Positions 1 through 64,000 of a DNA stretch of 64,000 nt are shown here, in pieces. The stretch comes from Glaciecola amylolytica. Its GTDB lineage: Bacteria; Bacteroidota; Bacteroidia; Flavobacteriales_D; Crocinitomicaceae. Position 1 is the stretch's first letter; each line of letters opens with the position of its first letter. The stretch lies in contig CP034120.1 of the NCBI GenBank assembly GCA_003856375.1, positions 4,087,501 to 4,151,500 of the forward strand, in the 5' to 3' direction. Made by a program: the position numbers and the translations under genes. Below the pieces are notes generated by a model. The model worked only from the letters and a program-made list of their open reading frames with translations, had not been told where the DNA came from and did no database searches.

Positions 1-761
1 ACTCCTCCGGATAAGTACAACTCCAAATTCGGCCAGATGTCGTGAATAGAATCCACCTTGTACTTCTCGATGATGCGTTCCATTAACATGATGCACCAAC
101 TCGGAATTCCTGCCACTGTACTGATATCCCACTCCGGTGCTTTTTCCACCATGCGGTCCAGTTTTTGATTCCAATCCTTGATCGCAGCAGTTTCTGCATC
201 CGGTTTGGTGAGCGGAAGCAATACAACAGAAGTGTGTTTCTTTAAAATTCCGGACAAATCACCTTCATAGTGTTTTCCTTTCTTTTCCGGTTTGGATGAA
301 CCTCCAACGGCTATCAATGATTTTTGGTAAAACCCGTCCGACAAATTCAAGTCTGCCGTTGCGGTGAATTGTTTAAGGGTATTTCGTTGAAAAGAACGGA
401 TCATTTGCTTGGTTACCGGAATGCGTTTACTCGGCGAACCCGTTGTTCCTGAAGAAAGTGCAAAATACTTGATCTTTCCCGGCCAGATTACATCCGCTTC
501 TTCGTCCAGACAACGATGCAGCCAAGTTTGATAAAATTGATCGTAATCGCGAATGGGGATTGCTTTTTGAAAATCCTCCACCATATTTTCCGATTCAAGA
601 ATTGATTGAAAATTATAGTGATAACCAAACTTTGTTTCCTCAGCAAACTTTAAGAGCTTACTTAATACTTTCACCTGATCTTTGAAATCCAGTCCTTTCA
701 GTGCATTTCTCCGTGCAGAAAACTCGGTAGTCTTTTTAAGTAATTTCCCGATTATTGGCAT
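1..761 (-). CDS. GH3 auxin-responsive promoter family protein (3' end cut by window)
   Basis: The gene runs off the left edge, so only the first 253 residues are visible. The start is ATG at 761 (MPIIGKLLKK). Residues 103-108 read SSGTTG, followed by SPSKRIPVTK, the ATP/AMP-binding signature of the adenylate-forming GH3 superfamily. Later text (ELYLSGG) also fits that fold. Plant GH3 enzymes conjugate amino acids to acyl acids; the role of the bacterial homologues, common in Bacteroidota, is not established. It is divergent from the universal stress gene across a 176-bp spacer. Family call is firm, substrate unknown. Confidence 0.85.
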   Translation of the reverse strand, partial: MPIIGKLLKKTTEFSARRNALKGLDFKDQVKVLSKLLKFAEETKFGYHYNFQSILESENMVEDFQKAIPIRDYDQFYQTWLHRCLDEEADVIWPGKIKYFALSSGTTGSPSKRIPVTKQMIRSFQRNTLKQFTATADLNLSDGFYQKSLIAVGGSSKPEKKGKHYEGDLSGILKKHTSVVLLPLTKPDAETAAIKDWNQKLDRMVEKAPEWDISTVAGIPSWCIMLMERIIEKYKVDSIHDIWPNLELYLSGG

Positions 762-898
762 CTTTTCTCCATTTTTTAGTAGCCACAAAAGTAGCTTAAT
801 CCTAGCAAAAGTGAGAAAAAACAACGACTTATTGTTTTATTAACGTCTTATTTTTAATATTGAACGAAGAAATGGATTCATGCATCTAAAGCTTTGAT

Positions 899-906
899 TA
901 CATTTG
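899..906 (+). promoter_or_regulatory. -7 promoter box (TACATTTG) of the usp gene
   Basis: TACATTTG matches the Bacteroidota -7 consensus TAnnTTTG and lies 31 nt before the ATG at 938. I see no good TTG -33 box at the usual 19-21 nt spacing, so this is a partial match. Confidence 0.5.
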
Positions 907-937
907 CACTACTATATAAAACCCAGAAAAACTCCTT

Positions 938-1756
938 ATGGAAAAAAAGACCATTATTGTTCCACATGATTTCACCTCAGTTGCGGAAAATGCTCTGAAT
1001 CATGCTATTAATACTGCAAAAATAACCGGTGCAGAGATTCTCCTCCTTCATGTTGTGGCTAAAGAAAAGGCTGTAGGTGAAGCAGAAGAAAAATTAAAGG
1101 CTGTTGTTGAAAAGCATAAGGAACAGATAAAAATCACTCCATATATCCGTGTTGGGAATATTTTTGATGATATCGGCGATTTCGCTTCTGAAAACCACGC
1201 GGAATTGATTTTCATGGGAACTCACGGGCAAACAGGCTGGCAGCACATCACCGGTAGTTATGCTCTTAAAGTAATTACGCATTCAACTGTTCCTTTTATT
1301 GTCGTTCAGGACAAACCGATTAAGGAAACAGGTTATGATGATATTGTGGTTCCTTTGGATCTGAACAAGGAAACAAAACAAAAACTGGCTTATGTTGCCA
1401 ATATTGCAACGTATTTCAAATCCCGCGTACACGTGATTACTCCAGACGAAACGGACGAATTTTTGCGTCATCAGGTAAAAGCCAATATTCAATTTGCCGT
1501 TCGTTTTTTCCATGAAAGAGGCATTGATGTAACAACGAAAGTAGTTCCTACCAGCGGTTTCGATAAAGAAGTGGTGAAGCACGCCGTTTCATTGGATGCG
1601 GATCTGATTGCTATCATGAACCTGAATCGCAATAATATGCTTGGAGTTATCACGGCAAACCACGAGCAATACATTTTAACCAATGATGCTCAAATCCCGA
1701 CATTGATTGTCAATCCGGTAGCAGGGAAATACGGAAGCAGCGTATTATTCAGCTAA
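938..1756 (+). CDS. tandem-domain universal stress protein (UspA family)
   Basis: A 272-aa cytoplasmic protein with two Usp domains (about 1-130 and 135-272). Usp proteins are induced by stress and starvation and often bind ATP. The first domain keeps the nucleotide-binding pattern G-x2-G-x9-G-S (MGTHGQTGW followed by ITGS). The second is degenerate: the equivalent stretch (NLNRNNMLGV) has lost those glycines, so probably only one half binds nucleotide. It is a single gene with its own -7 box upstream and a strong hairpin terminator 25 bp downstream. The length fits the two-domain Usp proteins usual in Bacteroidota. Confidence 0.9.
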   Translation: MEKKTIIVPHDFTSVAENALNHAINTAKITGAEILLLHVVAKEKAVGEAEEKLKAVVEKHKEQIKITPYIRVGNIFDDIGDFASENHAELIFMGTHGQTGWQHITGSYALKVITHSTVPFIVVQDKPIKETGYDDIVVPLDLNKETKQKLAYVANIATYFKSRVHVITPDETDEFLRHQVKANIQFAVRFFHERGIDVTTKVVPTSGFDKEVVKHAVSLDADLIAIMNLNRNNMLGVITANHEQYILTNDAQIPTLIVNPVAGKYGSSVLFS

Positions 1757-1780
1757 AAGGATAAACACATATTTAAAAGA

Positions 1781-1808
1781 AAAGTCTGCAGGTTTGCAGA
1801 CTTTTTTG
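1781..1808 (+). terminator. Rho-independent terminator of usp
   Basis: The inverted repeat AAGTCTGC / GCAGACTT with a short loop is followed by a run of T. It ends the universal stress transcript. Confidence 0.85.
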
Positions 1809-1946
1809 TTTTATGACTTGTGCGAGCATTTAATTGATACATTATTGTTTCCCACAGATCTCGCGAATTACGCAGATATTAAATAAGTTCATAATCTGGG
1901 TCATCCTTTGCTCATTTCTTAAAATAATCCGGAGTTCTTTGAAGAA

Positions 1947-4900
1947 TTAGTCTTTATACTCATCCCGCAACAAACGCTCTTCCACTTCTTTCAGGTTTTG
2001 CATTTTCTTGGTTTGTCGGCTTGCAATGGCTGTTGGGGTGAAATAGGTATGCATATTCAAAAACGCAACCTGCATATTGTCCCACTGGCGGTCACCTTCT
2101 ATCTTTCCATGCTCACGCAGCTCTCTTCTCAGTCGGTCTGCAATTTCGTGGAAATCGTCTCTTCCCAGGTAATCCAGATCTGCATCGCAAATGATTTGCT
2201 CCAGTTTGTTTTTCGGTTTGTGTGGAATCTGAGTCACGAAAATGAGTTCTTTGATCTGGGCAATGTGCTGATCGGAATATCCGTATTTCGGCAATATTTC
2301 CTCCGCCATTCGCGCTCCTATCGGTTCGTTTTTCTCGTAGTTTTCCACAAATCCGGCATCGTGATACGTTGCTGCAGATTTCAAGAGGAACAAGCCTTCA
2401 TCCGTTACTCCTTCCAATAAGGCATAACGTTCCACGGCGCGCACCACGTCTTTGGTGTGTTCAATACTATGATAATGCAGCATCGGCGACAAACCTTTCT
2501 CCAACACTTTCATGATGTGGCGTTCTGCTTTATAGTAGTTGATGCTGCTGTATAAATGCAGGTTGACAATCTGCTGGAAGCGTTCATTCGGATACAAGCC
2601 TTCCCCGCCAACAGATAGTTCGGGTTTGATCCGCTCTACCGTAAACATTTCGATCAGGCCTTTGCTTTTGGTTCTTACTTTTCCGCGATAAGTACATTCA
2701 AAATACGGTTCTATCAGTTTGAACGTCGAGCCAGAAATCGTTACCCTTCCCGGTTCACCCATCATCTCCATCCGCTGAGCCTGGTTCACCGTTGCTCCCC
2801 AGATATCATAGGCCAATCTTTCCGAGCCGATAACTCCGGCTGTTACTTCTCCGGTATTGATTCCCAAACGCAGTTCCCAATATTCCGTTCCGTTTTCAAG
2901 AGCTTCTTTTTTCAATCCCGCGATATAATCCTGAATCTGGAGCGCAGCCAAAACCGCATCAATCGGATTGGTATTGTTTCGAACGGGAACTCCACCGGCA
3001 CACATATATGCATCACCGATCGTTTTGATCTTTTCCAGGTTATTCTTTACAATGATTTCATCAAACTTTCTAAAGTAAACATCCAGTTTGTTTACCAAAT
3101 CTGTCGGCTTGAGTCCTTCTGCAATTTTGGTAAATCCAACAAAATCCGTAAATAAAACCGAAACCGTTTTGTAGGCCCTTGCAGATGCCCGGCCTTTCGT
3201 TTTCAATTCTTCCGCGGTCGATTCCGGAATAATGTTTCTCAGTAATTTTTCCGTTTTGTCTTTTTCTATCTGCAGTAATCTTCTTTGTTCTTCAACTTTG
3301 TTCTTCTCCTCCTCAATGACTTTCTTCTGAGATTCGATTTTCATGTTTTGAGCCCGGATCTCTTTCGTTCTCTCCACAATTTTCATTTCCAAACGAACCT
3401 GATCCCTGCGCGCCAAATCTATTCTGGAGCGGATAAAGACAATGATCACGATGGTCAGAACCAATAGTACAATCACCCAAAACCACCATTTCCACCAAAA
3501 AGGAGAGGCTACTTCAATGCTCATTTGCGTACTCGCCTGCACCCAATCTCCGTCCACTCTCCGAACGTATACTTTCAATACATAAGATCCGGGAGTCAAA
3601 GAAGTAAAGTGAATTTCGCTGGACGAGCCCAAAAACACGGAGCCTTCATCCAGGCCTTCCAATTCGTATTTGAACTGCAGCAGATCACGGTTGATCAGAT
3701 CAGTCGGAACAAAACGAATGGTGAAGCTGCGTTCATTGTATTTCAGTTTGATGTCCGATTGGTATGGAAATGCGTCTTTAAAAGGCGCATCTTTATCTCC
3801 CGGACGAAGCCATTGATCATCAAAGCGAAACTTCAGAAAATTCACATAAACTTCTTCATTTCGTTCCTGCAATGAAGTCGGATTAAAGAAGTTATAACCC
3901 TCAATTCCTCCGAAATACATTTCACCGGTTCCTGAAAGCAAATAAGCTCCGGTATTGAATTCATTACTCATCAAACCATTCACCTCCGAATAGTTGGTGC
4001 ATCGTTCCTGCAGAATATCGAATCTGCAAAGTCCTTTATTGGTGCTCAGCCACAAATTTCCTTTTTGATCCGGAAGAATTCCGTAAACAAAATTGTTGGG
4101 TAAACCTTGCTTGCGTGTAAATGCCGTAACCTTTCCTGTCTTTAAATCCAATTTCAGTAATCCGGAACCGGAAGATCCCAGCCAAAGCGTTGATTCATCT
4201 TCCTGATAGATGCTTGAGATGACATCCCGGCTTGCTTTCAGAATGGCTTTGTTTTGTGCATACGGAACAATTTGCTCCTTGCCGTTCTTATCCGTTTTCA
4301 GTACGTTGATTCCTCCAACTCCGGTTGCGAAGTAATAAACTCCGTTTAATCCTTTGTATGCAATTCTGCACACTCCGGCTCCGATACTTGCTTTTGGTTT
4401 TTGAGGATCGTAGACAAAAGGGGTAAAACTTCCGCTTTTTTTGTCATACAAGAGCACTCCGCCTTTTGTAGCAATAAAAAACTGTGTCTTTTTGTAGGGA
4501 GTAATTTCATAGACCCGCTGAAAACTCGACGGATTCGTAATTCCTTTATAATTGATTTTTTTGAAGGTTCCTTTTCCGTTTTGAATCACCAGTTCATACA
4601 AGCCGTCATTGGCTCCAACCAGCAGGTGTTCTTTATCCAGAAGATGAACAGAGACAATGCTCTTCTCATTAAAATCATCCGATTTGGAGATATAATAGTG
4701 TTGGAAAAGGCCGGTTTTCCGATCCAATTCCGAAATAGCAAAGTCCGTAGCAATAAATACTTTGGAATGATCCGGCGATTCCGCAAAGCCCCAAACACTT
4801 TCCGATGGCAGTCCCAAACTCAGATTGGCTGTGGGGCCGACTCCAAAAAATTCATCGTTTTTCGGGTTGAATCCGCTTAATCCGCGCAATGTTCCGATCC

Positions 4901-5879
4901 AGATCGTGCCGCTTCCGTCACAAAACAACTCGTTCAGCTCATTGAAGAGGATTCCGTTTTTCTGAAAAATATCTTTTTTGCTGAATGTTATCCGGTATCC
5001 GTCATTGGAACTGTTCACGCTGATCAATCCGTTGTTCACCGTTGCAATGTAAAACTCGGCCGTAGATTTCACATAAACATCCGAAAACTCTTCGATTCCG
5101 TAATCTGCTCCGATGAACTTCAGAAAAGGAAAAAGCTTTTGCGTTTTGACATCAAACAACCACAAGCCTTCATTACTTGACAGGATGTAGCTGTTTTCGG
5201 AAAACAATTCCACATCCGAAACCAGCCAGGTTTTTTTGATCTTTGGCGGAGCTAAGGATTTCCATTTTTCCGTTTTGAGATTGTAGATGTAAACACCCAC
5301 ATCTTCAAAGGAAACAAGCAATTCCTGTTTGGTAATGAATTTGATATAATGAATCCGCTTGGAAGGAATCGATCCCGTTAAAAAGGAAATCTTTTTGGTT
5401 TTCCGGTCGTATTTCGCCAAACCATGAGTGGAAGATCCCACCCAAATATTTCCGTTGTATTCTTCCGAAATTCCTTCGATGGAAAGATTGTTGTCATCTG
5501 ATGCCAGTAATGAGCGGAAGTTCTCCGTTTTCGGATTGTAAATTGAAATTCCGTCGGCTGTTCCGAACCACAATTCCCCGAACTGGTCTTTCAGACCGCA
5601 ATGAATATAGGAACTCGCCAGGCCGGGTGTATCGTCAGAAGTGTAGACTTCAAACTGCTGACCGTCAAAACGATTCAATCCATCCTGCGTTCCCAGCCAC
5701 AAAGTTCCCACTTCGTCCTGGACAATAGTCGTCACCGAACTCTGTGAGAGTCCATCGTTAATAGAAAAATTTCTAAAACGATATGAGACTTGACTTATCG
5801 CGCTAGTAGTAGTAAACGCAACAACAGCTCCAATTCCTATTAGTCGAACGAGCATCGTGTATTCATTTCGTTTATTCAA
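1947..5879 (-). CDS. periplasmic beta-propeller sensor with adenylate cyclase and C-terminal HD phosphohydrolase domains
   Basis: 1310 aa. In order: signal peptide (1-29), two-component-type propeller repeats (about 30-690, recurring GTxxGLxRF/ WLGT-like blades), a Y_Y_Y domain, one membrane segment near 790-810, a charged coiled coil (about 815-895), a class III nucleotidyl cyclase (about 905-1085), and an HD domain (about 1130-1265). Metal-binding Asp912 (FTDF) and Asp956 (TIGD), substrate Lys952 and Asp1025, and transition-state Asn1032 and Arg1036 are all present. The Lys/Asp pair predicts ATP as substrate, so cAMP. The HD domain keeps His1173-Asp1174 (YHDAGF) and a later CDAD, so it could hydrolyse phosphodiesters. 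The propeller probably senses a periplasmic or surface ligand. The gene lies 34 bp behind ferritin in the same direction. Domain calls are firm; activity is inferred. Confidence 0.88.
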   Translation of the reverse strand: MNKRNEYTMLVRLIGIGAVVAFTTTSAISQVSYRFRNFSINDGLSQSSVTTIVQDEVGTLWLGTQDGLNRFDGQQFEVYTSDDTPGLASSYIHCGLKDQFGELWFGTADGISIYNPKTENFRSLLASDDNNLSIEGISEEYNGNIWVGSSTHGLAKYDRKTKKISFLTGSIPSKRIHYIKFITKQELLVSFEDVGVYIYNLKTEKWKSLAPPKIKKTWLVSDVELFSENSYILSSNEGLWLFDVKTQKLFPFLKFIGADYGIEEFSDVYVKSTAEFYIATVNNGLISVNSSNDGYRITFSKKDIFQKNGILFNELNELFCDGSGTIWIGTLRGLSGFNPKNDEFFGVGPTANLSLGLPSESVWGFAESPDHSKVFIATDFAISELDRKTGLFQHYYISKSDDFNEKSIVSVHLLDKEHLLVGANDGLYELVIQNGKGTFKKINYKGITNPSSFQRVYEITPYKKTQFFIATKGGVLLYDKKSGSFTPFVYDPQKPKASIGAGVCRIAYKGLNGVYYFATGVGGINVLKTDKNGKEQIVPYAQNKAILKASRDVISSIYQEDESTLWLGSSGSGLLKLDLKTGKVTAFTRKQGLPNNFVYGILPDQKGNLWLSTNKGLCRFDILQERCTNYSEVNGLMSNEFNTGAYLLSGTGEMYFGGIEGYNFFNPTSLQERNEEVYVNFLKFRFDDQWLRPGDKDAPFKDAFPYQSDIKLKYNERSFTIRFVPTDLINRDLLQFKYELEGLDEGSVFLGSSSEIHFTSLTPGSYVLKVYVRRVDGDWVQASTQMSIEVASPFWWKWWFWVIVLLVLTIVIIVFIRSRIDLARRDQVRLEMKIVERTKEIRAQNMKIESQKKVIEEEKNKVEEQRRLLQIEKDKTEKLLRNIIPESTAEELKTKGRASARAYKTVSVLFTDFVGFTKIAEGLKPTDLVNKLDVYFRKFDEIIVKNNLEKIKTIGDAYMCAGGVPVRNNTNPIDAVLAALQIQDYIAGLKKEALENGTEYWELRLGINTGEVTAGVIGSERLAYDIWGATVNQAQRMEMMGEPGRVTISGSTFKLIEPYFECTYRGKVRTKSKGLIEMFTVERIKPELSVGGEGLYPNERFQQIVNLHLYSSINYYKAERHIMKVLEKGLSPMLHYHSIEHTKDVVRAVERYALLEGVTDEGLFLLKSAATYHDAGFVENYEKNEPIGARMAEEILPKYGYSDQHIAQIKELIFVTQIPHKPKNKLEQIICDADLDYLGRDDFHEIADRLRRELREHGKIEGDRQWDNMQVAFLNMHTYFTPTAIASRQTKKMQNLKEVEERLLRDEYKD

Positions 5880-5913
5880 CGAACAAATTACTGAAAGGTT
5901 TCATTATCAGAGT

Positions 5914-6477
5914 TTAAGCCTTCTTTTCTGCAGCTCCCGCTTTGCTTGCAGCAGCAGCTGAAGCTTCCATGTCCCGGTCAAACAAATAAAGTCCTCCTTT
6001 ATCTCCACCGATCAAGCGTAATTTATCCAAAATTCCACGTGCCAATGCTTCTTCTTCCAATTGCTCGGAAACATACCATTGTAAAAAATTGTGTGTGGAA
6101 TAATCTTTTTCCTGCAAACAGATATCGACTACACTGTTGATACTTTCAGTAACCAATAATTCGTGTTCCAACAACAATTCGAAAACGCGTTCCAAAGAAT
6201 CAAATTCAACAGGTGGTTGCGGAACCGCAGGAACGATTGCAACTCCTCCACGTTCGTTCACAAACTTAATCAGCTTCAACATATGAAAACGCTCTTCATC
6301 CGAATGCGTATACATAAATTTTGACGTCCCGTTCAACCCATTGTTTTCAGCCCAGGAAGCCATTGCCAGATAATATTGAGAAGAAGAAGATTCCTTTTGA
6401 ATTTGATCATTTAACGCCGCTTCAATTCGCTTATTCATTGCTGTAATTTTTTGTTCTGTTTCACTCAAAGTTACCAT
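5914..6477 (-). CDS. ftn: non-haem ferritin
   Basis: 187-aa ferritin-like four-helix protein that oxidises and stores iron in a 24-mer shell. The ferroxidase pattern is visible: an early Glu (QIQKESSSS), SDEERFHML with the E-E-x-x-H ligands, and later LLEHELLVTES and EQLEEEALA. A second possible start is Met14 (MNKRIEAAL), which would give the more usual bacterial length; the longer form is kept because no ribosome site separates them. An Ala/Lys-rich tail (about 15 residues) extends past the last helix. It may be co-transcribed with the downstream cyclase gene (34-bp gap). Confidence 0.92.
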   Translation of the reverse strand: MVTLSETEQKITAMNKRIEAALNDQIQKESSSSQYYLAMASWAENNGLNGTSKFMYTHSDEERFHMLKLIKFVNERGGVAIVPAVPQPPVEFDSLERVFELLLEHELLVTESINSVVDICLQEKDYSTHNFLQWYVSEQLEEEALARGILDKLRLIGGDKGGLYLFDRDMEASAAAASKAGAAEKKA

Positions 6478-6536
6478 TTTAAGCTTAGAATTAAACAGCT
6501 TGACTGCAATAAATTGTATTTTATAACCAATCTAAG

Positions 6537-7610
6537 TTAGGAGGAAACAAAATTTGCAGTTTCGTCATTCATTTTGCCCTGATTCTTGTTGTTCTTTTGA
6601 GTTATTTTTTCATAATGTTCCAAACCGATCCGCAAGCGTCTTTCGATGGATTTCCGCAATCTTTTCGGACTCAAAACGGTAATGCCCTCGCCAAACGAAA
6701 GAAATTCCTTTTCCAGTTCAAAATTATGGATGACATTCAGCGAAAGTGTTGCTCCGCGCTCGTCTTCTTCCAGAGTTTGCTGTGATCCATGCAACGGTTT
6801 GGAAATAACATAGGGCGCATGACGGCTATTCACCCGGAATACCACCGGTTCGGGTTTGTCTTTTAAAGAGCGGGTTACACCAATGCACGGCTTGAAATAA
6901 TTGTCCACATCGAAAAAAGCATCCTGATAAGGCAAGCGGTAATTCTCGTAAACATATTTCATCCGGTCGAGCGCCAGAATGAATTCCTTTTCCTGATTAT
7001 GAGTCGCACAAAGTAAAAACCAACGATTCCGGAATTCCTTCAATTTGTATGGATTTACCTGCATAACCGTGGGTGTTTTTGCCTTGAAACTCTGATAGTG
7101 AATGTCGAGTACTACTTTTTTCTGAATGGCTTTCACCAGGTGATCGATCCATTCCAAACCCGGCAGGCGGTGATTGGTTTCCAATTCTATGATCTCGCGC
7201 TGTTCACTGTTTGAAGCCAGAATTTTTCCTTCCAGTTTCGAAACCATTTCCTGCATTTCACGGAAATAACCGAAGCCTTTGAATTGTTTCAAAACGCTCA
7301 ACACTTCTTTCATCGTTCCCAGATCACCTTCACTTAAAGGAATGTTCGTAATGCTGTAATCTTTCTCTTCGTAAGTGTAATAACGTTTATCGACCACAAC
7401 GATCGGTGCGTTGTAGCCCAATTTATCGCTGCGCATGTTTTGCAGATCGAGCTGAACCGTTCGTTTTGAAACACCTCCTACTCCTTCATATTCATACAAA
7501 GCGTCTGCACAAGCTTCCACTAAATCTTCCAAAGTCCATTTTCGAAACCTGTTTTGCAAACATTTATCGATGGTTTTATAGCGAATTAACGCATGTTTTG
7601 ATACCGGCAT
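6537..7610 (-). CDS. WYL-domain transcriptional regulator, divergent from the rtcB operon
   Basis: 357 aa: an N-terminal winged-helix region (about 1-80, with SKRTVQLDLQNM as recognition-helix-like text) and a C-terminal WYL region (about 160-260; LDIHYQSF, then FRNRWFLLC and ILALDRMK). WYL regulators sense nucleic acid or small ligands and often control phage-defence and RNA-repair loci. Its position, divergent from the slipin-rtcB genes, and the matched inverted repeats in the spacer suggest it controls both itself and that operon (inference). The start at ATG 7610 (MPVSKHALIRYK) places a -7-like box 25 nt upstream. Confidence 0.88.
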   Translation of the reverse strand: MPVSKHALIRYKTIDKCLQNRFRKWTLEDLVEACADALYEYEGVGGVSKRTVQLDLQNMRSDKLGYNAPIVVVDKRYYTYEEKDYSITNIPLSEGDLGTMKEVLSVLKQFKGFGYFREMQEMVSKLEGKILASNSEQREIIELETNHRLPGLEWIDHLVKAIQKKVVLDIHYQSFKAKTPTVMQVNPYKLKEFRNRWFLLCATHNQEKEFILALDRMKYVYENYRLPYQDAFFDVDNYFKPCIGVTRSLKDKPEPVVFRVNSRHAPYVISKPLHGSQQTLEEDERGATLSLNVIHNFELEKEFLSFGEGITVLSPKRLRKSIERRLRIGLEHYEKITQKNNKNQGKMNDETANFVSS

Positions 7611-7634
7611 AGCTGAAAATTACATTTTTCTGTG

Positions 7635-7669
7635 CAAAGATGAAAATAATGTACGCAATCTATTTGCGT
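7635..7669 (-). promoter_or_regulatory. promoter and operator-like inverted repeat of the WYL regulator gene
   Basis: On the minus strand the inverted repeat ACGCAA-N5-TTGCGT (7653-7669) is followed after exactly 11 nt by ATCTTTG. CATCTTTG (7642-7635) is one base off the TAnnTTTG -7 box. The repeat therefore sits near the -30 region. The same layout recurs for the divergent rtcB side. Confidence 0.6.
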
Positions 7670-7752
7670 TGTTCTATTCATTGTGAACTAAATTCCATTC
7701 ATAAATACCTGTTTTTAAAGGAAGACAACAATTTTTTTGAAAAATATTCATG

Positions 7753-7788
7753 TGCGCAATTCAACTGCGCAGTGTGTCTAAATCTTTG
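7753..7788 (+). promoter_or_regulatory. promoter and operator-like inverted repeat of the slipin-rtcB operon
   Basis: The inverted repeat TGCGCA-N7-TGCGCA (7753-7771) resembles the one before the WYL gene. Measured from the TGCGC core, ATCTTTG follows after exactly 11 nt, the same spacing as on the other side. AATCTTTG (7781-7788) is one base off TAnnTTTG. A transcript would begin near 7795, immediately at the first leader hairpin. Confidence 0.6.
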
Positions 7789-7792
7789 TCAC

Positions 7793-8240
7793 ATCAAACA
7801 AAACAGAAAACGTTCTTTGAAATTGTTTGATAACGGAAATTCGCGCTTTGCAAACGAGATGTTGGTTTATACGCCACATTGTGCATCAGACTCTGTCGAA
7901 ATGTATCCAGTTGCAAAGAATGCTGTTTCTTCTTGTACATAGGGTACAGATACATGGGTCGTCGGTTCGAATCCGACAGTTATCTGAAAAATAACTTAAC
8001 TCAGTTGGTAGAGTAATGTCCGCTTAGGTTTCCAACCCAAGCACGTGTCTTTTAAACACGCTTAACAACAACCAAAAGGAGTAACCCGCTTTCGTGTCGG
8101 AGATTTTGTCCAGTACAAAATAACTGACCGGAATGTGAAGCCAGAGCTTTGAACGGTTTGTGCGGAACAACATCAACACTTTGATTCCTATAAGTGATTA
8201 GATGTTTTCCAATCAACAACTTCCTTGTTCCGCTGAACGG
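7793..8240 (+). ncRNA. long structured leader RNA upstream of slipin-rtcB
   Basis: About 450 nt with no credible ORF but dense pairing. Visible elements: ATCAAACAA/TTGTTTGAT (7793-7801 with 7823-7831); a three-way junction closed by ATGTATC/GATACAT (7901-7907 with 7949-7955) with arms AAGAA/TTCTT and TGTAC/GTACA; the permuted tRNA-like unit (listed separately); hairpin TTTTGT/ACAAAA (8104-8120) inside GTCGG/CTGAC; and a long hairpin GCGGAACAA/TTGTTCCGC (8162-8170 with 8225-8233) enclosing AACATC/GATGTT and CACTT/AAGTG. It could be a separate ncRNA or the 5' leader of the operon. Folding is by eye, not computed. Confidence 0.7.
7956..8060 (+). ncRNA. circularly permuted tRNA-like RNA with two anticodon-arm mimics (Y-RNA-like)
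   Basis: In order: GGGTC (variable-loop-like); T-arm GTCGG-TTCGAAT-CCGAC (7961-7977); acceptor stem AGTTAT/ATAACT (7978-7983 with 7991-7996) closed by a 7-nt loop; TA (7997-7998) in the place of U8-A9; D-arm ACTC-AGTTGGTA-GAGT (7999-8014); then hairpin GCTTAGG/CCCAAGC (8022-8042; one mismatch) with loop TTTCCAA (anticodon UCC, Gly); then CGTGT/ACACG (8044-8060) with loop CTTTTAA (anticodon UUU, Lys). T-arm before D-arm is a circular permutation, as I recall for the tRNA-like module of bacterial Y RNAs such as YrlA. It is not an ordinary tRNA gene. The function is unknown; its place before rtcB points to RNA repair or sensing of tRNA damage. Confidence 0.75.
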
Positions 8241-8293
8241 TCCGGAAAGCCGGTTGCTTCTTTTATTAAAAAATGAACTTAAAAACAAAAAAT

Positions 8294-9388
8294 ATGAAAA
8301 CAATAACTGTAACAAAAAACCAACGTGCATTAGTTTACAAAAACGGACAATTAACGGACGTTTTGAAATCGGGAACACACAACTTGTTCTGGGGTAAAAC
8401 CGCTCAAGTGATTTCTGCACAACCGGCAATCAACGCTCAGGCTGCTTTGTTTGCGGAGTTAGAGAACGGCGAGTTTTCGAACTTACTGACTCGTTACGAG
8501 GTGGATTCGAACCAGTTATTGTTGCGATTCTTAGGTAAGAATATCATTGAAACATACAATGTCGGAACCTACTTGTTCTGGAAATCCGAGATGGCGATTT
8601 CCTACGAGTTGATCGAAACCTCATCAACTACGAATATTACAAACTTTGACCGTGCGGTGTTGGAGTCTTCGATTATGATTGAGCGTGTGCACCGCGTAGT
8701 TGTTCCGGAAGGAAATCAGTTGGTGGTGTTCGTGAACGGAGCTTATCAATACACTTTGACTGCAGATACCTATTACTTCTGGAAGAATGCGAATGTGTTC
8801 ACCTTCAAAGTAGTTGATTTGCGAACATTGAATATCGAAGTTCAGGGTCAGGAATTGTTGACCAAAGACAAAACATCGATTCGTGTGAATTTCTCCGGTC
8901 AATACAAAATGGTCAATATTCACCGGGCGGTGGTTGAAAATTCCAACTACTATACTCAAATGTATGCAGCCATTCAATTGGCAATCCGTGAAATCATCGG
9001 TGCACAAACCTTAGATCAGTTGTTGGAAACAAAAACAGAATTGTCGAATCAATTGGTGGAACGGGCAAATGCTTTGTTGGAAAACATCGGTTTGGAATTG
9101 ATTACCGGAGGATTAAAAGACATCATTTTGCCGGGAGATGTGAAAGAGATTTTGAACAAGGTGTTGGTTGCCGAAAAACAAGCACAGGCAAACATGATCA
9201 TGCGTCGGGAGGAAACTGCAACCACGCGAAACTTGTTAAACACAGCCCGATTGATGGAAGAAAACGACATGTTATACAAATTGAAAGAAATGGAATTTGT
9301 GGAGCGTATCGCCGATAAAATTGACGGAATTCAGGTTCATGCCGGAGCAAATGTCTCTGATCAGTTGAAAACCTTATTCTCAAAATAA
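8294..9388 (+). CDS. slipin/SPFH (band 7) family protein of the rtcB operon
   Basis: 364 aa from ATG 8294 (MKTITVTKNQRALVYKNGQ); an ATG at 8273 is in frame but adds only seven residues and lacks the family start. The first about 100 residues carry a family-specific module that recurs weakly (ALVYKNGQ.. LFW and VVFVNGAY.. YFW). The SPFH domain follows (about 130-290; VVDLRTLNIEVQGQELLTKD), then a helical tail with VAEKQAQANMIMRREE. No transmembrane segment is obvious. SPFH proteins form oligomeric membrane scaffolds. A pairing with RtcB suggests a platform for RNA repair (inference; I recall such pairs from comparative genomics). It lies 101 bp before rtcB. Confidence 0.85.
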   Translation: MKTITVTKNQRALVYKNGQLTDVLKSGTHNLFWGKTAQVISAQPAINAQAALFAELENGEFSNLLTRYEVDSNQLLLRFLGKNIIETYNVGTYLFWKSEMAISYELIETSSTTNITNFDRAVLESSIMIERVHRVVVPEGNQLVVFVNGAYQYTLTADTYYFWKNANVFTFKVVDLRTLNIEVQGQELLTKDKTSIRVNFSGQYKMVNIHRAVVENSNYYTQMYAAIQLAIREIIGAQTLDQLLETKTELSNQLVERANALLENIGLELITGGLKDIILPGDVKEILNKVLVAEKQAQANMIMRREETATTRNLLNTARLMEENDMLYKLKEMEFVERIADKIDGIQVHAGANVSDQLKTLFSK

Positions 9389-9489
9389 CATCTGATTCCA
9401 CCTGAATCGACTCTGTACTGTCAACAGAGATTAACAGCTGCTACTGACAGATTGGTGTGGCGGCTTTATAAAAGATTAAATTTGAAATC

Positions 9490-10908
9490 ATGAGAAATAT
9501 TACCGGTTCTGTTTTAGTTGAGATTGGGTTTCCATCCAACGAAGCTTTCGGAAAGGCATTGAAAGTGTTGAAGAAAAACGCCAAAAGAAACGGATTAGAA
9601 AATTTATTGGCAGAAGTGAAATTGGTGTTGGAAACTCCGGCTGATTTTGCGGAACATGCATTATGGGCAGACGCCGCCAACGAATTGATTGCCATTGAAG
9701 CCAGAAAAGCGCATATGATTCCTTTGAGAGAAGAAGCATTGCCGTTCGCAGTTTATGGAGAAGCACAGATTGAAAAAGGTGCTTTTGACCAAATGAAAAC
9801 TGCCATGAAATTGCCCGTTACCGCTTTCGGAGCTTTGATGCCCGATGCACATCAAGGTTATGGATTGCCGATCGGGGGCGTTTTGGCTACAAAAGATGCC
9901 ATTATTCCTTACGGTGTCGGTGTCGACATCGGATGTAGAATGTGTTTGAGTATTTACGATATTCCGGGAGATTTCTACTTCGGGAACGAGGCACAATTGA
10001 AAAGAGAATTGATTGCTTATTCCCGATTCGGAGCCGGAGCCGCCTGGACAAAAGGAATGAAAGCCGATCATGCCATTCTGGAAAGAGATGAATTCAACCA
10101 GATTCCGATGTTGAAAACCCTGATGGATAAAGCACATACGCAATTGGGAACTTCAGGCGGAGGAAACCATTTCGTAGAATTCGGATTGCTGGAAGTTCTT
10201 CAGGAAGATGAATCCATCAATATTCCAAAAGGAACCTATCTGGCTTTGCTGACACATTCCGGATCGAGAGGTTTGGGAGCAACCGTTGCCGGACATTACA
10301 CCAAGGTGGCGAAAGAATCCTGTGTATTGCCGGATGAAGCACGGAACCTGGCATACCTGGATTTAAACTCCGACAACGGAAAAGAATACTGGGCGGCAAT
10401 GAATCTGGCCGGTGATTATGCTTCTGCCTGTCATCACGTGATTCATGACCGGATTACCAAAGCCATTGGCGCGACTTGTTTAAAGCGGGTTGAAAACCAT
10501 CATAATTTTGCATGGAAGGAAATTCACTTCGGAGAAGAATACATTGTGCATAGAAAAGGTGCAACTCCGGCTGCAGAAGGCGTTTTGGGAATTATTCCGG
10601 GAAGTATGACTGCGCCGGGATTCCTGGTGAAGGGAAAAGGAAAACCGGAATCCTTAGCATCCGCTTCGCACGGTGCAGGACGACAAATGAGCCGGACACA
10701 AGCTTTCAAAACTGTTCAACGGGACGAATTGAAAGAAATCCTGAAAACGCACGGAGTAACCTTAATCGGAGCCGGACTGGACGAAGCTCCGATGGCTTAC
10801 AAAAACATCGAAGAAGTCATGAAATCACAGGAAGATCTGGTAGATGTTCTTGCACGATTTACACCAAAAATGGTCAGAATGGCCGAAGACGGAAGCAGGG
10901 AGGATTAA
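9490..10908 (+). CDS. rtcB: RNA-splicing/repair ligase RtcB
   Basis: 472 aa; joins RNA 2',3'-cyclic-phosphate or 3'-phosphate ends to 5'-OH ends using GTP and Mn2+. Key family motifs are intact: MPDAHQGYGLPIGGV, GVGVDIGCRM with Asp146 and Cys149 as metal ligands, HSGSRG, and SHGAGR with His394, the residue that becomes guanylylated. It is longer than E. coli RtcB (408 aa), the extra length being partly an N-terminal block of about 85 residues before the core. It is downstream of a slipin gene and a tRNA-like RNA, and has its own terminator. It probably heals tRNAs cut by ribotoxins. No rtcA, archease or Ro/Rsr gene is visible in the window. Confidence 0.96.
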   Translation: MRNITGSVLVEIGFPSNEAFGKALKVLKKNAKRNGLENLLAEVKLVLETPADFAEHALWADAANELIAIEARKAHMIPLREEALPFAVYGEAQIEKGAFDQMKTAMKLPVTAFGALMPDAHQGYGLPIGGVLATKDAIIPYGVGVDIGCRMCLSIYDIPGDFYFGNEAQLKRELIAYSRFGAGAAWTKGMKADHAILERDEFNQIPMLKTLMDKAHTQLGTSGGGNHFVEFGLLEVLQEDESINIPKGTYLALLTHSGSRGLGATVAGHYTKVAKESCVLPDEARNLAYLDLNSDNGKEYWAAMNLAGDYASACHHVIHDRITKAIGATCLKRVENHHNFAWKEIHFGEEYIVHRKGATPAAEGVLGIIPGSMTAPGFLVKGKGKPESLASASHGAGRQMSRTQAFKTVQRDELKEILKTHGVTLIGAGLDEAPMAYKNIEEVMKSQEDLVDVLARFTPKMVRMAEDGSRED

Positions 10909-10926
10909 GACCTCCCTGTTTTTGTT
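10896..10926 (+). terminator. Rho-independent terminator of rtcB
   Basis: CAGGGAGG/CCTCCCTG hairpin (10896-10903 with 10911-10918) followed by a T-rich run. The stem overlaps the last rtcB codons and stop. It separates rtcB from rnr. Confidence 0.85.
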
Positions 10927-10961
10927 TTATAAAAGAATCTAAAACCTTGAAAGTCATTTCG

Positions 10962-10969
10962 TACTTTTG
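10962..10969 (+). promoter_or_regulatory. -7 promoter box (TACTTTTG) of rnr
   Basis: TACTTTTG matches TAnnTTTG and lies 18 nt before ATG 10988. It includes a TTG that could be mistaken for an earlier start codon, so the box also argues for the ATG as the start. Confidence 0.6.
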
Positions 10970-10987
10970 TTAAACACAACGAAAAAA

Positions 10988-13144
10988 ATGGGTAAGAAAA
11001 AACCAAAAAAAATAAAAGATAAATCAACCAAAAAACTAAAAACCGGCCTGTATCACATTATTCGAAAGCTATTTGAACAACATCAGGACTCGCTTTTAAA
11101 CTATAAACAAGTTTGCACCTTATTGCATGTTCATGAAAGTGAGTCGCGCAAATTGGTGGTGGCTTTATTACGCGAATTGGAAACAGAAGGATTTATCCGT
11201 AAAAGCGGGCACGAAACCTATCAGTTTTCCAATCAGACGGAAACCGTTGAAGGAGAATTAGAACTCACTCAGCGCGGTTCCGGATTCGTAAATCTCGGGA
11301 AAAATCAAGCGGATATTTTCATTGCTCCTCATAATATCGGGCAAGCCATTCACGGAGATATTGTCCGGGTTGCGCTTACCAAAAAAAGCGGAAACAGACC
11401 GGAAGGAAGAATTCTGGAAGTTATTTCCCGCGAACGAACTCAGTTTGTGGGTACAATTCATATGTATGACAAACATGCTTTCCTGATTCCGGATAATACC
11501 AAAACGGGGGTGAAAATCTACATTCCGTTTGAAAAACTCAATAAAGCAAAAAACAAGGATAAGGCTTTGGTGAAAATCACCGTTTGGCCGAAATCTGCTG
11601 AATTTCCGTTCGGAGAAGTAATTCAGACTTTGGGAGGAAACTCGCTGCACGACAATGAAATGATTTCCATTTTGGTCAGCCAGGGAATTCCGATCGAATT
11701 TGAAGCGGATGTTATGACCGAAGCAGAACAGGTGACTTTGGAACTGGATCCGGCAGAAGTAGCCAAACGACGCGATTTCCGTGATATTCTGACTTTCACC
11801 ATTGACCCCGTCGATGCGAAGGATTTTGATGATGCTTTGTCGATCCAAAAACTGGAAAACGGACATCTCGAAATCGGTGTGCACATTGCAGACGTAAGTC
11901 AGTACGTGAAACCGGATTCTGCCATGGACAAAGAAGCGCTTAAGCGCGGAAATTCTGTTTATTTGGTTGATCGTGTGATTCCGATGCTTCCGGAGCAGCT
12001 TTCGAATATGGTTTGTTCCCTTCGACCGAAGGAGGATAAATTCACTTTTTCAGCTGTTTTCGAAATCGATGAAAAGGGGAAAATTTACAAGGAGTGGTTC
12101 GGAAAAACAGTGATCCATTCTGACCATCGTTTCACCTATGAAGATGCGCAGGAAATTTTGGAAGGAGCAGAAGGTCCGTACAAAGAAGAATTGCATCTTT
12201 TGGATAAACTCGCAAAAATCTATCGAAAAGAGCGATTTAAAAAGGGTGCTTTGATGATCAACTCGGAAGAGATTCGTTTCAAACTGGATGAAAACAAAGA
12301 ACCGGTTGACGTGGTTGTGAAGGTTTCGAAAGATGCTCATCAGCTGATCGAAGAATTCATGCTTCTTGCGAATAAACACGTAGCGATGTTTGTTGGGAAA
12401 CCACAAAAAGGGAAAGATCCTGTTCCTTTCGTTTACCGTGTTCACGACAAGCCGGATCCGGAGAAAATCGCATTATTCAGTTTATTTTTGGATAAATTCG
12501 GTTATTCTTTGGAATTCACAAGCCCTGAAAAAGCGGCGGAAAGTATTAACAAATTACTGAATGATATCCGTTTGAAAAACGAGTACAACATCATTCAGCA
12601 AATGGCGATCCGAAGCATGGCGAAAGCCACTTACGACACAGATAATATCGGTCACTACGGTTTGGCTTTTGAATATTACGGACATTTTACCTCACCGATT
12701 CGTCGGTACGCCGATTTGATGGTTCACCGCATTTTGCAGGAATGCCTGGAAAACAAACCGCACAAATACAATCAGGTTCTGGACGATATCTGCAAGCGCA
12801 TTTCACGTACTGAACGCAAAGCAACGGAAGCGGAACGCGAATCCAACAAATACTTCCAGGTGGTGTTTGTTCACGATAAAATCGGTGAAGAGTTTGACGG
12901 AATTGTTTCCGGTTTGGCTGAATTCGGATTGTTTGTGCGCATGAACGAAAATGCATGTGAAGGAATGGTTGCATTGCAGGGGCTTCCCGGAGATCGTTAT
13001 TCCTTCGATGAGAAGACGATGACGATTGTGGGACAGAAAACCGGCAGAACCTTCCATTTCGGAGATTCGGTACGTGTGAAGATTTCAGAAGTGAGTCCGA
13101 GAAAACGCACCATTGATCTGGAGTTGGTTTCGGTTGAGGAGTGA
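10988..13144 (+). CDS. rnr: ribonuclease R (RNB-family 3'-5' exoribonuclease)
   Basis: 718 aa from ATG 10988 (MGKKKPKKIKDK). In order: Lys-rich N-terminus, winged-helix region (about 25-85), cold-shock/OB domains (about 90-240), the RNB catalytic domain (about 255-580; RRDFRDILTFTIDPVDAKDFDDALS holds the Asp cluster that binds Mg2+), and a C-terminal S1 domain (about 640-715; FDGIVSGLAEFGLFVRM). RNase R degrades structured RNA, including damaged tRNA and rRNA. It has its own -7 box after the rtcB terminator, so it is a neighbour of the RtcB locus rather than clearly the same operon. The stop is at 13144. Confidence 0.96.
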   Translation: MGKKKPKKIKDKSTKKLKTGLYHIIRKLFEQHQDSLLNYKQVCTLLHVHESESRKLVVALLRELETEGFIRKSGHETYQFSNQTETVEGELELTQRGSGFVNLGKNQADIFIAPHNIGQAIHGDIVRVALTKKSGNRPEGRILEVISRERTQFVGTIHMYDKHAFLIPDNTKTGVKIYIPFEKLNKAKNKDKALVKITVWPKSAEFPFGEVIQTLGGNSLHDNEMISILVSQGIPIEFEADVMTEAEQVTLELDPAEVAKRRDFRDILTFTIDPVDAKDFDDALSIQKLENGHLEIGVHIADVSQYVKPDSAMDKEALKRGNSVYLVDRVIPMLPEQLSNMVCSLRPKEDKFTFSAVFEIDEKGKIYKEWFGKTVIHSDHRFTYEDAQEILEGAEGPYKEELHLLDKLAKIYRKERFKKGALMINSEEIRFKLDENKEPVDVVVKVSKDAHQLIEEFMLLANKHVAMFVGKPQKGKDPVPFVYRVHDKPDPEKIALFSLFLDKFGYSLEFTSPEKAAESINKLLNDIRLKNEYNIIQQMAIRSMAKATYDTDNIGHYGLAFEYYGHFTSPIRRYADLMVHRILQECLENKPHKYNQVLDDICKRISRTERKATEAERESNKYFQVVFVHDKIGEEFDGIVSGLAEFGLFVRMNENACEGMVALQGLPGDRYSFDEKTMTIVGQKTGRTFHFGDSVRVKISEVSPRKRTIDLELVSVEE

Positions 13145-13188
13145 ATTATAGAAAGGACTTCTGAAAACAAAAAAACAGTTCATTCAAA

Positions 13189-13204
13189 TGCCTGCTGGCA
13201 GGCA
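13189..13204. repeat. short palindrome TGCCTGC-TG-GCAGGCA
   Basis: A 7-bp inverted repeat with a 2-nt loop, in the spacer after rnr and next to the larger inverted-repeat element. The GC-rich TGCCTG..CAGGCA theme stands out against the AT-rich background. It could act as a terminator-like hairpin but has no T run. Confidence 0.45.
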
Positions 13205-13213
13205 CTCTGTATT

Positions 13214-13304
13214 TTCCACAGATGCACAAATTAGTTGCTCGCCTACCGGTCTCGCTTAAATGGCGCTTACCAGGCGCCATAAGAAATCTGTGCATCTGTG
13301 GGAA
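13214..13304. repeat. dispersed inverted-repeat element, copy 1 (CACAGATGCAC family)
   Basis: The ends TTCCACAGATGCACAAATT and its near-complement (13284-13304) bracket a core with TGCTCGCCTACCGG and a second hairpin (ATGGCGC/GCGCCAT). Copy 2 is at 43137-43208, with a related core in inverse orientation. No ORF. The remaining spacer up to 13381 holds nothing I recognise. Confidence 0.75.
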
Positions 13305-13381
13305 AATTATCACCTCACTTTCTCTGGTTCTTCGGTAAGTTATCCGTTTTTATTTTGTTTACACCTCTTTCTGATCAAGGT

Positions 13382-13897
13382 TTAAGCTAAAAAAGGTTTT
13401 CCAACTCTTTGTTTTGCTTCTTCTAAAGTGATTCCGTTTTCCCAATCCGAAATTAAAGGATGATCGGTTTGATGTGGTATAATTTCCGACCGAAAACCGT
13501 CGTTTCGTGTTTCGATATTCACATGTAAATGGAGGGTGCTTTCCCGGTAATCATTCAATTCGTTGCAGATCATTCCAAAATATGTTTTCGGTTCTGCGTC
13601 TGTTCTAAAATCCGCTTTGTATTCATCAAATGTTTTCTCACTGACAGAAACCCATATTCCGTAGTCAAGCCCTTCGCACCCGCCAATAACCGGAATGCTC
13701 AAAACGGTTCGAATAAACCGGTCTGTTTGCTCCGGATGGGTAATAACGCAAAAATCATCTGAAATTTCCACCATTTCTCTCTTTTCGTCATCCGATAATT
13801 CATGATAATAAATCGGCGCATCAAAACCTATTGCCGGTAATTCATCGTGTGTTTTACCACAGATTTCGCAAGTGTTTTTTTTATTCTTCCAAAACAT
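13382..13897 (-). CDS. DUF2199 domain protein
   Basis: 171 aa. The N-terminus holds a small zinc-ribbon-like CEICGKTHDELP, followed by the conserved DUF2199 text (ISDDFCVI near 50, FIRTVLSIPV near 65-75, YGIWVSVS near 85). Cytoplasmic, no signal peptide. The function of the family is unknown. It begins a minus-strand run of small genes, 17 bp after the stop of the MORN-like gene upstream of it on the transcript. Family call is from recognised text. Confidence 0.8.
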   Translation of the reverse strand: MFWKNKKNTCEICGKTHDELPAIGFDAPIYYHELSDDEKREMVEISDDFCVITHPEQTDRFIRTVLSIPVIGGCEGLDYGIWVSVSEKTFDEYKADFRTDAEPKTYFGMICNELNDYRESTLHLHVNIETRNDGFRSEIIPHQTDHPLISDWENGITLEEAKQRVGKPFLA

Positions 13898-13913
13898 TCC
13901 AATCGGTTTTTTA

Positions 13914-15080
13914 TCAATTCAAAGTCCTTCTTCCGGAAAAATTTTGGGGAAATTCTCCTGATAGAAAAGCATCGAATGCAAAGTAAATAAATTGGATTCG
14001 TTCACCTGTTTCATCCTCCGATAAATAAAGTCTCCAATAAGGGTTGTTCGGGTCTTTATACAGTTCATACTGTTTCCCTCCCAACCGAAAAGAAATGCTC
14101 AATTTACTTACAACCGAAGAAACCGCGACTGAATTAAATGATTCCCGAATTAAAGAATCTACTTCTGCGGAATCTCTGTTTTCTTCCGTCCAGTCGTTTT
14201 TTTTCAGGAATTTTTCCGGAACATCTTCCATCCGATATCGAAAAACAGTGTCCGAATAAACGGAACAGATTTCTCTCAAAAAATCCTCCATTTTTTTCGC
14301 AGGTAATTTTCTGTTTCGAAAAACTGCCGGACGTTCCATGCTGTCCGCAATCCGATTCGGTCCAAAACTTCCATTCCACTCACGAAAACTGGATCTTATA
14401 TCAAAGGATCTCATTTTATACGCTTGCTTCCGTTTGACATATGTTATTTTTTCCCAGCTTTCGCAACCTCCTCTCATCGATTTTGAGTCGATTGTTTTAC
14501 TGCAATCGTATCCGGAATGATATGAAAACAACAGTGTATCACCCAATTTGTCATTTGCATGCGGTTCTTTTATTCTGAATTCCTGTTCATCCATGGGTTC
14601 TCCCATATCATACGTTACGAGTCTTTGCATCTGGCCGTTTTCATAATACCAGGTCCAGATTCCAAAACGCTGTCCTTCCAAAAGCTGGCCGGTTAGTTTT
14701 AATCTTCCGCTTTTATAATGTTCTTTCACTGTTCCTTCTGCTAAAGAACCTTTTACAAATTTTCCATCCAGCAATGAAGAATAAGTGCGGAAATCAAAAA
14801 AGATTTTGAAAGCACCATTTGCCAGACCATTTTGTAAAAAGTACTTAAATGTTGTTGGCGTCGTTGTTTGTCTGGAAACAACACCATCCAAACTTGAAAA
14901 ATAAACGGTATCTGCCATTTCGGAGATATAGAAATGACAAAAAGTGGAATCGGCTTTTTTTGAATTGAAAAGCGAAGCGTGATGTTTTTTTAAATCAAAA
15001 ACGATTACTGAATCTGCAGATTGACCATAATGGTATGAGGCTATCAGTAACAGCAGCAAACAAAGAATTCTTGCTTTCAT
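13914..15080 (-). CDS. secreted MORN-like repeat protein of unknown function
   Basis: 388 aa with an N-terminal signal peptide (MKARILCLLLLLIASYHYG). Residues about 120-165 contain MORN/YwqK-like repeats (KSGRLKLTGQLLEGQRFG and YENGQMQRLVTY). The remaining 220 residues have no motif I recognise. A Cys pair in the middle could form a disulphide. Such proteins are common in Bacteroidota and their roles are unclear. It likely shares a transcript with the DUF2199 gene behind it (17 bp). Confidence 0.65.
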   Translation of the reverse strand: MKARILCLLLLLIASYHYGQSADSVIVFDLKKHHASLFNSKKADSTFCHFYISEMADTVYFSSLDGVVSRQTTTPTTFKYFLQNGLANGAFKIFFDFRTYSSLLDGKFVKGSLAEGTVKEHYKSGRLKLTGQLLEGQRFGIWTWYYENGQMQRLVTYDMGEPMDEQEFRIKEPHANDKLGDTLLFSYHSGYDCSKTIDSKSMRGGCESWEKITYVKRKQAYKMRSFDIRSSFREWNGSFGPNRIADSMERPAVFRNRKLPAKKMEDFLREICSVYSDTVFRYRMEDVPEKFLKKNDWTEENRDSAEVDSLIRESFNSVAVSSVVSKLSISFRLGGKQYELYKDPNNPYWRLYLSEDETGERIQFIYFAFDAFLSGEFPQNFSGRRTLN

Positions 15081-15117
15081 ACTTCAAAGATGCTCATTCA
15101 TTCCAAAATCCATAAAC

Positions 15118-15699
15118 TCATTCCTTTTTTTCCTTATCCTTCAGAAATTCATCCGTGAAATGGGCTGTTTGCTTGGGTTTGGAAAATTTCTCTGCATTAA
15201 AATCCTGAGATTTTCCTTTGGGAATGGACAGTGAAGACCACCCGTTTTCGGAAAGCATTTTTCCAAGGAAAACAATTTGACCGATGTGATACGGATAGTG
15301 TGCCAACTGTCTGTTTATGGCTTCGGTGATGGTATGTCCCTGATTTCGGATGTAGATCATTTTATCCAGATCTTCCGGTTTTAAAGCATTCAGTGCTTCA
15401 AAAAGGCAATTCCAGCCTTCATTCCACTTATCAACGAGCTCTTTCCGGCTTTTGATCGTGTCTTCAAATTCCGAATCGCGGTCCCGCCACTCTTTTTCGC
15501 CGTCGCTTGTCAGAAAATCCGTCCAGCGGGAAAGCATATTTCCCCAAAGATGTTTCACAATAACTGCGATGCTGTTGCTTTCGTCATTGTATTTCCAAAA
15601 CAAGCATTCATCCTGAAGCTGCGAAAATGTTTTGTCTCCGAGCTGTTTATAATACTCAAATTGCTTTCGCACGCTGTTCAAATAATCGTTTGTCATCAT
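15118..15699 (-). CDS. DUF1572 / DinB-like four-helix protein
   Basis: 193 aa. The helical bundle text is typical of the DinB superfamily: WKYNDESNSIAVIVKHLWGN early, a second metal-type His in NRQLAHYPYHIGQIVFLGK near 135-150. The three His of the fold (VKHL, LAHY, YHIG) could bind a metal ion. In Bacillus such proteins are often stress or bacillithiol-linked; no partner is seen here. Start at MMTND (the second Met is equally good). The family call is moderately firm; function is unknown. Confidence 0.8.
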   Translation of the reverse strand: MMTNDYLNSVRKQFEYYKQLGDKTFSQLQDECLFWKYNDESNSIAVIVKHLWGNMLSRWTDFLTSDGEKEWRDRDSEFEDTIKSRKELVDKWNEGWNCLFEALNALKPEDLDKMIYIRNQGHTITEAINRQLAHYPYHIGQIVFLGKMLSENGWSSLSIPKGKSQDFNAEKFSKPKQTAHFTDEFLKDKEKKE

Positions 15700-15732
15700 T
15701 TCCCCATTAAAAAATTCTGCCGCGGTTTAATT

Positions 15733-16320
15733 TCACCTGAACTGCTTCGGTTTCTCTCCTTTGGCAGCAAACTCTACCAATTCATTGATTCTTCTTTCCC
15801 GCGTTTCCGCTTGTTTTGCGAAGGTAACCCAGTGCAGCATGGTTTTCCGGACGGACTTACTTAAACTTAGGAAAAATTCCTTCGCCCCGGAATGTCTTTC
15901 AAGTGCTTTTTCCAGGTCATCCGGAATTTTTAACGTTTCTATCTCGTCCAGAGCCGTCCAGGAACCATTTTGCTTCGCCTTTTCGATACAATCCAAACCG
16001 GCTGCGGTCATTTGTTTTGCCTCTATCAGTTTGTCGACCTTTTCTTTGTTGATTTTCGACCAGCCGCTTTTTGGTTTTCGTTTGCTGAAAAACTGGATGA
16101 AGCATTCCGCATCGATTGTTTTTTTGGTGCTGTCGATCCATCCGAAACAAAGGGCTTCATCCACCGCATCGCTCCAGGAAATACTCGGTTTTTCGGATTT
16201 CTTTCTATAATAAACAAGCCAGATTGATTGCTTTGACTGATGATTTTCCATCAACCATTGCCTCCATTCCTCTTGGTTTGTAGGATAAAATGTTTCTATT
16301 TCCTGTTCATTGATCTTCAT
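15733..16320 (-). CDS. YdeI/OmpD-associated family protein
   Basis: 195 aa, cytoplasmic. It has the usual YdeI family features: WLVYYRKKS near 33-41, SWSDAVDEALCFGWIDSTKK (48-67), FSKRKPKSGWSKINK (79-93), and a C-terminal RRINELVEFAAKGEK. Some family members affect tolerance to peptides or bacteriocins; here the role is unknown. Start ATG 16320. Next gene in the same direction starts 34 bp further on. Confidence 0.85.
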   Translation of the reverse strand: MKINEQEIETFYPTNQEEWRQWLMENHQSKQSIWLVYYRKKSEKPSISWSDAVDEALCFGWIDSTKKTIDAECFIQFFSKRKPKSGWSKINKEKVDKLIEAKQMTAAGLDCIEKAKQNGSWTALDEIETLKIPDDLEKALERHSGAKEFFLSLSKSVRKTMLHWVTFAKQAETRERRINELVEFAAKGEKPKQFR

Positions 16321-16336
16321 TCCGAAACCGGTATTT

Positions 16337-16762
16337 TTATTTCATTGCAACTAAAATACTGTTTACAATGAGAATACCCGTTAAATGATATGCTCCGCTG
16401 ATGATTCCGTAATGGATCGGCCGCGGAATGTTCGGGTTAATCGCAATATTCATTGTGTTTGCAACTAAAAATCCTAGGCCCACAAGCAAAGAAAACTCCA
16501 AACCTTGGTTGAACGTGGAGATGTTCAGAGCGTAAAATAACATGGCAGTTGCCACTGTAATTACCAAAGCACAAAGTGCAGGACCAAGAATAAAGATCGG
16601 AGCTTTATTGTTCAATTCTTCGTTTGCCTTTCCCAAAGAGATCTTGTATTGTTTCGCAAAGAAAAGTGTAAACCACAATGCCCCCAATACGAAATACGCT
16701 GCAAAAGCAACCAAAACACTCACCCAATTCAAATTTGTCAATTGATTCATCATTACATTCAT
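16337..16762 (-). CDS. DUF1761 membrane protein
   Basis: 141 aa from ATG 16762 (MNVMMNQLTN). An upstream ATG at 16783 lies inside the -7 box and is rejected. Four hydrophobic segments are visible (about 10-30, 50-72, 80-100, 115-138). DUF1761 proteins are small integral membrane proteins of unknown function; LNWVSVLVAFAAYFVLGALW and the NIPRP loop fit. It lies 16 bp behind YdeI on the same strand. Confidence 0.82.
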   Translation of the reverse strand: MNVMMNQLTNLNWVSVLVAFAAYFVLGALWFTLFFAKQYKISLGKANEELNNKAPIFILGPALCALVITVATAMLFYALNISTFNQGLEFSLLVGLGFLVANTMNIAINPNIPRPIHYGIISGAYHLTGILIVNSILVAMK

Positions 16763-16780
16763 TTTTATTTGTTTATGATG

Positions 16781-16788
16781 CAAAGCTA
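16781..16788 (-). promoter_or_regulatory. -7 promoter box (TAGCTTTG) of the DUF1761 gene
   Basis: On the minus strand TAGCTTTG matches TAnnTTTG and lies 18 nt before ATG 16762. Its position over the earlier in-frame ATG decides the start. Confidence 0.55.
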
Positions 16789-16829
16789 AATCCGGGTTGT
16801 GACAGCCTTATGTCAGGGGTAAAACTACT

Positions 16830-17522
16830 TCAATGATATCTGTCGAAATATTCCTGCAGGGTCATTTGATGCGGCTCGAACTTTTCTCCGAGAACATGGA
16901 GACTCTTGATGCGGTCGAGTCTGAAAAAACGGAAATCTCCGCGCAAGCGGCACCAGGCAACCAACAGCCAGCTTTCCTGTGTGCTTAAAAGGGCAAAGGG
17001 TTCCACCAACCGGTTTGTGGAATTTTCTGCTTCGTTGGTATATTCGATCTTCGTGACACAGAAATTGGTCAGCGCAAACTGCAGATCCGACAAACTGTTG
17101 CTGTTTCTGTCTCCGCCGCTGTTCTGACTGAAACGGGTTCTTCCCGCCAGCAAATCGGCTTTGACTTTTATCGGATGTCCCAGAACTGCTTTGATCTTCT
17201 CAATGGCTTCCGAGTAATCCTTAACAAAGGATGCATCCTTGTTTTTCAGAACCAATTGCTCGGCAACAATCAATGCGTTGGCTTGTTTTTCGGTAAACAT
17301 CACCGGCGGAAGCCTGTAACCGTCCATCAACGAATATCCTTTTCCTTCTTCGGTAAAAATGGGAATTCCCGCTTGTTCCAATGCCCGGATATCGCGGTAG
17401 ATCGTCCGGATACTCACCGAAAATTTTTCGGCCAGTTCTGTGGCTGTCAGTAGCCGTTTGGTTTGCAGCTGTGTGATGATCGCCGTCAGGCGCGAAAGTC
17501 GTTTTGTATCGTTGTCGCTCAT
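16830..17522 (-). CDS. YafY-type HTH/WYL transcriptional regulator
   Basis: 230 aa. An HTH_11 domain at the N-terminus (RLTAIITQLQTKRLLTATE, then KFSVSIRTIYRDIRALEQAG) and a WYL domain after about 135 (CVTKIEYTNEAE, then PFALLSTQESWLLVAWC). It probably responds to a ligand and represses nearby genes. It has an 8-bp gap to a GNAT gene upstream on the transcript, so the pair are likely co-transcribed. The WYL motif is degenerate, as is common in the YafY group. Confidence 0.85.
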   Translation of the reverse strand: MSDNDTKRLSRLTAIITQLQTKRLLTATELAEKFSVSIRTIYRDIRALEQAGIPIFTEEGKGYSLMDGYRLPPVMFTEKQANALIVAEQLVLKNKDASFVKDYSEAIEKIKAVLGHPIKVKADLLAGRTRFSQNSGGDRNSNSLSDLQFALTNFCVTKIEYTNEAENSTNRLVEPFALLSTQESWLLVAWCRLRGDFRFFRLDRIKSLHVLGEKFEPHQMTLQEYFDRYH

Positions 17523-17530
17523 TGTTTTCT

Positions 17531-17944
17531 TTATCCGTTGCTGCGAAATAGCTCCATCATATTTTCGGGTTTTGACAATTCCCGGAATCCGAATTTACGA
17601 TACAATTCGTGTGCATCGGAAGTAGCCAAACGCAAAACTTTCACCTGACTCAAAGATTCGTGTTCCAGGATGTATTCCATCAATTTTTTGGAATAGCCTT
17701 TCCCTCTTTGTTTTTCATCAATAAATACATCCATAATATAGGCGAATTGTGCGTAATCTGTTACCACGCGCCCATAACCGATTTGTTTCTCATGGAGGTA
17801 AACACCAAAGTTGAGAGAATTTTCGATACAGGTAAGCATCGTTTCCCGGCTTCTGTCTTTTGCCCAGTAAGTTTGCGAAATAAATCCCGTAATGTACTCC
17901 AGATCCAGCCGGCTTCTCTCCGTTGTAATGATCAGATTTTCCAT
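17531..17944 (-). CDS. GNAT family N-acetyltransferase
   Basis: 137 aa, about the usual length of a single GNAT domain. The acetyl-CoA pyrophosphate-binding loop appears as EKQRGKGYSKKLMEYIL near 77-93 (Q/R-x-x-G-x-G/A pattern), after the beta-strand text YIMDVFIDE. The substrate cannot be told. It is upstream of and 8 bp from the YafY-type regulator, so it may be controlled with it. Confidence 0.88.
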   Translation of the reverse strand: MENLIITTERSRLDLEYITGFISQTYWAKDRSRETMLTCIENSLNFGVYLHEKQIGYGRVVTDYAQFAYIMDVFIDEKQRGKGYSKKLMEYILEHESLSQVKVLRLATSDAHELYRKFGFRELSKPENMMELFRSNG

Positions 17945-18103
17945 ATTCTAAAATAGTATTTATGCAGATCGTGATTTCACTTAACGATAAAAACAAGGAG
18001 TTATTTCTTTTTCTGAATGGTAAAAAAACGAAGAGCACAAAGCTTAGCATCTTATCCGTTTCATAACCGTTAAAAACATTTAGAAGCCCGATATCAGAGG
18101 GTT

Positions 18104-18142
18104 TAAAATAAAAAGCCGCCTAACCGAAGTCAGGCAGCTTTT
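18104..18142 (-). terminator. Rho-independent terminator of the subtilase gene
   Basis: On the minus strand AAAAGCTGCCT and AGGCGGCTTTT pair (one G-U), followed by T-rich DNA. It lies 24 bp after the subtilase stop. The rest of the 18-kb spacer (17945-18103) shows nothing I recognise. Confidence 0.8.
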
Positions 18143-18165
18143 CGAGGTTTACCAACTATAAGCAA

Positions 18166-19809
18166 TCAATCCGTAATCTGAACGGATTTTGTAACAACGG
18201 TTCCGTCTGTGTATGTTAATGATAAATAATAAACTCCAGGTGCCAGATTCAGATTCGACGCTTCAAATCCCATTTGAGTTTTGGTATACACCAACGGAGT
18301 TTCTTTTCCTGTAAGATCTCTCAGATTCAGTTTCTCAACCGATCTATTCGGAACATAGACATCAAATGAACTTTTCACCGGATTCGGATAAATACTGAAT
18401 CCGTCCTTTTCAAATTCCTCTATTCCCAATTCTCCCATCATCTCGTTTGCAGCAGCAAAAACATTCGGCAGTGGCCCGATTTTTTCTGTAACCGGAAAAT
18501 CTCCTGCTATCTGCGGTTTTCCGGTATTAATCAATAAATTTCTGATATCATTCACTGATAATCTGTTTCCGGTATGCTGTTGGTGAAGTGATTGAAGTAA
18601 AGCCACAGCACCTACCACAATTGGAGAAGCTCCGGAAGTTCCACCGAATGAATTGCTGTAATAATAATCTTCTCCTTCACTCGAATAAGCCGTTCCGTAG
18701 CCGGTTGTAACAACTCCTTCGCCATTTCCCTGAACATCCAAACGACTTCCGTAATTTGAGAACCACAATCTGGAACGCGGTGTATCGTCCTGACCAACCG
18801 CTCCTGCTCCAACCATAATAGCTTCCGACCAGTTTTCCTCTAAGAACGGATAATGTCCTTCGTTATCTACACTGAATAACGGATTATCCAGATTCAGGTT
18901 TCCGTTTCCTGCAGCTTCCACTACAATAATTCCATTTCCGGAAATGAGCTGAATAGCATCATAAAAAGGTTCATACCATTCAACCGGTGCATAACCTTCT
19001 TCCGGAGTTCCCTCCAATGCCATGATCTGCTGTTCGATCAAAACGATGTCTCCATTTCCCAAGTCTGTTAAAGTGCTGATCAAAGCCTCTTCCAGATAAT
19101 AACTTAAATTGATATAAGCTCCCGCAAAATATAATTCACTTTCATAAGCAATTCCTGTTGTCCCGGTTCCATTATTCAACGAAGCAATTTCTCCGAGAAC
19201 AGCTGTTCCGTGATTGTTTCCGAATCCCGGATCTTCCGGTGTTGGACCAACAATTGTCACAGTTGGCAAATCCGAATGGCTTGCATTGAATTGATACTCG
19301 ATATCACAGATCTTTATTCCCGCTCCGTGATTGTTGTATGTATTCCAAAATTCCTGTACGTGAATTCCCGGTGTCTGATCAAACAGATAAACCTGAGTAG
19401 TTTGAAAATTCGGCGCAGCCGGCGTGCTCAATTTTGGCGGAACACTTACATATTTGATATGTGAAAGACTCTTCAGTTCTTTTTTAACTGTTTCAAGATC
19501 TACTCCTTCATTTACATGAAATTCAAACAGGGTTTTCGGATTTGAAAGGTTCTTTTTCAGCCGCTGTTTGGCTTTTTCGTAATATTGATCTAAAAGTTGC
19601 GGATCTATTGAGTAGAAAGGTTCCCAATGACCATATTGTTCCAACGCATTCGATTTGGGATATGCATTATTTTCCATCAGTAACTTTCCGGATCTTGCAG
19701 AAACGGTTAACTGATCTTCAAATTTGACGTGTAAAATTTTCTTTTCGGAGTTCTGTGCAACAGTGAAAAAAGAACCCGCTGATATCAGGATTAGTAGTAT
19801 TCCTTTCAT
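18166..19809 (-). CDS. secreted subtilisin-like serine protease with T9SS type A sorting tail
   Basis: 547 aa from ATG 19809 (MKGILLILISAGSFFTVAQ, a signal peptide); the longer ORF start adds nine residues that spoil it. Next a propeptide-like region, then an S8 domain: catalytic Asp in KICDIEYQF, His in NNHGTAVLG, Ser in GGTSGASPI. The last about 80 residues form a type A T9SS sorting domain (FSIYPNPVKSSFDVYV, then LAPGVYYLSL and a final VTKSVQITD). So it is exported, passed through T9SS and released or anchored at the cell surface as a degradative protease. Single gene with its own terminator. Confidence 0.92.
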   Translation of the reverse strand: MKGILLILISAGSFFTVAQNSEKKILHVKFEDQLTVSARSGKLLMENNAYPKSNALEQYGHWEPFYSIDPQLLDQYYEKAKQRLKKNLSNPKTLFEFHVNEGVDLETVKKELKSLSHIKYVSVPPKLSTPAAPNFQTTQVYLFDQTPGIHVQEFWNTYNNHGAGIKICDIEYQFNASHSDLPTVTIVGPTPEDPGFGNNHGTAVLGEIASLNNGTGTTGIAYESELYFAGAYINLSYYLEEALISTLTDLGNGDIVLIEQQIMALEGTPEEGYAPVEWYEPFYDAIQLISGNGIIVVEAAGNGNLNLDNPLFSVDNEGHYPFLEENWSEAIMVGAGAVGQDDTPRSRLWFSNYGSRLDVQGNGEGVVTTGYGTAYSSEGEDYYYSNSFGGTSGASPIVVGAVALLQSLHQQHTGNRLSVNDIRNLLINTGKPQIAGDFPVTEKIGPLPNVFAAANEMMGELGIEEFEKDGFSIYPNPVKSSFDVYVPNRSVEKLNLRDLTGKETPLVYTKTQMGFEASNLNLAPGVYYLSLTYTDGTVVTKSVQITD

Positions 19810-19926
19810 AAGCCTATTTTTCTCAATGCTAAGCAATTATTTCAAATCATTTTCAAATAAAATGTATAACTGCTAAAATATTGAGGGAAAGGTGACTTGA
19901 AAGATGTAAATAGTAACGCTTTTTGA

Positions 19927-20688
19927 TTAAAGCATCTTGATTCTGTTGGTCAGTTCATCTCTGTACGAACCACCGATCGGGATTAGTTTGCGATCGTTTT
20001 CCAGCTGTAGATTCGGGAAATCAATAGAAGCAATTTTATCCAAGCGAACAATGAATGAACGGTGTACGCGGATAAACTGATCTGTTCCCAATTTTGTTTC
20101 AATATCCTTCATGGTTGAATGAATCGTGTATCTTGTTTCATTCGTGTTGATAACCACGTAGTCTTTCAACGCTTCAATGAAATAAATATCGTGCATATTC
20201 AATTTCACCAATTTGCTGTTGGATTTCACAAATATGAATTCATTGAGGGAATCTTTCTCTTTATTTTCAACCAAAGAATAAAGCATATCGCGCTCACGCT
20301 CAACTTCTTGCTCCTTTTTATGCTTATAAAGTGCCATTTCAATTGAAGTATGCAGATCAATTTCTTTGAATGGCTTTAAAATATATCCGTAAGGTTCTGT
20401 GACTTTCGCTTTTGATAAGGTTGCTTCGTCGGCGTATGCTGTTAGGTAAATGACCGGAATAGAGTATTGATTCCTGACGATTTCTGCGGTTTCAATACCG
20501 TTCATTTCGCCCTTCAACATGATGTCCATTAAAACGATATCCGGCTGATTTGCCTCGAGTAATTCAAGTGCTTTTTCACCTGACGGCGCTGCACCAATTA
20601 CCTGATACCCAAGCTTTTTCAAACTGGATTGGATATCCTTCGAAACAATGAATTCATCTTCTACAACTAATACATTAGCCTTCGTCAT
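19927..20688 (-). CDS. LytTR-family response regulator
   Basis: 253 aa. Receiver domain (1-120) with acidic pocket VEDE, phospho-acceptor Asp55-57 region (DIVLMDIML), the conserved Thr/Lys (YLTAYAD, YILKPF). A linker helix (about 120-150) leads to a LytTR DNA-binding domain (about 155-250; IYFIEALKDYVVI, then FIRVHRSFIV). The cognate histidine kinase is not adjacent. A TACTTTTG -7 box lies upstream on the minus strand at 20714-20707. It borders the candidate origin. Confidence 0.93.
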   Translation of the reverse strand: MTKANVLVVEDEFIVSKDIQSSLKKLGYQVIGAAPSGEKALELLEANQPDIVLMDIMLKGEMNGIETAEIVRNQYSIPVIYLTAYADEATLSKAKVTEPYGYILKPFKEIDLHTSIEMALYKHKKEQEVERERDMLYSLVENKEKDSLNEFIFVKSNSKLVKLNMHDIYFIEALKDYVVINTNETRYTIHSTMKDIETKLGTDQFIRVHRSFIVRLDKIASIDFPNLQLENDRKLIPIGGSYRDELTNRIKML

Positions 20689-20706
20689 TCTTTACAGCTT
20701 TGGATT

Positions 20707-20714
20707 CAAAAGTA
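20707..20714 (-). promoter_or_regulatory. -7 promoter box (TACTTTTG) of the LytTR gene
   Basis: Exact TAnnTTTG match on the minus strand, 18 nt before ATG 20688. No convincing -33 box at the expected distance. Confidence 0.5.
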
Positions 20715-20959
20715 ATGAAAATTGCCATTTAATCATTATCTCTTACAATTATTTCATAGACGCATTACTTTCGTTCGTCTATTCGAATATAAACTTTAAC
20801 TATGAATTGTGCAAATTCATCTTCAAAAGGGGAAGAGATAATAAAAAGAATAAAATATTTATTTAAAAAGAATTTTACTATATCTATTAGGGCTGTTAAT
20901 TCGTGTAAAACTTTCATTTCAATGATTCGTTTTTTAAACTTATGAGTCATTTGGATCGA

Positions 20960-21325
20960 TTTATTGACAATGAATTCATCCCTTTTGAACTTCTGTCACA
21001 AGAGTTTATGTAGATATGAACAAATAGAGCAGAATTGTTAATGTGGATAAAATAGTTTGGTTTCCATCTGTTAATATGTGTTTAACATGGTGATAAGATA
21101 GCGATAAAAACACCAAACTTTTGGGTGCTCAATCCAAAATCTTGTACATATGACTAAATAGTTGGGATATCCTAGAAATACTTGTTGATTTTTCTTAACA
21201 GATATTGACAATTAAAACACAAAAGCTGTGTATAACTACTTTTCAAAATCCCTTATAAATCAGGGGTTTCATTTGAATCGTTTTTTCTTATTGTTAATTG
21301 ATTGTGCGATTTGTTGATAAGGTGT
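20960..21325. other. candidate chromosomal replication origin (oriC)
   Basis: The gene-free AT-rich stretch 20715-21349 holds DnaA-box-like 9-mers in one orientation: TGTGGATAA (21042-21050, complement of the consensus TTATCCACA), TGTGTATAA (21227-21235, complement of TTATACACA), and one-mismatch sites TGTGTTTAA (21077-21085) and TGTTGATAA (21312-21320). The genes to the left are mostly on the minus strand, and parS-like sites lie 12 kb to the right, both as expected near an origin. No dnaA is in the window. The call rests on these sites and context only. Confidence 0.5.
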
Positions 21326-21332
21326 AACTTTG
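21302..21332 (+). promoter_or_regulatory. rpiB promoter (TTG-N20-TAACTTTG)
   Basis: The best full match in the window to the Bacteroidota promoter: -33 TTG (21302-21304), 20 nt, then -7 TAACTTTG (21325-21332), 18 nt before ATG 21350. It overlaps a DnaA-box-like 9-mer, so DnaA could affect it. Confidence 0.6.
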
Positions 21333-21349
21333 ACAAAACGTTTATTTAT

Positions 21350-21790
21350 ATGTCTCAAATTATTCCAATCGGAGCGGACCACGCAGGATTTCAATTGAAA
21401 TCAGAAGTTATTAAACATTTAGAATCATTGGGTTACCAGGTAAAAGATTACGGTTGCTACAGTGAAGAAAGTATTGATTATGCAGATTTCGGGCATCCGG
21501 TTGCTGATCATGTGGAAGCAAATGAAGGTTCGAAAGGAATTGTGATTTGTGGAAGTGGAAACGGTATTAACATGACTGTGAATAAACATCAGGGAATCAG
21601 AGGAGCACTTTGCTGGAAAAAAGAAATTGCACAATTGGCTCGTGAACACAATGATGCCAATATTCTGACGTTGCCTGCTCGTTTTGTTTCCGTAGAAGAA
21701 GCACTTGAAATGGTGGATATCTTCTGGAATACTGCTTTTGAAGGTGGAAGACACCAAAATCGTATTGATAAAATTCCAATGTGTAAGTAA
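21350..21790 (+). CDS. rpiB: ribose-5-phosphate isomerase B
   Basis: 146 aa from ATG 21350 (MSQIIPIGADHAGF); the in-frame start 48 nt earlier overlaps the promoter. It interconverts ribose-5-phosphate and ribulose-5-phosphate in the pentose phosphate pathway. GADHAGFQLK, the Asp-rich YPDYG-like CYSEESIDYADFGHPVA, and the phosphate loop CGSGNGINM with the active-site Cys region fit. The length is normal. It stands first to the right of the candidate origin. Confidence 0.95.
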   Translation: MSQIIPIGADHAGFQLKSEVIKHLESLGYQVKDYGCYSEESIDYADFGHPVADHVEANEGSKGIVICGSGNGINMTVNKHQGIRGALCWKKEIAQLAREHNDANILTLPARFVSVEEALEMVDIFWNTAFEGGRHQNRIDKIPMCK

Positions 21791-21846
21791 TGTAAAATTG
21801 ATAATGGAGCATTGAGAAGTTGTGTCTTTTCAATTTTAAATTATCA

Positions 21847-21864
21847 TTCCGATAGCTATCGGAA
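21847..21864. repeat. perfect 18-nt palindrome TTCCGATAGCTATCGGAA
   Basis: A perfect palindrome between rpiB and the M28 peptidase. The CCGATAGCTATCGG core is, as I recall, a frequent intergenic motif in Bacteroidota genomes. No T run, so it is not a plain terminator. Confidence 0.6.
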
Positions 21865-21879
21865 CTCAATTGAATAAGT

Positions 21880-23334
21880 ATGAAAAGAATCCTCAGCATT
21901 TTATTTTCGGGCACTTTGCTTGTTTCCCATTCCCAGGAAGTCGATCTGGCTAAAAAATACAGTACATATATTAATGAAGCAGATTTGAAAAAGAATCTGT
22001 CCATTATTGCTTCAGACGATTATTTAGGAAGAGAAACCGGAAAACAAGGTCAGAAAATGACAGCTGAGTTTTTAACAAACTATTTCAAAAAGCTGGGTTG
22101 TGGCTTTGCTCCGGGAATGAACAGTTATGAACAACACTTTGATGTGATTGAAAGTACGCCCGGAGGAACCATGAGTTTAAGTAATTTGAATCTGAATTTC
22201 AAAACAGACTTTATTTATTATGGTTCCAAGTCGCGGATTGATCTGGATAACATACCTGTTTACAGTACGGAACAATTATCAAAAGTTGATGACAAGCCGT
22301 GCTACGTGGTTCATAACTTAAGAAGCATGGAAGTTCGCAAGGAAGTTTCAGCCTTAAAAAAAGAATTGCCAAAACATGTAAAGGGAATTATTCTTGTTTC
22401 CGATAAGTATGATTCTTTATATGAATACCTGGAGCATTACGTTACAACCAAAACAATGACTCTGGCAGATCAAAAGAAGAAAGAGGAGTTTCCGATCCTG
22501 TTTGTAAAAGAATCGTCACTGGAAGCCTTAAAGAAGAAATCAAACGGATTTTTAATCGGAAAAGGAAAGGTGATGAAATTTTCGAAGCCGGTCTTTACAT
22601 TAAATGCCGTGTTAAATACACAGGAAGAAAGATTGACCAGTTCGAATGTGCTTGCATATATAGAAGGAAGCGATCCGGTTCTTTCAAAAGAAGTAGTGAT
22701 TATAACAGCTCATTACGATCACATCGGTGTGGATAACGGATTGGTTTTCAACGGAGCAGATGATGACGGAACCGGAACAGTTGCTTTATTGGAATTGGCA
22801 GAAGCTTTTATGGAAGCAAAGAAAAACGGTGAAGGTCCGAAAAGATCGATTTTAATCATGCCGGTTTCAGGTGAAGAAAAAGGATTGCTTGGTTCCGATT
22901 ATTACTCTTCACATCCTGTAATTCCGTTGGGAAACACCGTAGCTGATTTGAATATTGATATGATCGGTCGAAATGATATTGCGCACGATAAGGATACAAA
23001 TTACATCTACATCATTGGTTCAAATATGCTGAGCGACGGACTTCATGAAGCCAATGAAAGAGCCAATGAGAAGTACACACGCATCAAACTGGATTATAAA
23101 TTCAACAGTTTATCAGACCCGAATCAGTTTTACTACCGCTCAGATCATTACAATTTTGCAAAGCACAGTATTCCCGTGATTTTCTATTTCAGCGGAGTAC
23201 ATGAAGATTACCATCAGGCAACGGACGATGTGGAAAAGATCATTTTCTCAAAAGTGGAAAAAGTAGCAAAATTGGTATTCTTTACTGCCTGGGATCTTTC
23301 AGATGCTGCGAAAAGAATTACTGTAAACCATTAA
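21880..23334 (+). CDS. secreted M28 family metallopeptidase
   Basis: 484 aa with a short signal peptide (MKRILSILFSGTLLVSHSQ). An N-terminal PA-like insert region precedes the M28 catalytic domain (about 255-480). Zinc ligands: HYDHIG, ADDDGTG, SGEEKGLLGS with the catalytic Glu, NIDMIGRND, and a late His in EDYHQATDD. Probably an aminopeptidase acting in the periplasm or outside. Its stop overlaps the stop of the convergent TlpA-like gene. Confidence 0.92.
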   Translation: MKRILSILFSGTLLVSHSQEVDLAKKYSTYINEADLKKNLSIIASDDYLGRETGKQGQKMTAEFLTNYFKKLGCGFAPGMNSYEQHFDVIESTPGGTMSLSNLNLNFKTDFIYYGSKSRIDLDNIPVYSTEQLSKVDDKPCYVVHNLRSMEVRKEVSALKKELPKHVKGIILVSDKYDSLYEYLEHYVTTKTMTLADQKKKEEFPILFVKESSLEALKKKSNGFLIGKGKVMKFSKPVFTLNAVLNTQEERLTSSNVLAYIEGSDPVLSKEVVIITAHYDHIGVDNGLVFNGADDDGTGTVALLELAEAFMEAKKNGEGPKRSILIMPVSGEEKGLLGSDYYSSHPVIPLGNTVADLNIDMIGRNDIAHDKDTNYIYIIGSNMLSDGLHEANERANEKYTRIKLDYKFNSLSDPNQFYYRSDHYNFAKHSIPVIFYFSGVHEDYHQATDDVEKIIFSKVEKVAKLVFFTAWDLSDAAKRITVNH

Positions 23335-24551
23335 TTAATTCCAAGCAGGGATTCAATCAAAGCATTGGTTTTCTTAACGTATTCATTGTAAACTTCTCCT
23401 GTTCCCGGACCGTTGAATCCGGTGTGAATGCGCTTCACTTCGCCATCTCTTCCGATGTAAATAGAAGTTGGGAAAGAGATCACTTCGTTCAGCATATGAA
23501 AATGCTCAGAAGCAATTCCTTTGGAAGCTTTTCCACCTACGAGAAAAGTGAAATCGAGATTCTTGCGCTGTTTCAATGTCAGGATCTTTCTGGCTTGTTC
23601 CTCAAATGAATCAGTAGCTTCATAACCGATTGAAATAATTTCCAATCCTTTTGAATGATATTTGTCGTAGAGTTCTTTGTAGTAATTTGTTTCATCCATA
23701 CAATTCGGACACCAGGTTCCCATGATCTGAACGATAACTACTTTTCCTTTCGTTTGCTCGTTCGGAAACTGATAATCTTTTCCTTCAACCGTTTTCAGAT
23801 TAAAGCTGAATTCTTTGGAATCCGGTTTTAAAATAGTGATGGAATCCGGATTTCTCAATTCAAAGTCCGGATTATAGGTTGCTGCGAAATCCGTTGAATA
23901 ATGTTTTCCGCTATAGAAGTAGCCCTGTATTTTGTGATCCTTCAAAGTTCCGTTTAACAAGAAGGCATGAGAACCGTCAAAAGCAGATAAGTAGAATTTG
24001 GAACCGTCAATATAACCTTCCAGAAAACGATAATCTCCGGTTTCTGTGCGGAACGTTCCTGTAATGTGATTCTGATCCTGTGCGATAATTCCCAAAGCGT
24101 CTTCTTCGTCCTTGGATTCAGGAGAGAAATGAGTTTCCCATTTTCCGTTCAGATTTCCCGTTACTTCATCCTTTTTTCGTGGTTTTGGATTGAAATTAGC
24201 GAAAAATGGAATTTTGTAATTTGCGCCTTTATTATAGTTGAACCAAAAACCTCTGATTTCTTTCTTTTTATGTGTGATAAAGCGCAGCTCGGAATCAAAG
24301 CTTGGAAAAGGAAGAATGATGGTATCTCCTTTGTTGATTCCGTTTGTTAATTCGATTCGTTCTTCGGCATTGTTTACAACCAAAAGAATCCTTTTTTGTT
24401 TTTTTTCTACCGTTAAATGAACGGGTAACTGCGTTGTTTCGTTTAATTGAAGGTATGCTGAATAAGATCCTGGAGTAAGCGAAATCTTTTGAGAGTATGA
24501 GAATGTTGCTGAAAAAGAACTCAGTAACAAAAAGGCAAGCTGTAATTTCAT
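23331..24551 (-). CDS. TlpA-like thiol-disulphide reductase with long N-terminal domain
   Basis: 406 aa with a signal peptide (MKLQLAFLLLSSFSATFSYS). The N-terminal about 230 residues have a beta-rich lipocalin-like or DUF-like sequence (GSYSAYLQL, GNLNGKWETHF) that I cannot name. The C-terminal about 150 residues are a thioredoxin fold of the TlpA/ResA group with the redox motif WCPNC (MGTWCPNCMDE). The central PN differs from common PP or PH variants. It likely reduces periplasmic disulphides. The start is divergent from the sigma factor, 100 bp away. Confidence 0.88.
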   Translation of the reverse strand: MKLQLAFLLLSSFSATFSYSQKISLTPGSYSAYLQLNETTQLPVHLTVEKKQKRILLVVNNAEERIELTNGINKGDTIILPFPSFDSELRFITHKKKEIRGFWFNYNKGANYKIPFFANFNPKPRKKDEVTGNLNGKWETHFSPESKDEEDALGIIAQDQNHITGTFRTETGDYRFLEGYIDGSKFYLSAFDGSHAFLLNGTLKDHKIQGYFYSGKHYSTDFAATYNPDFELRNPDSITILKPDSKEFSFNLKTVEGKDYQFPNEQTKGKVVIVQIMGTWCPNCMDETNYYKELYDKYHSKGLEIISIGYEATDSFEEQARKILTLKQRKNLDFTFLVGGKASKGIASEHFHMLNEVISFPTSIYIGRDGEVKRIHTGFNGPGTGEVYNEYVKKTNALIESLLGIN

Positions 24552-24651
24552 GGAGTGTTAAAGTAGCAATAAAGTTAATTTTTTATTTGGAAGAAATTCT
24601 ACTAATGCAACCTTTTTTGGTAGTTTAGAGTCTATTGATACAGCAAGTGCT

Positions 24652-25185
24652 ATGGAAGATTTAACATTGGTAAATGAATGCGCCAAAGGAAATTCAAAAG
24701 CACAGCGAGCGTTGTTTGATAAGTTTGCCCCCAAAATGTTGGCTGTATGCCAGCGTTACCTGCGAAATAACCAGGAAGCTGAAGACGTTTTACAAGATGG
24801 TTTTGTAAAGGTTTTTCAGAAGATCGTGGATTTCAAAATGGAAGGATCTTTGGAAGGGTGGATTCGAAGAATTATTGTGAATACGGCTTTGGATACCATT
24901 CGGAAGAATAAGAAATTATTGGATGATGTTCAGGTTGAAGAAGTTCAATACAAAGTATCTTTTACAGACCATCAATTTGATGGAATGGATTTGGCACAGT
25001 TAATGAAATTAATTAATGACATGCCGGATGGATACAGAGTGGTCTTTAACATGTTTGCAATAGAAGGTTATTCACACAAAGAAATAGCAGATACATTGGG
25101 AGTAACGGAGAATACCTCCAAATCACAATACTCGCGTGCACGAGCTTTTCTACGCACTCAACTAGAATTATTAGAACGTGATTGA
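24652..25185 (+). CDS. ECF RNA polymerase sigma factor
   Basis: 177 aa. Region 2 (about 10-75; FDKFAPKMLAVCQRYL, EDVLQDGFVKVF) and region 4 (about 115-172; GYRVVFNMFAIEGYSHKEIADTLG, then STSRSQ-like SKSQYSRARAFL) are clear. It directs RNA polymerase to a dedicated regulon. The downstream gene overlaps it by 8 bp, the usual arrangement of an ECF sigma with its membrane regulator. It is the typical ECF length. Confidence 0.93.
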   Translation: MEDLTLVNECAKGNSKAQRALFDKFAPKMLAVCQRYLRNNQEAEDVLQDGFVKVFQKIVDFKMEGSLEGWIRRIIVNTALDTIRKNKKLLDDVQVEEVQYKVSFTDHQFDGMDLAQLMKLINDMPDGYRVVFNMFAIEGYSHKEIADTLGVTENTSKSQYSRARAFLRTQLELLERD

Positions 25186-26116
25186 AAAAGATAATATACA
25201 AGAACTGTTTTCGAAAGCTTTTGAAAACCAAACCTCTGCGGTAAGGCCGGAGTTGTGGGCTGGTGTTCAGGCGAAGATGGCCGCTGCAGGAGTTGCTTCA
25301 ACAGCTGCTGTTGCAACGAAAGGTCTTTCTGCTTTGACGAAATGGATCATTGGCTCAGCTGCAGTGGGAACTGTAGGTGTTGTCACAACGGTTATTGCTT
25401 TGAATTCCGGTGAAGAGTCAATCAATCAAAAAGAGAAGACAACTCAGAAAGAATCAGTAAAAGTGGCAGCAACGGAAGATACTTCCAATGAACAAACACT
25501 TCATCTGAATACTCCGGCAGATTCGGATAAGCAAAAAACTGCTGAAAACAAGGAAACTAACATTTCAAACAAGGAAGATCAGCTTAAAAATGATTTGCTT
25601 GTTTATGACATGAAGCTGGATGAAATGCTGGTTCCTGCAGACAAGAAAATTGAACCGAAATCAGACGATAAGAAAGGTGCTGAGCCTGTTACTAAAGCAG
25701 GAACTGAAGATAAAAAAACAAATCCTGCGCCGGCTGGATCCGGAATATCAAAAACTACTTCGGATAATAAAGTAGTCGAGAACACGAAGAAATATCCGGA
25801 AAACACAAATGAGCCTGTATTTGTTGACTTGGAAACAAAAGTGACTCATTTCCCGAATGCATTTACACCGAATAATGACGGTCAAAATGATACTTATTTC
25901 GTGAGAGTTGAAAACATTGTGGATTTCAGATTAATCATTTTTGATGATCACAACAACCTGATGTTCGAGACAAATGATCCGAATGAACATTGGAACGGAA
26001 GAAATAAAGCCGGAGAAGAAGCTCCTGAAGGAATGTATGCAGCTGTGGTTACAGGTAAGCAGCAAGACAAAAAAAGCTTTAGAGATATTCAGATGTTCCA
26101 ATTAATAAGACGCTAA
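25178..26116 (+). CDS. putative membrane anti-sigma factor with gliding-motility/T9SS type B-like C-terminal domain
   Basis: 312 aa, GTG start overlapping the sigma gene by 8 bp, so probably translationally coupled. Residues 1-45 form a short cytoplasmic segment likely to bind the sigma factor (MIEKDNIQELFSKAFENQ). One membrane helix (about 48-70; WIIGSAAVGTVGVVTTVIAL). Then a Lys/Glu/Thr-rich linker (75-210), then about 95 residues ending in a CHU_C-like domain (HFPNAFTPNNDGQNDTYFV, HWNGRNKAGEEAPEGMY). There is no cleavable signal peptide, so the tail would be periplasmic, not secreted. The anti-sigma role is inferred from context. Confidence 0.8.
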   Translation: MIEKDNIQELFSKAFENQTSAVRPELWAGVQAKMAAAGVASTAAVATKGLSALTKWIIGSAAVGTVGVVTTVIALNSGEESINQKEKTTQKESVKVAATEDTSNEQTLHLNTPADSDKQKTAENKETNISNKEDQLKNDLLVYDMKLDEMLVPADKKIEPKSDDKKGAEPVTKAGTEDKKTNPAPAGSGISKTTSDNKVVENTKKYPENTNEPVFVDLETKVTHFPNAFTPNNDGQNDTYFVRVENIVDFRLIIFDDHNNLMFETNDPNEHWNGRNKAGEEAPEGMYAAVVTGKQQDKKSFRDIQMFQLIRR

Positions 26117-26153
26117 TAATTACACACGTAAACTGAAACAAAGTGAAAGAGGA

Positions 26154-26188
26154 AGCATTCGTCATTTATTTGGCGGGTGCTTTTTTTG
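26154..26188 (+). terminator. Rho-independent terminator after the anti-sigma gene
   Basis: AGCATTCGTC pairs with GGCGGGTGCT (three G-U pairs) and is followed by seven T. Confidence 0.8.
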
Positions 26189-26287
26189 TTTGCAGCTTTT
26201 GTTAAAAATGGGGAGTGTTGTTTGTTGAGTGAAAATATATTGATAATCAGTGTATTAAGCACTTTAATTTAATCTTGAACTTGAGGT

Positions 26288-26323
26288 CGGTTCGTAATAT
26301 TGCGATATTGCAAATTTACGATT
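26288..26323. repeat. dispersed repeat CGGTTCG..AATATTGCGATAT, copy 1
   Basis: A 32-nt stretch that matches 38401-38433 with 3 differences. It contains the palindromic-looking AATATTGCGATATTGCAA. The spacer 26189-26405 has no gene; only this repeat is seen in it. Confidence 0.65.
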
Positions 26324-26406
26324 GAAAACTGCGGTAAATGATTCGAAAATTATTTCTGAAGGATATAGACGAACCATGAGCTCCGTTTTGCTTAATAGAT
26401 AGAAAC

Positions 26407-26438
26407 AAAAAAGCTCCTGTTATTAACAGAAGCTTTTA
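26407..26438 (-). terminator. Rho-independent terminator of the tRNA-Cys gene
   Basis: On the minus strand AGCTTCTGTTA/TAACAGGAGCT pair, followed by a T run. It lies right after the tRNA 3' end. Confidence 0.75.
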
Positions 26439-26440
26439 AG

Positions 26441-26511
26441 AGGTCTCGTCCGGATTCGAACCGGAGTGCACGGTTTTGCAGACCGGTGCCTAACCGCTCG
26501 GCCACGAGACC
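26441..26511 (-). tRNA. tRNA-Cys (anticodon GCA)
   Basis: 71-nt cloverleaf on the minus strand: acceptor GGTCTCG/CGAGACC, D-arm with GCGGTTAGGC, anticodon loop CTGCAAA reading GCA, T-arm TCCGG-TTCGAAT-CCGGA, discriminator U. No CCA is encoded. Followed by its own terminator. Confidence 0.96.
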
Positions 26512-26548
26512 GTATTGTGGGGGCAAAAATAGTAAATATTTCTTTAAT

Positions 26549-26911
26549 CTACCAAGTTCCCGACTCAATAATAATTGCGACGTTGTCTACATCTCCGTTA
26601 ATCGGAGGGCAGATCTTGGTAACTTTTACCCGAGAACCGATTAAGCCTTTGATTTCCTGTTCAATGCGTGAAACAATTCGCTGACCTACATGTTCGATCA
26701 ATTTTGAACGAATAGCCATTTCCTGTTCCACAATGGCATTGATATGAACATAATCAATCGTCTCACTCAGTTCATCGCTTTGAGCTGCCTGCTGAAAGTC
26801 GGTTTTCATGTGAACATCTACAACGTAGTTTCCACCGATTTTTCCTTCCTCCTCGAGGCATCCGTGAAATGCATAGAGCTTAATTCCGTTTACTTCTATA
26901 ATGTGTTTCAT
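26549..26911 (-). CDS. folB: dihydroneopterin aldolase
   Basis: 120 aa from ATG 26911 (MKHIIEVNGIKLYAFHGCLEEE). It converts dihydroneopterin to hydroxymethyl-dihydropterin in folate synthesis. KLYAFHGCLEEEGKIGGNYVVDV with the catalytic Glu/Tyr region and LIEHVGQRIV near the middle are typical; the family forms octamers. Its ATG overlaps the gltX stop in an ATGA, so it is translated from the gltX message. The longer in-frame start lies inside gltX and is rejected. Confidence 0.93.
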   Translation of the reverse strand: MKHIIEVNGIKLYAFHGCLEEEGKIGGNYVVDVHMKTDFQQAAQSDELSETIDYVHINAIVEQEMAIRSKLIEHVGQRIVSRIEQEIKGLIGSRVKVTKICPPINGDVDNVAIIIESGTW

Positions 26912-28419
26912 CCTAGTTTTGCCAATCCGTCGTTCATTCGGTTCAAACATTCAGCCTTTCCAAGATAAGCTGCAATTTCAAACATAGAAGGCCCCATTCC
27001 TGCTCCTGTAACCAATAAACGGAACAAAGGAAGCACAGCTCCGATCCCTAAGGATTTCTCTTCTAAAAACGCTTTAAATGCCGTTTCAACGCTGTTTGCA
27101 TCGAAGTCGGAAAGAGCTTCCAGTTTGTTTTTCCATTCAGTCATCAATGCTGCAGATTCCGGTTTCCATTTCTTAGAAACAGCTTGCTCATCGTATGAAT
27201 CTGGTTTGTTGATCAGGTAAGAACCTTCAGTCATCATATCCTTCACAAACGTTGCGCGTTCCTTCATTAATTTACAGAAAGCTTCCAAACGCTCTTCCGA
27301 ATCCGTTAAGTTGAATTGTTCTTTTAATAAATGCGCCAATTCTTTTTCAGGAGTGTTTTTCAAATATTGTTGTTGGAACCATTTTGTTTTGTCCGGATCG
27401 AATTTTGCTCCGGCCTTTCCTACTCTGTCTAAAGTAAATGCCTGAATCAATTCATCCATGGAGAAAATCTCCTGTGTTGTTCCCGGGTTCCATCCTAAGA
27501 AAGCAAGCATATTAATGAATGCTCCTGAGAAATAACCGTTTTCACGATATCCGGAATACAATTCACCTTCAGCCGTTGTCCAGTTTGCAGGGAAAACAGG
27601 GAATCCTAAACGGTCTCCATCTCTTTTAGAAAGTTTTCCGTTTCCATCAGGACGCAATAATAAAGGCAAGTGAGCGAATTGAGGAGCTTCCCAACCAAAT
27701 GCCTGATACAACATAATATGCATCGGTGCAGATGGCAACCATTCTTCTCCGCGGATTACATGTGAGATTTTCATCAAATGATCATCAACGATGTTTGCCA
27801 AATGGTAAGTCGGCATTCCGTCGCTTTTAAATAACACCTTGTCATCCAGATTGTTTGTGTTTACGACAACCCATCCTCGGATAATATCTTCGAAGCGAAC
27901 ATCTTGATTACGAGGCATTTTGATACGAATAACATACGGCTCCCCGGCATCCAAACGACGTTTTACTTCGTCAGCAGGAAGTGTCAGCGAGTTTTTCAGG
28001 TTCGTACGCGTCACGCTGTTGTACTGCCAGTTAGGCATTCCCATTTGTTTTGCCTGCTCACGAACAGCTTCCAACTCTTCAGGAGTATCAAATGCGTAAT
28101 AAGCTTTATCATTTACAACCAATTCCTCAGCAAACGGACGATACATTTCTTTTCGTTCACTTTGAACATACGGACCGTATTCTCCACCGATTCCCGGACC
28201 TTCATCCGGAATAATTCCACACCAGTTCAAAGAGTCCATGATATATTCCTGAGCTCCGGGTACAAAGCGGGTTTGATCGGTATCCTCTACACGAATGATA
28301 AAGGTTCCGTTATTGTGTTTTGCGAAAAGATAATTGTAAAGTGCTGTACGAACACCTCCCATGTGTAAAGGTCCTGTTGGGGACGGTGCGAAACGAACGC
28401 GTACGTTTGACGAACTCAT
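26908..28419 (-). CDS. gltX: glutamyl-tRNA synthetase
   Basis: 503 aa class I enzyme charging tRNA-Glu. It shows the HIGH-like FAPSPTGPLHMGGVRTAL at the N-terminus, and KLSKRDGD (KMSKS-like) near 265. The C-terminal helical anticodon-binding half is complete. It shares a start/stop overlap with folB. A -7 box (TACTTTTG) lies 16 nt upstream. Confidence 0.96.
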   Translation of the reverse strand: MSSSNVRVRFAPSPTGPLHMGGVRTALYNYLFAKHNNGTFIIRVEDTDQTRFVPGAQEYIMDSLNWCGIIPDEGPGIGGEYGPYVQSERKEMYRPFAEELVVNDKAYYAFDTPEELEAVREQAKQMGMPNWQYNSVTRTNLKNSLTLPADEVKRRLDAGEPYVIRIKMPRNQDVRFEDIIRGWVVVNTNNLDDKVLFKSDGMPTYHLANIVDDHLMKISHVIRGEEWLPSAPMHIMLYQAFGWEAPQFAHLPLLLRPDGNGKLSKRDGDRLGFPVFPANWTTAEGELYSGYRENGYFSGAFINMLAFLGWNPGTTQEIFSMDELIQAFTLDRVGKAGAKFDPDKTKWFQQQYLKNTPEKELAHLLKEQFNLTDSEERLEAFCKLMKERATFVKDMMTEGSYLINKPDSYDEQAVSKKWKPESAALMTEWKNKLEALSDFDANSVETAFKAFLEEKSLGIGAVLPLFRLLVTGAGMGPSMFEIAAYLGKAECLNRMNDGLAKLG

Positions 28420-28435
28420 GCTTGTAAATTTTATG

Positions 28436-28443
28436 CAAAAGTA
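28436..28443 (-). promoter_or_regulatory. -7 promoter box (TACTTTTG) of gltX-folB
   Basis: Exact TAnnTTTG match on the minus strand, 16 nt before ATG 28419; a TTG lies 22 nt further upstream as a possible -33 box. Confidence 0.6.
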
Positions 28444-28600
28444 ATTAAATAATGACCTGATTCTGCAAAATCACCCAAGGTGAAAATTGGGAAAGATTAA
28501 CCTTTTTTAAGAGTAAAGTGTACAGGCACTTAGAATTTAAGGAAGATGTTCTGTATGAACTTTTCTACTTTAGTAAGTTATTCTTATAAGAATTGTTTTT

Positions 28601-31600
28601 ATGTCAGCTTTTGATCGCTTAATTGAACAAATAGACGCCTTCATCCGGAAGTATTACAAGAGTGAAATACTAAAGGGTGTATTGATCGTGATCGGCTTTT
28701 TGTTGGCTTCCTGGCTAACGGTGAGCGTGATGGAATACTTTGGTCGTTTTCCAAGTTCCGTTCGATTGATCTTGTTGCTTTTGTTTATTGGAACGAATGG
28801 CTATTTGCTGATTCGTTATTTTGTTCTTCCGTTCATGCGTTTGTATTCGTTTGGAAAGCGAATTAACCGTACGCAGGCTGCTCGTATCATCGGTTCGTTT
28901 TTCCCGAATGTTTCCGATCGCTTGTTGAATACCCTTCAGTTAAATGAAATCGTAAACGAAGATGACAGAAGTTTTGAATTGATTCGTGCAAGTGTTTCAC
29001 AGCGATCGAATGAACTGTTGGCTGTGAAGTTTGAAGAAGCTGTTCGATATGAGGACTCCAGAAAATATTTGAAATATGTAATTCCTGTGGTTTTGATTTT
29101 TGGTGCTGTAGCCATTTTCACTCCGGGTTGGATCACCAAAGGATCATCGAATGTGGTGAACTTTTCAAAGGCACAGGAAGCTCCGTTTGATTTTCATTTG
29201 GTTGGTAAAAAAGATCGCTTGAAGGAAGGAAGTTCATACAATGTTGAAGTAGATATTACCGGAATGTATGTTCCGGAACACGTTTTCCTGGTTTCGAATC
29301 GGGGCCGTTATAAAATGAATAAGGTTCGAAAAAATAGACTCTCCTTCCCTATTGAGAATTTGAAATCCGATTTGGTCTTTCACTTTGAGAGTGAAGGATT
29401 TGAATCAAAAGAATTTCAGGTAAAAGTTTTGGGAAATTCTTCTTTGGGAAAGGTGGTTGCAACATTGCACTATCCGAAGTATTTAAAGAAGAAAGACGAA
29501 CGCTTATTGAATATTGCTGATTTGGATTTACCAGAAGGAACCAAAGTGGATTGGACTGTTGAAGCGAGAAATGTAAGCTGGTTTAAAGTTTTCGGAAAAG
29601 GATTTTCAAAGCGTTTTGAAAGTGGAAACGGAGAATTTCAAAACACATTCAAGGAAGATGAAAACCTGAACTTCGTTTTGAAGAACAAGGATTTAAATGC
29701 GTTGGATACTTCAAACATTCAGGTTCATGTAATCAAGGATGCCTTCCCTTCTATCCTGGTTTCCGAAAGTGTGGATTCTGTAAAAACATCTGTGCGCTTA
29801 TTCGAAGGGTTGATCTCGGATGATTATGGTCTGACTTCTTTGTATTTCATGTACACGATTAAAAAGAAAGACGGAAGTGAATTAAAGCGTAAGATGTTGG
29901 TAGATAAATATGCTACCACTAACGACAAGTTTTCCTTTGCTGTTGATTTCAGCAGAGATAACATTGGTGTGGAAGACAAGATTTCTTATCACTTTTTGGT
30001 GTACGACAACGATGGTGTGAATGGATCTAAAAGCACGTCTTCTCAGAACTTCGTTTATGAATTGCCAACGCTTACGGATTTGAATGACAAGCGTGATGAA
30101 GTTCAGAAAGAATTGAAGAATGCATTGACAGACGTTTATAAGAAGACAGAACAATTTCAGAAAGATGTAAACAAGCTTCAAAAGTCCCTGATGAATAAAT
30201 CAAAAAGTGACTTTAAGAATATGGAGCAGGTTCAATCGTTGAAACAACAGCAGCAATCACTTCAGGAAGAATTGCAATCAATCAAGGATAAATTGGATGC
30301 GAGTAATCAGGAGAAGAACAAACTGAGTGAACAAGACGAAGAATTGTTGAAGCAGCAGGAGTTGATTGAAGAGCTTTTGAAAGAAGTCATGGATGACGAA
30401 TTGAAGAAGTTGTTGGACGATTTGGAGAAATTGATGGAGAAAAACGATCAGCTTCAAATGAAGAATGAAACACAAAAGCTGGACGCATCAAGTGATGAAA
30501 TGAAGAAACAATTGGATCGTACGATGGAAATGCTGAAGCGTTTGCAGGTGAATGAGAAGATTGACGATTTGGAAAAAGAGTTGGATCAATTGGCTGAGAA
30601 GCAGGAACAATTGGAGAAAGATATTAAGAATGAAAAACTGAATGAGAAAGAAGCTTCCAGGAAACAGGAAGAACTGAACAAGGAGTTCGATGAATTGAAG
30701 AAGGATATGCAGGAGCTTCAGAAGCTGAACGAAGAATTGGAAAGACCAATGCCTTTGGATTCTTTTGAACAGGAGCAGCAGGAAATTTCCAAAGAAATGA
30801 ATGATGCGAAGAGTAAACTGGATCAAGGGAAGAAAGGAAAAGCCGGAGAAAGTCAGAAGAGCGCTGCGCAGAAAATGAAAGAACTTTCCGATCAGCTGAA
30901 CAACGAGCAGGAAGCTGCAAACAAAAAACAAAACGAAGAAGACATGAGTTTGATTCGTTTGCTGTTGGAAAATTTGATGTCTTTGAGTTTCGATCAGGAA
31001 TATGTGATGAACAAATTCGGAAAGGTGAAAGACATGGATCCTTACTATAATAAACTGGGAAGAAAGCAGCGAAGCATTATCGACGACAATAAACTGGTTG
31101 AAGATAGTTTGATGGCTTTGGCAAAGAGACAAACGAAAATAGCTCCGTTTATTGACAAAGAATTGAAAGATATCAGATCAAACTTCGGATTGATCACGGA
31201 CGAAATCGGAGAACACAACCGCAGAGGATTGCAGCAACATCAGCAATATGTGATGACGAGTTACAACAATCTGGCTCTGATGTTGAATGAAAGTTTGCAA
31301 GCGATGCAGCAACAGCAGCAGGCAAATCAACAAAAACCAGGTTCGGGTTCTTGTGATAATCCTGGTGGTGCCGGACAGAAACCAAGTGGTGGCCAGATGT
31401 CATCAGGTGATATGAAAGAAATGCTGAAGAAGCAATTGGAGCAAATGAAGAAAGGTCCGAACCCCGGAGGAAAACAACCGGGAGACAAACCCGGACAAGG
31501 AAATCAGGGAATGCCGGGATTGGGGAACAAAGAAATTGCGAAAATGGCCGCGCAGCAAACTGCCATTCGTCAGCGTTTGGAGCAATTGCGAAACGAGATG

Positions 31601-31942
31601 AATAAAGACGGACAAGGAAAGGGAAATCAATTGAATCCGTTGATTAAGGAATTGGAACAACAGGAGAAGGATTTGATCAATAAACAATTCTCTCCAGACA
31701 TGATTCGTCGTCAGCAAGATATTCTTACACGACTTTTGGAAAGCGAAAAAGCATTGAAGGAAAGAGGCTTCGAAGAGAAAAGAGAATCGATTTCCGGAAA
31801 AAACATCAATTATGGTAACCTTATTCGATTTGATGAGTATAAGCGTAACAAGCTTGGACAGGTTGAGTTGTTGCGTGCGGTAGATCCTTTGTTAACGAAG
31901 TACTACAAAGACAAAGCAGGTAAATACTTCAATCAGTTCTAG
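28601..31942 (+). CDS. large DUF4175 membrane/coiled-coil protein
   Basis: 1113 aa. Two membrane helices near 22-45 and 52-70, and one near 148-168 (YVIPVVLIFGAVAIFTPGW), then a beta-rich part to about 490. Residues about 500-790 are a long coiled coil, extremely rich in Lys, Glu and Gln (repeated EEL, KKE, QQQ). A Gln/Gly/Pro-rich segment (about 895-990) and a final helical region follow. DUF4175 proteins are typical of Bacteroidota and of unknown function. The gene is followed by a small ATPase gene after 17 bp, so probably one transcript. Confidence 0.85.
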   Translation: MSAFDRLIEQIDAFIRKYYKSEILKGVLIVIGFLLASWLTVSVMEYFGRFPSSVRLILLLLFIGTNGYLLIRYFVLPFMRLYSFGKRINRTQAARIIGSFFPNVSDRLLNTLQLNEIVNEDDRSFELIRASVSQRSNELLAVKFEEAVRYEDSRKYLKYVIPVVLIFGAVAIFTPGWITKGSSNVVNFSKAQEAPFDFHLVGKKDRLKEGSSYNVEVDITGMYVPEHVFLVSNRGRYKMNKVRKNRLSFPIENLKSDLVFHFESEGFESKEFQVKVLGNSSLGKVVATLHYPKYLKKKDERLLNIADLDLPEGTKVDWTVEARNVSWFKVFGKGFSKRFESGNGEFQNTFKEDENLNFVLKNKDLNALDTSNIQVHVIKDAFPSILVSESVDSVKTSVRLFEGLISDDYGLTSLYFMYTIKKKDGSELKRKMLVDKYATTNDKFSFAVDFSRDNIGVEDKISYHFLVYDNDGVNGSKSTSSQNFVYELPTLTDLNDKRDEVQKELKNALTDVYKKTEQFQKDVNKLQKSLMNKSKSDFKNMEQVQSLKQQQQSLQEELQSIKDKLDASNQEKNKLSEQDEELLKQQELIEELLKEVMDDELKKLLDDLEKLMEKNDQLQMKNETQKLDASSDEMKKQLDRTMEMLKRLQVNEKIDDLEKELDQLAEKQEQLEKDIKNEKLNEKEASRKQEELNKEFDELKKDMQELQKLNEELERPMPLDSFEQEQQEISKEMNDAKSKLDQGKKGKAGESQKSAAQKMKELSDQLNNEQEAANKKQNEEDMSLIRLLLENLMSLSFDQEYVMNKFGKVKDMDPYYNKLGRKQRSIIDDNKLVEDSLMALAKRQTKIAPFIDKELKDIRSNFGLITDEIGEHNRRGLQQHQQYVMTSYNNLALMLNESLQAMQQQQQANQQKPGSGSCDNPGGAGQKPSGGQMSSGDMKEMLKKQLEQMKKGPNPGGKQPGDKPGQGNQGMPGLGNKEIAKMAAQQTAIRQRLEQLRNEMNKDGQGKGNQLNPLIKELEQQEKDLINKQFSPDMIRRQQDILTRLLESEKALKERGFEEKRESISGKNINYGNLIRFDEYKRNKLGQVELLRAVDPLLTKYYKDKAGKYFNQF

Positions 31943-31959
31943 TGAACGTAGAACATTAA

Positions 31960-32382
31960 ATGAATAGAATGAAAGAAGGGTTTACTTTAATTGATTCGTT
32001 AAGCATTCCTTCAGAATTGAATAATTTGCCGGTTGTTGAATCTATGATTGACAAAGCGTGTCAGACTATTGGAATAGATGAAGATATGTATGGCAATGTT
32101 TTGATAGCGGTAACAGAAGCGGTGAACAATGCCATTATTCATGGAAACGCAATGCATACTTCTAAAGAAGTGAAGTTGGAGTTTTATGAAACAAGTGATG
32201 GTTTCGGTTTTAGAATTTGTGATGAAGGAAAGGGTTTCGATCATGGACATCTCCCCGATCCTACCGCCCCTGAGAACATTGAGAAGGAAAATGGAAGAGG
32301 AATTTTTCTGATGCGCAATCTGGCGGATGAAGTTTCTTTCAATGATTCAGGAAATGAAGTAAACGTTTTTTTTAATAAATAA
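31960..32382 (+). CDS. anti-sigma/serine-kinase-like ATP-binding protein (HATPase_c_2, RsbW-like)
   Basis: 140-aa single GHKL ATPase domain, as in RsbW and SpoIIAB. N-box ALTEAVNNAIIHGN-like (VTEAVNNAIIHGNA, with the Mg2+-binding Asn), G1 box CDEGKGFD, and G2 region ENGRGIFLMRNLADE are clear. Such proteins regulate sigma factors or phosphorylate an anti-anti-sigma partner; no partner is seen here. It overlaps ybeY by one base (TAATG), so the two are coupled. Confidence 0.88.
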   Translation: MNRMKEGFTLIDSLSIPSELNNLPVVESMIDKACQTIGIDEDMYGNVLIAVTEAVNNAIIHGNAMHTSKEVKLEFYETSDGFGFRICDEGKGFDHGHLPDPTAPENIEKENGRGIFLMRNLADEVSFNDSGNEVNVFFNK

Positions 32383-32822
32383 TGGTAGAAGTTTTTTTTG
32401 AAGATATAGAAGAAGTTCCGGGTGTAAACCCGGAATTTTTGTTTGCATGGTATACCAACGTCTGTGCTGTTGAGAAGAAGCAGTTGGGCGATTTGTCTGT
32501 GATCTTTTGTTCGGATGAACATTTGTTGGAGATGAATAAGGAATATCTGCAACACGATTATTATACAGATATCATCACGTTCGATTATACCGAAGAGGAT
32601 TTGGTTTCCGGAGATTTGTTTATCAGCGTGGACCGGGTTCGCGATAACGCGGATCAGTTTGATTCGGTGTTTCAAGATGAATTGCATCGCGTATGCATCC
32701 ATGGTTTGTTACACTTGTGCGGATATAAAGACAAGTCTGAGGCTGATGAAGAGTTGATGCGTTCGAAAGAAAATGAAATGTTGTTGTTGCGAAAGTTTCA
32801 CGTGGAACACTTAAAAAACTAA
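32382..32822 (+). CDS. ybeY: endoribonuclease YbeY (rRNA maturation factor)
   Basis: 146 aa metal-dependent endoribonuclease involved in 16S rRNA 3' processing and ribosome quality control. The zinc motif HGLLHLCGYKD (H-x3-H-x5-D/H pattern) is present. TDIITFDY in the middle matches the family. The last codons (FHVEHLKN) are written over a parS-like site. It is translated from the overlap with the ATPase gene upstream. Confidence 0.93.
   Translation: MVEVFFEDIEEVPGVNPEFLFAWYTNVCAVEKKQLGDLSVIFCSDEHLLEMNKEYLQHDYYTDIITFDYTEEDLVSGDLFISVDRVRDNADQFDSVFQDELHRVCIHGLLHLCGYKDKSEADEELMRSKENEMLLLRKFHVEHLKN
32794..32809. other. parS-like centromere site 1
   Basis: GTTTCACGTGGAAC core (32795-32808), matching TGTTNCACGTGNAACA except the first base. 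Lies inside the end of ybeY. Confidence 0.65.
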
Positions 32823-32838
32823 ACACATTGTGCTGATT

Positions 32839-32854
32839 TGTTTCACGTGGAACG
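32839..32854. other. parS-like centromere site 2
   Basis: Core GTTTCACGTGGAAC (32840-32853) between ybeY and mnmG; the last of the 16 bases differs. Confidence 0.65.
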
Positions 32855-32933
32855 TGAGGTGTTCGGCAAAATGGTGTTTGTGTTTGCGACAAATCAAAAG
32901 GAAATTCACTCAGGGAAATGTTAATGTTACGTA

Positions 32934-32949
32934 AGTTTCACGTGGAACA
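32934..32949. other. parS-like centromere site 3
   Basis: Core GTTTCACGTGGAAC (32935-32948), in the same spacer. Part of the cluster of four in 200 bp. Confidence 0.65.
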
Positions 32950-32980
32950 TTTGAAGGCTTGGGTGGAATGGTAGTAATTT

Positions 32981-32996
32981 TGTTCCACGTGAAACA
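32981..32996. other. parS centromere site 4 (full 16-mer)
   Basis: TGTTCCACGTGAAACA agrees with the full consensus TGTTNCACGTGNAACA. It lies 10 bp before mnmG. Strongest of the cluster. No parA or parB gene is in the window. Confidence 0.75.
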
Positions 32997-33005
32997 TGAA
33001 ATAGT

Positions 33006-34877
33006 ATGTTGAAGAATTATGATGTCATTGTAGTTGGTGGTGGACATGCCGGTTGTGAGGCTGCTAATGCAGCAGCGAAACTGGGGAGTTCAGTGTTGTT
33101 GGTTACAATGAATATGAATACAATTGCTCAGATGAGTTGCAACCCTGCCATGGGTGGAGTTGCAAAAGGGCAAATCGTTCGTGAGATTGATGCGTTGGGT
33201 GGCGGATCCGGAATTGTCTCGGATTTGTCTGCGATCCAGTTTCGAATGCTGAATCGTTCGAAAGGACCGGCAATGTGGTCGCCACGAACACAAAACGATC
33301 GCATGAAGTTTGCTGAAGAATGGCGCTTGCTTTTGGAGCGAAATCCGAATGTGGACTTTTGGCAGGATATGTCGAATGGTTTGATCGTTGAAAATGGAAA
33401 AGTTGTCGGCGTTCGCACTTCGATGGGAATGTCAATATATGGTAAGTCGGTTGTTTTGACGAATGGAACATTCCTGAACGGATTGATTCATTTGGGTGAA
33501 AAGCAATTTGGCGGAGGGCGAATTGGTGAGAAAGGTGCTACCGGAATTACGGAGGATTTGATCGCAATGGGATTTGAAGCCGGAAGAATGAAGACGGGAA
33601 CACCTCCAAGAATCGACGGCCGTTCGTTGGATTACTCCAAAATGGAGATTCAGGATGGAGACGAGAACCCAAGCAAGTTTTCCTACGGGAATACTGAAGC
33701 TTTGAAAATTCAAAGAGCTTGCCACATCACCTACACTTCTACTCTGACGCATGATTTATTACGCGAGGGGTTTGATCGCTCACCAATGTTTAATGGTGCA
33801 ATCAAAAGTAGTGGACCAAGATACTGTCCGAGTATTGAAGATAAGATCAATCGTTTTGCAGACAGAGACCGTCATCAGATTTTTGTGGAGCCGGAAGGCT
33901 GGAATACGGTTGAAATCTATGTAAACGGGTTTTCTACCAGTTTACCGGAAGATGTTCAGCTTCGTGCTTTGCGTTCGATTCCTGGTTTTGAAGAAGCGAA
34001 AATGTTCAGACCCGGTTATGCGATCGAGTATGATTACTTCCCTCCTACTCAACTAAAGCATACTTTGGAAACAAAGTTGGTTGAAGGATTGTATTTCGCA
34101 GGACAAATTAACGGTACAACCGGATACGAGGAAGCAGCTTGCCAGGGATTGATGGCTGGAATTAATGCAGCACTGAAGGTTCAGGAGCGCGATCCGGTTA
34201 TTCTTACCAGAAGCGAAGCGTATATTGGTGTTTTGATCGATGATTTAATTACGAAAGGAACTCAGGAACCTTATCGTATGTTTACTTCGCGTGCTGAATA
34301 CCGGATTTTACTTCGTCAGGATAATGCAGATGTTCGTTTAACACCAATGGCTTTTGAACTAGGTTTGCAGGATCAGGATGCAATGGATCGTGTAAATAGA
34401 AAAGTAAATGCTGCGAAGGAACTAATCGGGGCTTTGCGAAAAGAAGGAGTTAGTCCGGATGTAGCGAATCCTGTATTGGATTTGGTAGGAAGTTCTCCAC
34501 TTTCTCAGCAGGTGAAATTAGCTTCCGTACTCACAAGACCGCATGTTACAATGGAACATGTTTTGGAAATGAGTCAGAGTGTTCGCGAGTTGGCTGATAA
34601 GTTACACGTGGAACATGAAGATGCTGTTGAGCAGGCTGAGATTTTGTTGAAATACGAGGGTTATATTGCACGTGAAGAAGAAGTAGCACTTAAACTTTCC
34701 CGTTTGGAAGAGGTTTCGATTCCTTCTACAATGGATTACGGCCTGTTGAAATCACTTTCTTCAGAAGCAAAAGAGAAGTTGGGCAAGATTCGTCCGGTGA
34801 CAATTGGTCAGGCATCCCGCGTTAGTGGTGTTTCCCCTAGCGATATTTCAGTTTTATTAATTCATTTAGGAAGATAG
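33006..34877 (+). CDS. mnmG: tRNA uridine-5-carboxymethylaminomethyl modification enzyme
   Basis: 623 aa FAD enzyme that, with MnmE, installs the cmnm5 group on wobble U34 of several tRNAs. N-terminal FAD motif ([21 protein letters not shown]); [18 protein letters not shown]; a C-terminal helical domain. Full length. It is preceded by a parS cluster and has a parS-like site inside (34600) and at its stop. mnmG near parS and oriC is a common chromosome arrangement, which supports the origin call. Confidence 0.96.
34600..34615. other. parS-like site 5 (inside mnmG)
   Basis: Core GTTACACGTGGAAC (34601-34614), allowed by the N in TGTTNCACGTG. Within the mnmG reading frame. Confidence 0.5.
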
Positions 34878-34891
34878 TTTCACGTGGAACA
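34876..34891. other. parS-like site 6 (overlaps methyltransferase start)
   Basis: Core GTTTCACGTGGAAC (34877-34890). It spans the mnmG stop and contains the GTG start of the next gene. Confidence 0.65.
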
Positions 34892-35759
34892 TTTAAACCA
34901 ATCAACTTGCCCCTCTTGCGGAGCACAATCTTTTAGTACGTATTTGACAGTTAAAGATCACTTTCTTTCAAAGGAATCCTTTAATCTGGATCTTTGTGAT
35001 AACTGTCAGTTGCTGTTCACAAATCCGAGACCAACACTGGAAAAAATCGGCGATTACTATAAATCGGAAGAGTATGTTTCGCACAGTTCAACTAAGAAAG
35101 GAATCGTTAATCGCGTTTATGCAAAAGTTCGTTCTTATACCTTAAAGAAGAAAATAGCTTTGTTGCAAGAGTTAGTTTCCGGTAAAGATCTTTTGGATAT
35201 CGGAGCAGGAACCGGCCACTTTTTAGCTAAAGCAAAAGAATCCGGTTTTCATGTTTTAGGTTTGGAACCGGATGAAGATGCACGAAAAGTTGCTTTGTCT
35301 GAAAATGGAATTGAACTGAAGGATTTGAATTTGCTCCATCATTTGAACCAGAAATTCAATGCAATTACCATGTGGCATGTTTTGGAACATGTTTACAACC
35401 TGCAGGAAGATCTGGAAAAGATTTCGTCTTTGGTAAATCAGGATGGTGTTTTAATTATTGCCGTTCCAAATTATACCTCTTTCGATGCTCAGTACTACAA
35501 AGAATTCTGGGCGGCTTATGATGTTCCACGTCACCTGTATCACTTTTCCCCGAAATCACTTATTCCGTTAGTTGAGTCAAAAGGATTGAAATTTGAAAAA
35601 ATGCTTCCTATGAAATTTGACAGTTACTATGTTTCGATGCTGAGTGAAAAATACAAGGGCGGATCTCTGCTGAAAGCGATGAGAATCGGATTTTTGTCAA
35701 ATATGAAAGCAAAGGAAGGTTTGTCGAGTTCTCAGATCTATATTTTCCGCAAGAAATAG
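34884..35759 (+). CDS. SAM-dependent class I methyltransferase with N-terminal zinc ribbon
   Basis: 291 aa. The GTG start at 34884 is forced: the frame is closed by the mnmG TAG two codons earlier. Residues 6-45 hold two CxxC pairs (CPSCG, CDNCQ), a zinc-binding head. The SAM site is DIGAGTGHFLAKA near 108-120, followed by LEPDE. Methylase motif WHVLEHV near 170. It resembles Bacteroidota sugar/lipid-type methyltransferases; the substrate is unknown. It lies in frame right behind mnmG, likely co-transcribed. Confidence 0.85.
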   Translation: MEHLNQSTCPSCGAQSFSTYLTVKDHFLSKESFNLDLCDNCQLLFTNPRPTLEKIGDYYKSEEYVSHSSTKKGIVNRVYAKVRSYTLKKKIALLQELVSGKDLLDIGAGTGHFLAKAKESGFHVLGLEPDEDARKVALSENGIELKDLNLLHHLNQKFNAITMWHVLEHVYNLQEDLEKISSLVNQDGVLIIAVPNYTSFDAQYYKEFWAAYDVPRHLYHFSPKSLIPLVESKGLKFEKMLPMKFDSYYVSMLSEKYKGGSLLKAMRIGFLSNMKAKEGLSSSQIYIFRKK

Positions 35760-36023
35760 TGTTTTTAGCCCTTTTGAGAGCGGTTTGCTGTGTTTGAAAG
35801 GGAAACACCTTGCTTGTGTGCCGATCTGCCCGCAAATCAAGTGAAATTTTTAACTTTTTTACCGGTTTTCCGGGCGATTTAGAGATTTTTCGACTTCATA
35901 CGAAATGTTTTTTGAAGATGAAAGAATAATCAATGTCAGGATTGAAATTTTGCGCTCCTCGCTTTTTTATAAAGAGCAAACAAAAAAGAATAAGGGTTTG
36001 TACAAAAAATGAAAAGGTGATTT

Positions 36024-37934
36024 TTAATTATTCGGTTCAATCCAATCTCCGTTTTCACGAATCAGATCAATCAAGGCATCCACAGCCTCACTTTCCGAAA
36101 CATTTTTCTTTACCACGGTTTTTTCTTTGTAGAGATTGATTTTCCCAGGACCTGTTCCAACGTATCCGTAATCTGCATCCGCCATTTCTCCCGGACCGTT
36201 TACAATGCATCCCATAATGCCGATTTTGAGTCCTTTCAGGTGGGAAGTCCGCTCACGAATTTTTGCGGTGGTTTCCTGAAGATCAAACAACGTTCTTCCG
36301 CAAGAAGGGCACGAAATGTATTCTGTTTTTGAAATGCGTGTTCTGGTAGCCTGGAGAATCCCGAAAGACAAACTGTTCAGATCCACGATGGGTTGTGGTG
36401 CTGTGATCCAGATTCCGTCGCCAAAACCATCAACGAAATGGATTCCTGCATCAGAACTTGCATACAATTGCAGCTTTTCCAAATCAGAAATCTCGTAATT
36501 CAATTTGATGATAACTGGAACCTTGTTGTTTAATTCCGCTAATTCGTGTTGAAATTTGCGGATTAACTGTGTTTTTTGCTGCTCCTGACTTTCTATGATA
36601 TAAACGACATTGCTTGTCGGGAGCTTGGATACATCCGGATTTTGATCCAGATCCACTTGAATAAATGCAAGTTCTTCCGGTTTGTTTTGAGCATATTCTT
36701 GCAGCGAACAAAGAGGGTATGCATCCGGTCTCTGGTGTTTTTTCCAGGTTTCATAGTTCTGTATCAAGCGAATAGTTCCCGGAATTTCAAAATCTATCGT
36801 TTTGTCTCCGATATAAACATAGTCTGCCGCCTGGTCTGCAATATTCCATTTGTCCAATTGCTCAGAATAGGAATATCCAAAACCAAAAAAATTAGTTGAA
36901 ACTATTTCTTTCTTTTTTGATAAATCTGCAAAAACAATTGAAGTATTACTTCCGCCAATGTTTAATAATGGATTTGTAATTCGCTTGTTATAATGGAAAA
37001 AGTCAAAGTTTATTTTGGATGAAAAATTTAGTTCTTTATTTGAAATAGTGTCAAACTTTTGAAGTAGTTTTTGTGCTACCGGAATTTCGAATTCGGGATC
37101 TTCTGTCAAAGAAACACGAATAGTGTCCCCTAGCCCGTCTTCCAACAATGCACCAATCCCGACTGCAGATTTGATTCTTCCGTCTTCCCCGTCACCGGCT
37201 TCCGTTACTCCGAGATGCAAAGGATAGTTCATCCCCTGCTCTTTCATCGTTTGAACCAGCAGACGATAGGCCTGAACCATTACGAGCGTATTGCTTGCTT
37301 TCATCGAAATGACCAGATCGTGGTAATCATTTTTGCGGCAAATATGTATGAATTCCATAGCCGATTGAACCATTCCTTCAGGTGTATCCCCGTATCTGCT
37401 CAGAATCCGGTCGGAAAGTGACCCGTGATTTGTTCCGATCCGCATAGCTGCTCCCTGTTCTTTGCAAAGCAAAACCAAAGGAGTAAATTTCTCTTCGATG
37501 CGGTCTAGTTCGGCTTGATAGCTTTCTTCAGTGTAGTCAATTTCTTCAAATTTCTTTTTGTCGGCATAATTCCCCGGATTCACGCGTACCTTTTCAATCA
37601 GTTTTGCGGCTATTTCCGCTGCGTTCGGTGTAAAATGGATATCTGCTACCAGCGGTGTGTTGTAACCGCGTTTAACGAGCTCTTTTTTGATGACCCGGAG
37701 GTTTTCAGCTTCTTTCTTTGACGGAGCGGTCAGACGTACCAATTCACAACCTGCGTCAATCATGCGGATCGATTGTTCAACAGAACCCTGGGTGTCCATC
37801 GTATCTGTTGTTGTCATGGACTGAATTCTGATTGGGTTGGAACCGCCGATTGGAGTGATTCCTACTTTTACCTCACATGTTTCGAAGCGTCCGCGATTAA
37901 ATAAATCATTACAGAAATGAATTTTTTCCGACAT
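36024..37934 (-). CDS. ispG: 4-hydroxy-3-methylbut-2-enyl diphosphate synthase (IspG/GcpE), long type
   Basis: 636 aa from ATG 37934 (MSEKIHF). It makes HMBPP in the MEP isoprenoid pathway using a 4Fe-4S cluster. N-terminal TIM barrel (IGGSNPIRIQSMTTTDTMD) and C-terminal cluster domain with CPSCGRTLFDL and GCIVNGPGEMADADYGYVG. The usual bacterial length is about 370-410; the extra about 230 residues form the middle insert seen in Bacteroidota, Chlamydia and plants. The ORF start at 37952 (TTG) sits right below a -7 box and is rejected. Confidence 0.95.
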   Translation of the reverse strand: MSEKIHFCNDLFNRGRFETCEVKVGITPIGGSNPIRIQSMTTTDTMDTQGSVEQSIRMIDAGCELVRLTAPSKKEAENLRVIKKELVKRGYNTPLVADIHFTPNAAEIAAKLIEKVRVNPGNYADKKKFEEIDYTEESYQAELDRIEEKFTPLVLLCKEQGAAMRIGTNHGSLSDRILSRYGDTPEGMVQSAMEFIHICRKNDYHDLVISMKASNTLVMVQAYRLLVQTMKEQGMNYPLHLGVTEAGDGEDGRIKSAVGIGALLEDGLGDTIRVSLTEDPEFEIPVAQKLLQKFDTISNKELNFSSKINFDFFHYNKRITNPLLNIGGSNTSIVFADLSKKKEIVSTNFFGFGYSYSEQLDKWNIADQAADYVYIGDKTIDFEIPGTIRLIQNYETWKKHQRPDAYPLCSLQEYAQNKPEELAFIQVDLDQNPDVSKLPTSNVVYIIESQEQQKTQLIRKFQHELAELNNKVPVIIKLNYEISDLEKLQLYASSDAGIHFVDGFGDGIWITAPQPIVDLNSLSFGILQATRTRISKTEYISCPSCGRTLFDLQETTAKIRERTSHLKGLKIGIMGCIVNGPGEMADADYGYVGTGPGKINLYKEKTVVKKNVSESEAVDALIDLIRENGDWIEPNN

Positions 37935-37954
37935 TCTAAAGAAATTGTACAATG

Positions 37955-37962
37955 CAAAAGTA
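37955..37962 (-). promoter_or_regulatory. -7 promoter box (TACTTTTG) of ispG
   Basis: Exact TAnnTTTG match on the minus strand, 20 nt before ATG 37934. No clear -33 TTG. Confidence 0.55.
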
Positions 37963-37973
37963 CGGAATGAATT

Positions 37974-38276
37974 TCAGTGTTTCACGTCTTCTATCAGCAT
38001 TTGAATCAATTGACTTGCCTCGTTTTTCAGATAGTAGTTTCCCTCGAATTCTTTGTAGTCTGAATAGACGAGGTCGGCATAGATTAGTTCTTGAATATGC
38101 CTGGAAACCGTTGCCTGTGCCAGAGTTGTAATCGATTGGAAAGTGTCATTGGTAGCCCGCCGATTTTCGAAAAGGTATTTCATCATCGTAATTCTTGCAG
38201 GATGTCCCAGAGCTTTGGCAATTCTGGCCAATTGCAGTGTTTGGTCCGGATACGGATGCATTTTTGTTATTCCCAT
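37974..38276 (-). CDS. ArsR-type helix-turn-helix regulator
   Basis: 100 aa from ATG 38276 (MGITKMHPYP). Winged-helix fold: LARIAKALGHPARITMMKYLFE, then TLAQATVSRHIQELIYADLV as the recognition segment. No CxC metal site is seen, so it is unlikely to be a classic metal sensor. It lies 40 bp from ispG, same strand and upstream, so possibly read together. Confidence 0.88.
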   Translation of the reverse strand: MGITKMHPYPDQTLQLARIAKALGHPARITMMKYLFENRRATNDTFQSITTLAQATVSRHIQELIYADLVYSDYKEFEGNYYLKNEASQLIQMLIEDVKH

Positions 38277-38400
38277 GGTGACTTCTTTCTTATTTAATTT
38301 AGGAAAAAAGATCATTTGAAAAAAGGGTTTTTTTGTTAAAATTGTTTGCGAAATAATTGGAAATGAGACTTTTTACATTCTGAAATCCCCTGTTTTCGAC

Positions 38401-38438
38401 CGGTTCGCAATATTGCGATATGGCAAATTTGCAATATT
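38401..38438. repeat. dispersed repeat CGGTTCG..AATATTGCGATAT, copy 2
   Basis: Matches copy 1 (26288) over about 32 nt with 3 changes. It lies between the ArsR gene and a secreted protein gene; a partial version is at 39614-39637. Confidence 0.6.
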
Positions 38439-38492
38439 TAAATTTGACATTTTCGCCGAAAAAATGAAAGAATCCGCACAAGCTGACTGCCC

Positions 38493-38966
38493 TCAATTCA
38501 ACCTCAAAACACCACGAACAACCTGATAACTAAAACTATACAACGAATCAATCGCCTCATCTTTAAAATACCCCGGCTCCCAATCGAAATTTTGTTTGAT
38601 CAGAAACGTCAGAATTTCCTGATTCAACTCCTTATTCTTCGTAACAACCTCTGACCAACCGATCGCTTTTCCTTCACAATTGATCAGAACACTCACCATT
38701 CCCCTGCCCTTGAAATCCGGATTGTTTTTCAGGAAGGAAAGCTCATTGTTCAATTGTTCGATCAACTCTTCTTTGCTGACAGAGCATCTTGGTTCAACCT
38801 CCCCCTCATTTCCGTTGTAAAGCTCAAAAACATCCTTTGCCGGAGTGCACATTCCATCTACTTTCTTGCGAAGCATCACGCGTTTGGGCTTTTCTTCCGG
38901 AACTTCTTGCTGGGCCACAGAATGAAATGAAGTCAAGAGTAAAAGGAGTATCAATTTTGTATTCAT
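38493..38966 (-). CDS. secreted TonB C-terminal-like small protein
   Basis: 157 aa with signal peptide (MNTKLILLLLLTSFHSVAQ). The rest (GMVSVLINCEGKAIGWSEVV, and LIKQNFDWEPGYFKDE) resembles the energy-transducer/TonB C-terminal fold of Bacteroidota, where the common pattern is xVxFxVxxxGxI. One CTPA and one RCSV Cys may pair. Function unknown. Confidence 0.6.
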   Translation of the reverse strand: MNTKLILLLLLTSFHSVAQQEVPEEKPKRVMLRKKVDGMCTPAKDVFELYNGNEGEVEPRCSVSKEELIEQLNNELSFLKNNPDFKGRGMVSVLINCEGKAIGWSEVVTKNKELNQEILTFLIKQNFDWEPGYFKDEAIDSLYSFSYQVVRGVLRLN

Positions 38967-39006
38967 AAAGAGAAATTAATTTTTAATACCGAAACAAGGT
39001 TTTCTT

Positions 39007-39600
39007 TCATGGGATTTCTTCGACGAAAAGAAACATTGGTTTATCCGTTATAAGCTCAATATTCTTTCTGTTTTTATGCAATTTGAATTTGTAATAGCAA
39101 ACGAAATCGGTTTTTTTATCAATAGTCCCCCATCCATAAACGAAGACCTCATATCTTTTTTCAGACCGTGATTTCGAATAGGGATAAACCAGATAGTAAA
39201 CCTCATTGTTGTCTTTTGCAAGTGCTGAATCCAGGATGGAAATGCAATCCATCATTTTTATCCGTTGGATGAGTCTTTCTACTAATTTCTCTTCTGCTTC
39301 GATTTCTTTTTCAAATATTTGATGCCAGTTCTCTCCATACTTTAGTGAAATCAAAGAATCTGTACGCTTGTTAGATCTGTCTGCACTATCTTTTAATTGT
39401 GGCGAAATCAAACAGTTCGCAACACTTTTGAAAGAAATGCCCCATCGGTCTGCAATAATCGCTTTTGCGTTTTCATGAATATTATTTCTTTTAAGACCGT
39501 ATTCAAGTATCTCGAAATCAGGCGAACTGTTTTCCTGCCCGTTTACGAAAAAGGTAAACATCCAACAAATGAGGCAAATACAGTTTTTAGGGAATCTCAT
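39007..39600 (-). CDS. secreted protein of unknown function
   Basis: 197 aa with a Cys-containing hydrophobic N-terminus (CICLICWMFTFFVNGQ). The body is polar and beta-rich with no motif I recognise. On the same strand as the neighbours, 40 bp from the previous gene, so perhaps one transcript with it. Confidence 0.55.
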   Translation of the reverse strand: MRFPKNCICLICWMFTFFVNGQENSSPDFEILEYGLKRNNIHENAKAIIADRWGISFKSVANCLISPQLKDSADRSNKRTDSLISLKYGENWHQIFEKEIEAEEKLVERLIQRIKMMDCISILDSALAKDNNEVYYLVYPYSKSRSEKRYEVFVYGWGTIDKKTDFVCYYKFKLHKNRKNIELITDKPMFLFVEEIP

Positions 39601-39674
39601 AACACGATGGATTTAGGTAATGCGAGATATTGCAAATTAACAGAAACTGCTCAGATAATTGAAAATTAGTCAGA

Positions 39675-40589
39675 TTATTTTCTTTTTGCATAATGCACAT
39701 TCCCGCAGCAATGCTTGAACTTCTCGCCGCTATCACAAACACATGGGTCGTTTCTCCCGATCACCGGCCTGTTCTTAACCAGTTTCCGGTCAGCCATTTT
39801 TTGATTGAAGATTTTCTCAAGCAAAGCATACAATTCCGGATGTTTCTCTTCCAGTAATTTCGGGCGCTCGAAAAAATATTCGCTGATCACAGAAAAGAAT
39901 TCAGCCTTGTTCGTTGCTCCATAAGGATTAACGTCCGATTTTCCGGCATAAATCCGGTCAATTTCCTTGTTCATGGAGTCAATCCACGGAATGGCATATT
40001 GACGTTCCATCAACAACTTGGGAAGACCGTCGATCTGACCGTCCGACTTATCAATTAAATGCACAAATTCATGAATGGCAGTGTTTTGCTTATCGGATTC
40101 GTTTTTGAAACCGAGCCGGAGAGCTTCCTTCGACAAAATCATGATTCCTTCCATGCTTTGATTTCCGACCATTCCCAAAATTCTGCGTTCGGAATCCCCT
40201 TCGAATTCAAAGTTCTCATTGAACATTCTGGGATAAAGCAACACTTCGCGGATATTGGTGTATTTCCAGGAATCGAAACCAAAAATCGGAATAATGGCAC
40301 TGGAAGCAACGAGCAATTTATCGCTTAATTCCACATCTGTTTTGACTCCCGTAATCCGGCAATTGAGCAGAAATTCCTGAACCTTATATTCAAAACGTCT
40401 TTGCTCTTCCTCGTTTAAAGAATCGTAGAACAAAACTTCCTGCTCCAGAAAAGATTTCCATTCCTTTGGAAAAGGTTCTGAGGGAGTTTTCCATTTCTGA
40501 TGAGCTGCTTTTCTGTAAGATCTCAAGCCTAAAATCAGGATGCAGAATACAAAAACGACGATGATAATTTGTATGGTCTCAATGTTCAT
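39675..40589 (-). CDS. MtfA-like zinc peptidase with C-terminal SEC-C motif
   Basis: 304 aa. One N-terminal membrane helix (about 6-24) then an M90/MtfA domain: zinc motif HEFVH in AIHEFVHLIDKSDG near 172-186, and a later Glu (AEFFSVISEYFF). The C-terminus is a SEC-C zinc motif (GRNDPCVCDSGEKFKHCCG). MtfA of E. coli titrates the repressor Mlc; this role is not known in Bacteroidota. The SEC-C tail suggests a zinc-stabilised interaction. Membrane-anchored. Confidence 0.88.
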   Translation of the reverse strand: MNIETIQIIIVVFVFCILILGLRSYRKAAHQKWKTPSEPFPKEWKSFLEQEVLFYDSLNEEEQRRFEYKVQEFLLNCRITGVKTDVELSDKLLVASSAIIPIFGFDSWKYTNIREVLLYPRMFNENFEFEGDSERRILGMVGNQSMEGIMILSKEALRLGFKNESDKQNTAIHEFVHLIDKSDGQIDGLPKLLMERQYAIPWIDSMNKEIDRIYAGKSDVNPYGATNKAEFFSVISEYFFERPKLLEEKHPELYALLEKIFNQKMADRKLVKNRPVIGRNDPCVCDSGEKFKHCCGNVHYAKRK

Positions 40590-40627
40590 ATTTTGAAATT
40601 AGCATTTTTAATTCTGAATCTTAATGG

Positions 40628-40643
40628 ATTTTCACGTGAAACA
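40628..40643. other. weaker parS-like site (14/16)
   Basis: ATTTTCACGTGAAACA differs from TGTTTCACGTGAAACA at the first two positions. In the spacer before mmcQ. Confidence 0.4.
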
Positions 40644-40677
40644 GCACCGGAAACGTCGAAATTTGTAACTTTCGGCC

Positions 40678-41028
40678 ATGCATTTCGACGAATTGATTCA
40701 TTTCTGTTTCCAGCTCCCGGGGGCTACGGAAACTTTTCCATTTGATAAGCGGACACTTGTTATCAAGGTTCAGGGAAAAATGTTTGCGCTTGTGGACGTG
40801 GAAGATCCAACGGGAATTAACCTCAAATGTGATCCCGAAAGAGCTATTGAACTGCGTGAACGTTATGACGGAATTACGCCCGGATATCACATGAGTAAAA
40901 AACACTGGAATACGGTTTCACTGCTCGGACAAGTGGATGATTCCCTGATAAAAGAGTTGATCGTACACTCTTACGATTTAATAGTTTCGTCTTTACCCAA
41001 AAAACTACGTGATGAGCTTGCGAATTGA
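40678..41028 (+). CDS. MmcQ/YjbR family protein
   Basis: 116-aa YjbR-like domain with a CyaY-like fold. PGATETFPFDKRTLVIKVQGKMFAL and the conserved GYHMSKKHWNTV are typical. Possible DNA-binding role; not demonstrated. It overlaps the S4 gene by 17 nt. Confidence 0.88.
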   Translation: MHFDELIHFCFQLPGATETFPFDKRTLVIKVQGKMFALVDVEDPTGINLKCDPERAIELRERYDGITPGYHMSKKHWNTVSLLGQVDDSLIKELIVHSYDLIVSSLPKKLRDELAN

Positions 41029-41407
41029 TAAATATGTGTGGTTCGTACGTTTGGCAAAAACGCGCACCCTGGCCACAGAAATGGTTCAGAAGAATAAGAT
41101 CAAACTGAATAATGCTCCCGTGAAAGCTTCCAAGGAAGTGAAGATAGGAGATACGGTTTCAATCATAAAAAACAATGCAACTTTCAGCTATAAAATCAAG
41201 GATTTACTGGATCGGAGAGTAGGTGCAAAGCTTGTTGCAGATTACCTGATTGATATCACAGATCCGCTGGAACTCGAAAAATTCAAAACCTATCAGGAAG
41301 CTCAAAGCGTTTATCGTGAATATGGAACCGGCCGGCCTTCCCGTAAAGACAGAGACAATTTCGACTCCTTTTTTGAGTGGTTGGAAGACGAGGATGATGA
41401 AGACTAA
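41012..41407 (+). CDS. S4-domain RNA-binding protein (Hsp15-like)
   Basis: 131 aa from ATG 41012 (MSLRIDKYVWFVRLAKTR); the GTG three bases earlier is not needed. The S4 fold covers residues 1-65 (LAKTRTLATEMVQKNKIKLNNAPVKASKEV-type text). Hsp15-like proteins rescue stalled 50S-nascent-chain complexes. A short acidic C-terminal tail (EWLEDEDDED). It overlaps mmcQ and probably shares its transcript. Confidence 0.9.
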   Translation: MSLRIDKYVWFVRLAKTRTLATEMVQKNKIKLNNAPVKASKEVKIGDTVSIIKNNATFSYKIKDLLDRRVGAKLVADYLIDITDPLELEKFKTYQEAQSVYREYGTGRPSRKDRDNFDSFFEWLEDEDDED

Positions 41408-41431
41408 CTAAAACCACATAAACCATTATTC

Positions 41432-43126
41432 ATGTCAAAACCGCTCTATGTTCTGGGAACAGGACTTTCACACAACGGATCGGCTGTTCTTTTGAAAGAC
41501 GGAGTTGTTTGCGTTGCGATTGAAAAAGAACGCATTACGAGAATCAAACATCAGGGAGGAAACGACACGGATGCCATTCTGTATTGTCTGAATGCGGAAG
41601 GAATCACGCTTGCAGATGTCGATTTGGTAGTTCAAAGCGCCAATTTTGAAACACCGGATCGGGACCGTTTTCACGGGAAACGGTTGTTTGCCGATTTTCC
41701 GGATCTTCCCCTGATAACGATTTCACACCATTTGGCGCATGCATACAGTGCGGTCGGAACCTGTGATTTTGAGGACGGTGTGGTGATGGTGATTGACGGT
41801 TGCGGAAGTCCATATGAACAATGCATCGATGTTTCGCGTGGAACGGTTTTTCCTGAAAATATCGAAGAGTTGGCTCAAAGTCAGATGTACTGTGAAAAAG
41901 ACAGCTTCTATCATTTCGACGGGCAAGAATTAACACCGCTTTTAAAAGATTTCAGCCCGATAGAACAAGCTTCCGGACAAGAACTGAAATTACCCACCAC
42001 AAAACATTCCATCGGCGGATTTTATGCTGCCATCAGTCACTATGTCTTCGGAAATATGGACGATGTGGGCAAGTTGATGGGACTTGCTCCTTATGGTAAA
42101 TCCGGTGAAATCGAAAAAGAAGCATTTGAATTCAGGAATGGCTCTTTGCTGGTAAAAGACGACTGGAAACAAGAACTGAAAATGCCATCCAAAGATTACC
42201 GGTTTTTCAAAGAAAACTTTCAGTATTACGCGGATGTGGCATTTTGGGCACAGAAAGAAGTGGAAAAAGCCGTTTTCATGTGTTTTAAAGACCGTTTAAA
42301 GCGTTTTCCTCATAAAAATGTGTCTTATAGCGGCGGAGTAGCTTTAAATGCTGTAGCGAACGCTTTTTTGCTAAATGAAGGTTTGGTAAAGAATTTCTAC
42401 ATCGAACCGGCTGCCGGAGATAATGGCCTGGCTTTGGGCTGTGCCTATTACGGTTGGCTCGAAGTCTTGAAAAAACCGAAGGTGAAGCACACGGAGAGTA
42501 CTTGTTTCGGAAAAGCATATTTACCGGAAGAAATTGAAGCATCTTTGAAAGATTACCCCGAAGATTGGAGAGTGGAAACACGCGATTCGAACGAATTAAT
42601 TCAAATCACCGCTCAGTTTTTGGCCGAAGGAAAAACCATCGGCTGGTTTCAGGATCACTGCGAATTTGGTCCCAGAGCATTGGGTCATCGCAGCATTCTG
42701 GCCCATCCCGGAATAAAAGGATTGGGAGATCATATCAATGCGAACATCAAGTTTCGGGAAGATTTCAGACCCTTTGCTCCGGCTGTTTTACCTGAACTTG
42801 CTTCAGGCTATTTCCGTTCGGGAAGAAAAAGCCCCTACATGATTTTGGTAGACCATACCAAACCGGAATATGCGGATCAACTGCAGAATGTGACACATGT
42901 AAACGGAACCGCCCGCGTTCAAACAGTCGATAAAACGTGGAACAAATTGTTCTTTGAACTGATCCAGGCCTTCGAACGTGAAACCGGAATCGGGGTGCTG
43001 CTCAATACCAGCTTCAACAAGAAAGGAATGCCGATTGTCGAAACTCCGCAACAAGCCCTTGCTTTGTTTCAGGAATCAGCCTTGGATGTGTTGGTGCTGA
43101 ATGATGTTATTTTAAGGAAACTATAG
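41432..43126 (+). CDS. NodU/CmcH family carbamoyltransferase
   Basis: 564 aa. N-terminal actin-like half (GTGLSHNGSAVLLKDG, IEKERITRIKHQGG), middle SHHLAHAYSAVGTCDFEDG with the Fe-type His pair, MVIDGCG, YSGGVALNAVAN, and a C-terminal YrdC-like domain (FGPRALGHRSIL, NTSFNKKGMPIV). Enzymes of this group carbamoylate hydroxyls or antibiotics. The acceptor is unknown. It follows the S4 gene by 24 bp. Confidence 0.92.
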   Translation: MSKPLYVLGTGLSHNGSAVLLKDGVVCVAIEKERITRIKHQGGNDTDAILYCLNAEGITLADVDLVVQSANFETPDRDRFHGKRLFADFPDLPLITISHHLAHAYSAVGTCDFEDGVVMVIDGCGSPYEQCIDVSRGTVFPENIEELAQSQMYCEKDSFYHFDGQELTPLLKDFSPIEQASGQELKLPTTKHSIGGFYAAISHYVFGNMDDVGKLMGLAPYGKSGEIEKEAFEFRNGSLLVKDDWKQELKMPSKDYRFFKENFQYYADVAFWAQKEVEKAVFMCFKDRLKRFPHKNVSYSGGVALNAVANAFLLNEGLVKNFYIEPAAGDNGLALGCAYYGWLEVLKKPKVKHTESTCFGKAYLPEEIEASLKDYPEDWRVETRDSNELIQITAQFLAEGKTIGWFQDHCEFGPRALGHRSILAHPGIKGLGDHINANIKFREDFRPFAPAVLPELASGYFRSGRKSPYMILVDHTKPEYADQLQNVTHVNGTARVQTVDKTWNKLFFELIQAFERETGIGVLLNTSFNKKGMPIVETPQQALALFQESALDVLVLNDVILRKL

Positions 43127-43136
43127 CATAGTGAAA

Positions 43137-43208
43137 TCCCACAGATGCGCAGATATTGGTAGCTCCAGTGAGTCTGGTAAGCGAGCATTTATCTGTGCAT
43201 CTGTGGGA
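43137..43208. repeat. dispersed inverted-repeat element, copy 2
   Basis: Ends TCCCACAGATGCGCAGAT (43137-43154) and its complement-like partner (43191-43208) agree at 17/18 positions. Core resembles copy 1 in inverse orientation. Between the carbamoyltransferase and the VWA gene. Confidence 0.8.
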
Positions 43209-43243
43209 AATAAAAATCACAATGATTCTCGTACAACACCTTT

Positions 43244-45502
43244 TTAAGGCTCCGCGCGCAACTGTTCGAAAACGCTCACATATTCCTGCAATTTTTCAAA
43301 TAATCCTTTCAAATCAGCGGGGATGGCCTGCGGAAACAATTTCTTAATTTGTGCAACTCCACCGTTGGCTGCCTTTTCTGCGCCCGCTTTATCTCCGGCA
43401 GCGAATCTTTCCGCCATTAATTTCATGCTCTGGTTTACAATCGCTACCGCCATCATCCGTTTGTGGTTCATATCCAGCGTCATGTCCAGCAAACCGGTTG
43501 CCGTACTCCATTCCGGATGCAGTTCCTTCTCTACCACTTTTTGCTTTTTACTCACCGGATCCGTGTAAGTCATGCGCGCAACGACTTTTTGCTGCTCGAT
43601 TGCCGGAGTAGAATTGATAATATCCATTTTCACCAAAGCCATTTTTTGCAGGCCCGGAAATAAATGATCGATATCAACAGTGACTTTTCCTGCATTTACG
43701 TTAGCATTTTCATAGCCCAATAACTGGCGGTAAACAATCTGATCGTTGAATAATATTTCCAGTTTTACATCTGTTCCAATCGGATCAATTGCACCGTCAA
43801 AGGTTTTGAGAAATGCCTGACTGTAATGAGAAGGGTCGCCCGCCATCTGCATCGTTCCTCCGCCAATAGTTGCCAGTTGTTCCAGCAAAGCGGCGTTGTA
43901 ATCATAACCAACTCCGATTGCTGAAATCTGCAAACCTTTTGTGGCATAGCTTTTTGCCAGATTGATGGAAAGCTCAGGTTCGTCGCCACCATATCCGTCC
44001 GATAATAAAACCAGGCGATTCACCATGTTCGGTTTTTTATTGGCTTCCAATTGTTTGAGTCCTTCCTCAAAACCAATGGAAATGTTCGTTCCTTCGCGCG
44101 GCTGCAGTGCGCGGATAACATCACAAATGGCAGCTTTATCCGTTACAAACTGAGAAGGTAGAACCTTGTACAAATTGTCATCGAAAGCAACAATACCGAT
44201 GCGGTCTTGTGGAGTCAAACGACCAATGAATTCAATCAAGGTGTTTTTCAGCAATTCCAATCTGTTTTCATTCGACATCGAACCGGATACGTCGATCACA
44301 AAGAAGAGGTTTTTAGGAATGTACGCTTTTTTGTTTTTGGCATTCACTTTAAAACCAACTTCCAAAACGGCCTCTTTGGAGGAAGCGTTGAATTTGTTTC
44401 CCCATTTTAGAAACAGATCCACTTCATTATCGCTTGAAGGATATTGAGCAGTCACGAAATCATTCACATTCAAAGCCACCAGATCTTTTACGCGGGGAAT
44501 AAAAGATTCGATGTTTTCCAATCGTGGATCAGGAGTGTAGTGAATCGTTTTGCTCATGGTCGCGAAACCTTTCATTCTGCTTAAATCAAATGCCTCAGCA
44601 TCGCGCTGAAAGGTAAAGTCAACCACATATTTTGTTTTCAGGGGAAGCATAAAAACAACTTTACCCTGTGCGTCGGTTTTCCCTTTGTATTTAATGGATC
44701 CACCAACTGTTTTTATATAAACGGGTTCATTAGCAATAGTCTCACCGTTTTTGCGAATTGTTAAGCTGACTTGTGCATGCGAGCTGCTTGGCTTGATTCC
44801 GGCCGGAATAGTTTGAACAGTATATTTTCCGGTTTTTGTTTCGGTGAATGCCTTTTTCTCATACGTGATGAATGTTGTTCGGGCAATGGCTTCGTTCCCA
44901 AAATCGGCCCAGTCCATGGAAGGAATCTCCGCCACATCGATTTCATAATCGTTTTTGTTGGGAACCATAAAAATACATTCTCCCAGAGAGTTGGTCGTTC
45001 CTGTAAACTGTTCTGCCAGTTTAAAACAAGTCAAACTAACCGGAATATTTGCCTGAGGTTTGTTTTCCCGGTCTTTCAAGACCACTTTCAAGACGCAGTG
45101 AGAAGCATCTGGCGGAGTCATGGACGGAATTTTCTGAGGTGTTTTTTTGAAGGAAATGGTAGATCTGTCTGGTAAAATCCGGTTTTCCCGTTCCCAGACT
45201 TCGAGATCATATGTTAAATGATTCCGTGCGTTTCCCTTGCCTCCGGCTTCAACCCACAAACAGTTCGTCATATCACCAACCGATCCGATCCAGAGTTCTC
45301 CATGGTCGAAAACCATATCGAGAATACCTGCCGCATTGGTTTTCTTTTCAATACGTTCGAAAGTGGTTGCTTCAACAAAACGCACAGAGAGATTTCCTGC
45401 CGCCTGATTTTGATTATTTACTACCTGTAAATGATAGTTGATCTGAGCATTGGCAATGGGTATGCAGCATATCGCTGCCAACAGAAGTCGAAAGGGTTTC
45501 AT
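43244..45502 (-). CDS. secreted VWA-domain protein
   Basis: 752 aa from ATG 45502 (MKPFRLLLAAICCIPIANAQ, signal peptide). Repeated beta-sandwich segments (about 20-370) precede the VWA domain near 395-560, whose MIDAS motif is visible: FVIDVSGSMSNE, then a later Thr and LLSDGYGGDEPEL. The C-terminal about 150 residues show a helical scaffold-like text. VWA proteins usually bind metal-dependent ligands at the surface. The spacer to LemA/DUF2207 is short. Confidence 0.88.
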   Translation of the reverse strand: MKPFRLLLAAICCIPIANAQINYHLQVVNNQNQAAGNLSVRFVEATTFERIEKKTNAAGILDMVFDHGELWIGSVGDMTNCLWVEAGGKGNARNHLTYDLEVWERENRILPDRSTISFKKTPQKIPSMTPPDASHCVLKVVLKDRENKPQANIPVSLTCFKLAEQFTGTTNSLGECIFMVPNKNDYEIDVAEIPSMDWADFGNEAIARTTFITYEKKAFTETKTGKYTVQTIPAGIKPSSSHAQVSLTIRKNGETIANEPVYIKTVGGSIKYKGKTDAQGKVVFMLPLKTKYVVDFTFQRDAEAFDLSRMKGFATMSKTIHYTPDPRLENIESFIPRVKDLVALNVNDFVTAQYPSSDNEVDLFLKWGNKFNASSKEAVLEVGFKVNAKNKKAYIPKNLFFVIDVSGSMSNENRLELLKNTLIEFIGRLTPQDRIGIVAFDDNLYKVLPSQFVTDKAAICDVIRALQPREGTNISIGFEEGLKQLEANKKPNMVNRLVLLSDGYGGDEPELSINLAKSYATKGLQISAIGVGYDYNAALLEQLATIGGGTMQMAGDPSHYSQAFLKTFDGAIDPIGTDVKLEILFNDQIVYRQLLGYENANVNAGKVTVDIDHLFPGLQKMALVKMDIINSTPAIEQQKVVARMTYTDPVSKKQKVVEKELHPEWSTATGLLDMTLDMNHKRMMAVAIVNQSMKLMAERFAAGDKAGAEKAANGGVAQIKKLFPQAIPADLKGLFEKLQEYVSVFEQLRAEP

Positions 45503-45584
45503 AAGCTTGAACAATTGGGTTTGTATACTTCAAACTCCGGATTTTGAATTCGTTACATTTTCCGGCAAAAGTAAAAAGACGGAT

Positions 45585-47324
45585 TTACCAGCCACCACCT
45601 CCGCCGCCTCCGCCACCACCACCTGAAAATCCACCTCCGCCGGAGAAAGAACCTCCGGATGAAGAGCTTGGTGGAATAGAAGATGAAGAGATTACGGAAG
45701 AAAAAGAATTTGAATTGAAGTGAGAGAATCCATACATACCCATTCCTAAGTACCAATACCCAGCCATTCCATAACCGGTTTGCAATTCAACAGGATTGAA
45801 TTGACCTTCCCATTCTTTGGCCAATCCCAAAACAATGGCAAAGGGTAGAAGCCGCTCGAATGTCTCAAAATTCAAATCGGGAGGATTGTTAAATTGAATG
45901 CGTTTTTTATCCGCATATTCGATGAATAATTTCAAACCAAGAATGTGATCCATGATTTTTCTTCCTTCAGGAGTAGGCTGCTCAAATAAATAACCGAAAA
46001 GAATGGTGAGCCCAAACCCCAAAACAGCCATAATTGCTATGATGATGTAGGAACCGCCAAATAATAGTTTGATTCCAAATGCAGTAAGTATAAAAAGAAA
46101 CAGAAACAGGTATTGTGTTCCGTTAATTCGCGAATTAAATGTGCGGTATTTTTCCTGATGACTTTGTGTAATATTGGTTTCCAAATCATCCATACCCTTT
46201 TTTATGGTCGCATTGAAAGTGTTTTCGTAGAAAGAAAAAGAATCTTTATTAGAGAAAAAGGCCTGATATACCTGGTTTTCAGCAGAAGTTAAATCTTGCT
46301 TTGGGTTATCGGTTTTCGTAAAAGTAAATTTCGTTGCACCGTGTACACTTTCTTGCTTGATTTTCATCCAACCTTTCGCCCCTAATGAAGCAATTTGTCC
46401 GGTGAAAGCCGTTGATGTAACGATTCCTCTATTCATTACTGCATAAACATCTGCGGGTGAAAACCCTTCCGGGGCGTCATATTGCGGCATGATTGTTCCG
46501 GGTTTTGGATCACGGCCGTATTTCGACCACAACCAGGTATTTCGGATGAGCAAAAAGATGACCATGAAACCAAGTAATACCCACAAAGCATGGCTTTTTA
46601 TCCAATAGATGAAATTCTCAAAATCAGTAGGGTAAATCAGTTGTTTTTTATCCCAGGATGCAGCAAAGGTCAATCCCTCAAAACTGTTTAAAGGAGCTGT
46701 TGTCTTATAAACCAATTCATTATCCAAAACCTGAGTCACGGAGAAATTTTTTCCGGATGCCCCGCTTTCTCCGGTGTAAGCCGTAAATCGTTTGAATTTA
46801 ATTCCTTTAGGCAATTGCACGGTCGCACGTAAGGAATCTACTGAAAATACCCAGCCGTTTCCGTTGGTGTTCCAATACAATTCATCCATGTTATTCAAAA
46901 AACGCAAGACGTGATTCACCTCGTAAGTGAACTCATAACTGTGTTTCCCGACGGATAAGCTTGTTTCTTTGCTTCCGAAATAAGTTCGGATTCCATTGTC
47001 CATATTTTCAGTGTGATAATCCTCTGTTTCTCCGTCTCGCTTGAGGGAAATGAACTTGAAATCCACATTTGTTCTTCCACCCTGATAATCATAACTTAAG
47101 GGAATATCGCGGTAAATACCATGATTGATTTGATCCAAATCACAGTAGATCGTAATGCGTTCCGTGATACGCATACTGCAATTTTTCTTGACCTGATAGG
47201 TTGCATCAAAATAAATAATCCGTTCATTTTCCTGCTCTTGAGCATGTGTCTTTACCCCGAAAAGAAGGAATAGTCCCAGAAAAACGGATTGGAGAAGCTT
47301 AGCCGACGGTATTTGGAATAACAT
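45585..47324 (-). CDS. DUF2207 membrane protein with Gly-rich tail
   Basis: 579 aa from ATG 47324 (MLFQIPSAKLLQSVFLGLFLL), a signal-like helix. The long ORF start (47501) lies in lemA on the same strand and is rejected. A beta-domain with INHGIYRDIPL, then a membrane helix (about 240-265; ALWVLLGFMVIFLLI), then hydrophobic helices near 400-445 and a cytosolic region. The tail is Ser then Gly-rich (SGGGGFSGGGGGGGGGGGW). DUF2207 is typically next to LemA. Role unknown. Confidence 0.85.
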   Translation of the reverse strand: MLFQIPSAKLLQSVFLGLFLLFGVKTHAQEQENERIIYFDATYQVKKNCSMRITERITIYCDLDQINHGIYRDIPLSYDYQGGRTNVDFKFISLKRDGETEDYHTENMDNGIRTYFGSKETSLSVGKHSYEFTYEVNHVLRFLNNMDELYWNTNGNGWVFSVDSLRATVQLPKGIKFKRFTAYTGESGASGKNFSVTQVLDNELVYKTTAPLNSFEGLTFAASWDKKQLIYPTDFENFIYWIKSHALWVLLGFMVIFLLIRNTWLWSKYGRDPKPGTIMPQYDAPEGFSPADVYAVMNRGIVTSTAFTGQIASLGAKGWMKIKQESVHGATKFTFTKTDNPKQDLTSAENQVYQAFFSNKDSFSFYENTFNATIKKGMDDLETNITQSHQEKYRTFNSRINGTQYLFLFLFILTAFGIKLLFGGSYIIIAIMAVLGFGLTILFGYLFEQPTPEGRKIMDHILGLKLFIEYADKKRIQFNNPPDLNFETFERLLPFAIVLGLAKEWEGQFNPVELQTGYGMAGYWYLGMGMYGFSHFNSNSFSSVISSSSIPPSSSSGGSFSGGGGFSGGGGGGGGGGGW

Positions 47325-47826
47325 GATGTTGTGAGTTTGCTTGAACATAATTGCGTTTGATATGTTTCCCTCTTTGAACGAACCAGGAATATGGAATTTT
47401 TTCCTGAAGGGAATTATATGCTTCCACAGCACCATTGTAGAATTGGCGGGAGTAAAGCAGGTGATTTTCGGTTTCTGTAATTTGATGAAGCAGTTTTTCA
47501 AAACTTTGATCTGCTTTCAAATCCGGGTAAGCTTCTTTGATGAGGTTGATTTTATTCAGAATTTGTGGGAAATCGTCTGTTTTATCCCAAATTCCGGTGC
47601 GCTTTTGAGCCAGTTCTTCCAATAATACCGCTTCGTGTTTGGCATAACCGGAGGCAATCTGAACCAATTTTGGAATCAATTCGTGGCGTTTGAGCAATTG
47701 CACATCCATGTCGGCAAAAGAAGATTCCACCAAATTGCGTGCGCCGATCAATTGATTATTGAAAACCACCGACAAAACGATGATCAGAATCAGGACAAGG
47801 GCAATAATGAGAATGTAAACGAGCAT
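47299..47826 (-). CDS. lemA: LemA family protein
   Basis: 175 aa. N-terminal membrane helix (3-24), then the coiled-coil LemA bundle (NNQLIGARNLVESSFADMDVQLLKRHELIPKLVQIASG). Conserved RHELIPKLV is seen. It overlaps the DUF2207 start by 26 bp, so the two are coupled, as in many bacteria. Function poorly known; a membrane scaffold is inferred. Confidence 0.92.
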   Translation of the reverse strand: MLVYILIIALVLILIIVLSVVFNNQLIGARNLVESSFADMDVQLLKRHELIPKLVQIASGYAKHEAVLLEELAQKRTGIWDKTDDFPQILNKINLIKEAYPDLKADQSFEKLLHQITETENHLLYSRQFYNGAVEAYNSLQEKIPYSWFVQRGKHIKRNYVQANSQHHVIPNTVG

Positions 47827-47853
47827 TTTTTAGGTGAAAGTAAGCATTGAGAT

Positions 47854-47985
47854 TTAAAGTTCAATCTCTTTCATCCCGCATTTCTCACAACCAGCCTGTT
47901 TCTTGCGTTTGGAGGTCAATACAAACCTGCGAACAAGATAGAAACCTGCCCCAAGAATTGCCAATATGACCAGAATCGTTTGCAT
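47854..47985 (-). CDS. FeoB-associated Cys-rich membrane protein
   Basis: 43 aa from ATG 47985 (MQTILVILAILGAGFYL). A single helix followed by a Lys-rich patch and CEKCG. Its ATG overlaps the feoB TAA (TAATG), so coupled. Such proteins are common behind feoB; perhaps the Cys pair binds iron. Confidence 0.82.
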   Translation of the reverse strand: MQTILVILAILGAGFYLVRRFVLTSKRKKQAGCEKCGMKEIEL

Positions 47986-49931
47986 TACTTGAAAAGATTG
48001 TATGTAATGTATGCTCCAAGGTACGCCAAAAAGCCCATATAACCAAGCTGAACCATCGGCCACTTCCAGGATTTTGTTTCACGTTTTACCACCGCCAGAG
48101 TAGCCATACATTGCATCGCAAACACATAGAAAACCAATAAAGAAAGCCCGCTTGCGAGTGTGTAAGTTGCTGTGCCGTCAGCGCGTTTTTGAGCTTTCAG
48201 CTTGTCCATCAATTGAGTCGGATCATCGTCCACGTCATGAACAGAATAAATCGTTGCTAAAGATCCCACAAAAACCTCGCGTGCTGCAAAGGAAGTGAGC
48301 AGGGAAATGCCCATTTTCCAGTCATAACCCAAAGGTTCGATTACCGGTTCGATGAATTTCCCCATGTGACCCATGTAAGAATGTTCCAGCTTCGTAGAAG
48401 CTACCTGAGTTTCGTATTCGGCCATTGCTTCTTCTGTTTTTGCAAGGGGAACAGGGATTTCTTTCGCGTATTTCTCCATGTCGTCTCCCGGACCGAAACT
48501 TGCCAGAGCCCAAAGAATAATGGAAATAGCCAAAATGATTTTCCCGGCATCGAACACGAAAATTTTCACTTTTTCAAAGACTTCAATCCCCACATTTCCC
48601 CAACGCGGAGTTTTGTAAGCAGGCATTTCCAGTAGAAATACACTTAGTTCCTTCTTTTTGAAAAATTGTTTGATCACCCATGCCACAAGCAAAGCAGAAA
48701 CGATTCCAAGCAGGTAAAGCCCGAAGAGAACAAGGCCCTGGAGGTTTAAAAAGTTGAATACGAGTTTGTTTGGAATGACCAGAGAAATCAGAAGCGTGTA
48801 AACCGGCAGACGGGCAGAACAACTGATCAAAGGAGCGACTAAAATGGTTGTCAAACGTTCTTGCCACGAGCTGATCGTTCGCGTCGCCATAATTCCGGGA
48901 ATAGCACAAGCCGCGCTTGAAAGGAGTGGAACAACGCTTTTTCCGTTCAAGCCGAAAGGCCGCATCAATTTGTCCGTAATGAAAACAACGCGTGCCATGT
49001 AGCCGGTTTCTTCCAAAATGGAAAGCATGAAGAAAAGCAATCCGATTTGAGGAATGAAGATCAATACTCCACCGATTCCGGGAATGACTCCGTCAACGAT
49101 GAGTGAAGTGAAAATTCCTTCAGGCATGATTTCTCCCAGCCAGGAAGCCAGAGAGGAAGTTCCCAGATCGATCCAATCCATCGGGTAGGAGGCAAGCGTG
49201 AAAACGACCTGGAAAATGATCATTAGAAGAACCAGAAAAATGAGGTATCCGAATACCGGATGAACCAGCCATTTGTCGATTTTATTTGAAAAGGATTCTT
49301 CCTGTTTTTTCTTCTTTACAACATTGAACACAAGTGTTTTTATCCGCTCGAAGCGCTCGTTTGTATCTTGCATCTGACCTGCCAGATCTTCTTTGTCTAT
49401 CAGGGAATTCGGTTGGAATGTTTCACGGGAAACGGCTTCTTCTGCCATCCATTCCTTTAATTCCGAAAGTCCGGTTCCGATTCGTGCATTGGTGCGAATG
49501 ATCCGCGCCTCAGGGAAAGCTTCCTGCAATCGGTCGGTATTTAATTCAAAACCATTTCGCGAAGCAACATCCGTCATATTCAGGACCAAAGCGGTTGGCA
49601 AACCGAGGTCGTAAATCTGAGTAAATAGTAAAAGATTACGTTCCAGATTGGTGCTGTCTAATACAACAGCCACTTTTTCGGGGAAATTTTTGTTGGTTCG
49701 ATCTGAAATAACGGAGTAAACAACTTCTTCGTCTTTACTGCGTGGATAGATGCTGTAAGTTCCCGGAAAGTCAATGATTTCGATTTCTGTACCGGAAACC
49801 GTCAGATAACCGGAATGTTTGTCTACCGTTACGCCGGGAAAGTTTCCGACATGTTGTCTTAAACCTGTAAGCCGGTTAAAAAGAGAACTTTTTCCGGTAT
49901 TCGGATTTCCAAAGAGGGCAATTTTTTTCAT
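47985..49931 (-). CDS. feoB: ferrous iron transport protein B
   Basis: 648 aa membrane permease with an N-terminal GTPase (GNPNTGKSSLFNRLTG as P-loop; DFPGTYS; LNMTD) and a C-terminal polytopic part with two Gate-type domains (about 270-630). Imports Fe2+. It directly follows feoA and is followed by the small Cys protein. Length is a little short for FeoB but in range for Bacteroidota. Confidence 0.96.
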   Translation of the reverse strand: MKKIALFGNPNTGKSSLFNRLTGLRQHVGNFPGVTVDKHSGYLTVSGTEIEIIDFPGTYSIYPRSKDEEVVYSVISDRTNKNFPEKVAVVLDSTNLERNLLLFTQIYDLGLPTALVLNMTDVASRNGFELNTDRLQEAFPEARIIRTNARIGTGLSELKEWMAEEAVSRETFQPNSLIDKEDLAGQMQDTNERFERIKTLVFNVVKKKKQEESFSNKIDKWLVHPVFGYLIFLVLLMIIFQVVFTLASYPMDWIDLGTSSLASWLGEIMPEGIFTSLIVDGVIPGIGGVLIFIPQIGLLFFMLSILEETGYMARVVFITDKLMRPFGLNGKSVVPLLSSAACAIPGIMATRTISSWQERLTTILVAPLISCSARLPVYTLLISLVIPNKLVFNFLNLQGLVLFGLYLLGIVSALLVAWVIKQFFKKKELSVFLLEMPAYKTPRWGNVGIEVFEKVKIFVFDAGKIILAISIILWALASFGPGDDMEKYAKEIPVPLAKTEEAMAEYETQVASTKLEHSYMGHMGKFIEPVIEPLGYDWKMGISLLTSFAAREVFVGSLATIYSVHDVDDDPTQLMDKLKAQKRADGTATYTLASGLSLLVFYVFAMQCMATLAVVKRETKSWKWPMVQLGYMGFLAYLGAYITYNLFK

Positions 49932-50150
49932 CTATTCTACTTCAATCAAAATCGCTTCGGAAAGCCTCATGGATAAAACATATCCTGAAATATCTACTGC
50001 GATCGGATCTCCAAAAGGAGCTTTAAACAGCACTTCAACTTCTTTACCTGCGTAAAGCCCCATTTCCAGGAGTTTTGGTTTGAGCTCACTTTCCACGATA
50101 CCCAATATCTTCGTTTTTTGATTCAATGGAATCTGCGCAAGTGTTTTCAT
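49932..50150 (-). CDS. feoA: ferrous iron transport protein A
   Basis: 72-aa SH3-like domain from ATG 50150 (MKTLAQIPLNQ); the longer ORF start is rejected because it spoils the compact FeoA length. LLEMGLYAGKEVEVL and PFGDPIAVDISGY are typical. It assists FeoB and abuts its ATG. Confidence 0.92.
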   Translation of the reverse strand: MKTLAQIPLNQKTKILGIVESELKPKLLEMGLYAGKEVEVLFKAPFGDPIAVDISGYVLSMRLSEAILIEVE

Positions 50151-50237
50151 GGGAAACAATTTGTTGTTGAAATTCTCTGAAGCTACAAAATTAGTCGAAG
50201 AAGGCGGTTCTCCCAATACCGAATTTGCGGTATATCC

Positions 50238-50447
50238 TTAGTTTGCGGATTTTAAATCGTCCAGAATCTTCTGAACATCATTTTCGGTCGAAGTCAGTTT
50301 GCTTTTACAAAGCTGAATCAACTCGGCAGCGCGCTTCACTTTCTCCGAAAGCAGGTCCACAGAAATCTCTCCGGATTCAATGTCCGCAATGATTTGCTGC
50401 AATTCTTCGTATGCCTGCTCGTATGTCAGTTGCTGTTCTTTCACCAA
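50238..50447 (-). CDS. xseB: exodeoxyribonuclease VII small subunit (non-ATG start)
   Basis: 69 aa. Helical hairpin with TYEQAYEELQQIIADIESGE and LLSEKVKRAAELIQLCKSKL, standard for XseB. It partners XseA to degrade single-stranded DNA. Only TTG (50447) or GTG (50444) is available as start; a TAA closes the frame a few codons upstream. Normally xseB directly follows xseA; here xseA is 3.8 kb away, with an island between. The TTG/GTG start fits loss of the original 5' end. Confidence 0.9.
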   Translation of the reverse strand: MVKEQQLTYEQAYEELQQIIADIESGEISVDLLSEKVKRAAELIQLCKSKLTSTENDVQKILDDLKSAN

Positions 50448-50506
50448 ACGAATTTACGGAAAAATAATTTAATTGCTTTGGCGGATTCAGACTTCCCCCC
50501 TTTGGA

Positions 50507-50526
50507 GCACGGCAGACGCATCTAAA
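50507..50526. repeat. left inverted repeat of the island
   Basis: GCACGGCAGACGCATCTAAA; its complement-related partner is at 54024-54043 (18/20). It is followed by an imperfect hairpin (50523-50546, loop CTAA) and preceded by CCCCCCTTTGGA. Confidence 0.8.
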
Positions 50527-50566
50527 TCATCGCTAACGATGGTTTAATTAATTAAAATTGAATGAA

Positions 50567-50749
50567 ATGAAACTTACAGAAGAACAGGAACAAAGTGCTG
50601 CTAAATATAGGGAGCGGGAAGCACGTAGAAATGAAAAGGCATCCGAAATGATGTCCCTTTTAAAAGGATTTACGTATTCGGATGCCAAGTCTGTAATATC
50701 TCAATTACAAAGAGATCTTGAGTCTATATCTGTAGTTATTATTGATTAG
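50567..50749 (+). CDS. island small protein, unknown
   Basis: 60 aa from ATG 50567 (the TTG nine bases earlier is not preferred). Helical and charged (KYREREARRNEKASEMM), with no motif I recognise. It ends 11 nt into a convergent small gene. First gene inside the island's left repeat. Confidence 0.5.
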   Translation: MKLTEEQEQSAAKYREREARRNEKASEMMSLLKGFTYSDAKSVISQLQRDLESISVVIID

Positions 50750-50918
50750 ACTCCTTGAATTTATGAAACAACTGGAACTCCAGTATTAAATCTCTATTCG
50801 TGATATCGGTCATATACTTCATGAATAATTCTAAATTATCATCTGCTTCAATTTTAAATAGTTCATTGAAGTCATTTTTGGCTTGCTCAATGTAGGATTT
50901 CTGATCTTGAAATTTCAT
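50739..50918 (-). CDS. island small helical protein, unknown
   Basis: 59 aa (MKFQDQKSYIEQAKNDFNEL...). No match recognised. Convergent with and overlapping the previous gene by 11 nt. Codons and AT content fit the island. Call from ORF integrity only. Confidence 0.45.
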   Translation of the reverse strand: MKFQDQKSYIEQAKNDFNELFKIEADDNLELFMKYMTDITNRDLILEFQLFHKFKESNQ

Positions 50919-50953
50919 GTTTCAGTGAATTAAAGTGAGAAGCGAATATAGTA

Positions 50954-51406
50954 TTATTCCTCTTTTTTCTGAAGGTACGGGCTGAATATGTAGTATTTCA
51001 CTCCGCTATCCAAGAACGATTTACTTTTGCTTGCATCTCCCAGTTGGAGATAATCATACGTGTATGTCTTTAAGTCACCATCTTTACCAACTTCCGGTTG
51101 TCCTTCCATCACATCAGCAAGAAAATCTTTCATCTCCTCGAACTTCTCTTTATTTGGAAGCAAAATCATTACTCCGTCATCAGATATTCTGCACTCAGTA
51201 ACATCCCATTTATAGGTATTACTGTATTTATCACTTCGTAATGGGAATAACGGAATTATAGTTTTTTCAAAGTAGTCAATAGCTGCCTGCTTGTCACCGG
51301 AACCAGCTCCAGCAACATCTACAATTGTGTTGAATACCGCCAATACATCTTGGCTAAAAGATACTGATGTAATCATCAGTGAAATTGATAGGATTAGTTT
51401 TTTCAT
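50954..51406 (-). CDS. secreted island protein, unknown
   Basis: 150 aa with signal peptide (MKKLILSISLMITSVSFSQ). The mature part is acidic with no known motif (FEKTIIPLFPLRSDKYSNTY). One of three small genes in a row on this strand. Confidence 0.6.
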   Translation of the reverse strand: MKKLILSISLMITSVSFSQDVLAVFNTIVDVAGAGSGDKQAAIDYFEKTIIPLFPLRSDKYSNTYKWDVTECRISDDGVMILLPNKEKFEEMKDFLADVMEGQPEVGKDGDLKTYTYDYLQLGDASKSKSFLDSGVKYYIFSPYLQKKEE

Positions 51407-51426
51407 GTGTTTTTTAGTTTATAGAT

Positions 51427-51630
51427 TTACTTTTTAATTTTTCTCCAAATAAAGCCTACACCTAAGATTAATAACACTGTAAATGCCCCTTTAATTAATC
51501 CAGATAATGAATTGTTGGCTACTATATTCGCATCCTTTCGAGATAGATTGTTTAGTATAAATGGAGCAATGATGATTAATAAGATTATTATCCCTAGTGT
51601 AATGAGCAAGTTTTTCAGTTTTCTATCCAT
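51427..51630 (-). CDS. small membrane protein with two helices, unknown
   Basis: 67 aa, two hydrophobic segments (about 8-29 and 42-63). Its start overlaps the end of the next gene upstream by 8 bp, so they are coupled. Confidence 0.55.
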   Translation of the reverse strand: MDRKLKNLLITLGIIILLIIIAPFILNNLSRKDANIVANNSLSGLIKGAFTVLLILGVGFIWRKIKK

Positions 51631-51958
51631 TGTTGTAGGTGCTTTTATTCTTTTTCAAATAGTGCTCAACACTTTGAAATAGATTCACAATAAGCATCAT
51701 TCCAATGAATGACAATGAACCTACAATAAGCACCCTCCATATATTCATAGTATCACTTCTACGAATAGGCGTTGAATATCCATATTCTATGAATCTTTGG
51801 TTTTCCTTCTTTCGTAATTGATAGGCATCATAGTTTATTTCCCGGCTCTTCCCATTAGAATATTCGTAATACTTGTGATCCGGATTCTCATAAGCATAAA
51901 GTAGTCCAAACAGAGTAGCAGCTATGAAGGACACTGCAATTTTCATTGAAAGCTTCAT
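51623..51958 (-). CDS. membrane protein, unknown
   Basis: 111 aa with hydrophobic segments near 6-25 and 70-92. It overlaps the 67-aa gene. No family recognised. The trio 51.0-51.9 kb may be one transcript. Confidence 0.55.
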   Translation of the reverse strand: MKLSMKIAVSFIAATLFGLLYAYENPDHKYYEYSNGKSREINYDAYQLRKKENQRFIEYGYSTPIRRSDTMNIWRVLIVGSLSFIGMMLIVNLFQSVEHYLKKNKSTYNNG

Positions 51959-52006
51959 AAGTTAAAAGCTCTCCAGTTCCAAAAGAGTGATTAGTTGAAA
52001 ATAGCA

Positions 52007-52159
52007 GGGCGTGGAACCGAAGATCTCATTCACCTGATCGAAGCGTCGCCAAACGCTTTAGGACAGAACAAGATAACAGCCCCACGCCCACAATGATGTG
52101 TCGAGGAAAACTGCGAATCCTGTTTGTGTCCTTTGAATTATTGGCGATATTTCGATCAG
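52007..52159. ncRNA. strongly structured element with crossing stems, unknown class
   Basis: Stem A: GGGCGTGG (52007-52014) with CCACGCCC (52082-52089). Stem B: CTGATCGAA (52034-52042) with TTCGATCAG (52151-52159), continued by TCGCCAA (52046-52052) with TTGGCGA (52141-52147). Inside: AGGACA/TGTCCT (52060-52065 with 52127-52132) and AAGCGT/ACGCTT (52041-52058, competing). A and B cross, so they form a pseudoknot or two alternative states. No ORF. RNA, or an IS-related DNA structure, is possible. The strand is undetermined. Confidence 0.55.
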
Positions 52160-52354
52160 ACAAACAAGGCTTACGCCTACTTATATGTAATTGGCTGTAA
52201 AAGTAAGAAAATCAAATTGGTTACGCTTTCAGTATTTACCACATTTATAACCATTCTGCACACATAACAATCCACTCATCATTCTCAAATTCCATTAGCA
52301 TTCATTCTTGTTACATTGCTATTTCGGAAGGATTCTACAGGAAAGCTCACCACT

Positions 52355-53443
52355 ATGACTTTCCGTGATGCATTTAAGGACTTAAAAGATCATCGCATGA
52401 ATAGAACGAAACTTCATTCATTGGAAAGCATTTTGTTTATAGCACTGGCAGCGGTAATAGGAGGTGCAGAAACTTGGAATGAAATAGAGGAATTTGGAAA
52501 TGAGAAAATAGATTGGTTCCGAAAACACCTAGATTTACCGAACGGTATCCCATCACACGATACTTTTAACCGGTTCTTCTCTGCTCTGGATCCGGATAAG
52601 TTTGAGGAGTGTTTCCGTAAGTGGGTAAGTTCTATTGGAATTGAGAGTAATGGAGACGTGGTGTCTATTGATGGTAAATCAATCCGTGGAGCTAAGACAA
52701 GTGCCACATCTGCAATTCACATTGTAAGTGCGTGGTCAAAGAATGGAGGTGTCACATTGGGCCAGAAAGCAATTGAAAGTAAAGGTGGCGAACTGAGAGT
52801 AATACCAGACTTGCTCGATGCTTTATTCATTGAAGGATCCATCGTTACAATCGACGCGCTTGGTGCTCAACCAAGCATTGCAGAAGTGATTGTGAATAAT
52901 GGAGCCGACTATGTTCTGCAAATTAAAAACAACCGGCGCCAGATGGTACGTGACATTCAATACTCGTTTGATAATAGAGAGCCTCATTCTATTTCTGAAT
53001 CAGTCAATAAATCTCATGGTCGCCAGGAGAAGAGAGTTGTTTCAGTATTGTACTACCCGGAACTGATCAGAAACCACGAACAATGGATTAATCTCTCCTG
53101 TATTATCAAACTGGAATCAGAGTCAATTCACATCTCTTCCGATAAGGTGGAGAAATCAACAGCGTATTACATATCCAGTTTAAACTCGAATGCAGAATAT
53201 ATCGCTAATGTCATAAGATCTCACTGGGGAATTGAAAATAGTTTGCACTGGGTACTTGATGTGGCGTTCTCTGAAGATCGTGGAAGAAAGCAGGATCATA
53301 ATTCGGTTGTGAATTTCTCGTTGCTGAATAAGATTGCTATGGATATGTTGAGAAGAGAAGATTCAGTAAAGATTGGAATCAAGTCCAAAAGGATGAAGGC
53401 AGGATGGGGAACCAGTTATTTAGAGAAGATATTAGGAATTTGA
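52355..53443 (+). mobile_element. ISAs1-family transposase
   Basis: 362 aa from ATG 52355 (MTFRDAFKDLKDHRMNR). Typical ISAs1 text: FNRFFSALDP; VSIDGKSIRGAKT (first catalytic Asp), then TIDALGAQ (second), and HWGIENSLHWVLDVAFSEDRGR (third, Glu). DDE-type transposase. It seems intact. I see no terminal inverted repeat or target duplication tightly around it, so it may be an old or atypical IS. The structured element lies just upstream. Confidence 0.9.
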
Positions 53444-53476
53444 TTATTTTAGTGACTCACTATTAAACATTGAATC

Positions 53477-53629
53477 ATGGCAAAGACATCAGGTAAAAAT
53501 GAGCAAACATCTAAAAAAGTAGCTACTCAGGCTAGTAAATTGCTATCTAATACGAAAACATCTAAGACCGTAAAGAGTGTTGCTGCTTCAGCATTAACTC
53601 AAGCTCCAAACAAGCCTAAGAAAAAGTAA
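53477..53629 (+). CDS. 50-aa Lys/Thr/Ser-rich island protein
   Basis: MAKTSGKNEQTSKKVATQ..., a small basic protein with repeated TSK/ASK text ending PNKPKKK. I recall similar short proteins of this form in Bacteroidota mobile regions; the role is unknown. Its stop lies inside the 3' end of the convergent 130-aa gene (14-nt overlap). Confidence 0.6.
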   Translation: MAKTSGKNEQTSKKVATQASKLLSNTKTSKTVKSVAASALTQAPNKPKKK

Positions 53630-54008
53630 TGTTTAATTCATCATATATCTTTTCGGTTAAATACTGTATGAAATATGCATAGGCTTCATCAGAGTCGCTA
53701 GAATGTGTAATACCTATTCTTTCTAAGATGAAACAGACGCAGTGGAAGATTTCGTGATTTAAAATAGCCAATCCATTAATTGAGGTTGGCTTTTCTTTTA
53801 GCCATAAAAAAGTTTGACCGGTAGAGAACATTGTTGTTCTACCTGATGAAAGAGTAGGTATCTTAAATTCCTTAACTACAGATTTATCAGGAAGTATCTT
53901 TGAGAGCTTTTTACGAACTCTCCTCTTGTCGTCTCCAAATGACACAAGAATATCAAATGGGTATATTTCACCTTTTACTATGAACATTCTATTTGATTTT
54001 ACTTGCAT
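53616..54008 (-). CDS. putative HEXXH-type protein of the island, unknown
   Basis: 130 aa; a second start is Met8 (53987). ILNHEIFHCVCFILERIG carries an HExxH motif like a zinc peptidase, followed later by SDEAYAYFIQY. Its ATG lies inside a 13-bp perfect palindrome at the right island end. Pairs convergently with the 50-aa gene. Peptidase activity is not proven. Confidence 0.6.
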   Translation of the reverse strand: MQVKSNRMFIVKGEIYPFDILVSFGDDKRRVRKKLSKILPDKSVVKEFKIPTLSSGRTTMFSTGQTFLWLKEKPTSINGLAILNHEIFHCVCFILERIGITHSSDSDEAYAYFIQYLTEKIYDELNITFS

Positions 54009-54043
54009 CTAAACCGCGAGCGGTTTAGATGCGTTTCCCGTGC
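54005..54043. repeat. right inverted repeat of the island with 13-bp palindrome
   Basis: GCATCTAAACCGC (54005-54017) pairs perfectly with GCGGTTTAGATGC (54020-54032) around GA. The inverted copy of the left repeat is 54024-54043. Outside it lies CTTTGGAGGGGGATAG. The spacer to xseA (54044-54261) holds only AT-rich DNA and another CCTCCAAAGGGGG-like motif near 54235. Confidence 0.8.
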
Positions 54044-54261
54044 CTTTGGAGGGGGATAGAGGGGGAGGATTTGCTCCAGCTCATTATTTGAGAGTAAATC
54101 GATTCTCAAAATTTGTGCAATTCTGTGTTTTCGAACCTGAATGAGCTCAAATATTATGAGAAAGGACAAGGTGTTTTGAAATAAAAGGGAAGATATTGAA
54201 TCAAAAAAACGAAACAGTCTTGATTTTCCTTCCCTCCAAAGGGGGAAAAGAGAAAAAATCG

Positions 54262-55692
54262 TCATTTCACCTTCGCTTTCAATTCCTGTGCTTCGGTCAC
54301 AATTTTCAGTTCTTCACCTGCTTTTGCCTGATTTTTCTTCGAAAGAACTCCTTTTTCGTTTGTAACAATGGCATAACCACGTTGGAGTACAGTAATCGGG
54401 TCGAGTAATTTCAGGTGAAGCTCTGCCTGCTCCAGTTTCGCAGATTCCCGTTGAATTTTACGGGGAAAGGCCTGAATCAGCAATTCTTCGCGATTTTTTA
54501 TGGTTTGTTGTTCGCTGTTTAAAAGCGTTTTGCTGTGAATTTGAAGCAAATTGATGAGGTTTTGCTGCTTGTTTCTATGTGTTTCCAACAGGTATCCGGA
54601 AGAAGAACGTATTTGATTACGAAGTTCTGAAAGGATTTGATTTGAATGAGTCATTTTGTGTTTTACCTGAAACTCAAACTCTTTAACGGCGCTCAGAAAC
54701 GTGTTTTTTTCATCTGCTAAAGCTTTCTGAACTTCTTGCTGGAAAGCCCGTGTAAGTTGAGAAAATTGATTCTTCTTGTCTTGAAAAACGCGGTGAATCT
54801 GCTGCGGAAGTTTTAATAAGAACTCATCCAAGGGTGCGTCCAGCTCTTCGAAAATGCTCAAGAGAAAATAAGCCATGTCAGAAGGGGTGATCCCGTTCCG
54901 GAAAGCAATCATTTCGCAAACTGTGAGGTTGGTTGAATGACCAATTCCGGTTAAAACAGGAAGCGGAAAAGTGGCAATGGCCTTTGCCAGTTCATAATTG
55001 TTGTAACAATGCATTCCGATTTCACCGCCGCCACCGCGGATGATGACAACAGCATCAAAATGATGCCGGATCTTTTGAATTCGTTTTAACTGATCCTGAA
55101 TGGAATTGATCGCCGCATCTCCCTGAAGCGTCGCTTCAAACAAAAAAGTGTTGAAATGATAGCGTTTCGGATGCCCGTTGAGCAAGGTCACAAAATCGGA
55201 ATATCCTTTGCTGTCAGCTTGCGAAATGATGGCAAGCCGTTTGGGGAGCAAAGCCATTTCCAGCTGTTGATTCGCGTTCAGAATTCCTTCTTTGTTCAGA
55301 CGTTCGAGTGTTTGCTGCCGTTCTTTTTGGAGCGCACCCAAGGTATAATTCGGGTCGATATCGATGATTTCCAGCCCGATATTGTAGAGTGGGTGATAGG
55401 TAATTTTCACGTGAAACAGCAATTCCATTCCGTCACGCAGGGGTTCTTTTACAATGTCGTGGAACTTTTGCTGGATTCGTTCAAAATTCTGTTTCCAGAT
55501 GGTTCCGCGCATTTCCACTACAATGGATTCGTCTTCCTTTTGAACCAGTTCCGGATAGCAATGGCCTTTCCGGGTGAAGTTCAATTTGTGCATTTCGGCA
55601 GTGACCCAATAGGTACGTGAATAACGCTCGGCAATCGTCTTGCGAATCGACTCTGCGACCTGTTTGAGGGTGAAATGCTGTGGAGTTTCCAT
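54262..55692 (-). CDS. xseA: exodeoxyribonuclease VII large subunit
   Basis: 476 aa. N-terminal OB fold (FTLKQVAESIRKTIAERYSRTYWVTAE), central catalytic region (RLAIISQADSKGYSDFV, VVIIRGGGGEIGMHCYNNYELAKAIA, LPVLTGIGHSTN), C-terminal coiled coil and GYAIVTNEKG. Degrades ssDNA with XseB. Here the normally linked xseB has been moved to the far side of the 3.8-kb island. A weak parS-like site is near 55403. Confidence 0.95.
   Translation of the reverse strand: METPQHFTLKQVAESIRKTIAERYSRTYWVTAEMHKLNFTRKGHCYPELVQKEDESIVVEMRGTIWKQNFERIQQKFHDIVKEPLRDGMELLFHVKITYHPLYNIGLEIIDIDPNYTLGALQKERQQTLERLNKEGILNANQQLEMALLPKRLAIISQADSKGYSDFVTLLNGHPKRYHFNTFLFEATLQGDAAINSIQDQLKRIQKIRHHFDAVVIIRGGGGEIGMHCYNNYELAKAIATFPLPVLTGIGHSTNLTVCEMIAFRNGITPSDMAYFLLSIFEELDAPLDEFLLKLPQQIHRVFQDKKNQFSQLTRAFQQEVQKALADEKNTFLSAVKEFEFQVKHKMTHSNQILSELRNQIRSSSGYLLETHRNKQQNLINLLQIHSKTLLNSEQQTIKNREELLIQAFPRKIQRESAKLEQAELHLKLLDPITVLQRGYAIVTNEKGVLSKKNQAKAGEELKIVTEAQELKAKVK
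55403..55418. other. weaker parS-like site (14/16, inside xseA)
   Basis: ATTTTCACGTGAAACA, identical to the site at 40628. Within coding DNA. Confidence 0.35.
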
Positions 55693-55726
55693 TACCTAAA
55701 GGTAGAGAAAATAGATGGAGTGATTT

Positions 55727-55951
55727 TCATATTGATTCATCCTGATCAAGGATATCTTCCGGCGTATTTTTCTTAAATAGTTGTTTTCTGACTTGTATTA
55801 AAGTAATACCGAAAGCTCCGCTGATAATAAAACCGGCAAAAATCAGAATCATCCCTTTCGCCAGGTGTTTATGATCTGCAATTTGTGTGATAACAATTCC
55901 GGAAATGAGCAGAACAAGCCCACTAATGAAATAGATAATTATTTTTTTCAT
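55727..55951 (-). CDS. small two-helix membrane protein
   Basis: 74 aa with hydrophobic segments near 3-22 and 33-52, ending in a charged tail (LFKKNTPEDILDQDESI). Unknown; 35 bp from xseA. It may be read with xseA. Confidence 0.6.
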   Translation of the reverse strand: MKKIIIYFISGLVLLISGIVITQIADHKHLAKGMILIFAGFIISGAFGITLIQVRKQLFKKNTPEDILDQDESI

Positions 55952-56114
55952 AGAGTTCTTTCGATGGCTTCAAAAATAAGTCTTTCCGGGGATTTTGAAT
56001 GGGGTTTTTGAGTATAAGATTCATCGAAAAGAATGGGTTTATTTTACAAATGGACATCCCGCATTGGTGGAACAAGTTGTATCCGTTTGTCCTTTGAAAT
56101 CAGGCGTTTTGATC

Positions 56115-56492
56115 CTATTCCTGAATCCTCCACGGTGGATTCAACCTGTTTTCCCCGGCAAAGAAAAGGATCAATTGATTTCCATCCGGATCTCTCAGAT
56201 AAGCTTCCCGCCACAACCAGGTTTGATCTTTGGGAAGCTGGCCAAAAACAATTCCTTTTTGAATCAGCTGCTCTACTTTTTCATCCAGATCTTCACATTC
56301 AAAATAAACCGAAACACCATTTCCTGTTGGCAGTTCTTCAACCAGATGAACGGAAAAAGTGGTATTTCCTTCCGGTAAAACAAAACGGGCATAATGCGGA
56401 GATTCAACAATTAGTTTCAAACCGAGTGTTTGGTAAAAAGAAATGGATCTTTTGATGTTTGAAGAAGGAACGGTAATCTGGTTTAAATTCAT
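56115..56492 (-). CDS. VOC superfamily (glyoxalase-like) protein
   Basis: 125 aa. ISFYQTLGLKLIVESPHYARFVLPEGN and YLRDPDGNQLILF are typical of the paired beta-alpha-beta-beta-beta fold. Metal ligands (His/Glu) are only partly present. Substrate unknown. Confidence 0.85.
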   Translation of the reverse strand: MNLNQITVPSSNIKRSISFYQTLGLKLIVESPHYARFVLPEGNTTFSVHLVEELPTGNGVSVYFECEDLDEKVEQLIQKGIVFGQLPKDQTWLWREAYLRDPDGNQLILFFAGENRLNPPWRIQE

Positions 56493-56518
56493 ATCGATTT
56501 CGGTTTTTTCAATTGAAA

Positions 56519-57022
56519 TTAGCGATTATTTTCTAAAATCCGCTGATTGTATTTGACATGAGATTTGAATACTTCTTCATCTTTTAAATGCCAGTTTTTC
56601 TCCTTCAGAATCCGGGTTCCCTTTTCATCAAACATGCAATAAGTTTCGTAGTAATTGTGCTTCCCGATATTCTCATCTCTGAATTCATAATTTCGGATAT
56701 CATACCATTCGTTTGTGTGGATGTAATACAAACCTTCTCCTTTTAAAACGAAAACGGGATTTTTCAGTAACAGTCTTCCGATGGATTCAAAAATGGAATC
56801 AAGTAGAAACAGACCAACCAAAATGCTTAACAGAATGAGTATCTGAAGATCATTTTTACTTGCTGTAAATAGGTTCAAAGCAACAAATCCAAGCAGAAAG
56901 AGAACTTTTACTACAAGCGAGATGGTGTTTTTTACTTTGCAGTAGTAAACACGTTTTCCCGTAAAGGAATCAAAGTTCATTCGGTTTAAGCGTTTTGCCT
57001 TACGGATGTAACTAACGAACAT
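56519..57022 (-). CDS. membrane protein, STM3941-like
   Basis: 167 aa. Two hydrophobic segments (about 36-53, 60-80), then YYIHTNEWYDIRNYEFRDEN-type soluble text. A start at Met15 is possible. The function is unknown. Confidence 0.55.
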   Translation of the reverse strand: MFVSYIRKAKRLNRMNFDSFTGKRVYYCKVKNTISLVVKVLFLLGFVALNLFTASKNDLQILILLSILVGLFLLDSIFESIGRLLLKNPVFVLKGEGLYYIHTNEWYDIRNYEFRDENIGKHNYYETYCMFDEKGTRILKEKNWHLKDEEVFKSHVKYNQRILENNR

Positions 57023-57193
57023 ATTTCTGAGAAGAAGTTATAATTTTCGTTTTTTTCAATTGAAATCAGCGGTTTTTCTTGTTATTTGCTTCTTACAGCT
57101 ATGGGATTCCAAATGTCATTTATCTGACTGTTAAGCTGATAACTAAAGAGAATCAGGCTGCCAAGTAAAATGGATTTTATCGGGTTGATCATT

Positions 57194-57919
57194 TCAATAC
57201 TTCCTTCCTGCTTTGATTTGTGCAGCTAATTCCTCCGCTTGCTGTTTGGTAAAGTTTCCGCTGATCTGTGTTTGCCCACCAGAAATTTCCGCAATTACTT
57301 TCGGGCAGGAAAACACTTTTTTATCCAGAGTAAGCGCAATGTAGCGACCAATATTGTCGCGGGTCATGAGTTTCCAATCGTGAGAACCTTCCTGTGTCAT
57401 CGTTAGATTGATAATTGGTCTTTTATCATAATCGGAGATGCTTGCAAACGCGTCCTTAATGTGTCTTCCGTCGATTCGTGCCAGGCCATCTTTGGGAACC
57501 TTAACTGCATACAAAGCGTATATTTTTTTATAGTTCAAGGTTTCTTCTACTCCGAAAGACCACATGAACTGAAGATCTTTGGGAAACATCGCTTTGACTT
57601 CCGGATGATCCAGAACGGAATTGACTGATTGTATATCTTCTTCCTCTACATACCCGAAGGCGCCTTCACCCCGAAAACTAACCCAATTTTCCAACCCGAT
57701 TACGTCTTTCAATAACGCTTTATTTTGCTTTGAAAAGGTGTCGTTTTCATGAAACCATTTACTCGCAGCATTCCAGGAATCCTGGATTTCGTATCTGTTA
57801 TAGGTTTCAAAAAACTGAATATTCAGAGGTTTAACGTTTTTAAGACGTGGTGGCTCAGATTGTGAAGAACAAGCGATTAAGAGAATCGGGATGAGCAGAA
57901 ATAGAAAAAAATGTTTCAT
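57194..57919 (-). CDS. lipoprotein with DUF4837-like text
   Basis: 241 aa from ATG 57919 (MKHFFLFLLIPILLIACSSQ, lipobox LIAC). The mature part is mixed alpha/beta with YALYAVKVPKDGLARI near 140-155. No motif I can name firmly. Outer membrane or periplasmic. Between two unrelated small genes. Confidence 0.6.
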   Translation of the reverse strand: MKHFFLFLLIPILLIACSSQSEPPRLKNVKPLNIQFFETYNRYEIQDSWNAASKWFHENDTFSKQNKALLKDVIGLENWVSFRGEGAFGYVEEEDIQSVNSVLDHPEVKAMFPKDLQFMWSFGVEETLNYKKIYALYAVKVPKDGLARIDGRHIKDAFASISDYDKRPIINLTMTQEGSHDWKLMTRDNIGRYIALTLDKKVFSCPKVIAEISGGQTQISGNFTKQQAEELAAQIKAGRKY

Positions 57920-58096
57920 AGAAGGTTGTTTTGGCAGCAAATTTGATTTTTCGAAGATACAATTTTATCATTTATTCTCCCTAAACAAAACAAGGGCCTC
58001 ACCTCATTTTTGAAAGCAAAGCCCTGATTCAAAGATTTATGCGCTTTTGATTTTTTTCCCGAACGTGCTGGTTTGTCTGATGTAATCTGCTTCAAG

Positions 58097-58627
58097 TCAA
58101 ATCTCTACGTAGTTCAAATATTCGTTCAATTCATCCAATGAAATCCCTTTGTAAAATGAAACGGCAATGTATTTTTTACTTGGCATACTGCGTAATGCAG
58201 TATTTTTCAAAACCACAATCAATCCGTCATTTGTTTCCAAATAAGAATAGTTTTTCTGCAGGATAAATTTCTTTCCATAGGTGCGTTCCAACGCACTTTT
58301 TTGATTTTGGTAGATTTTCGTGGGCTGCATGAATGAAACTCCCACAAAATAGTGATCATAATAACTTTCTTCCGAATCGTTATCGCTTCCCATAAATTGG
58401 GGATATCCTTCCAATTGAGTTTTGATAACTGGTGCTTCTGTTGTTGCATGACCCCAAAAACCGTAATATGGCAAATACATCAACCCCAATGTTTTTTTTG
58501 CTTGATCTACACGGATGGGAAGCTCGAAGGTTTTACCATCAAAGTGAATGGTTGTTGGCGAAGCTGTAGGACGATTACAAGCAAAGAGTAAAAGCAGACT
58601 GATTAGAATGGGGAATTTTTGTTTCAT
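58097..58627 (-). CDS. lipoprotein of unknown function
   Basis: 176 aa with lipobox LLFAC (MKQKFPILISLLLLFAC). The body is beta-rich and aromatic (YLPYYGFWGHATTE). No family recognised. Confidence 0.6.
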   Translation of the reverse strand: MKQKFPILISLLLLFACNRPTASPTTIHFDGKTFELPIRVDQAKKTLGLMYLPYYGFWGHATTEAPVIKTQLEGYPQFMGSDNDSEESYYDHYFVGVSFMQPTKIYQNQKSALERTYGKKFILQKNYSYLETNDGLIVVLKNTALRSMPSKKYIAVSFYKGISLDELNEYLNYVEI

Positions 58628-58641
58628 TTTCGGTCATTTAA

Positions 58642-58998
58642 TTATTCAGGCTGCCCAAAAGTAAGCAGATTGTGATCCGGATCGAGAATAGAAAACTCCC
58701 GTTGTCCCCAAGGTCTGTTTGCCAAATGGCCATTTGGGTGAATTGCTGCCGCATGACGGTTTGAGAACTCCTGATAATCCGCATCGATATCGTTGGAACG
58801 AATATAAACCTGCCCGTAATTTTCTTTGGGATCGAGCTCTTTGAAGAGGAAAAAATGAATTTGAATCGATCCTTTTTCCACCATGAGGTAGTCTTCAAAA
58901 TCGGTGTTTCCAAATGCTTCGAAACCGAGTTTTTGGTAGAATTCTAAAGTTGTTTGTTTGTCCCGCATGGGAAGTTTGGGATGGATGGATGTGAGCAT
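58642..58998 (-). CDS. VOC/bleomycin-resistance-like protein
   Basis: 118 aa. MRDKQTTLEFYQKLGFEAFG and FSILDPDHNLLTFGQ match the VOC fold. Likely a small-molecule binding or lyase; the substrate is unknown. Confidence 0.87.
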   Translation of the reverse strand: MLTSIHPKLPMRDKQTTLEFYQKLGFEAFGNTDFEDYLMVEKGSIQIHFFLFKELDPKENYGQVYIRSNDIDADYQEFSNRHAAAIHPNGHLANRPWGQREFSILDPDHNLLTFGQPE

Positions 58999-59010
58999 GG
59001 TTCTTGAATT

Positions 59011-59397
59011 TTAATTACACATTGTTGTTCCCCAGTTTGAGTGACCTCTGCCTTCACGACATTTCCAATTTTTCTTGATTTCTTCCACGATCCAGGTTTG
59101 CTTTGTTTTTTTCGCAATCATTATAAATTTTACAGCATATTGAGAATCGTCTTCAAGATGCTCATGAATCAGAGTGATTTCGTATTTGTTTTCTCCCAAA
59201 TTTTTTGTTTGGAGCAGCAACTTGGGAATTCCTTCACTTTCCGGATAGTCGTAATAAAGTTTGATTAATTGTTCGGGTGTTTTAATGTCCGTTAAGTGTG
59301 CAATCTTTTCGTTGAATGATTTTGTTTTCAGTGACTTATATGATTCCGAGCAAGAACATAGAATCACGGGAATTAGAAATGCATAGAATAGTTTCAT
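59011..59397 (-). CDS. small lipoprotein, unknown
   Basis: 128 aa from ATG 59397 (MKLFYAFLIPVILCSCSES, lipobox). The longer ORF start adds 16 residues that weaken the signal. One Trp-rich, Lys-rich end (KKNWKCREGRGHSNWG). No motif recognised. Confidence 0.6.
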   Translation of the reverse strand: MKLFYAFLIPVILCSCSESYKSLKTKSFNEKIAHLTDIKTPEQLIKLYYDYPESEGIPKLLLQTKNLGENKYEITLIHEHLEDDSQYAVKFIMIAKKTKQTWIVEEIKKNWKCREGRGHSNWGTTMCN

Positions 59398-59602
59398 AGC
59401 GATCCGGATTTTTATACATAAAGGTTCTTGTAACAAACATAGCAATGATTCATGATATTTCGAAATTCTTCATAAAGCTGTCAATTCTGTAAAACATCCT
59501 CCTCCTTTATCCCGCTCCAAAAGGGGAATTGGAATTACTTACCTTATTTCCTCTCTTCTATCGTGATAGATTCTCAAAAAGGAGGAGAGCGGATATTTTT
59601 CC

Positions 59603-59610
59603 TAATTTTG
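59603..59610 (+). promoter_or_regulatory. -7 promoter box (TAATTTTG) of metG
   Basis: TAnnTTTG match ending only 5 nt before ATG 59616. If real, the mRNA would start at or very near the ATG. Confidence 0.5.
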
Positions 59611-59615
59611 TATTT

Positions 59616-61673
59616 ATGAATAAATCGAAATTTACTGTAACAGCAGCGCTCCCATATGCGAACGGACCCCTTCATTTAGGGCATGTTGCCGGTGTCTACC
59701 TTCCTGCTGATATTTTTGTGCGTTTTTTACGCTCGAACGGACATGACGTTGCTTTCATTTGTGGATCGGATGAACACGGCGCTGCCATTACTTTGCGTGC
59801 GAAAAAAGAAGGAATTACTCCACGCGAGATCGTAGACAAATACAACAAGATAATCGGTGATTCATTCATGCAATTCGGAATTTCATTCGATATTTTCCAT
59901 CGTACTTCTGCGCAGATTCACGTCGAAACAGCTCAGGATTTCTTCAAGGTGTTGGAGAAAAACGGAAAATTCATCGAGGAAACAACCGAACAATATTACG
60001 ACGAAGAATATCAGCAGTTTTTAGCTGACAGATATATTACCGGAGATTGCCCGAACTGCGGCAACAGCGGAGCTTACGGAGATCAATGTGAGAAATGTGG
60101 TTCTGCTTTGAGCCCAACGGATTTGATTAATCCGGTTTCGACTCTGAGTGGAAAAACACCTGTTTTGAAAAGCACATCTCACTGGTTTTTGCCGATGGAT
60201 CGTCACGAAGAGTGGCTGCGTCCGTGGATCAAGGAAGGAATTCTGGACGGAAAACAACAGCACGACCCGAAAGCCTGGAGAAATCAGGTAATTGGACAAT
60301 GTCTGTCGTGGATCGACGGAGGTTTGCGTCCGCGCGCAATGACCCGTGATCTGGATTGGGGAGTTCCTGTTCCGCTTCCGAATGCAGATGGAAAAGTATT
60401 GTATGTTTGGTTGGATGCTCCGATCGGATATATTTCCGCAACGAAACAATGGGCTTTAGACAACGGGAAGGATTGGAAAGACTACTGGTGCAATGAAGAA
60501 CGCAAATTGGTGCATTTCATCGGAAAGGATAATATTGTTTTCCACGCGATCATTTTCCCGATCTTGTTGAAAGACCACGGAGGCTTTATTTTACCGGACA
60601 ACGTACCGGCTTACGAGTTTCTGAATCTGGAAGGTGACAAATTTTCAACTTCCCGTAATTGGGCGGTTTGGCTGCATGAATACCTGGAAAGATACCCGGA
60701 TAAAATTGACGAATTGAAGTATACTTTGACGGCAATTGCTCCGGAAACAAAGGATGCGGAATTTACCTGGAAGGAATATCAGGCGCGAGTGAATAATGAA
60801 CTGGCAGATATTTTGGGGAATTTCGTGAATCGTGCTTTGGTGCTGACGCAGAAATACTACGAAGGATCAGTTCCTGCATGTGGAGATTTAACAACGGAAG
60901 ATCAGCTGGTACTGGACGAAATGAAGGCGATTCCACAGCGAATTGCAGATTTGGTTTACCAATATAAATTGCGTGATGCGCAGGCAGAAGCCTTGCTTTT
61001 GGCTCGAATCGGAAATAAATACCTGGCAGACAATGAGCCGTGGAAATTGGTGAAAACTGATCCGAAGCGTGTGGAGACGGTTATGAATATTGCTTTGCAG
61101 ATCACGGCAAACCTGGGATTGGTTTTGGACCCTTTCTTGCCGGAAACGGCTGCAAAAATTCGCGGATTTGTTGGAATTGAACCACAAACCTGGGAGCACT
61201 CAGGAACTATTTTGCTGAAAGCAGGAGATCAAACAAATACTCCTTCTATTTTGTTCCAAAAGATTGACGATGAATTTGTAGCACGGGAAGTAGAATTCCT
61301 GCATGCGTCGCAACCGGCGGCAGAAACGAATTTCCCGCCTCAAAAGGAAGAAACATCTTTTGACGATTTCACGAAAATGGATATTCGTTTGGGAACGATC
61401 GTGGATGCAATTCGTGTTCCGAAAGCAGATAAATTGCTGCAATTAACTGTAAATACGGGAATTGATACCAGAACAATTGTTTCGGGAATTGCCGAGCATT
61501 ATGCTCCGGAAGAAGTGATCGGAAAAACGGTTGCTGTTTTAATGAACCTTGCGCCGAGAAAAATCCGTGGAGTAGAATCTCAGGGAATGATCTTAATGGC
61601 AGAAAATGAAGAAGGAAAACTGAGCTTCATGATTCCGGAAAAAGGCTTTGAAGCCGGCGGAGAGATCAGATAA
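59616..61673 (+). CDS. metG: methionyl-tRNA synthetase with C-terminal tRNA-binding domain
   Basis: 685 aa from ATG 59616 (MNKSKFTVTAALPYANGPLHLGHVAG, HIGH motif). Zinc knuckle CPNCGNSGAYGDQCEKCG, signature KFSTSR (KMSKS-like), anticodon-binding helices, and a C-terminal EMAPII-like domain (DDFTKMDIRLGTIVDAI, then GMILMAENEEGKLSFM). Upstream in-frame ORF residues are rejected for lack of family text. A terminator follows. Confidence 0.96.
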   Translation: MNKSKFTVTAALPYANGPLHLGHVAGVYLPADIFVRFLRSNGHDVAFICGSDEHGAAITLRAKKEGITPREIVDKYNKIIGDSFMQFGISFDIFHRTSAQIHVETAQDFFKVLEKNGKFIEETTEQYYDEEYQQFLADRYITGDCPNCGNSGAYGDQCEKCGSALSPTDLINPVSTLSGKTPVLKSTSHWFLPMDRHEEWLRPWIKEGILDGKQQHDPKAWRNQVIGQCLSWIDGGLRPRAMTRDLDWGVPVPLPNADGKVLYVWLDAPIGYISATKQWALDNGKDWKDYWCNEERKLVHFIGKDNIVFHAIIFPILLKDHGGFILPDNVPAYEFLNLEGDKFSTSRNWAVWLHEYLERYPDKIDELKYTLTAIAPETKDAEFTWKEYQARVNNELADILGNFVNRALVLTQKYYEGSVPACGDLTTEDQLVLDEMKAIPQRIADLVYQYKLRDAQAEALLLARIGNKYLADNEPWKLVKTDPKRVETVMNIALQITANLGLVLDPFLPETAAKIRGFVGIEPQTWEHSGTILLKAGDQTNTPSILFQKIDDEFVAREVEFLHASQPAAETNFPPQKEETSFDDFTKMDIRLGTIVDAIRVPKADKLLQLTVNTGIDTRTIVSGIAEHYAPEEVIGKTVAVLMNLAPRKIRGVESQGMILMAENEEGKLSFMIPEKGFEAGGEIR

Positions 61674-61699
61674 TATGATTTGTTCCATAAAGGAGCACA

Positions 61700-61732
61700 A
61701 AGGGCGCAGAAGATTTTCTGTGCCTTTTTTGT
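61700..61732 (+). terminator. Rho-independent terminator of metG
   Basis: GGCGCAGA/TCTGTGCC hairpin (one G-U) followed by six T. Confidence 0.82.
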
Positions 61733-61845
61733 TTGAATGAAATTTGGGAGTAGACTATTAAAAATTCAGGTGACTTTTTGAAACTCTATTCCGCGAACCT
61801 TTGCGAAATCTGCGGGAGTTATAAAGATTTGTATTTTTGTGATCG

Positions 61846-63117
61846 ATGACTGAGAGAAAGAAGATAATCCTGTACAATGAAGTAAAACTCGTAATGATTT
61901 CGATGCTGACAGCCTTAATGTGCTGTGTTTTAGCCTTTGCATTGAAGTGGTCAACGGAAGCAGCTCAACACAGGCTTTATAATTTCGCGCATCACCATCT
62001 GATCTGGTTCATTGTTTTTCCGACCTGTGGAATTACGGCAATTTATTTCCTGCGCAAATACCTTTTTCAAAATCGAAAGAATAAGGGAATTACTGAAATC
62101 TACAAGACTCTGGATCAGCGTAAGGATCATTTGCCTTTCTTCAAGATTCCATCGCATTTTCTCAATGGGTTTCTTACTGTAATCTTTGGCGGATCGACCG
62201 GAATTGAGGTTTCTACCGTTGTGGCAACGGCTACGATTGGAAATGAAACATACAAACGCGATTTTTCTGCAAAAATATATAAACGCGAATTGATTAGCGC
62301 AGGAGTTGTTGCTGGTGTTGCAGTATTATTCGGCAGTCCGATTGCCGGATGGTTGTTTGCACTGGAAGTCATTGCCCGAAAAGTAAACAAAGCACTTTTG
62401 CTTAGCTGCAGTGCGGCGGCATTGGTTTCCTGGATTTTTATTCTGAGTATTGACAGCAAACCTTTATTGCCGTTTCAGGTTAATGATTGGTCGTGGAAAG
62501 CCTTACCATTTTTTGTTTTATTGAGTTTGTTCGGAGCATTAATCTCTGTTTATTTTACGGTGTTGGTTATTCGAATCAAGGAGTTTTTTGCACGGATTCC
62601 CAATAATTTTATCCGGGTGAACCTGGGCGCTTTGTTGGTCGGAGCAGCTATTCTGTGTTTTCCTTTTCTGTATGGAGACAGTTACCACGGAATGATTGAA
62701 GTGATCGGGAAGGCAATTGATCACGAACCGGTTTCTCTTGCCGTTTTAGGCCTATTACTGTTAATGAAACCGCTTGTTGCAGCACTCACTTTGGGAGCTG
62801 GTGGAGATGGCGGTGTTTTTGCACCAAGTATTGTGGTCGGAGCAATTTTGGGAGTCTTTTTTGCGCTAATCTGCAATCAGTTTTTCCATACGGAGTTGAT
62901 TCCGCTCAATTTTGCTTTGGCTGGTGTGGCGGCTACACTTTCTTCCGCAATTTCTGCTCCGTTCACGACATTGGTTCTGGTTTGCGGCTTGGTTCCGAAT
63001 GGATATGCGCTCTTTATTCCGGTTTTTGTAAGCAGTTTTGTTGCTCAGCGGATTGCCCGTTTCATCCTCCCATACAATGTGTATACTTATGGAATGGACA
63101 AAGCTTCCGCGAAATAG
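61846..63117 (+). CDS. ClC-type chloride channel or antiporter
   Basis: 423 aa, about 10-11 membrane helices. The selectivity motifs are GSTGIEVSTVVATATIG (with a gating Glu) and LGAGGDGGVFAPSIVVGAILG. Moves chloride or exchanges Cl-/H+. A TATTTTTG -7 box lies 6 nt before ATG 61846. No CBS domains at the C-terminus. Confidence 0.92.
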   Translation: MTERKKIILYNEVKLVMISMLTALMCCVLAFALKWSTEAAQHRLYNFAHHHLIWFIVFPTCGITAIYFLRKYLFQNRKNKGITEIYKTLDQRKDHLPFFKIPSHFLNGFLTVIFGGSTGIEVSTVVATATIGNETYKRDFSAKIYKRELISAGVVAGVAVLFGSPIAGWLFALEVIARKVNKALLLSCSAAALVSWIFILSIDSKPLLPFQVNDWSWKALPFFVLLSLFGALISVYFTVLVIRIKEFFARIPNNFIRVNLGALLVGAAILCFPFLYGDSYHGMIEVIGKAIDHEPVSLAVLGLLLLMKPLVAALTLGAGGDGGVFAPSIVVGAILGVFFALICNQFFHTELIPLNFALAGVAATLSSAISAPFTTLVLVCGLVPNGYALFIPVFVSSFVAQRIARFILPYNVYTYGMDKASAK

Positions 63118-63128
63118 ATTTTCTCCGA

Positions 63129-63269
63129 TTAATCGGTATCAAGATCATCATCCAGCAATTCCCGTTCTGTTTTTTTGCGAATGAAGTAGCGTATTACCTG
63201 AACAATAAAAACGGTAATGGAATACAAGGCTGCTATTCCGAGTAAAATGAAAACCCAGGAAGGAATCAC
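63129..63269 (-). CDS. small membrane protein, GTG start, unknown
   Basis: 46 aa: one helix (IPSWVFILLGIAALYSITVF) followed by RKKTEREL and an acidic tail (DDDLDTD). A stop closes the frame upstream, so only GTG can begin it. Unknown, called from composition. Confidence 0.4.
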   Translation of the reverse strand: MIPSWVFILLGIAALYSITVFIVQVIRYFIRKKTERELLDDDLDTD

Positions 63270-63303
63270 ACGAAAGAAGTTTTATCGGATAATAGAATTT
63301 GCG

Positions 63304-63516
63304 TTACTTGCTGGATACGGCGTAGCAGTTTCGATCCGAATTGGATTTTGCTTCACAGTTGCTCTTCGCTTTCTTTTTACTTGTGGGTGAATAAACTCCT
63401 TCTACAACAGGTTCTGCACCAAAACCATTTGCACAGTAGCACGAATAATCTTTTTTGCAGGCAGATAAAGAAACGAGAAGAGATGTAAATGCGATGGTAA
63501 TAGTCACTGTTTTCAT
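63304..63516 (-). CDS. small Cys-rich lipoprotein, unknown
   Basis: 70 aa with lipobox LSAC (MKTVTITIAFTSLLVSLSAC). Five further Cys residues (two in CYCANG-type text). Surface or periplasmic. Unknown. Confidence 0.6.
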   Translation of the reverse strand: MKTVTITIAFTSLLVSLSACKKDYSCYCANGFGAEPVVEGVYSPTSKKKAKSNCEAKSNSDRNCYAVSSK

Positions 63517-63579
63517 AATGGAGTTTTAAGTTAAAGGAAAGGTAGCACTTTTAATTATTTGAAAAACAGGATGTTTATT

Positions 63580-63993
63580 TTATGGCTTTACCCGGATTTT
63601 ATCTACGAAATAGTATCCGAAAACTCCTTTTTTCAAGTTGCAGGTGATGGAATCCTGTAATAGGAGAAATTGTGCTTCACCAACGGTGAACCGTTCGGTT
63701 TTGCCATCCAGGTTCAGATAAATGTAGTGAACATCCCGGCTTCTCCGGCTACCACTACCAATAGTTTTTTCTGAAATTTTAAAGGATTCATTTTTGATTG
63801 ATTCAACGACGATGTAGCGATTTGAAATAAATACTAACGCACAGAATAGCATAGGTATTCCCAAAGGAAACCCAATCCCGAAACCATTGATGTTATCAGA
63901 AGAAATAAAGGAGAAAGGTTTTTTGATCGACCAACGGATTAATAGTATTCCCGCAAGTATTCCGATTCCAATACACCACCAGAATAATTGCAT
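63580..63993 (-). CDS. membrane protein, unknown
   Basis: 137 aa with three hydrophobic segments near 4-21, 38-55 and 44-58. The soluble end (RRSRDVHYIYLNLDGKTERFTVG) is beta-rich. No family recognised. Complete; starts 8 bp before the window edge. Confidence 0.55.
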   Translation of the reverse strand: MQLFWWCIGIGILAGILLIRWSIKKPFSFISSDNINGFGIGFPLGIPMLFCALVFISNRYIVVESIKNESFKISEKTIGSGSRRSRDVHYIYLNLDGKTERFTVGEAQFLLLQDSITCNLKKGVFGYYFVDKIRVKP

Positions 63994-64000
63994 GCCGTGA

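Follow-up and report, generated by a model that had tools for sequence, protein, structure and literature searches.

The closest described counterparts of the RNA reported here are the YrlA RNAs (Rfam RF02553) of rsr-yrlA-rtcBA operons, in which a T-arm, a closed acceptor and a D-arm stand in permuted order over a closing stem that resembles an anticodon stem; modification by TruB and DusA is a further trait of YrlA. In the available text of Hughes et al. (PMC7790460), the tRNA-like domain of YrlA is proposed as a competitive inhibitor of anticodon nuclease, and YrlA fragments were undetected in Salmonella when tRNAs were cut; binding of PNPase by the YrlA effector domain is described in the available part of a further report (PMC8394870). 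Another related system is the Anabaena TrcR regulon: the accessible portion of the source (PMC10272220) places a 26-tRNA operon, rtcB and a slipin gene (alr0740) under a single repressor, and states that the trn operon, rtcB and the slipin gene rise under chloramphenicol stress. The arrangement of a tRNA array, RtcB and a slipin under one repressor is, in kind, that of the loci described here; the Anabaena regulon differs in its RHH repressor, its scattered genes and the lack of any mention of a tRNA-mimic RNA in that portion of the source.

From our analysis of 64,000 nt of Glaciecola amylolytica (assembly GCA_003856375.1, contig CP034120.1, forward strand 4,087,501-4,151,500; this whole stretch is hereafter the window), we found a permuted tRNA-like module in the DNA between a divergent gene for a WYL regulator and a slipin gene [Table 1]. 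The tRNA-repair setting proposed by the first-pass annotation of this DNA agrees with the genes for slipin, RtcB and an RNase R-type exoribonuclease downstream of the RNA; rtcB is one gene downstream of the RNA, the adjoining slipin gene lying between, in keeping with an RtcB RNA-repair operon. Judging from the N-termini of relatives, slipin translation may begin at the ATG at 8294. Elsewhere in the window (1947-5879, minus strand), a 1310-aa protein combines an adenylate/guanylate cyclase domain with a Y_Y_Y domain and propeller repeats of the two-component-regulator type. Positions are numbered and tertiary pairs named as in tRNA, and GNRA denotes the class of tetraloops.

Table 1. Coordinates of features around the permuted tRNA module in the window.
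Feature	Position	Strand	Basis
WYL-WCX transcription regulator, divergent	6537..7610	-	Pfam PF13280 + PF25583
Palindrome CGCA-N7-TGCG, WYL side, candidate regulator site	7654..7668		Pattern scan
Palindrome CGCA-N7-TGCG, second, upstream of RNA, candidate operator	7755..7769		Pattern scan
Presumed boxA-like element GTTCTTTGA	7812..7820	+	57 nt after start of second palindrome
5' domain element GTTGGTTTATACGCCACATTGTGCATC, with hairpin 7859-7866/7873-7879	7859..7888	+	Aligned with relatives' GTTGGGTGTTTCnGTATAGCACnATTGTA; hairpin predicted
Permuted tRNA module M1	7951..8020	+	Sequence, Rfam YrlA, covariance model, relatives
M1 anticodon stem, 3' strand TACAT	7951-7955	+	
M1 variable loop GGGTC	7956-7960	+	
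M1 T-arm GTCGG-TTCGAAT-CCGAC	7961-7977	+	
M1 acceptor hairpin AGTTAT-CTGAAAA-ATAACT, 7-nt loop	7978-7996	+	
M1 U8-A9 (T8 A9)	7997-7998	+	
M1 D-arm ACTC-AGTTGGTA-GAGT	7999-8014	+	
M1 position 26	8015	+	
M1 anticodon stem, 5' strand ATGTC	8016-8020	+	
Anticodon-arm-like hairpin 1, loop TTTCCAA (U33, UCC, A37), one A.C stem mismatch	8022..8042	+	Read from sequence
Anticodon-arm-like hairpin 2, 7-nt loop CTTTTAA (U33, UUU, A37)	8044..8060	+	Sequence, folding, relatives' hairpin count
3' domain, predicted 19-pair closing helix 8074-8093/8245-8264	8074..8264	+	Single-sequence prediction
Slipin/SPFH (Band_7) protein	8273..9388	+	Pfam PF01145 E 2.3e-24
RtcB RNA ligase	9490..10908	+	Pfam PF01139 E 5.2e-83
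RNase R-type exoribonuclease, downstream of rtcB	10967..13144	+	Pfam PF00773 E 1.6e-112

All the elements of the order that had been read at first, T-arm, closed acceptor hairpin, U8-A9 and D-arm, are present in the module (M1). Within the extent then given, 7956-8060, the elements described stand, but the closing anticodon stem had been missed; its two strands pair at four of five positions. As this closing stem is the anticodon stem in permuted order, M1 mimics a tRNA that is open at the anticodon loop: the acceptor end is shut by a hairpin loop, and both RNA ends exit where the anticodon loop would be. A covariance model (R2), trained on slipin loci only and without the row of the window and that of the same genus, matched the module with 62 bits (E 1.2e-19), which was its sole match up to E 1 across the 64 kb. 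The Rfam YrlA model, run on 671 bases, matched 7948-8024 with 38.0 bits (E 9.9e-7), a significant score that is under the gathering score of 69 bits; the match (model positions 18-91 of 114) spans the tRNA-like part, with the Ro-binding ends (1-17 and 92-114) unmatched. An ordinary tRNA was rejected, as the acceptor end is not open and as ARAGORN and Rfam at gathering threshold made no call at the module, the only tRNA in the window being a tRNA-Cys at about 26440-26511.

We then compared the locus with its relatives. With its own genome included, the slipin was found in 12 of the 150 family genomes searched, in 15 of 399 from the order and in 20 of 395 from the phylum, and these were joined by 14 loci on genome contigs, mostly of Winogradskyella; merging left 49 slipin loci, some of them from sister genomes. 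Scanning up to 760 nt upstream of slipin recovered permuted cores in 48 of the 49 loci, so that the recurrence of the fold held: one core in 17 loci, two in 27 and three in 4, a few of the extra cores looking spurious. The exception (L054) lacks a D-arm and keeps only a degenerate version of T-arm and acceptor hairpin. First modules (M1) mostly have the closing stem, and second modules (M2) are often directly followed by a complete anticodon hairpin. Weak matches of the tmRNA model (18-25 bits against a cut-off of 47) were seen over or adjoining the first module of some relatives (L015:1672-1746, L020:3330-3394, L022:3342-3430, L023:3300-3363 and L026:3349-3423).

For the comparison of first modules, 43 M1 rows (39 distinct) were collected, after one was removed as M2-type (L010) and another added at three of five closing pairs (L013); L027, L040, L041 and L046 gave no M1 row and L054 no module. 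Three alignments were made, A1 from 32 of the 39 distinct rows, A2 from 27 rows out of the 31 distinct ones whose acceptor loop is at most 8 nt long, and A3 from 24 of the 27 rows in A2 (window, L003 and L047 omitted). In the 32 distinct rows, changes on both sides occur in 17 of 19 pairs and in all four helices, as the covariation foreseen for a genuine fold demands; 98.2% of cells are paired against 70.6% when shuffled, and the covariation score is 0.836 against 0.253 when shuffled and at most 0.204 with slid partners. The scan itself accepted only paired stems in the T-arm, acceptor and D-arm, tolerating one mismatch in the acceptor, and the M1 rows were selected for at least four of five closing pairs; therefore the tests of acceptor pairing and of tertiary positions weigh more. 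Of 84 T-arm/D-arm neighbours up to 700 nt upstream of slipin, 75 have all five acceptor positions paired; the figure is 9 of 112 for such neighbours in the rest of these loci, which by position are chiefly tRNA arrays, and 5.7% when partners are shuffled. Both U8 and A14 are kept in 39 of 39 rows, and the tertiary pair 15-48 is G-C in 35, A-U in 3 and A-A in 1. That the module is a relic of a decayed array, its T-arm and D-arm being chance neighbours from broken tandem tRNAs, is barely credible: the upstream DNA of relatives does contain tRNA arrays, and the module model does give scores to tandem tRNAs, but the acceptor pairing, the 15-48 changes, the stem covariation and the presence in 48 of 49 loci contradict it. 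Judged from these comparisons, the window element is a real, conserved tRNA mimic.

Permuted tRNA genes exist in some algae and archaea, and the RNA could conceivably be a precursor that is cut and religated by RtcB into real tRNAs. Such processing would suit the second modules of relatives with their full anticodon arm after the D-arm, the RtcB genes near many loci and some acceptor loops of about 20 nt, which are sufficient for end processing. It is nevertheless a very improbable account, as first modules have an anticodon stem without a loop, their acceptor loops are at most 8 nt in 32 of 43 rows and GNRA tetraloops in 7 of 43, and the window is without a second module; its single module offers no complete anticodon arm that could be joined into a mature tRNA, although, from the sequence, a later joining of the hairpins is conceivable.

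The kinship with Y RNAs, which had been suspected from the start, was strengthened by the Rfam match and by R2, which, although trained on slipin loci, matched at least one site in each of the 13 Ro/RtcB-linked loci tried (11 obtained via Rfam YrlA, one via a TROVE search and L104 via a sister model, R1). The closing stem, variable loop, T-arm, acceptor hairpin and D-arm are also present at the Ro/RtcB-linked loci (ten inspected, and L028). It is this architecture, and not the score, that carries the kinship, because tandem ordinary tRNAs score with such models too, and the scores of our own models alone fail to separate modules from neighbouring ordinary tRNAs. Genome searches gave matches in 122 of 395 genomes (and 6 of 14 control genomes) with Rfam YrlA at E 1e-3, and in 354 of 395 with R1 at E 1e-4; the YrlA search missed the window, its stricter filters losing weak matches. 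Among 60 loci fetched from both searches (duplicates included), 24 had slipin, 21 had TROVE and/or RtcB without slipin (20 with TROVE, 13 of these also with RtcB; L055 with RtcB alone, the overlapping L098 having TROVE) and 15 had none of the three. All 15 proved to be neighbouring ordinary tRNAs, and hence we claim no module frequency from the genome-wide searches.

The gene for Ro60/Rsr (TROVE) is absent from the genome of the window, and only 2 of 16 genomes with a slipin-RNA locus have TROVE, one of which (G071) has an additional, separate module adjoining its Ro gene. A Ro-type basal motif (GTGYYGT...TTRCC) was derived from Ro loci and loosened after these had been inspected, the slipin loci being 0 of 48 for the complete motif either way. 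Both halves were found in 10 of 16 Ro/RtcB-linked loci and neither half in 4; in the 48 slipin loci the 5' half was found in none, the 3' half in 3 and both in none, and the window has neither half. The RNA thus shares with YrlA the permuted core, a place in an RNA-repair locus and an architecture identical to that at Ro loci. Unlike YrlA systems, the window has no Ro60 gene and no Ro-type basal motif, and a WYL regulator and slipin replace RtcR and Rsr; the RNAs of slipin loci further differ in their tandem modules (in relatives), anticodon-arm hairpins and large flanking domains. Our literature search, in which subscription papers were largely absent, brought up no report of an RNA at slipin or WYL loci that resembles YrlA but is independent of Ro. 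Since the genome has no Ro60 gene and the RNA no Ro-type basal stem, we take it as Ro-independent; on the sequences at hand, it is a YrlA-like variant of slipin/RNA-ligase islands, and new as a variant.

The common architecture with Ro-locus modules also allows for an effector tether of the kind described for Y RNA, Ro and PNPase: the module would bring PNPase or RNase R to tRNA debris, the part of Ro being played by slipin or a different protein. The RNase R gene after rtcB, the RNase_T exonucleases that adjoin the slipin loci of two genomes without RtcB (G726 and G616) and the PNPase binding of the YrlA effector domain (PMC8394870, available part) fit with such a role. We regard it as improbable, as there is no Ro, nor a complete Ro-type motif, and as the anticodon-arm hairpins are given no role.

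The surroundings of the module vary from locus to locus. RtcB was found in the examined flanks of 14 of the 49 loci, window included, four of these matches being only 27-30% identical, and WYL in those of 8, window included; none of 14 loci of the Winogradskyella/Hanstruepera group had RtcB within about 1.7-4 kb downstream. In ten genomes examined further out, the added stretches held RtcB in 6 (2 of which were already among the 14) and WYL in 3. Among the four of these ten without RtcB, G726 and G616 encode an RLIG1-like RNA ligase beside the exonuclease, joined in G616 by a calcineurin-like phosphoesterase; in G467 and G718, whose proteins were family-scanned in part or not at all, no ligase came to light. 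The RLIG1-like ligases (PF17720; L036:3357-3926 and L119:9417-9986) adjoin slipin loci without RtcB. Using ARAGORN on 25 loci, we found at least two tRNA genes in 20 and up to 16 in a locus, with one in L025 and none in L003, L009, L012 and L013. One genome (G004; L007, L115/L116) has, in a single stretch, a WYL gene, 11 tRNAs, the RNA and slipin, together with another 13 tRNA calls and a divergent RtcB; tRNAs flank its slipin on both sides. ARAGORN assigned unusual anticodons in the arrays of L015, L016, L017, L018, L021 and L025 (Tyr ATA; Phe AAA in L015).

Between the tRNA genes and the modules, GOLLD RNA (RF02032) was matched in 6 of 19 loci (L016, L018, L019, L024, L025 and L027; e.g., L016:2729-3230), all on contigs of the Winogradskyella/Hanstruepera group and with 119-136 bits, which is under the curated cut-off of 150 with E below 1e-30. 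No GOLLD match was found in 7620-8290 up to E 5, nor in the window at the gathering score. The function of GOLLD is given as unknown in the available part of its source (PMC12286853). The adjacency of tRNA genes, GOLLD and modules in relatives recalls the GOLLD RNA and tRNA arrays of phages and mycobacteria, GOLLD itself being a different RNA. We saw no sign of a phage origin: a pattern scan of viral contigs gave no slipin relative, and tblastn against a phage collection gave no match at E 1e-10. The palindrome CGCA-N7-TGCG occurs twice in the window against 0.64 expected, with at least two in 16 of 100 shuffles. Of the 49 loci, 27 have at least one copy in the DNA upstream of slipin (101 kb), compared with 6 matches in 98 kb of downstream DNA; some of the upstream matches fall within modules or arrays. 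GTTCTTT or GCTCTTT stands 49-57 nt past the start of a palindrome in 11 of 49 loci; the name boxA for the GTTCTTTGA element, and with it the antitermination role of boxA, is our assumption.

The module is predicted to sit in a larger RNA of about 440 nt, with anticodon-arm-like hairpins, directly 5' of the slipin-RtcB pair. A 129-nt stretch folded alone has no unusual stability (z -0.72; 46 of 200 shuffles equally stable), and in the minimum-energy fold of 439 nt the D-arm and the closing strands pair upstream instead, while the T-arm, the acceptor hairpin and both anticodon-like hairpins are kept; the whole of 7830-8268 has z -3.47, with none of 100 shuffles as stable. Support for the proposed fold is derived from comparison and not from energy. 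Many relatives (e.g., L041, L044, L051) have, no more than 150 nt past their last module, a possible H-type pseudoknot with an A-rich loop, e.g., AGAAG-CATCC-CTTCT-CTAAAAA-GGATG. A scan gave it in 37 of 48 loci, where 20 shuffles that preserve base composition only averaged 12.65 and never exceeded 17; its positions differ among loci, and it was not found in the window.

As the RNA directly precedes the ORF, its predicted end (8264) being a few bases before the slipin start (8273 or 8294), a cis-acting leader is conceivable: the mimic, bound by RtcB, another tRNA-binding protein or the regulator, would control translation or decay of the slipin-rtcB message, such that an unoccupied repair enzyme shuts off its own synthesis. 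The modules are also steadier upstream of slipin (48 of 49 loci) than RtcB, WYL or tRNA arrays are in the DNA examined. However, the spacing between module and slipin varies from about 300 to 670 nt, and in relatives the presence of tRNA arrays in this upstream DNA points to a transcript processed into stable RNAs; on balance we find a leader rather unlikely.

The two anticodon-arm-like hairpins that had been described after the module, with 7-nt loops and the triplets UCC and UUU, are present; folding programs close the loop of the first one further. Counting perfect 5-bp hairpins over the 70 nt that follow the last module (48 loci), we obtained 71 with 7-nt loops; each of the other loop sizes from 4 to 10 gave 18-39, and shuffles that keep base composition only gave a mean of 18.5 (maximum 32) for 7-nt loops. 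U33 and a purine at 37 occur together in 47 of the 71 (shuffled mean 2.8, maximum 8), six of the 47 being T-arms by their TTCGA loop; in a wider count with T-arms excluded, 67 such hairpins were found in 40 of 48 loci. Between 46 cross-locus pairs with identical stems, there are 32, 19 and 18 differences at positions 34, 35 and 36 against 4, 1 and 2 at positions 32, 37 and 38, in an unshuffled count for which 33 was fixed and 37 purine-only by selection, some chance hairpins are included and the pairs are non-independent. The commonest triplets in the anticodon-like hairpins of relatives are CAA (11), UUU (10), GUU (5), UAA (5) and GAA (4).

PrrC targets tRNA-Lys, and the UUU loop had been taken as a link to this nuclease. 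The link found no support: the genome has no match to PF13166 (PrrC/RloC-like), UUU is one of many triplets in relatives, and the share of loci with RtcB in their flanks is only 14 of 49. A variable triplet on fixed stems suggests a contest with anticodon nucleases, and the varied triplets are compatible with a bait for several of them, other causes of triplet change being possible as well. The anticodon loop is likewise contested in phage tRNAs whose anticodon-loop mutations reportedly evade tRNA-targeting defences (PMC10264068); those are tRNAs, whereas the window module is permuted and closed at the acceptor.

We tentatively favour, at a little less than an even chance, a Ro-independent YrlA-like tRNA mimic that serves as a decoy or scaffold for tRNA-cutting or tRNA-repair enzymes. 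Damage to tRNAs would lift WYL repression at the candidate CGCA-N7-TGCG sites, and the RNA would be transcribed as a stable RNA along with the repair genes, to which spare tRNAs would be added in relatives. The modules look like tRNAs that have been opened at the anticodon loop, and varied triplets stand in the anticodon loops of the side hairpins; such mimics may occupy tRNA-cutting nucleases or proteins that handle tRNA ends (ligase, exonuclease or a slipin-anchored complex), while RtcB would reseal the cut tRNAs. M1 is a plausible competitor or gauge for repair enzymes because it has the outline of a tRNA opened at the anticodon loop, as after an anticodon nuclease, with its acceptor ends joined. 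A role as cleavage bait may fail for the module, as YrlA fragments went undetected in Salmonella during tRNA cutting (PMC7790460, available text). A possible but doubtful extension of the decoy reading is that one transcript shows both mimics of anticodon-cut tRNAs and changing anticodon arms, a bait diversifying under attack by anticodon nucleases; spare tRNAs, an RNA ligase and at times GOLLD would be expressed along with it.

In essence, the slipin loci show the tRNA-mimic module known from bacterial Y RNAs apart from Ro60, by which the module's own role becomes testable, and they place Y-RNA-like modules, tRNA arrays, GOLLD RNA and RNA ligases in one type of island. A variable triplet on a constant anticodon-like stem is the opposite of what a working tRNA gene preserves.
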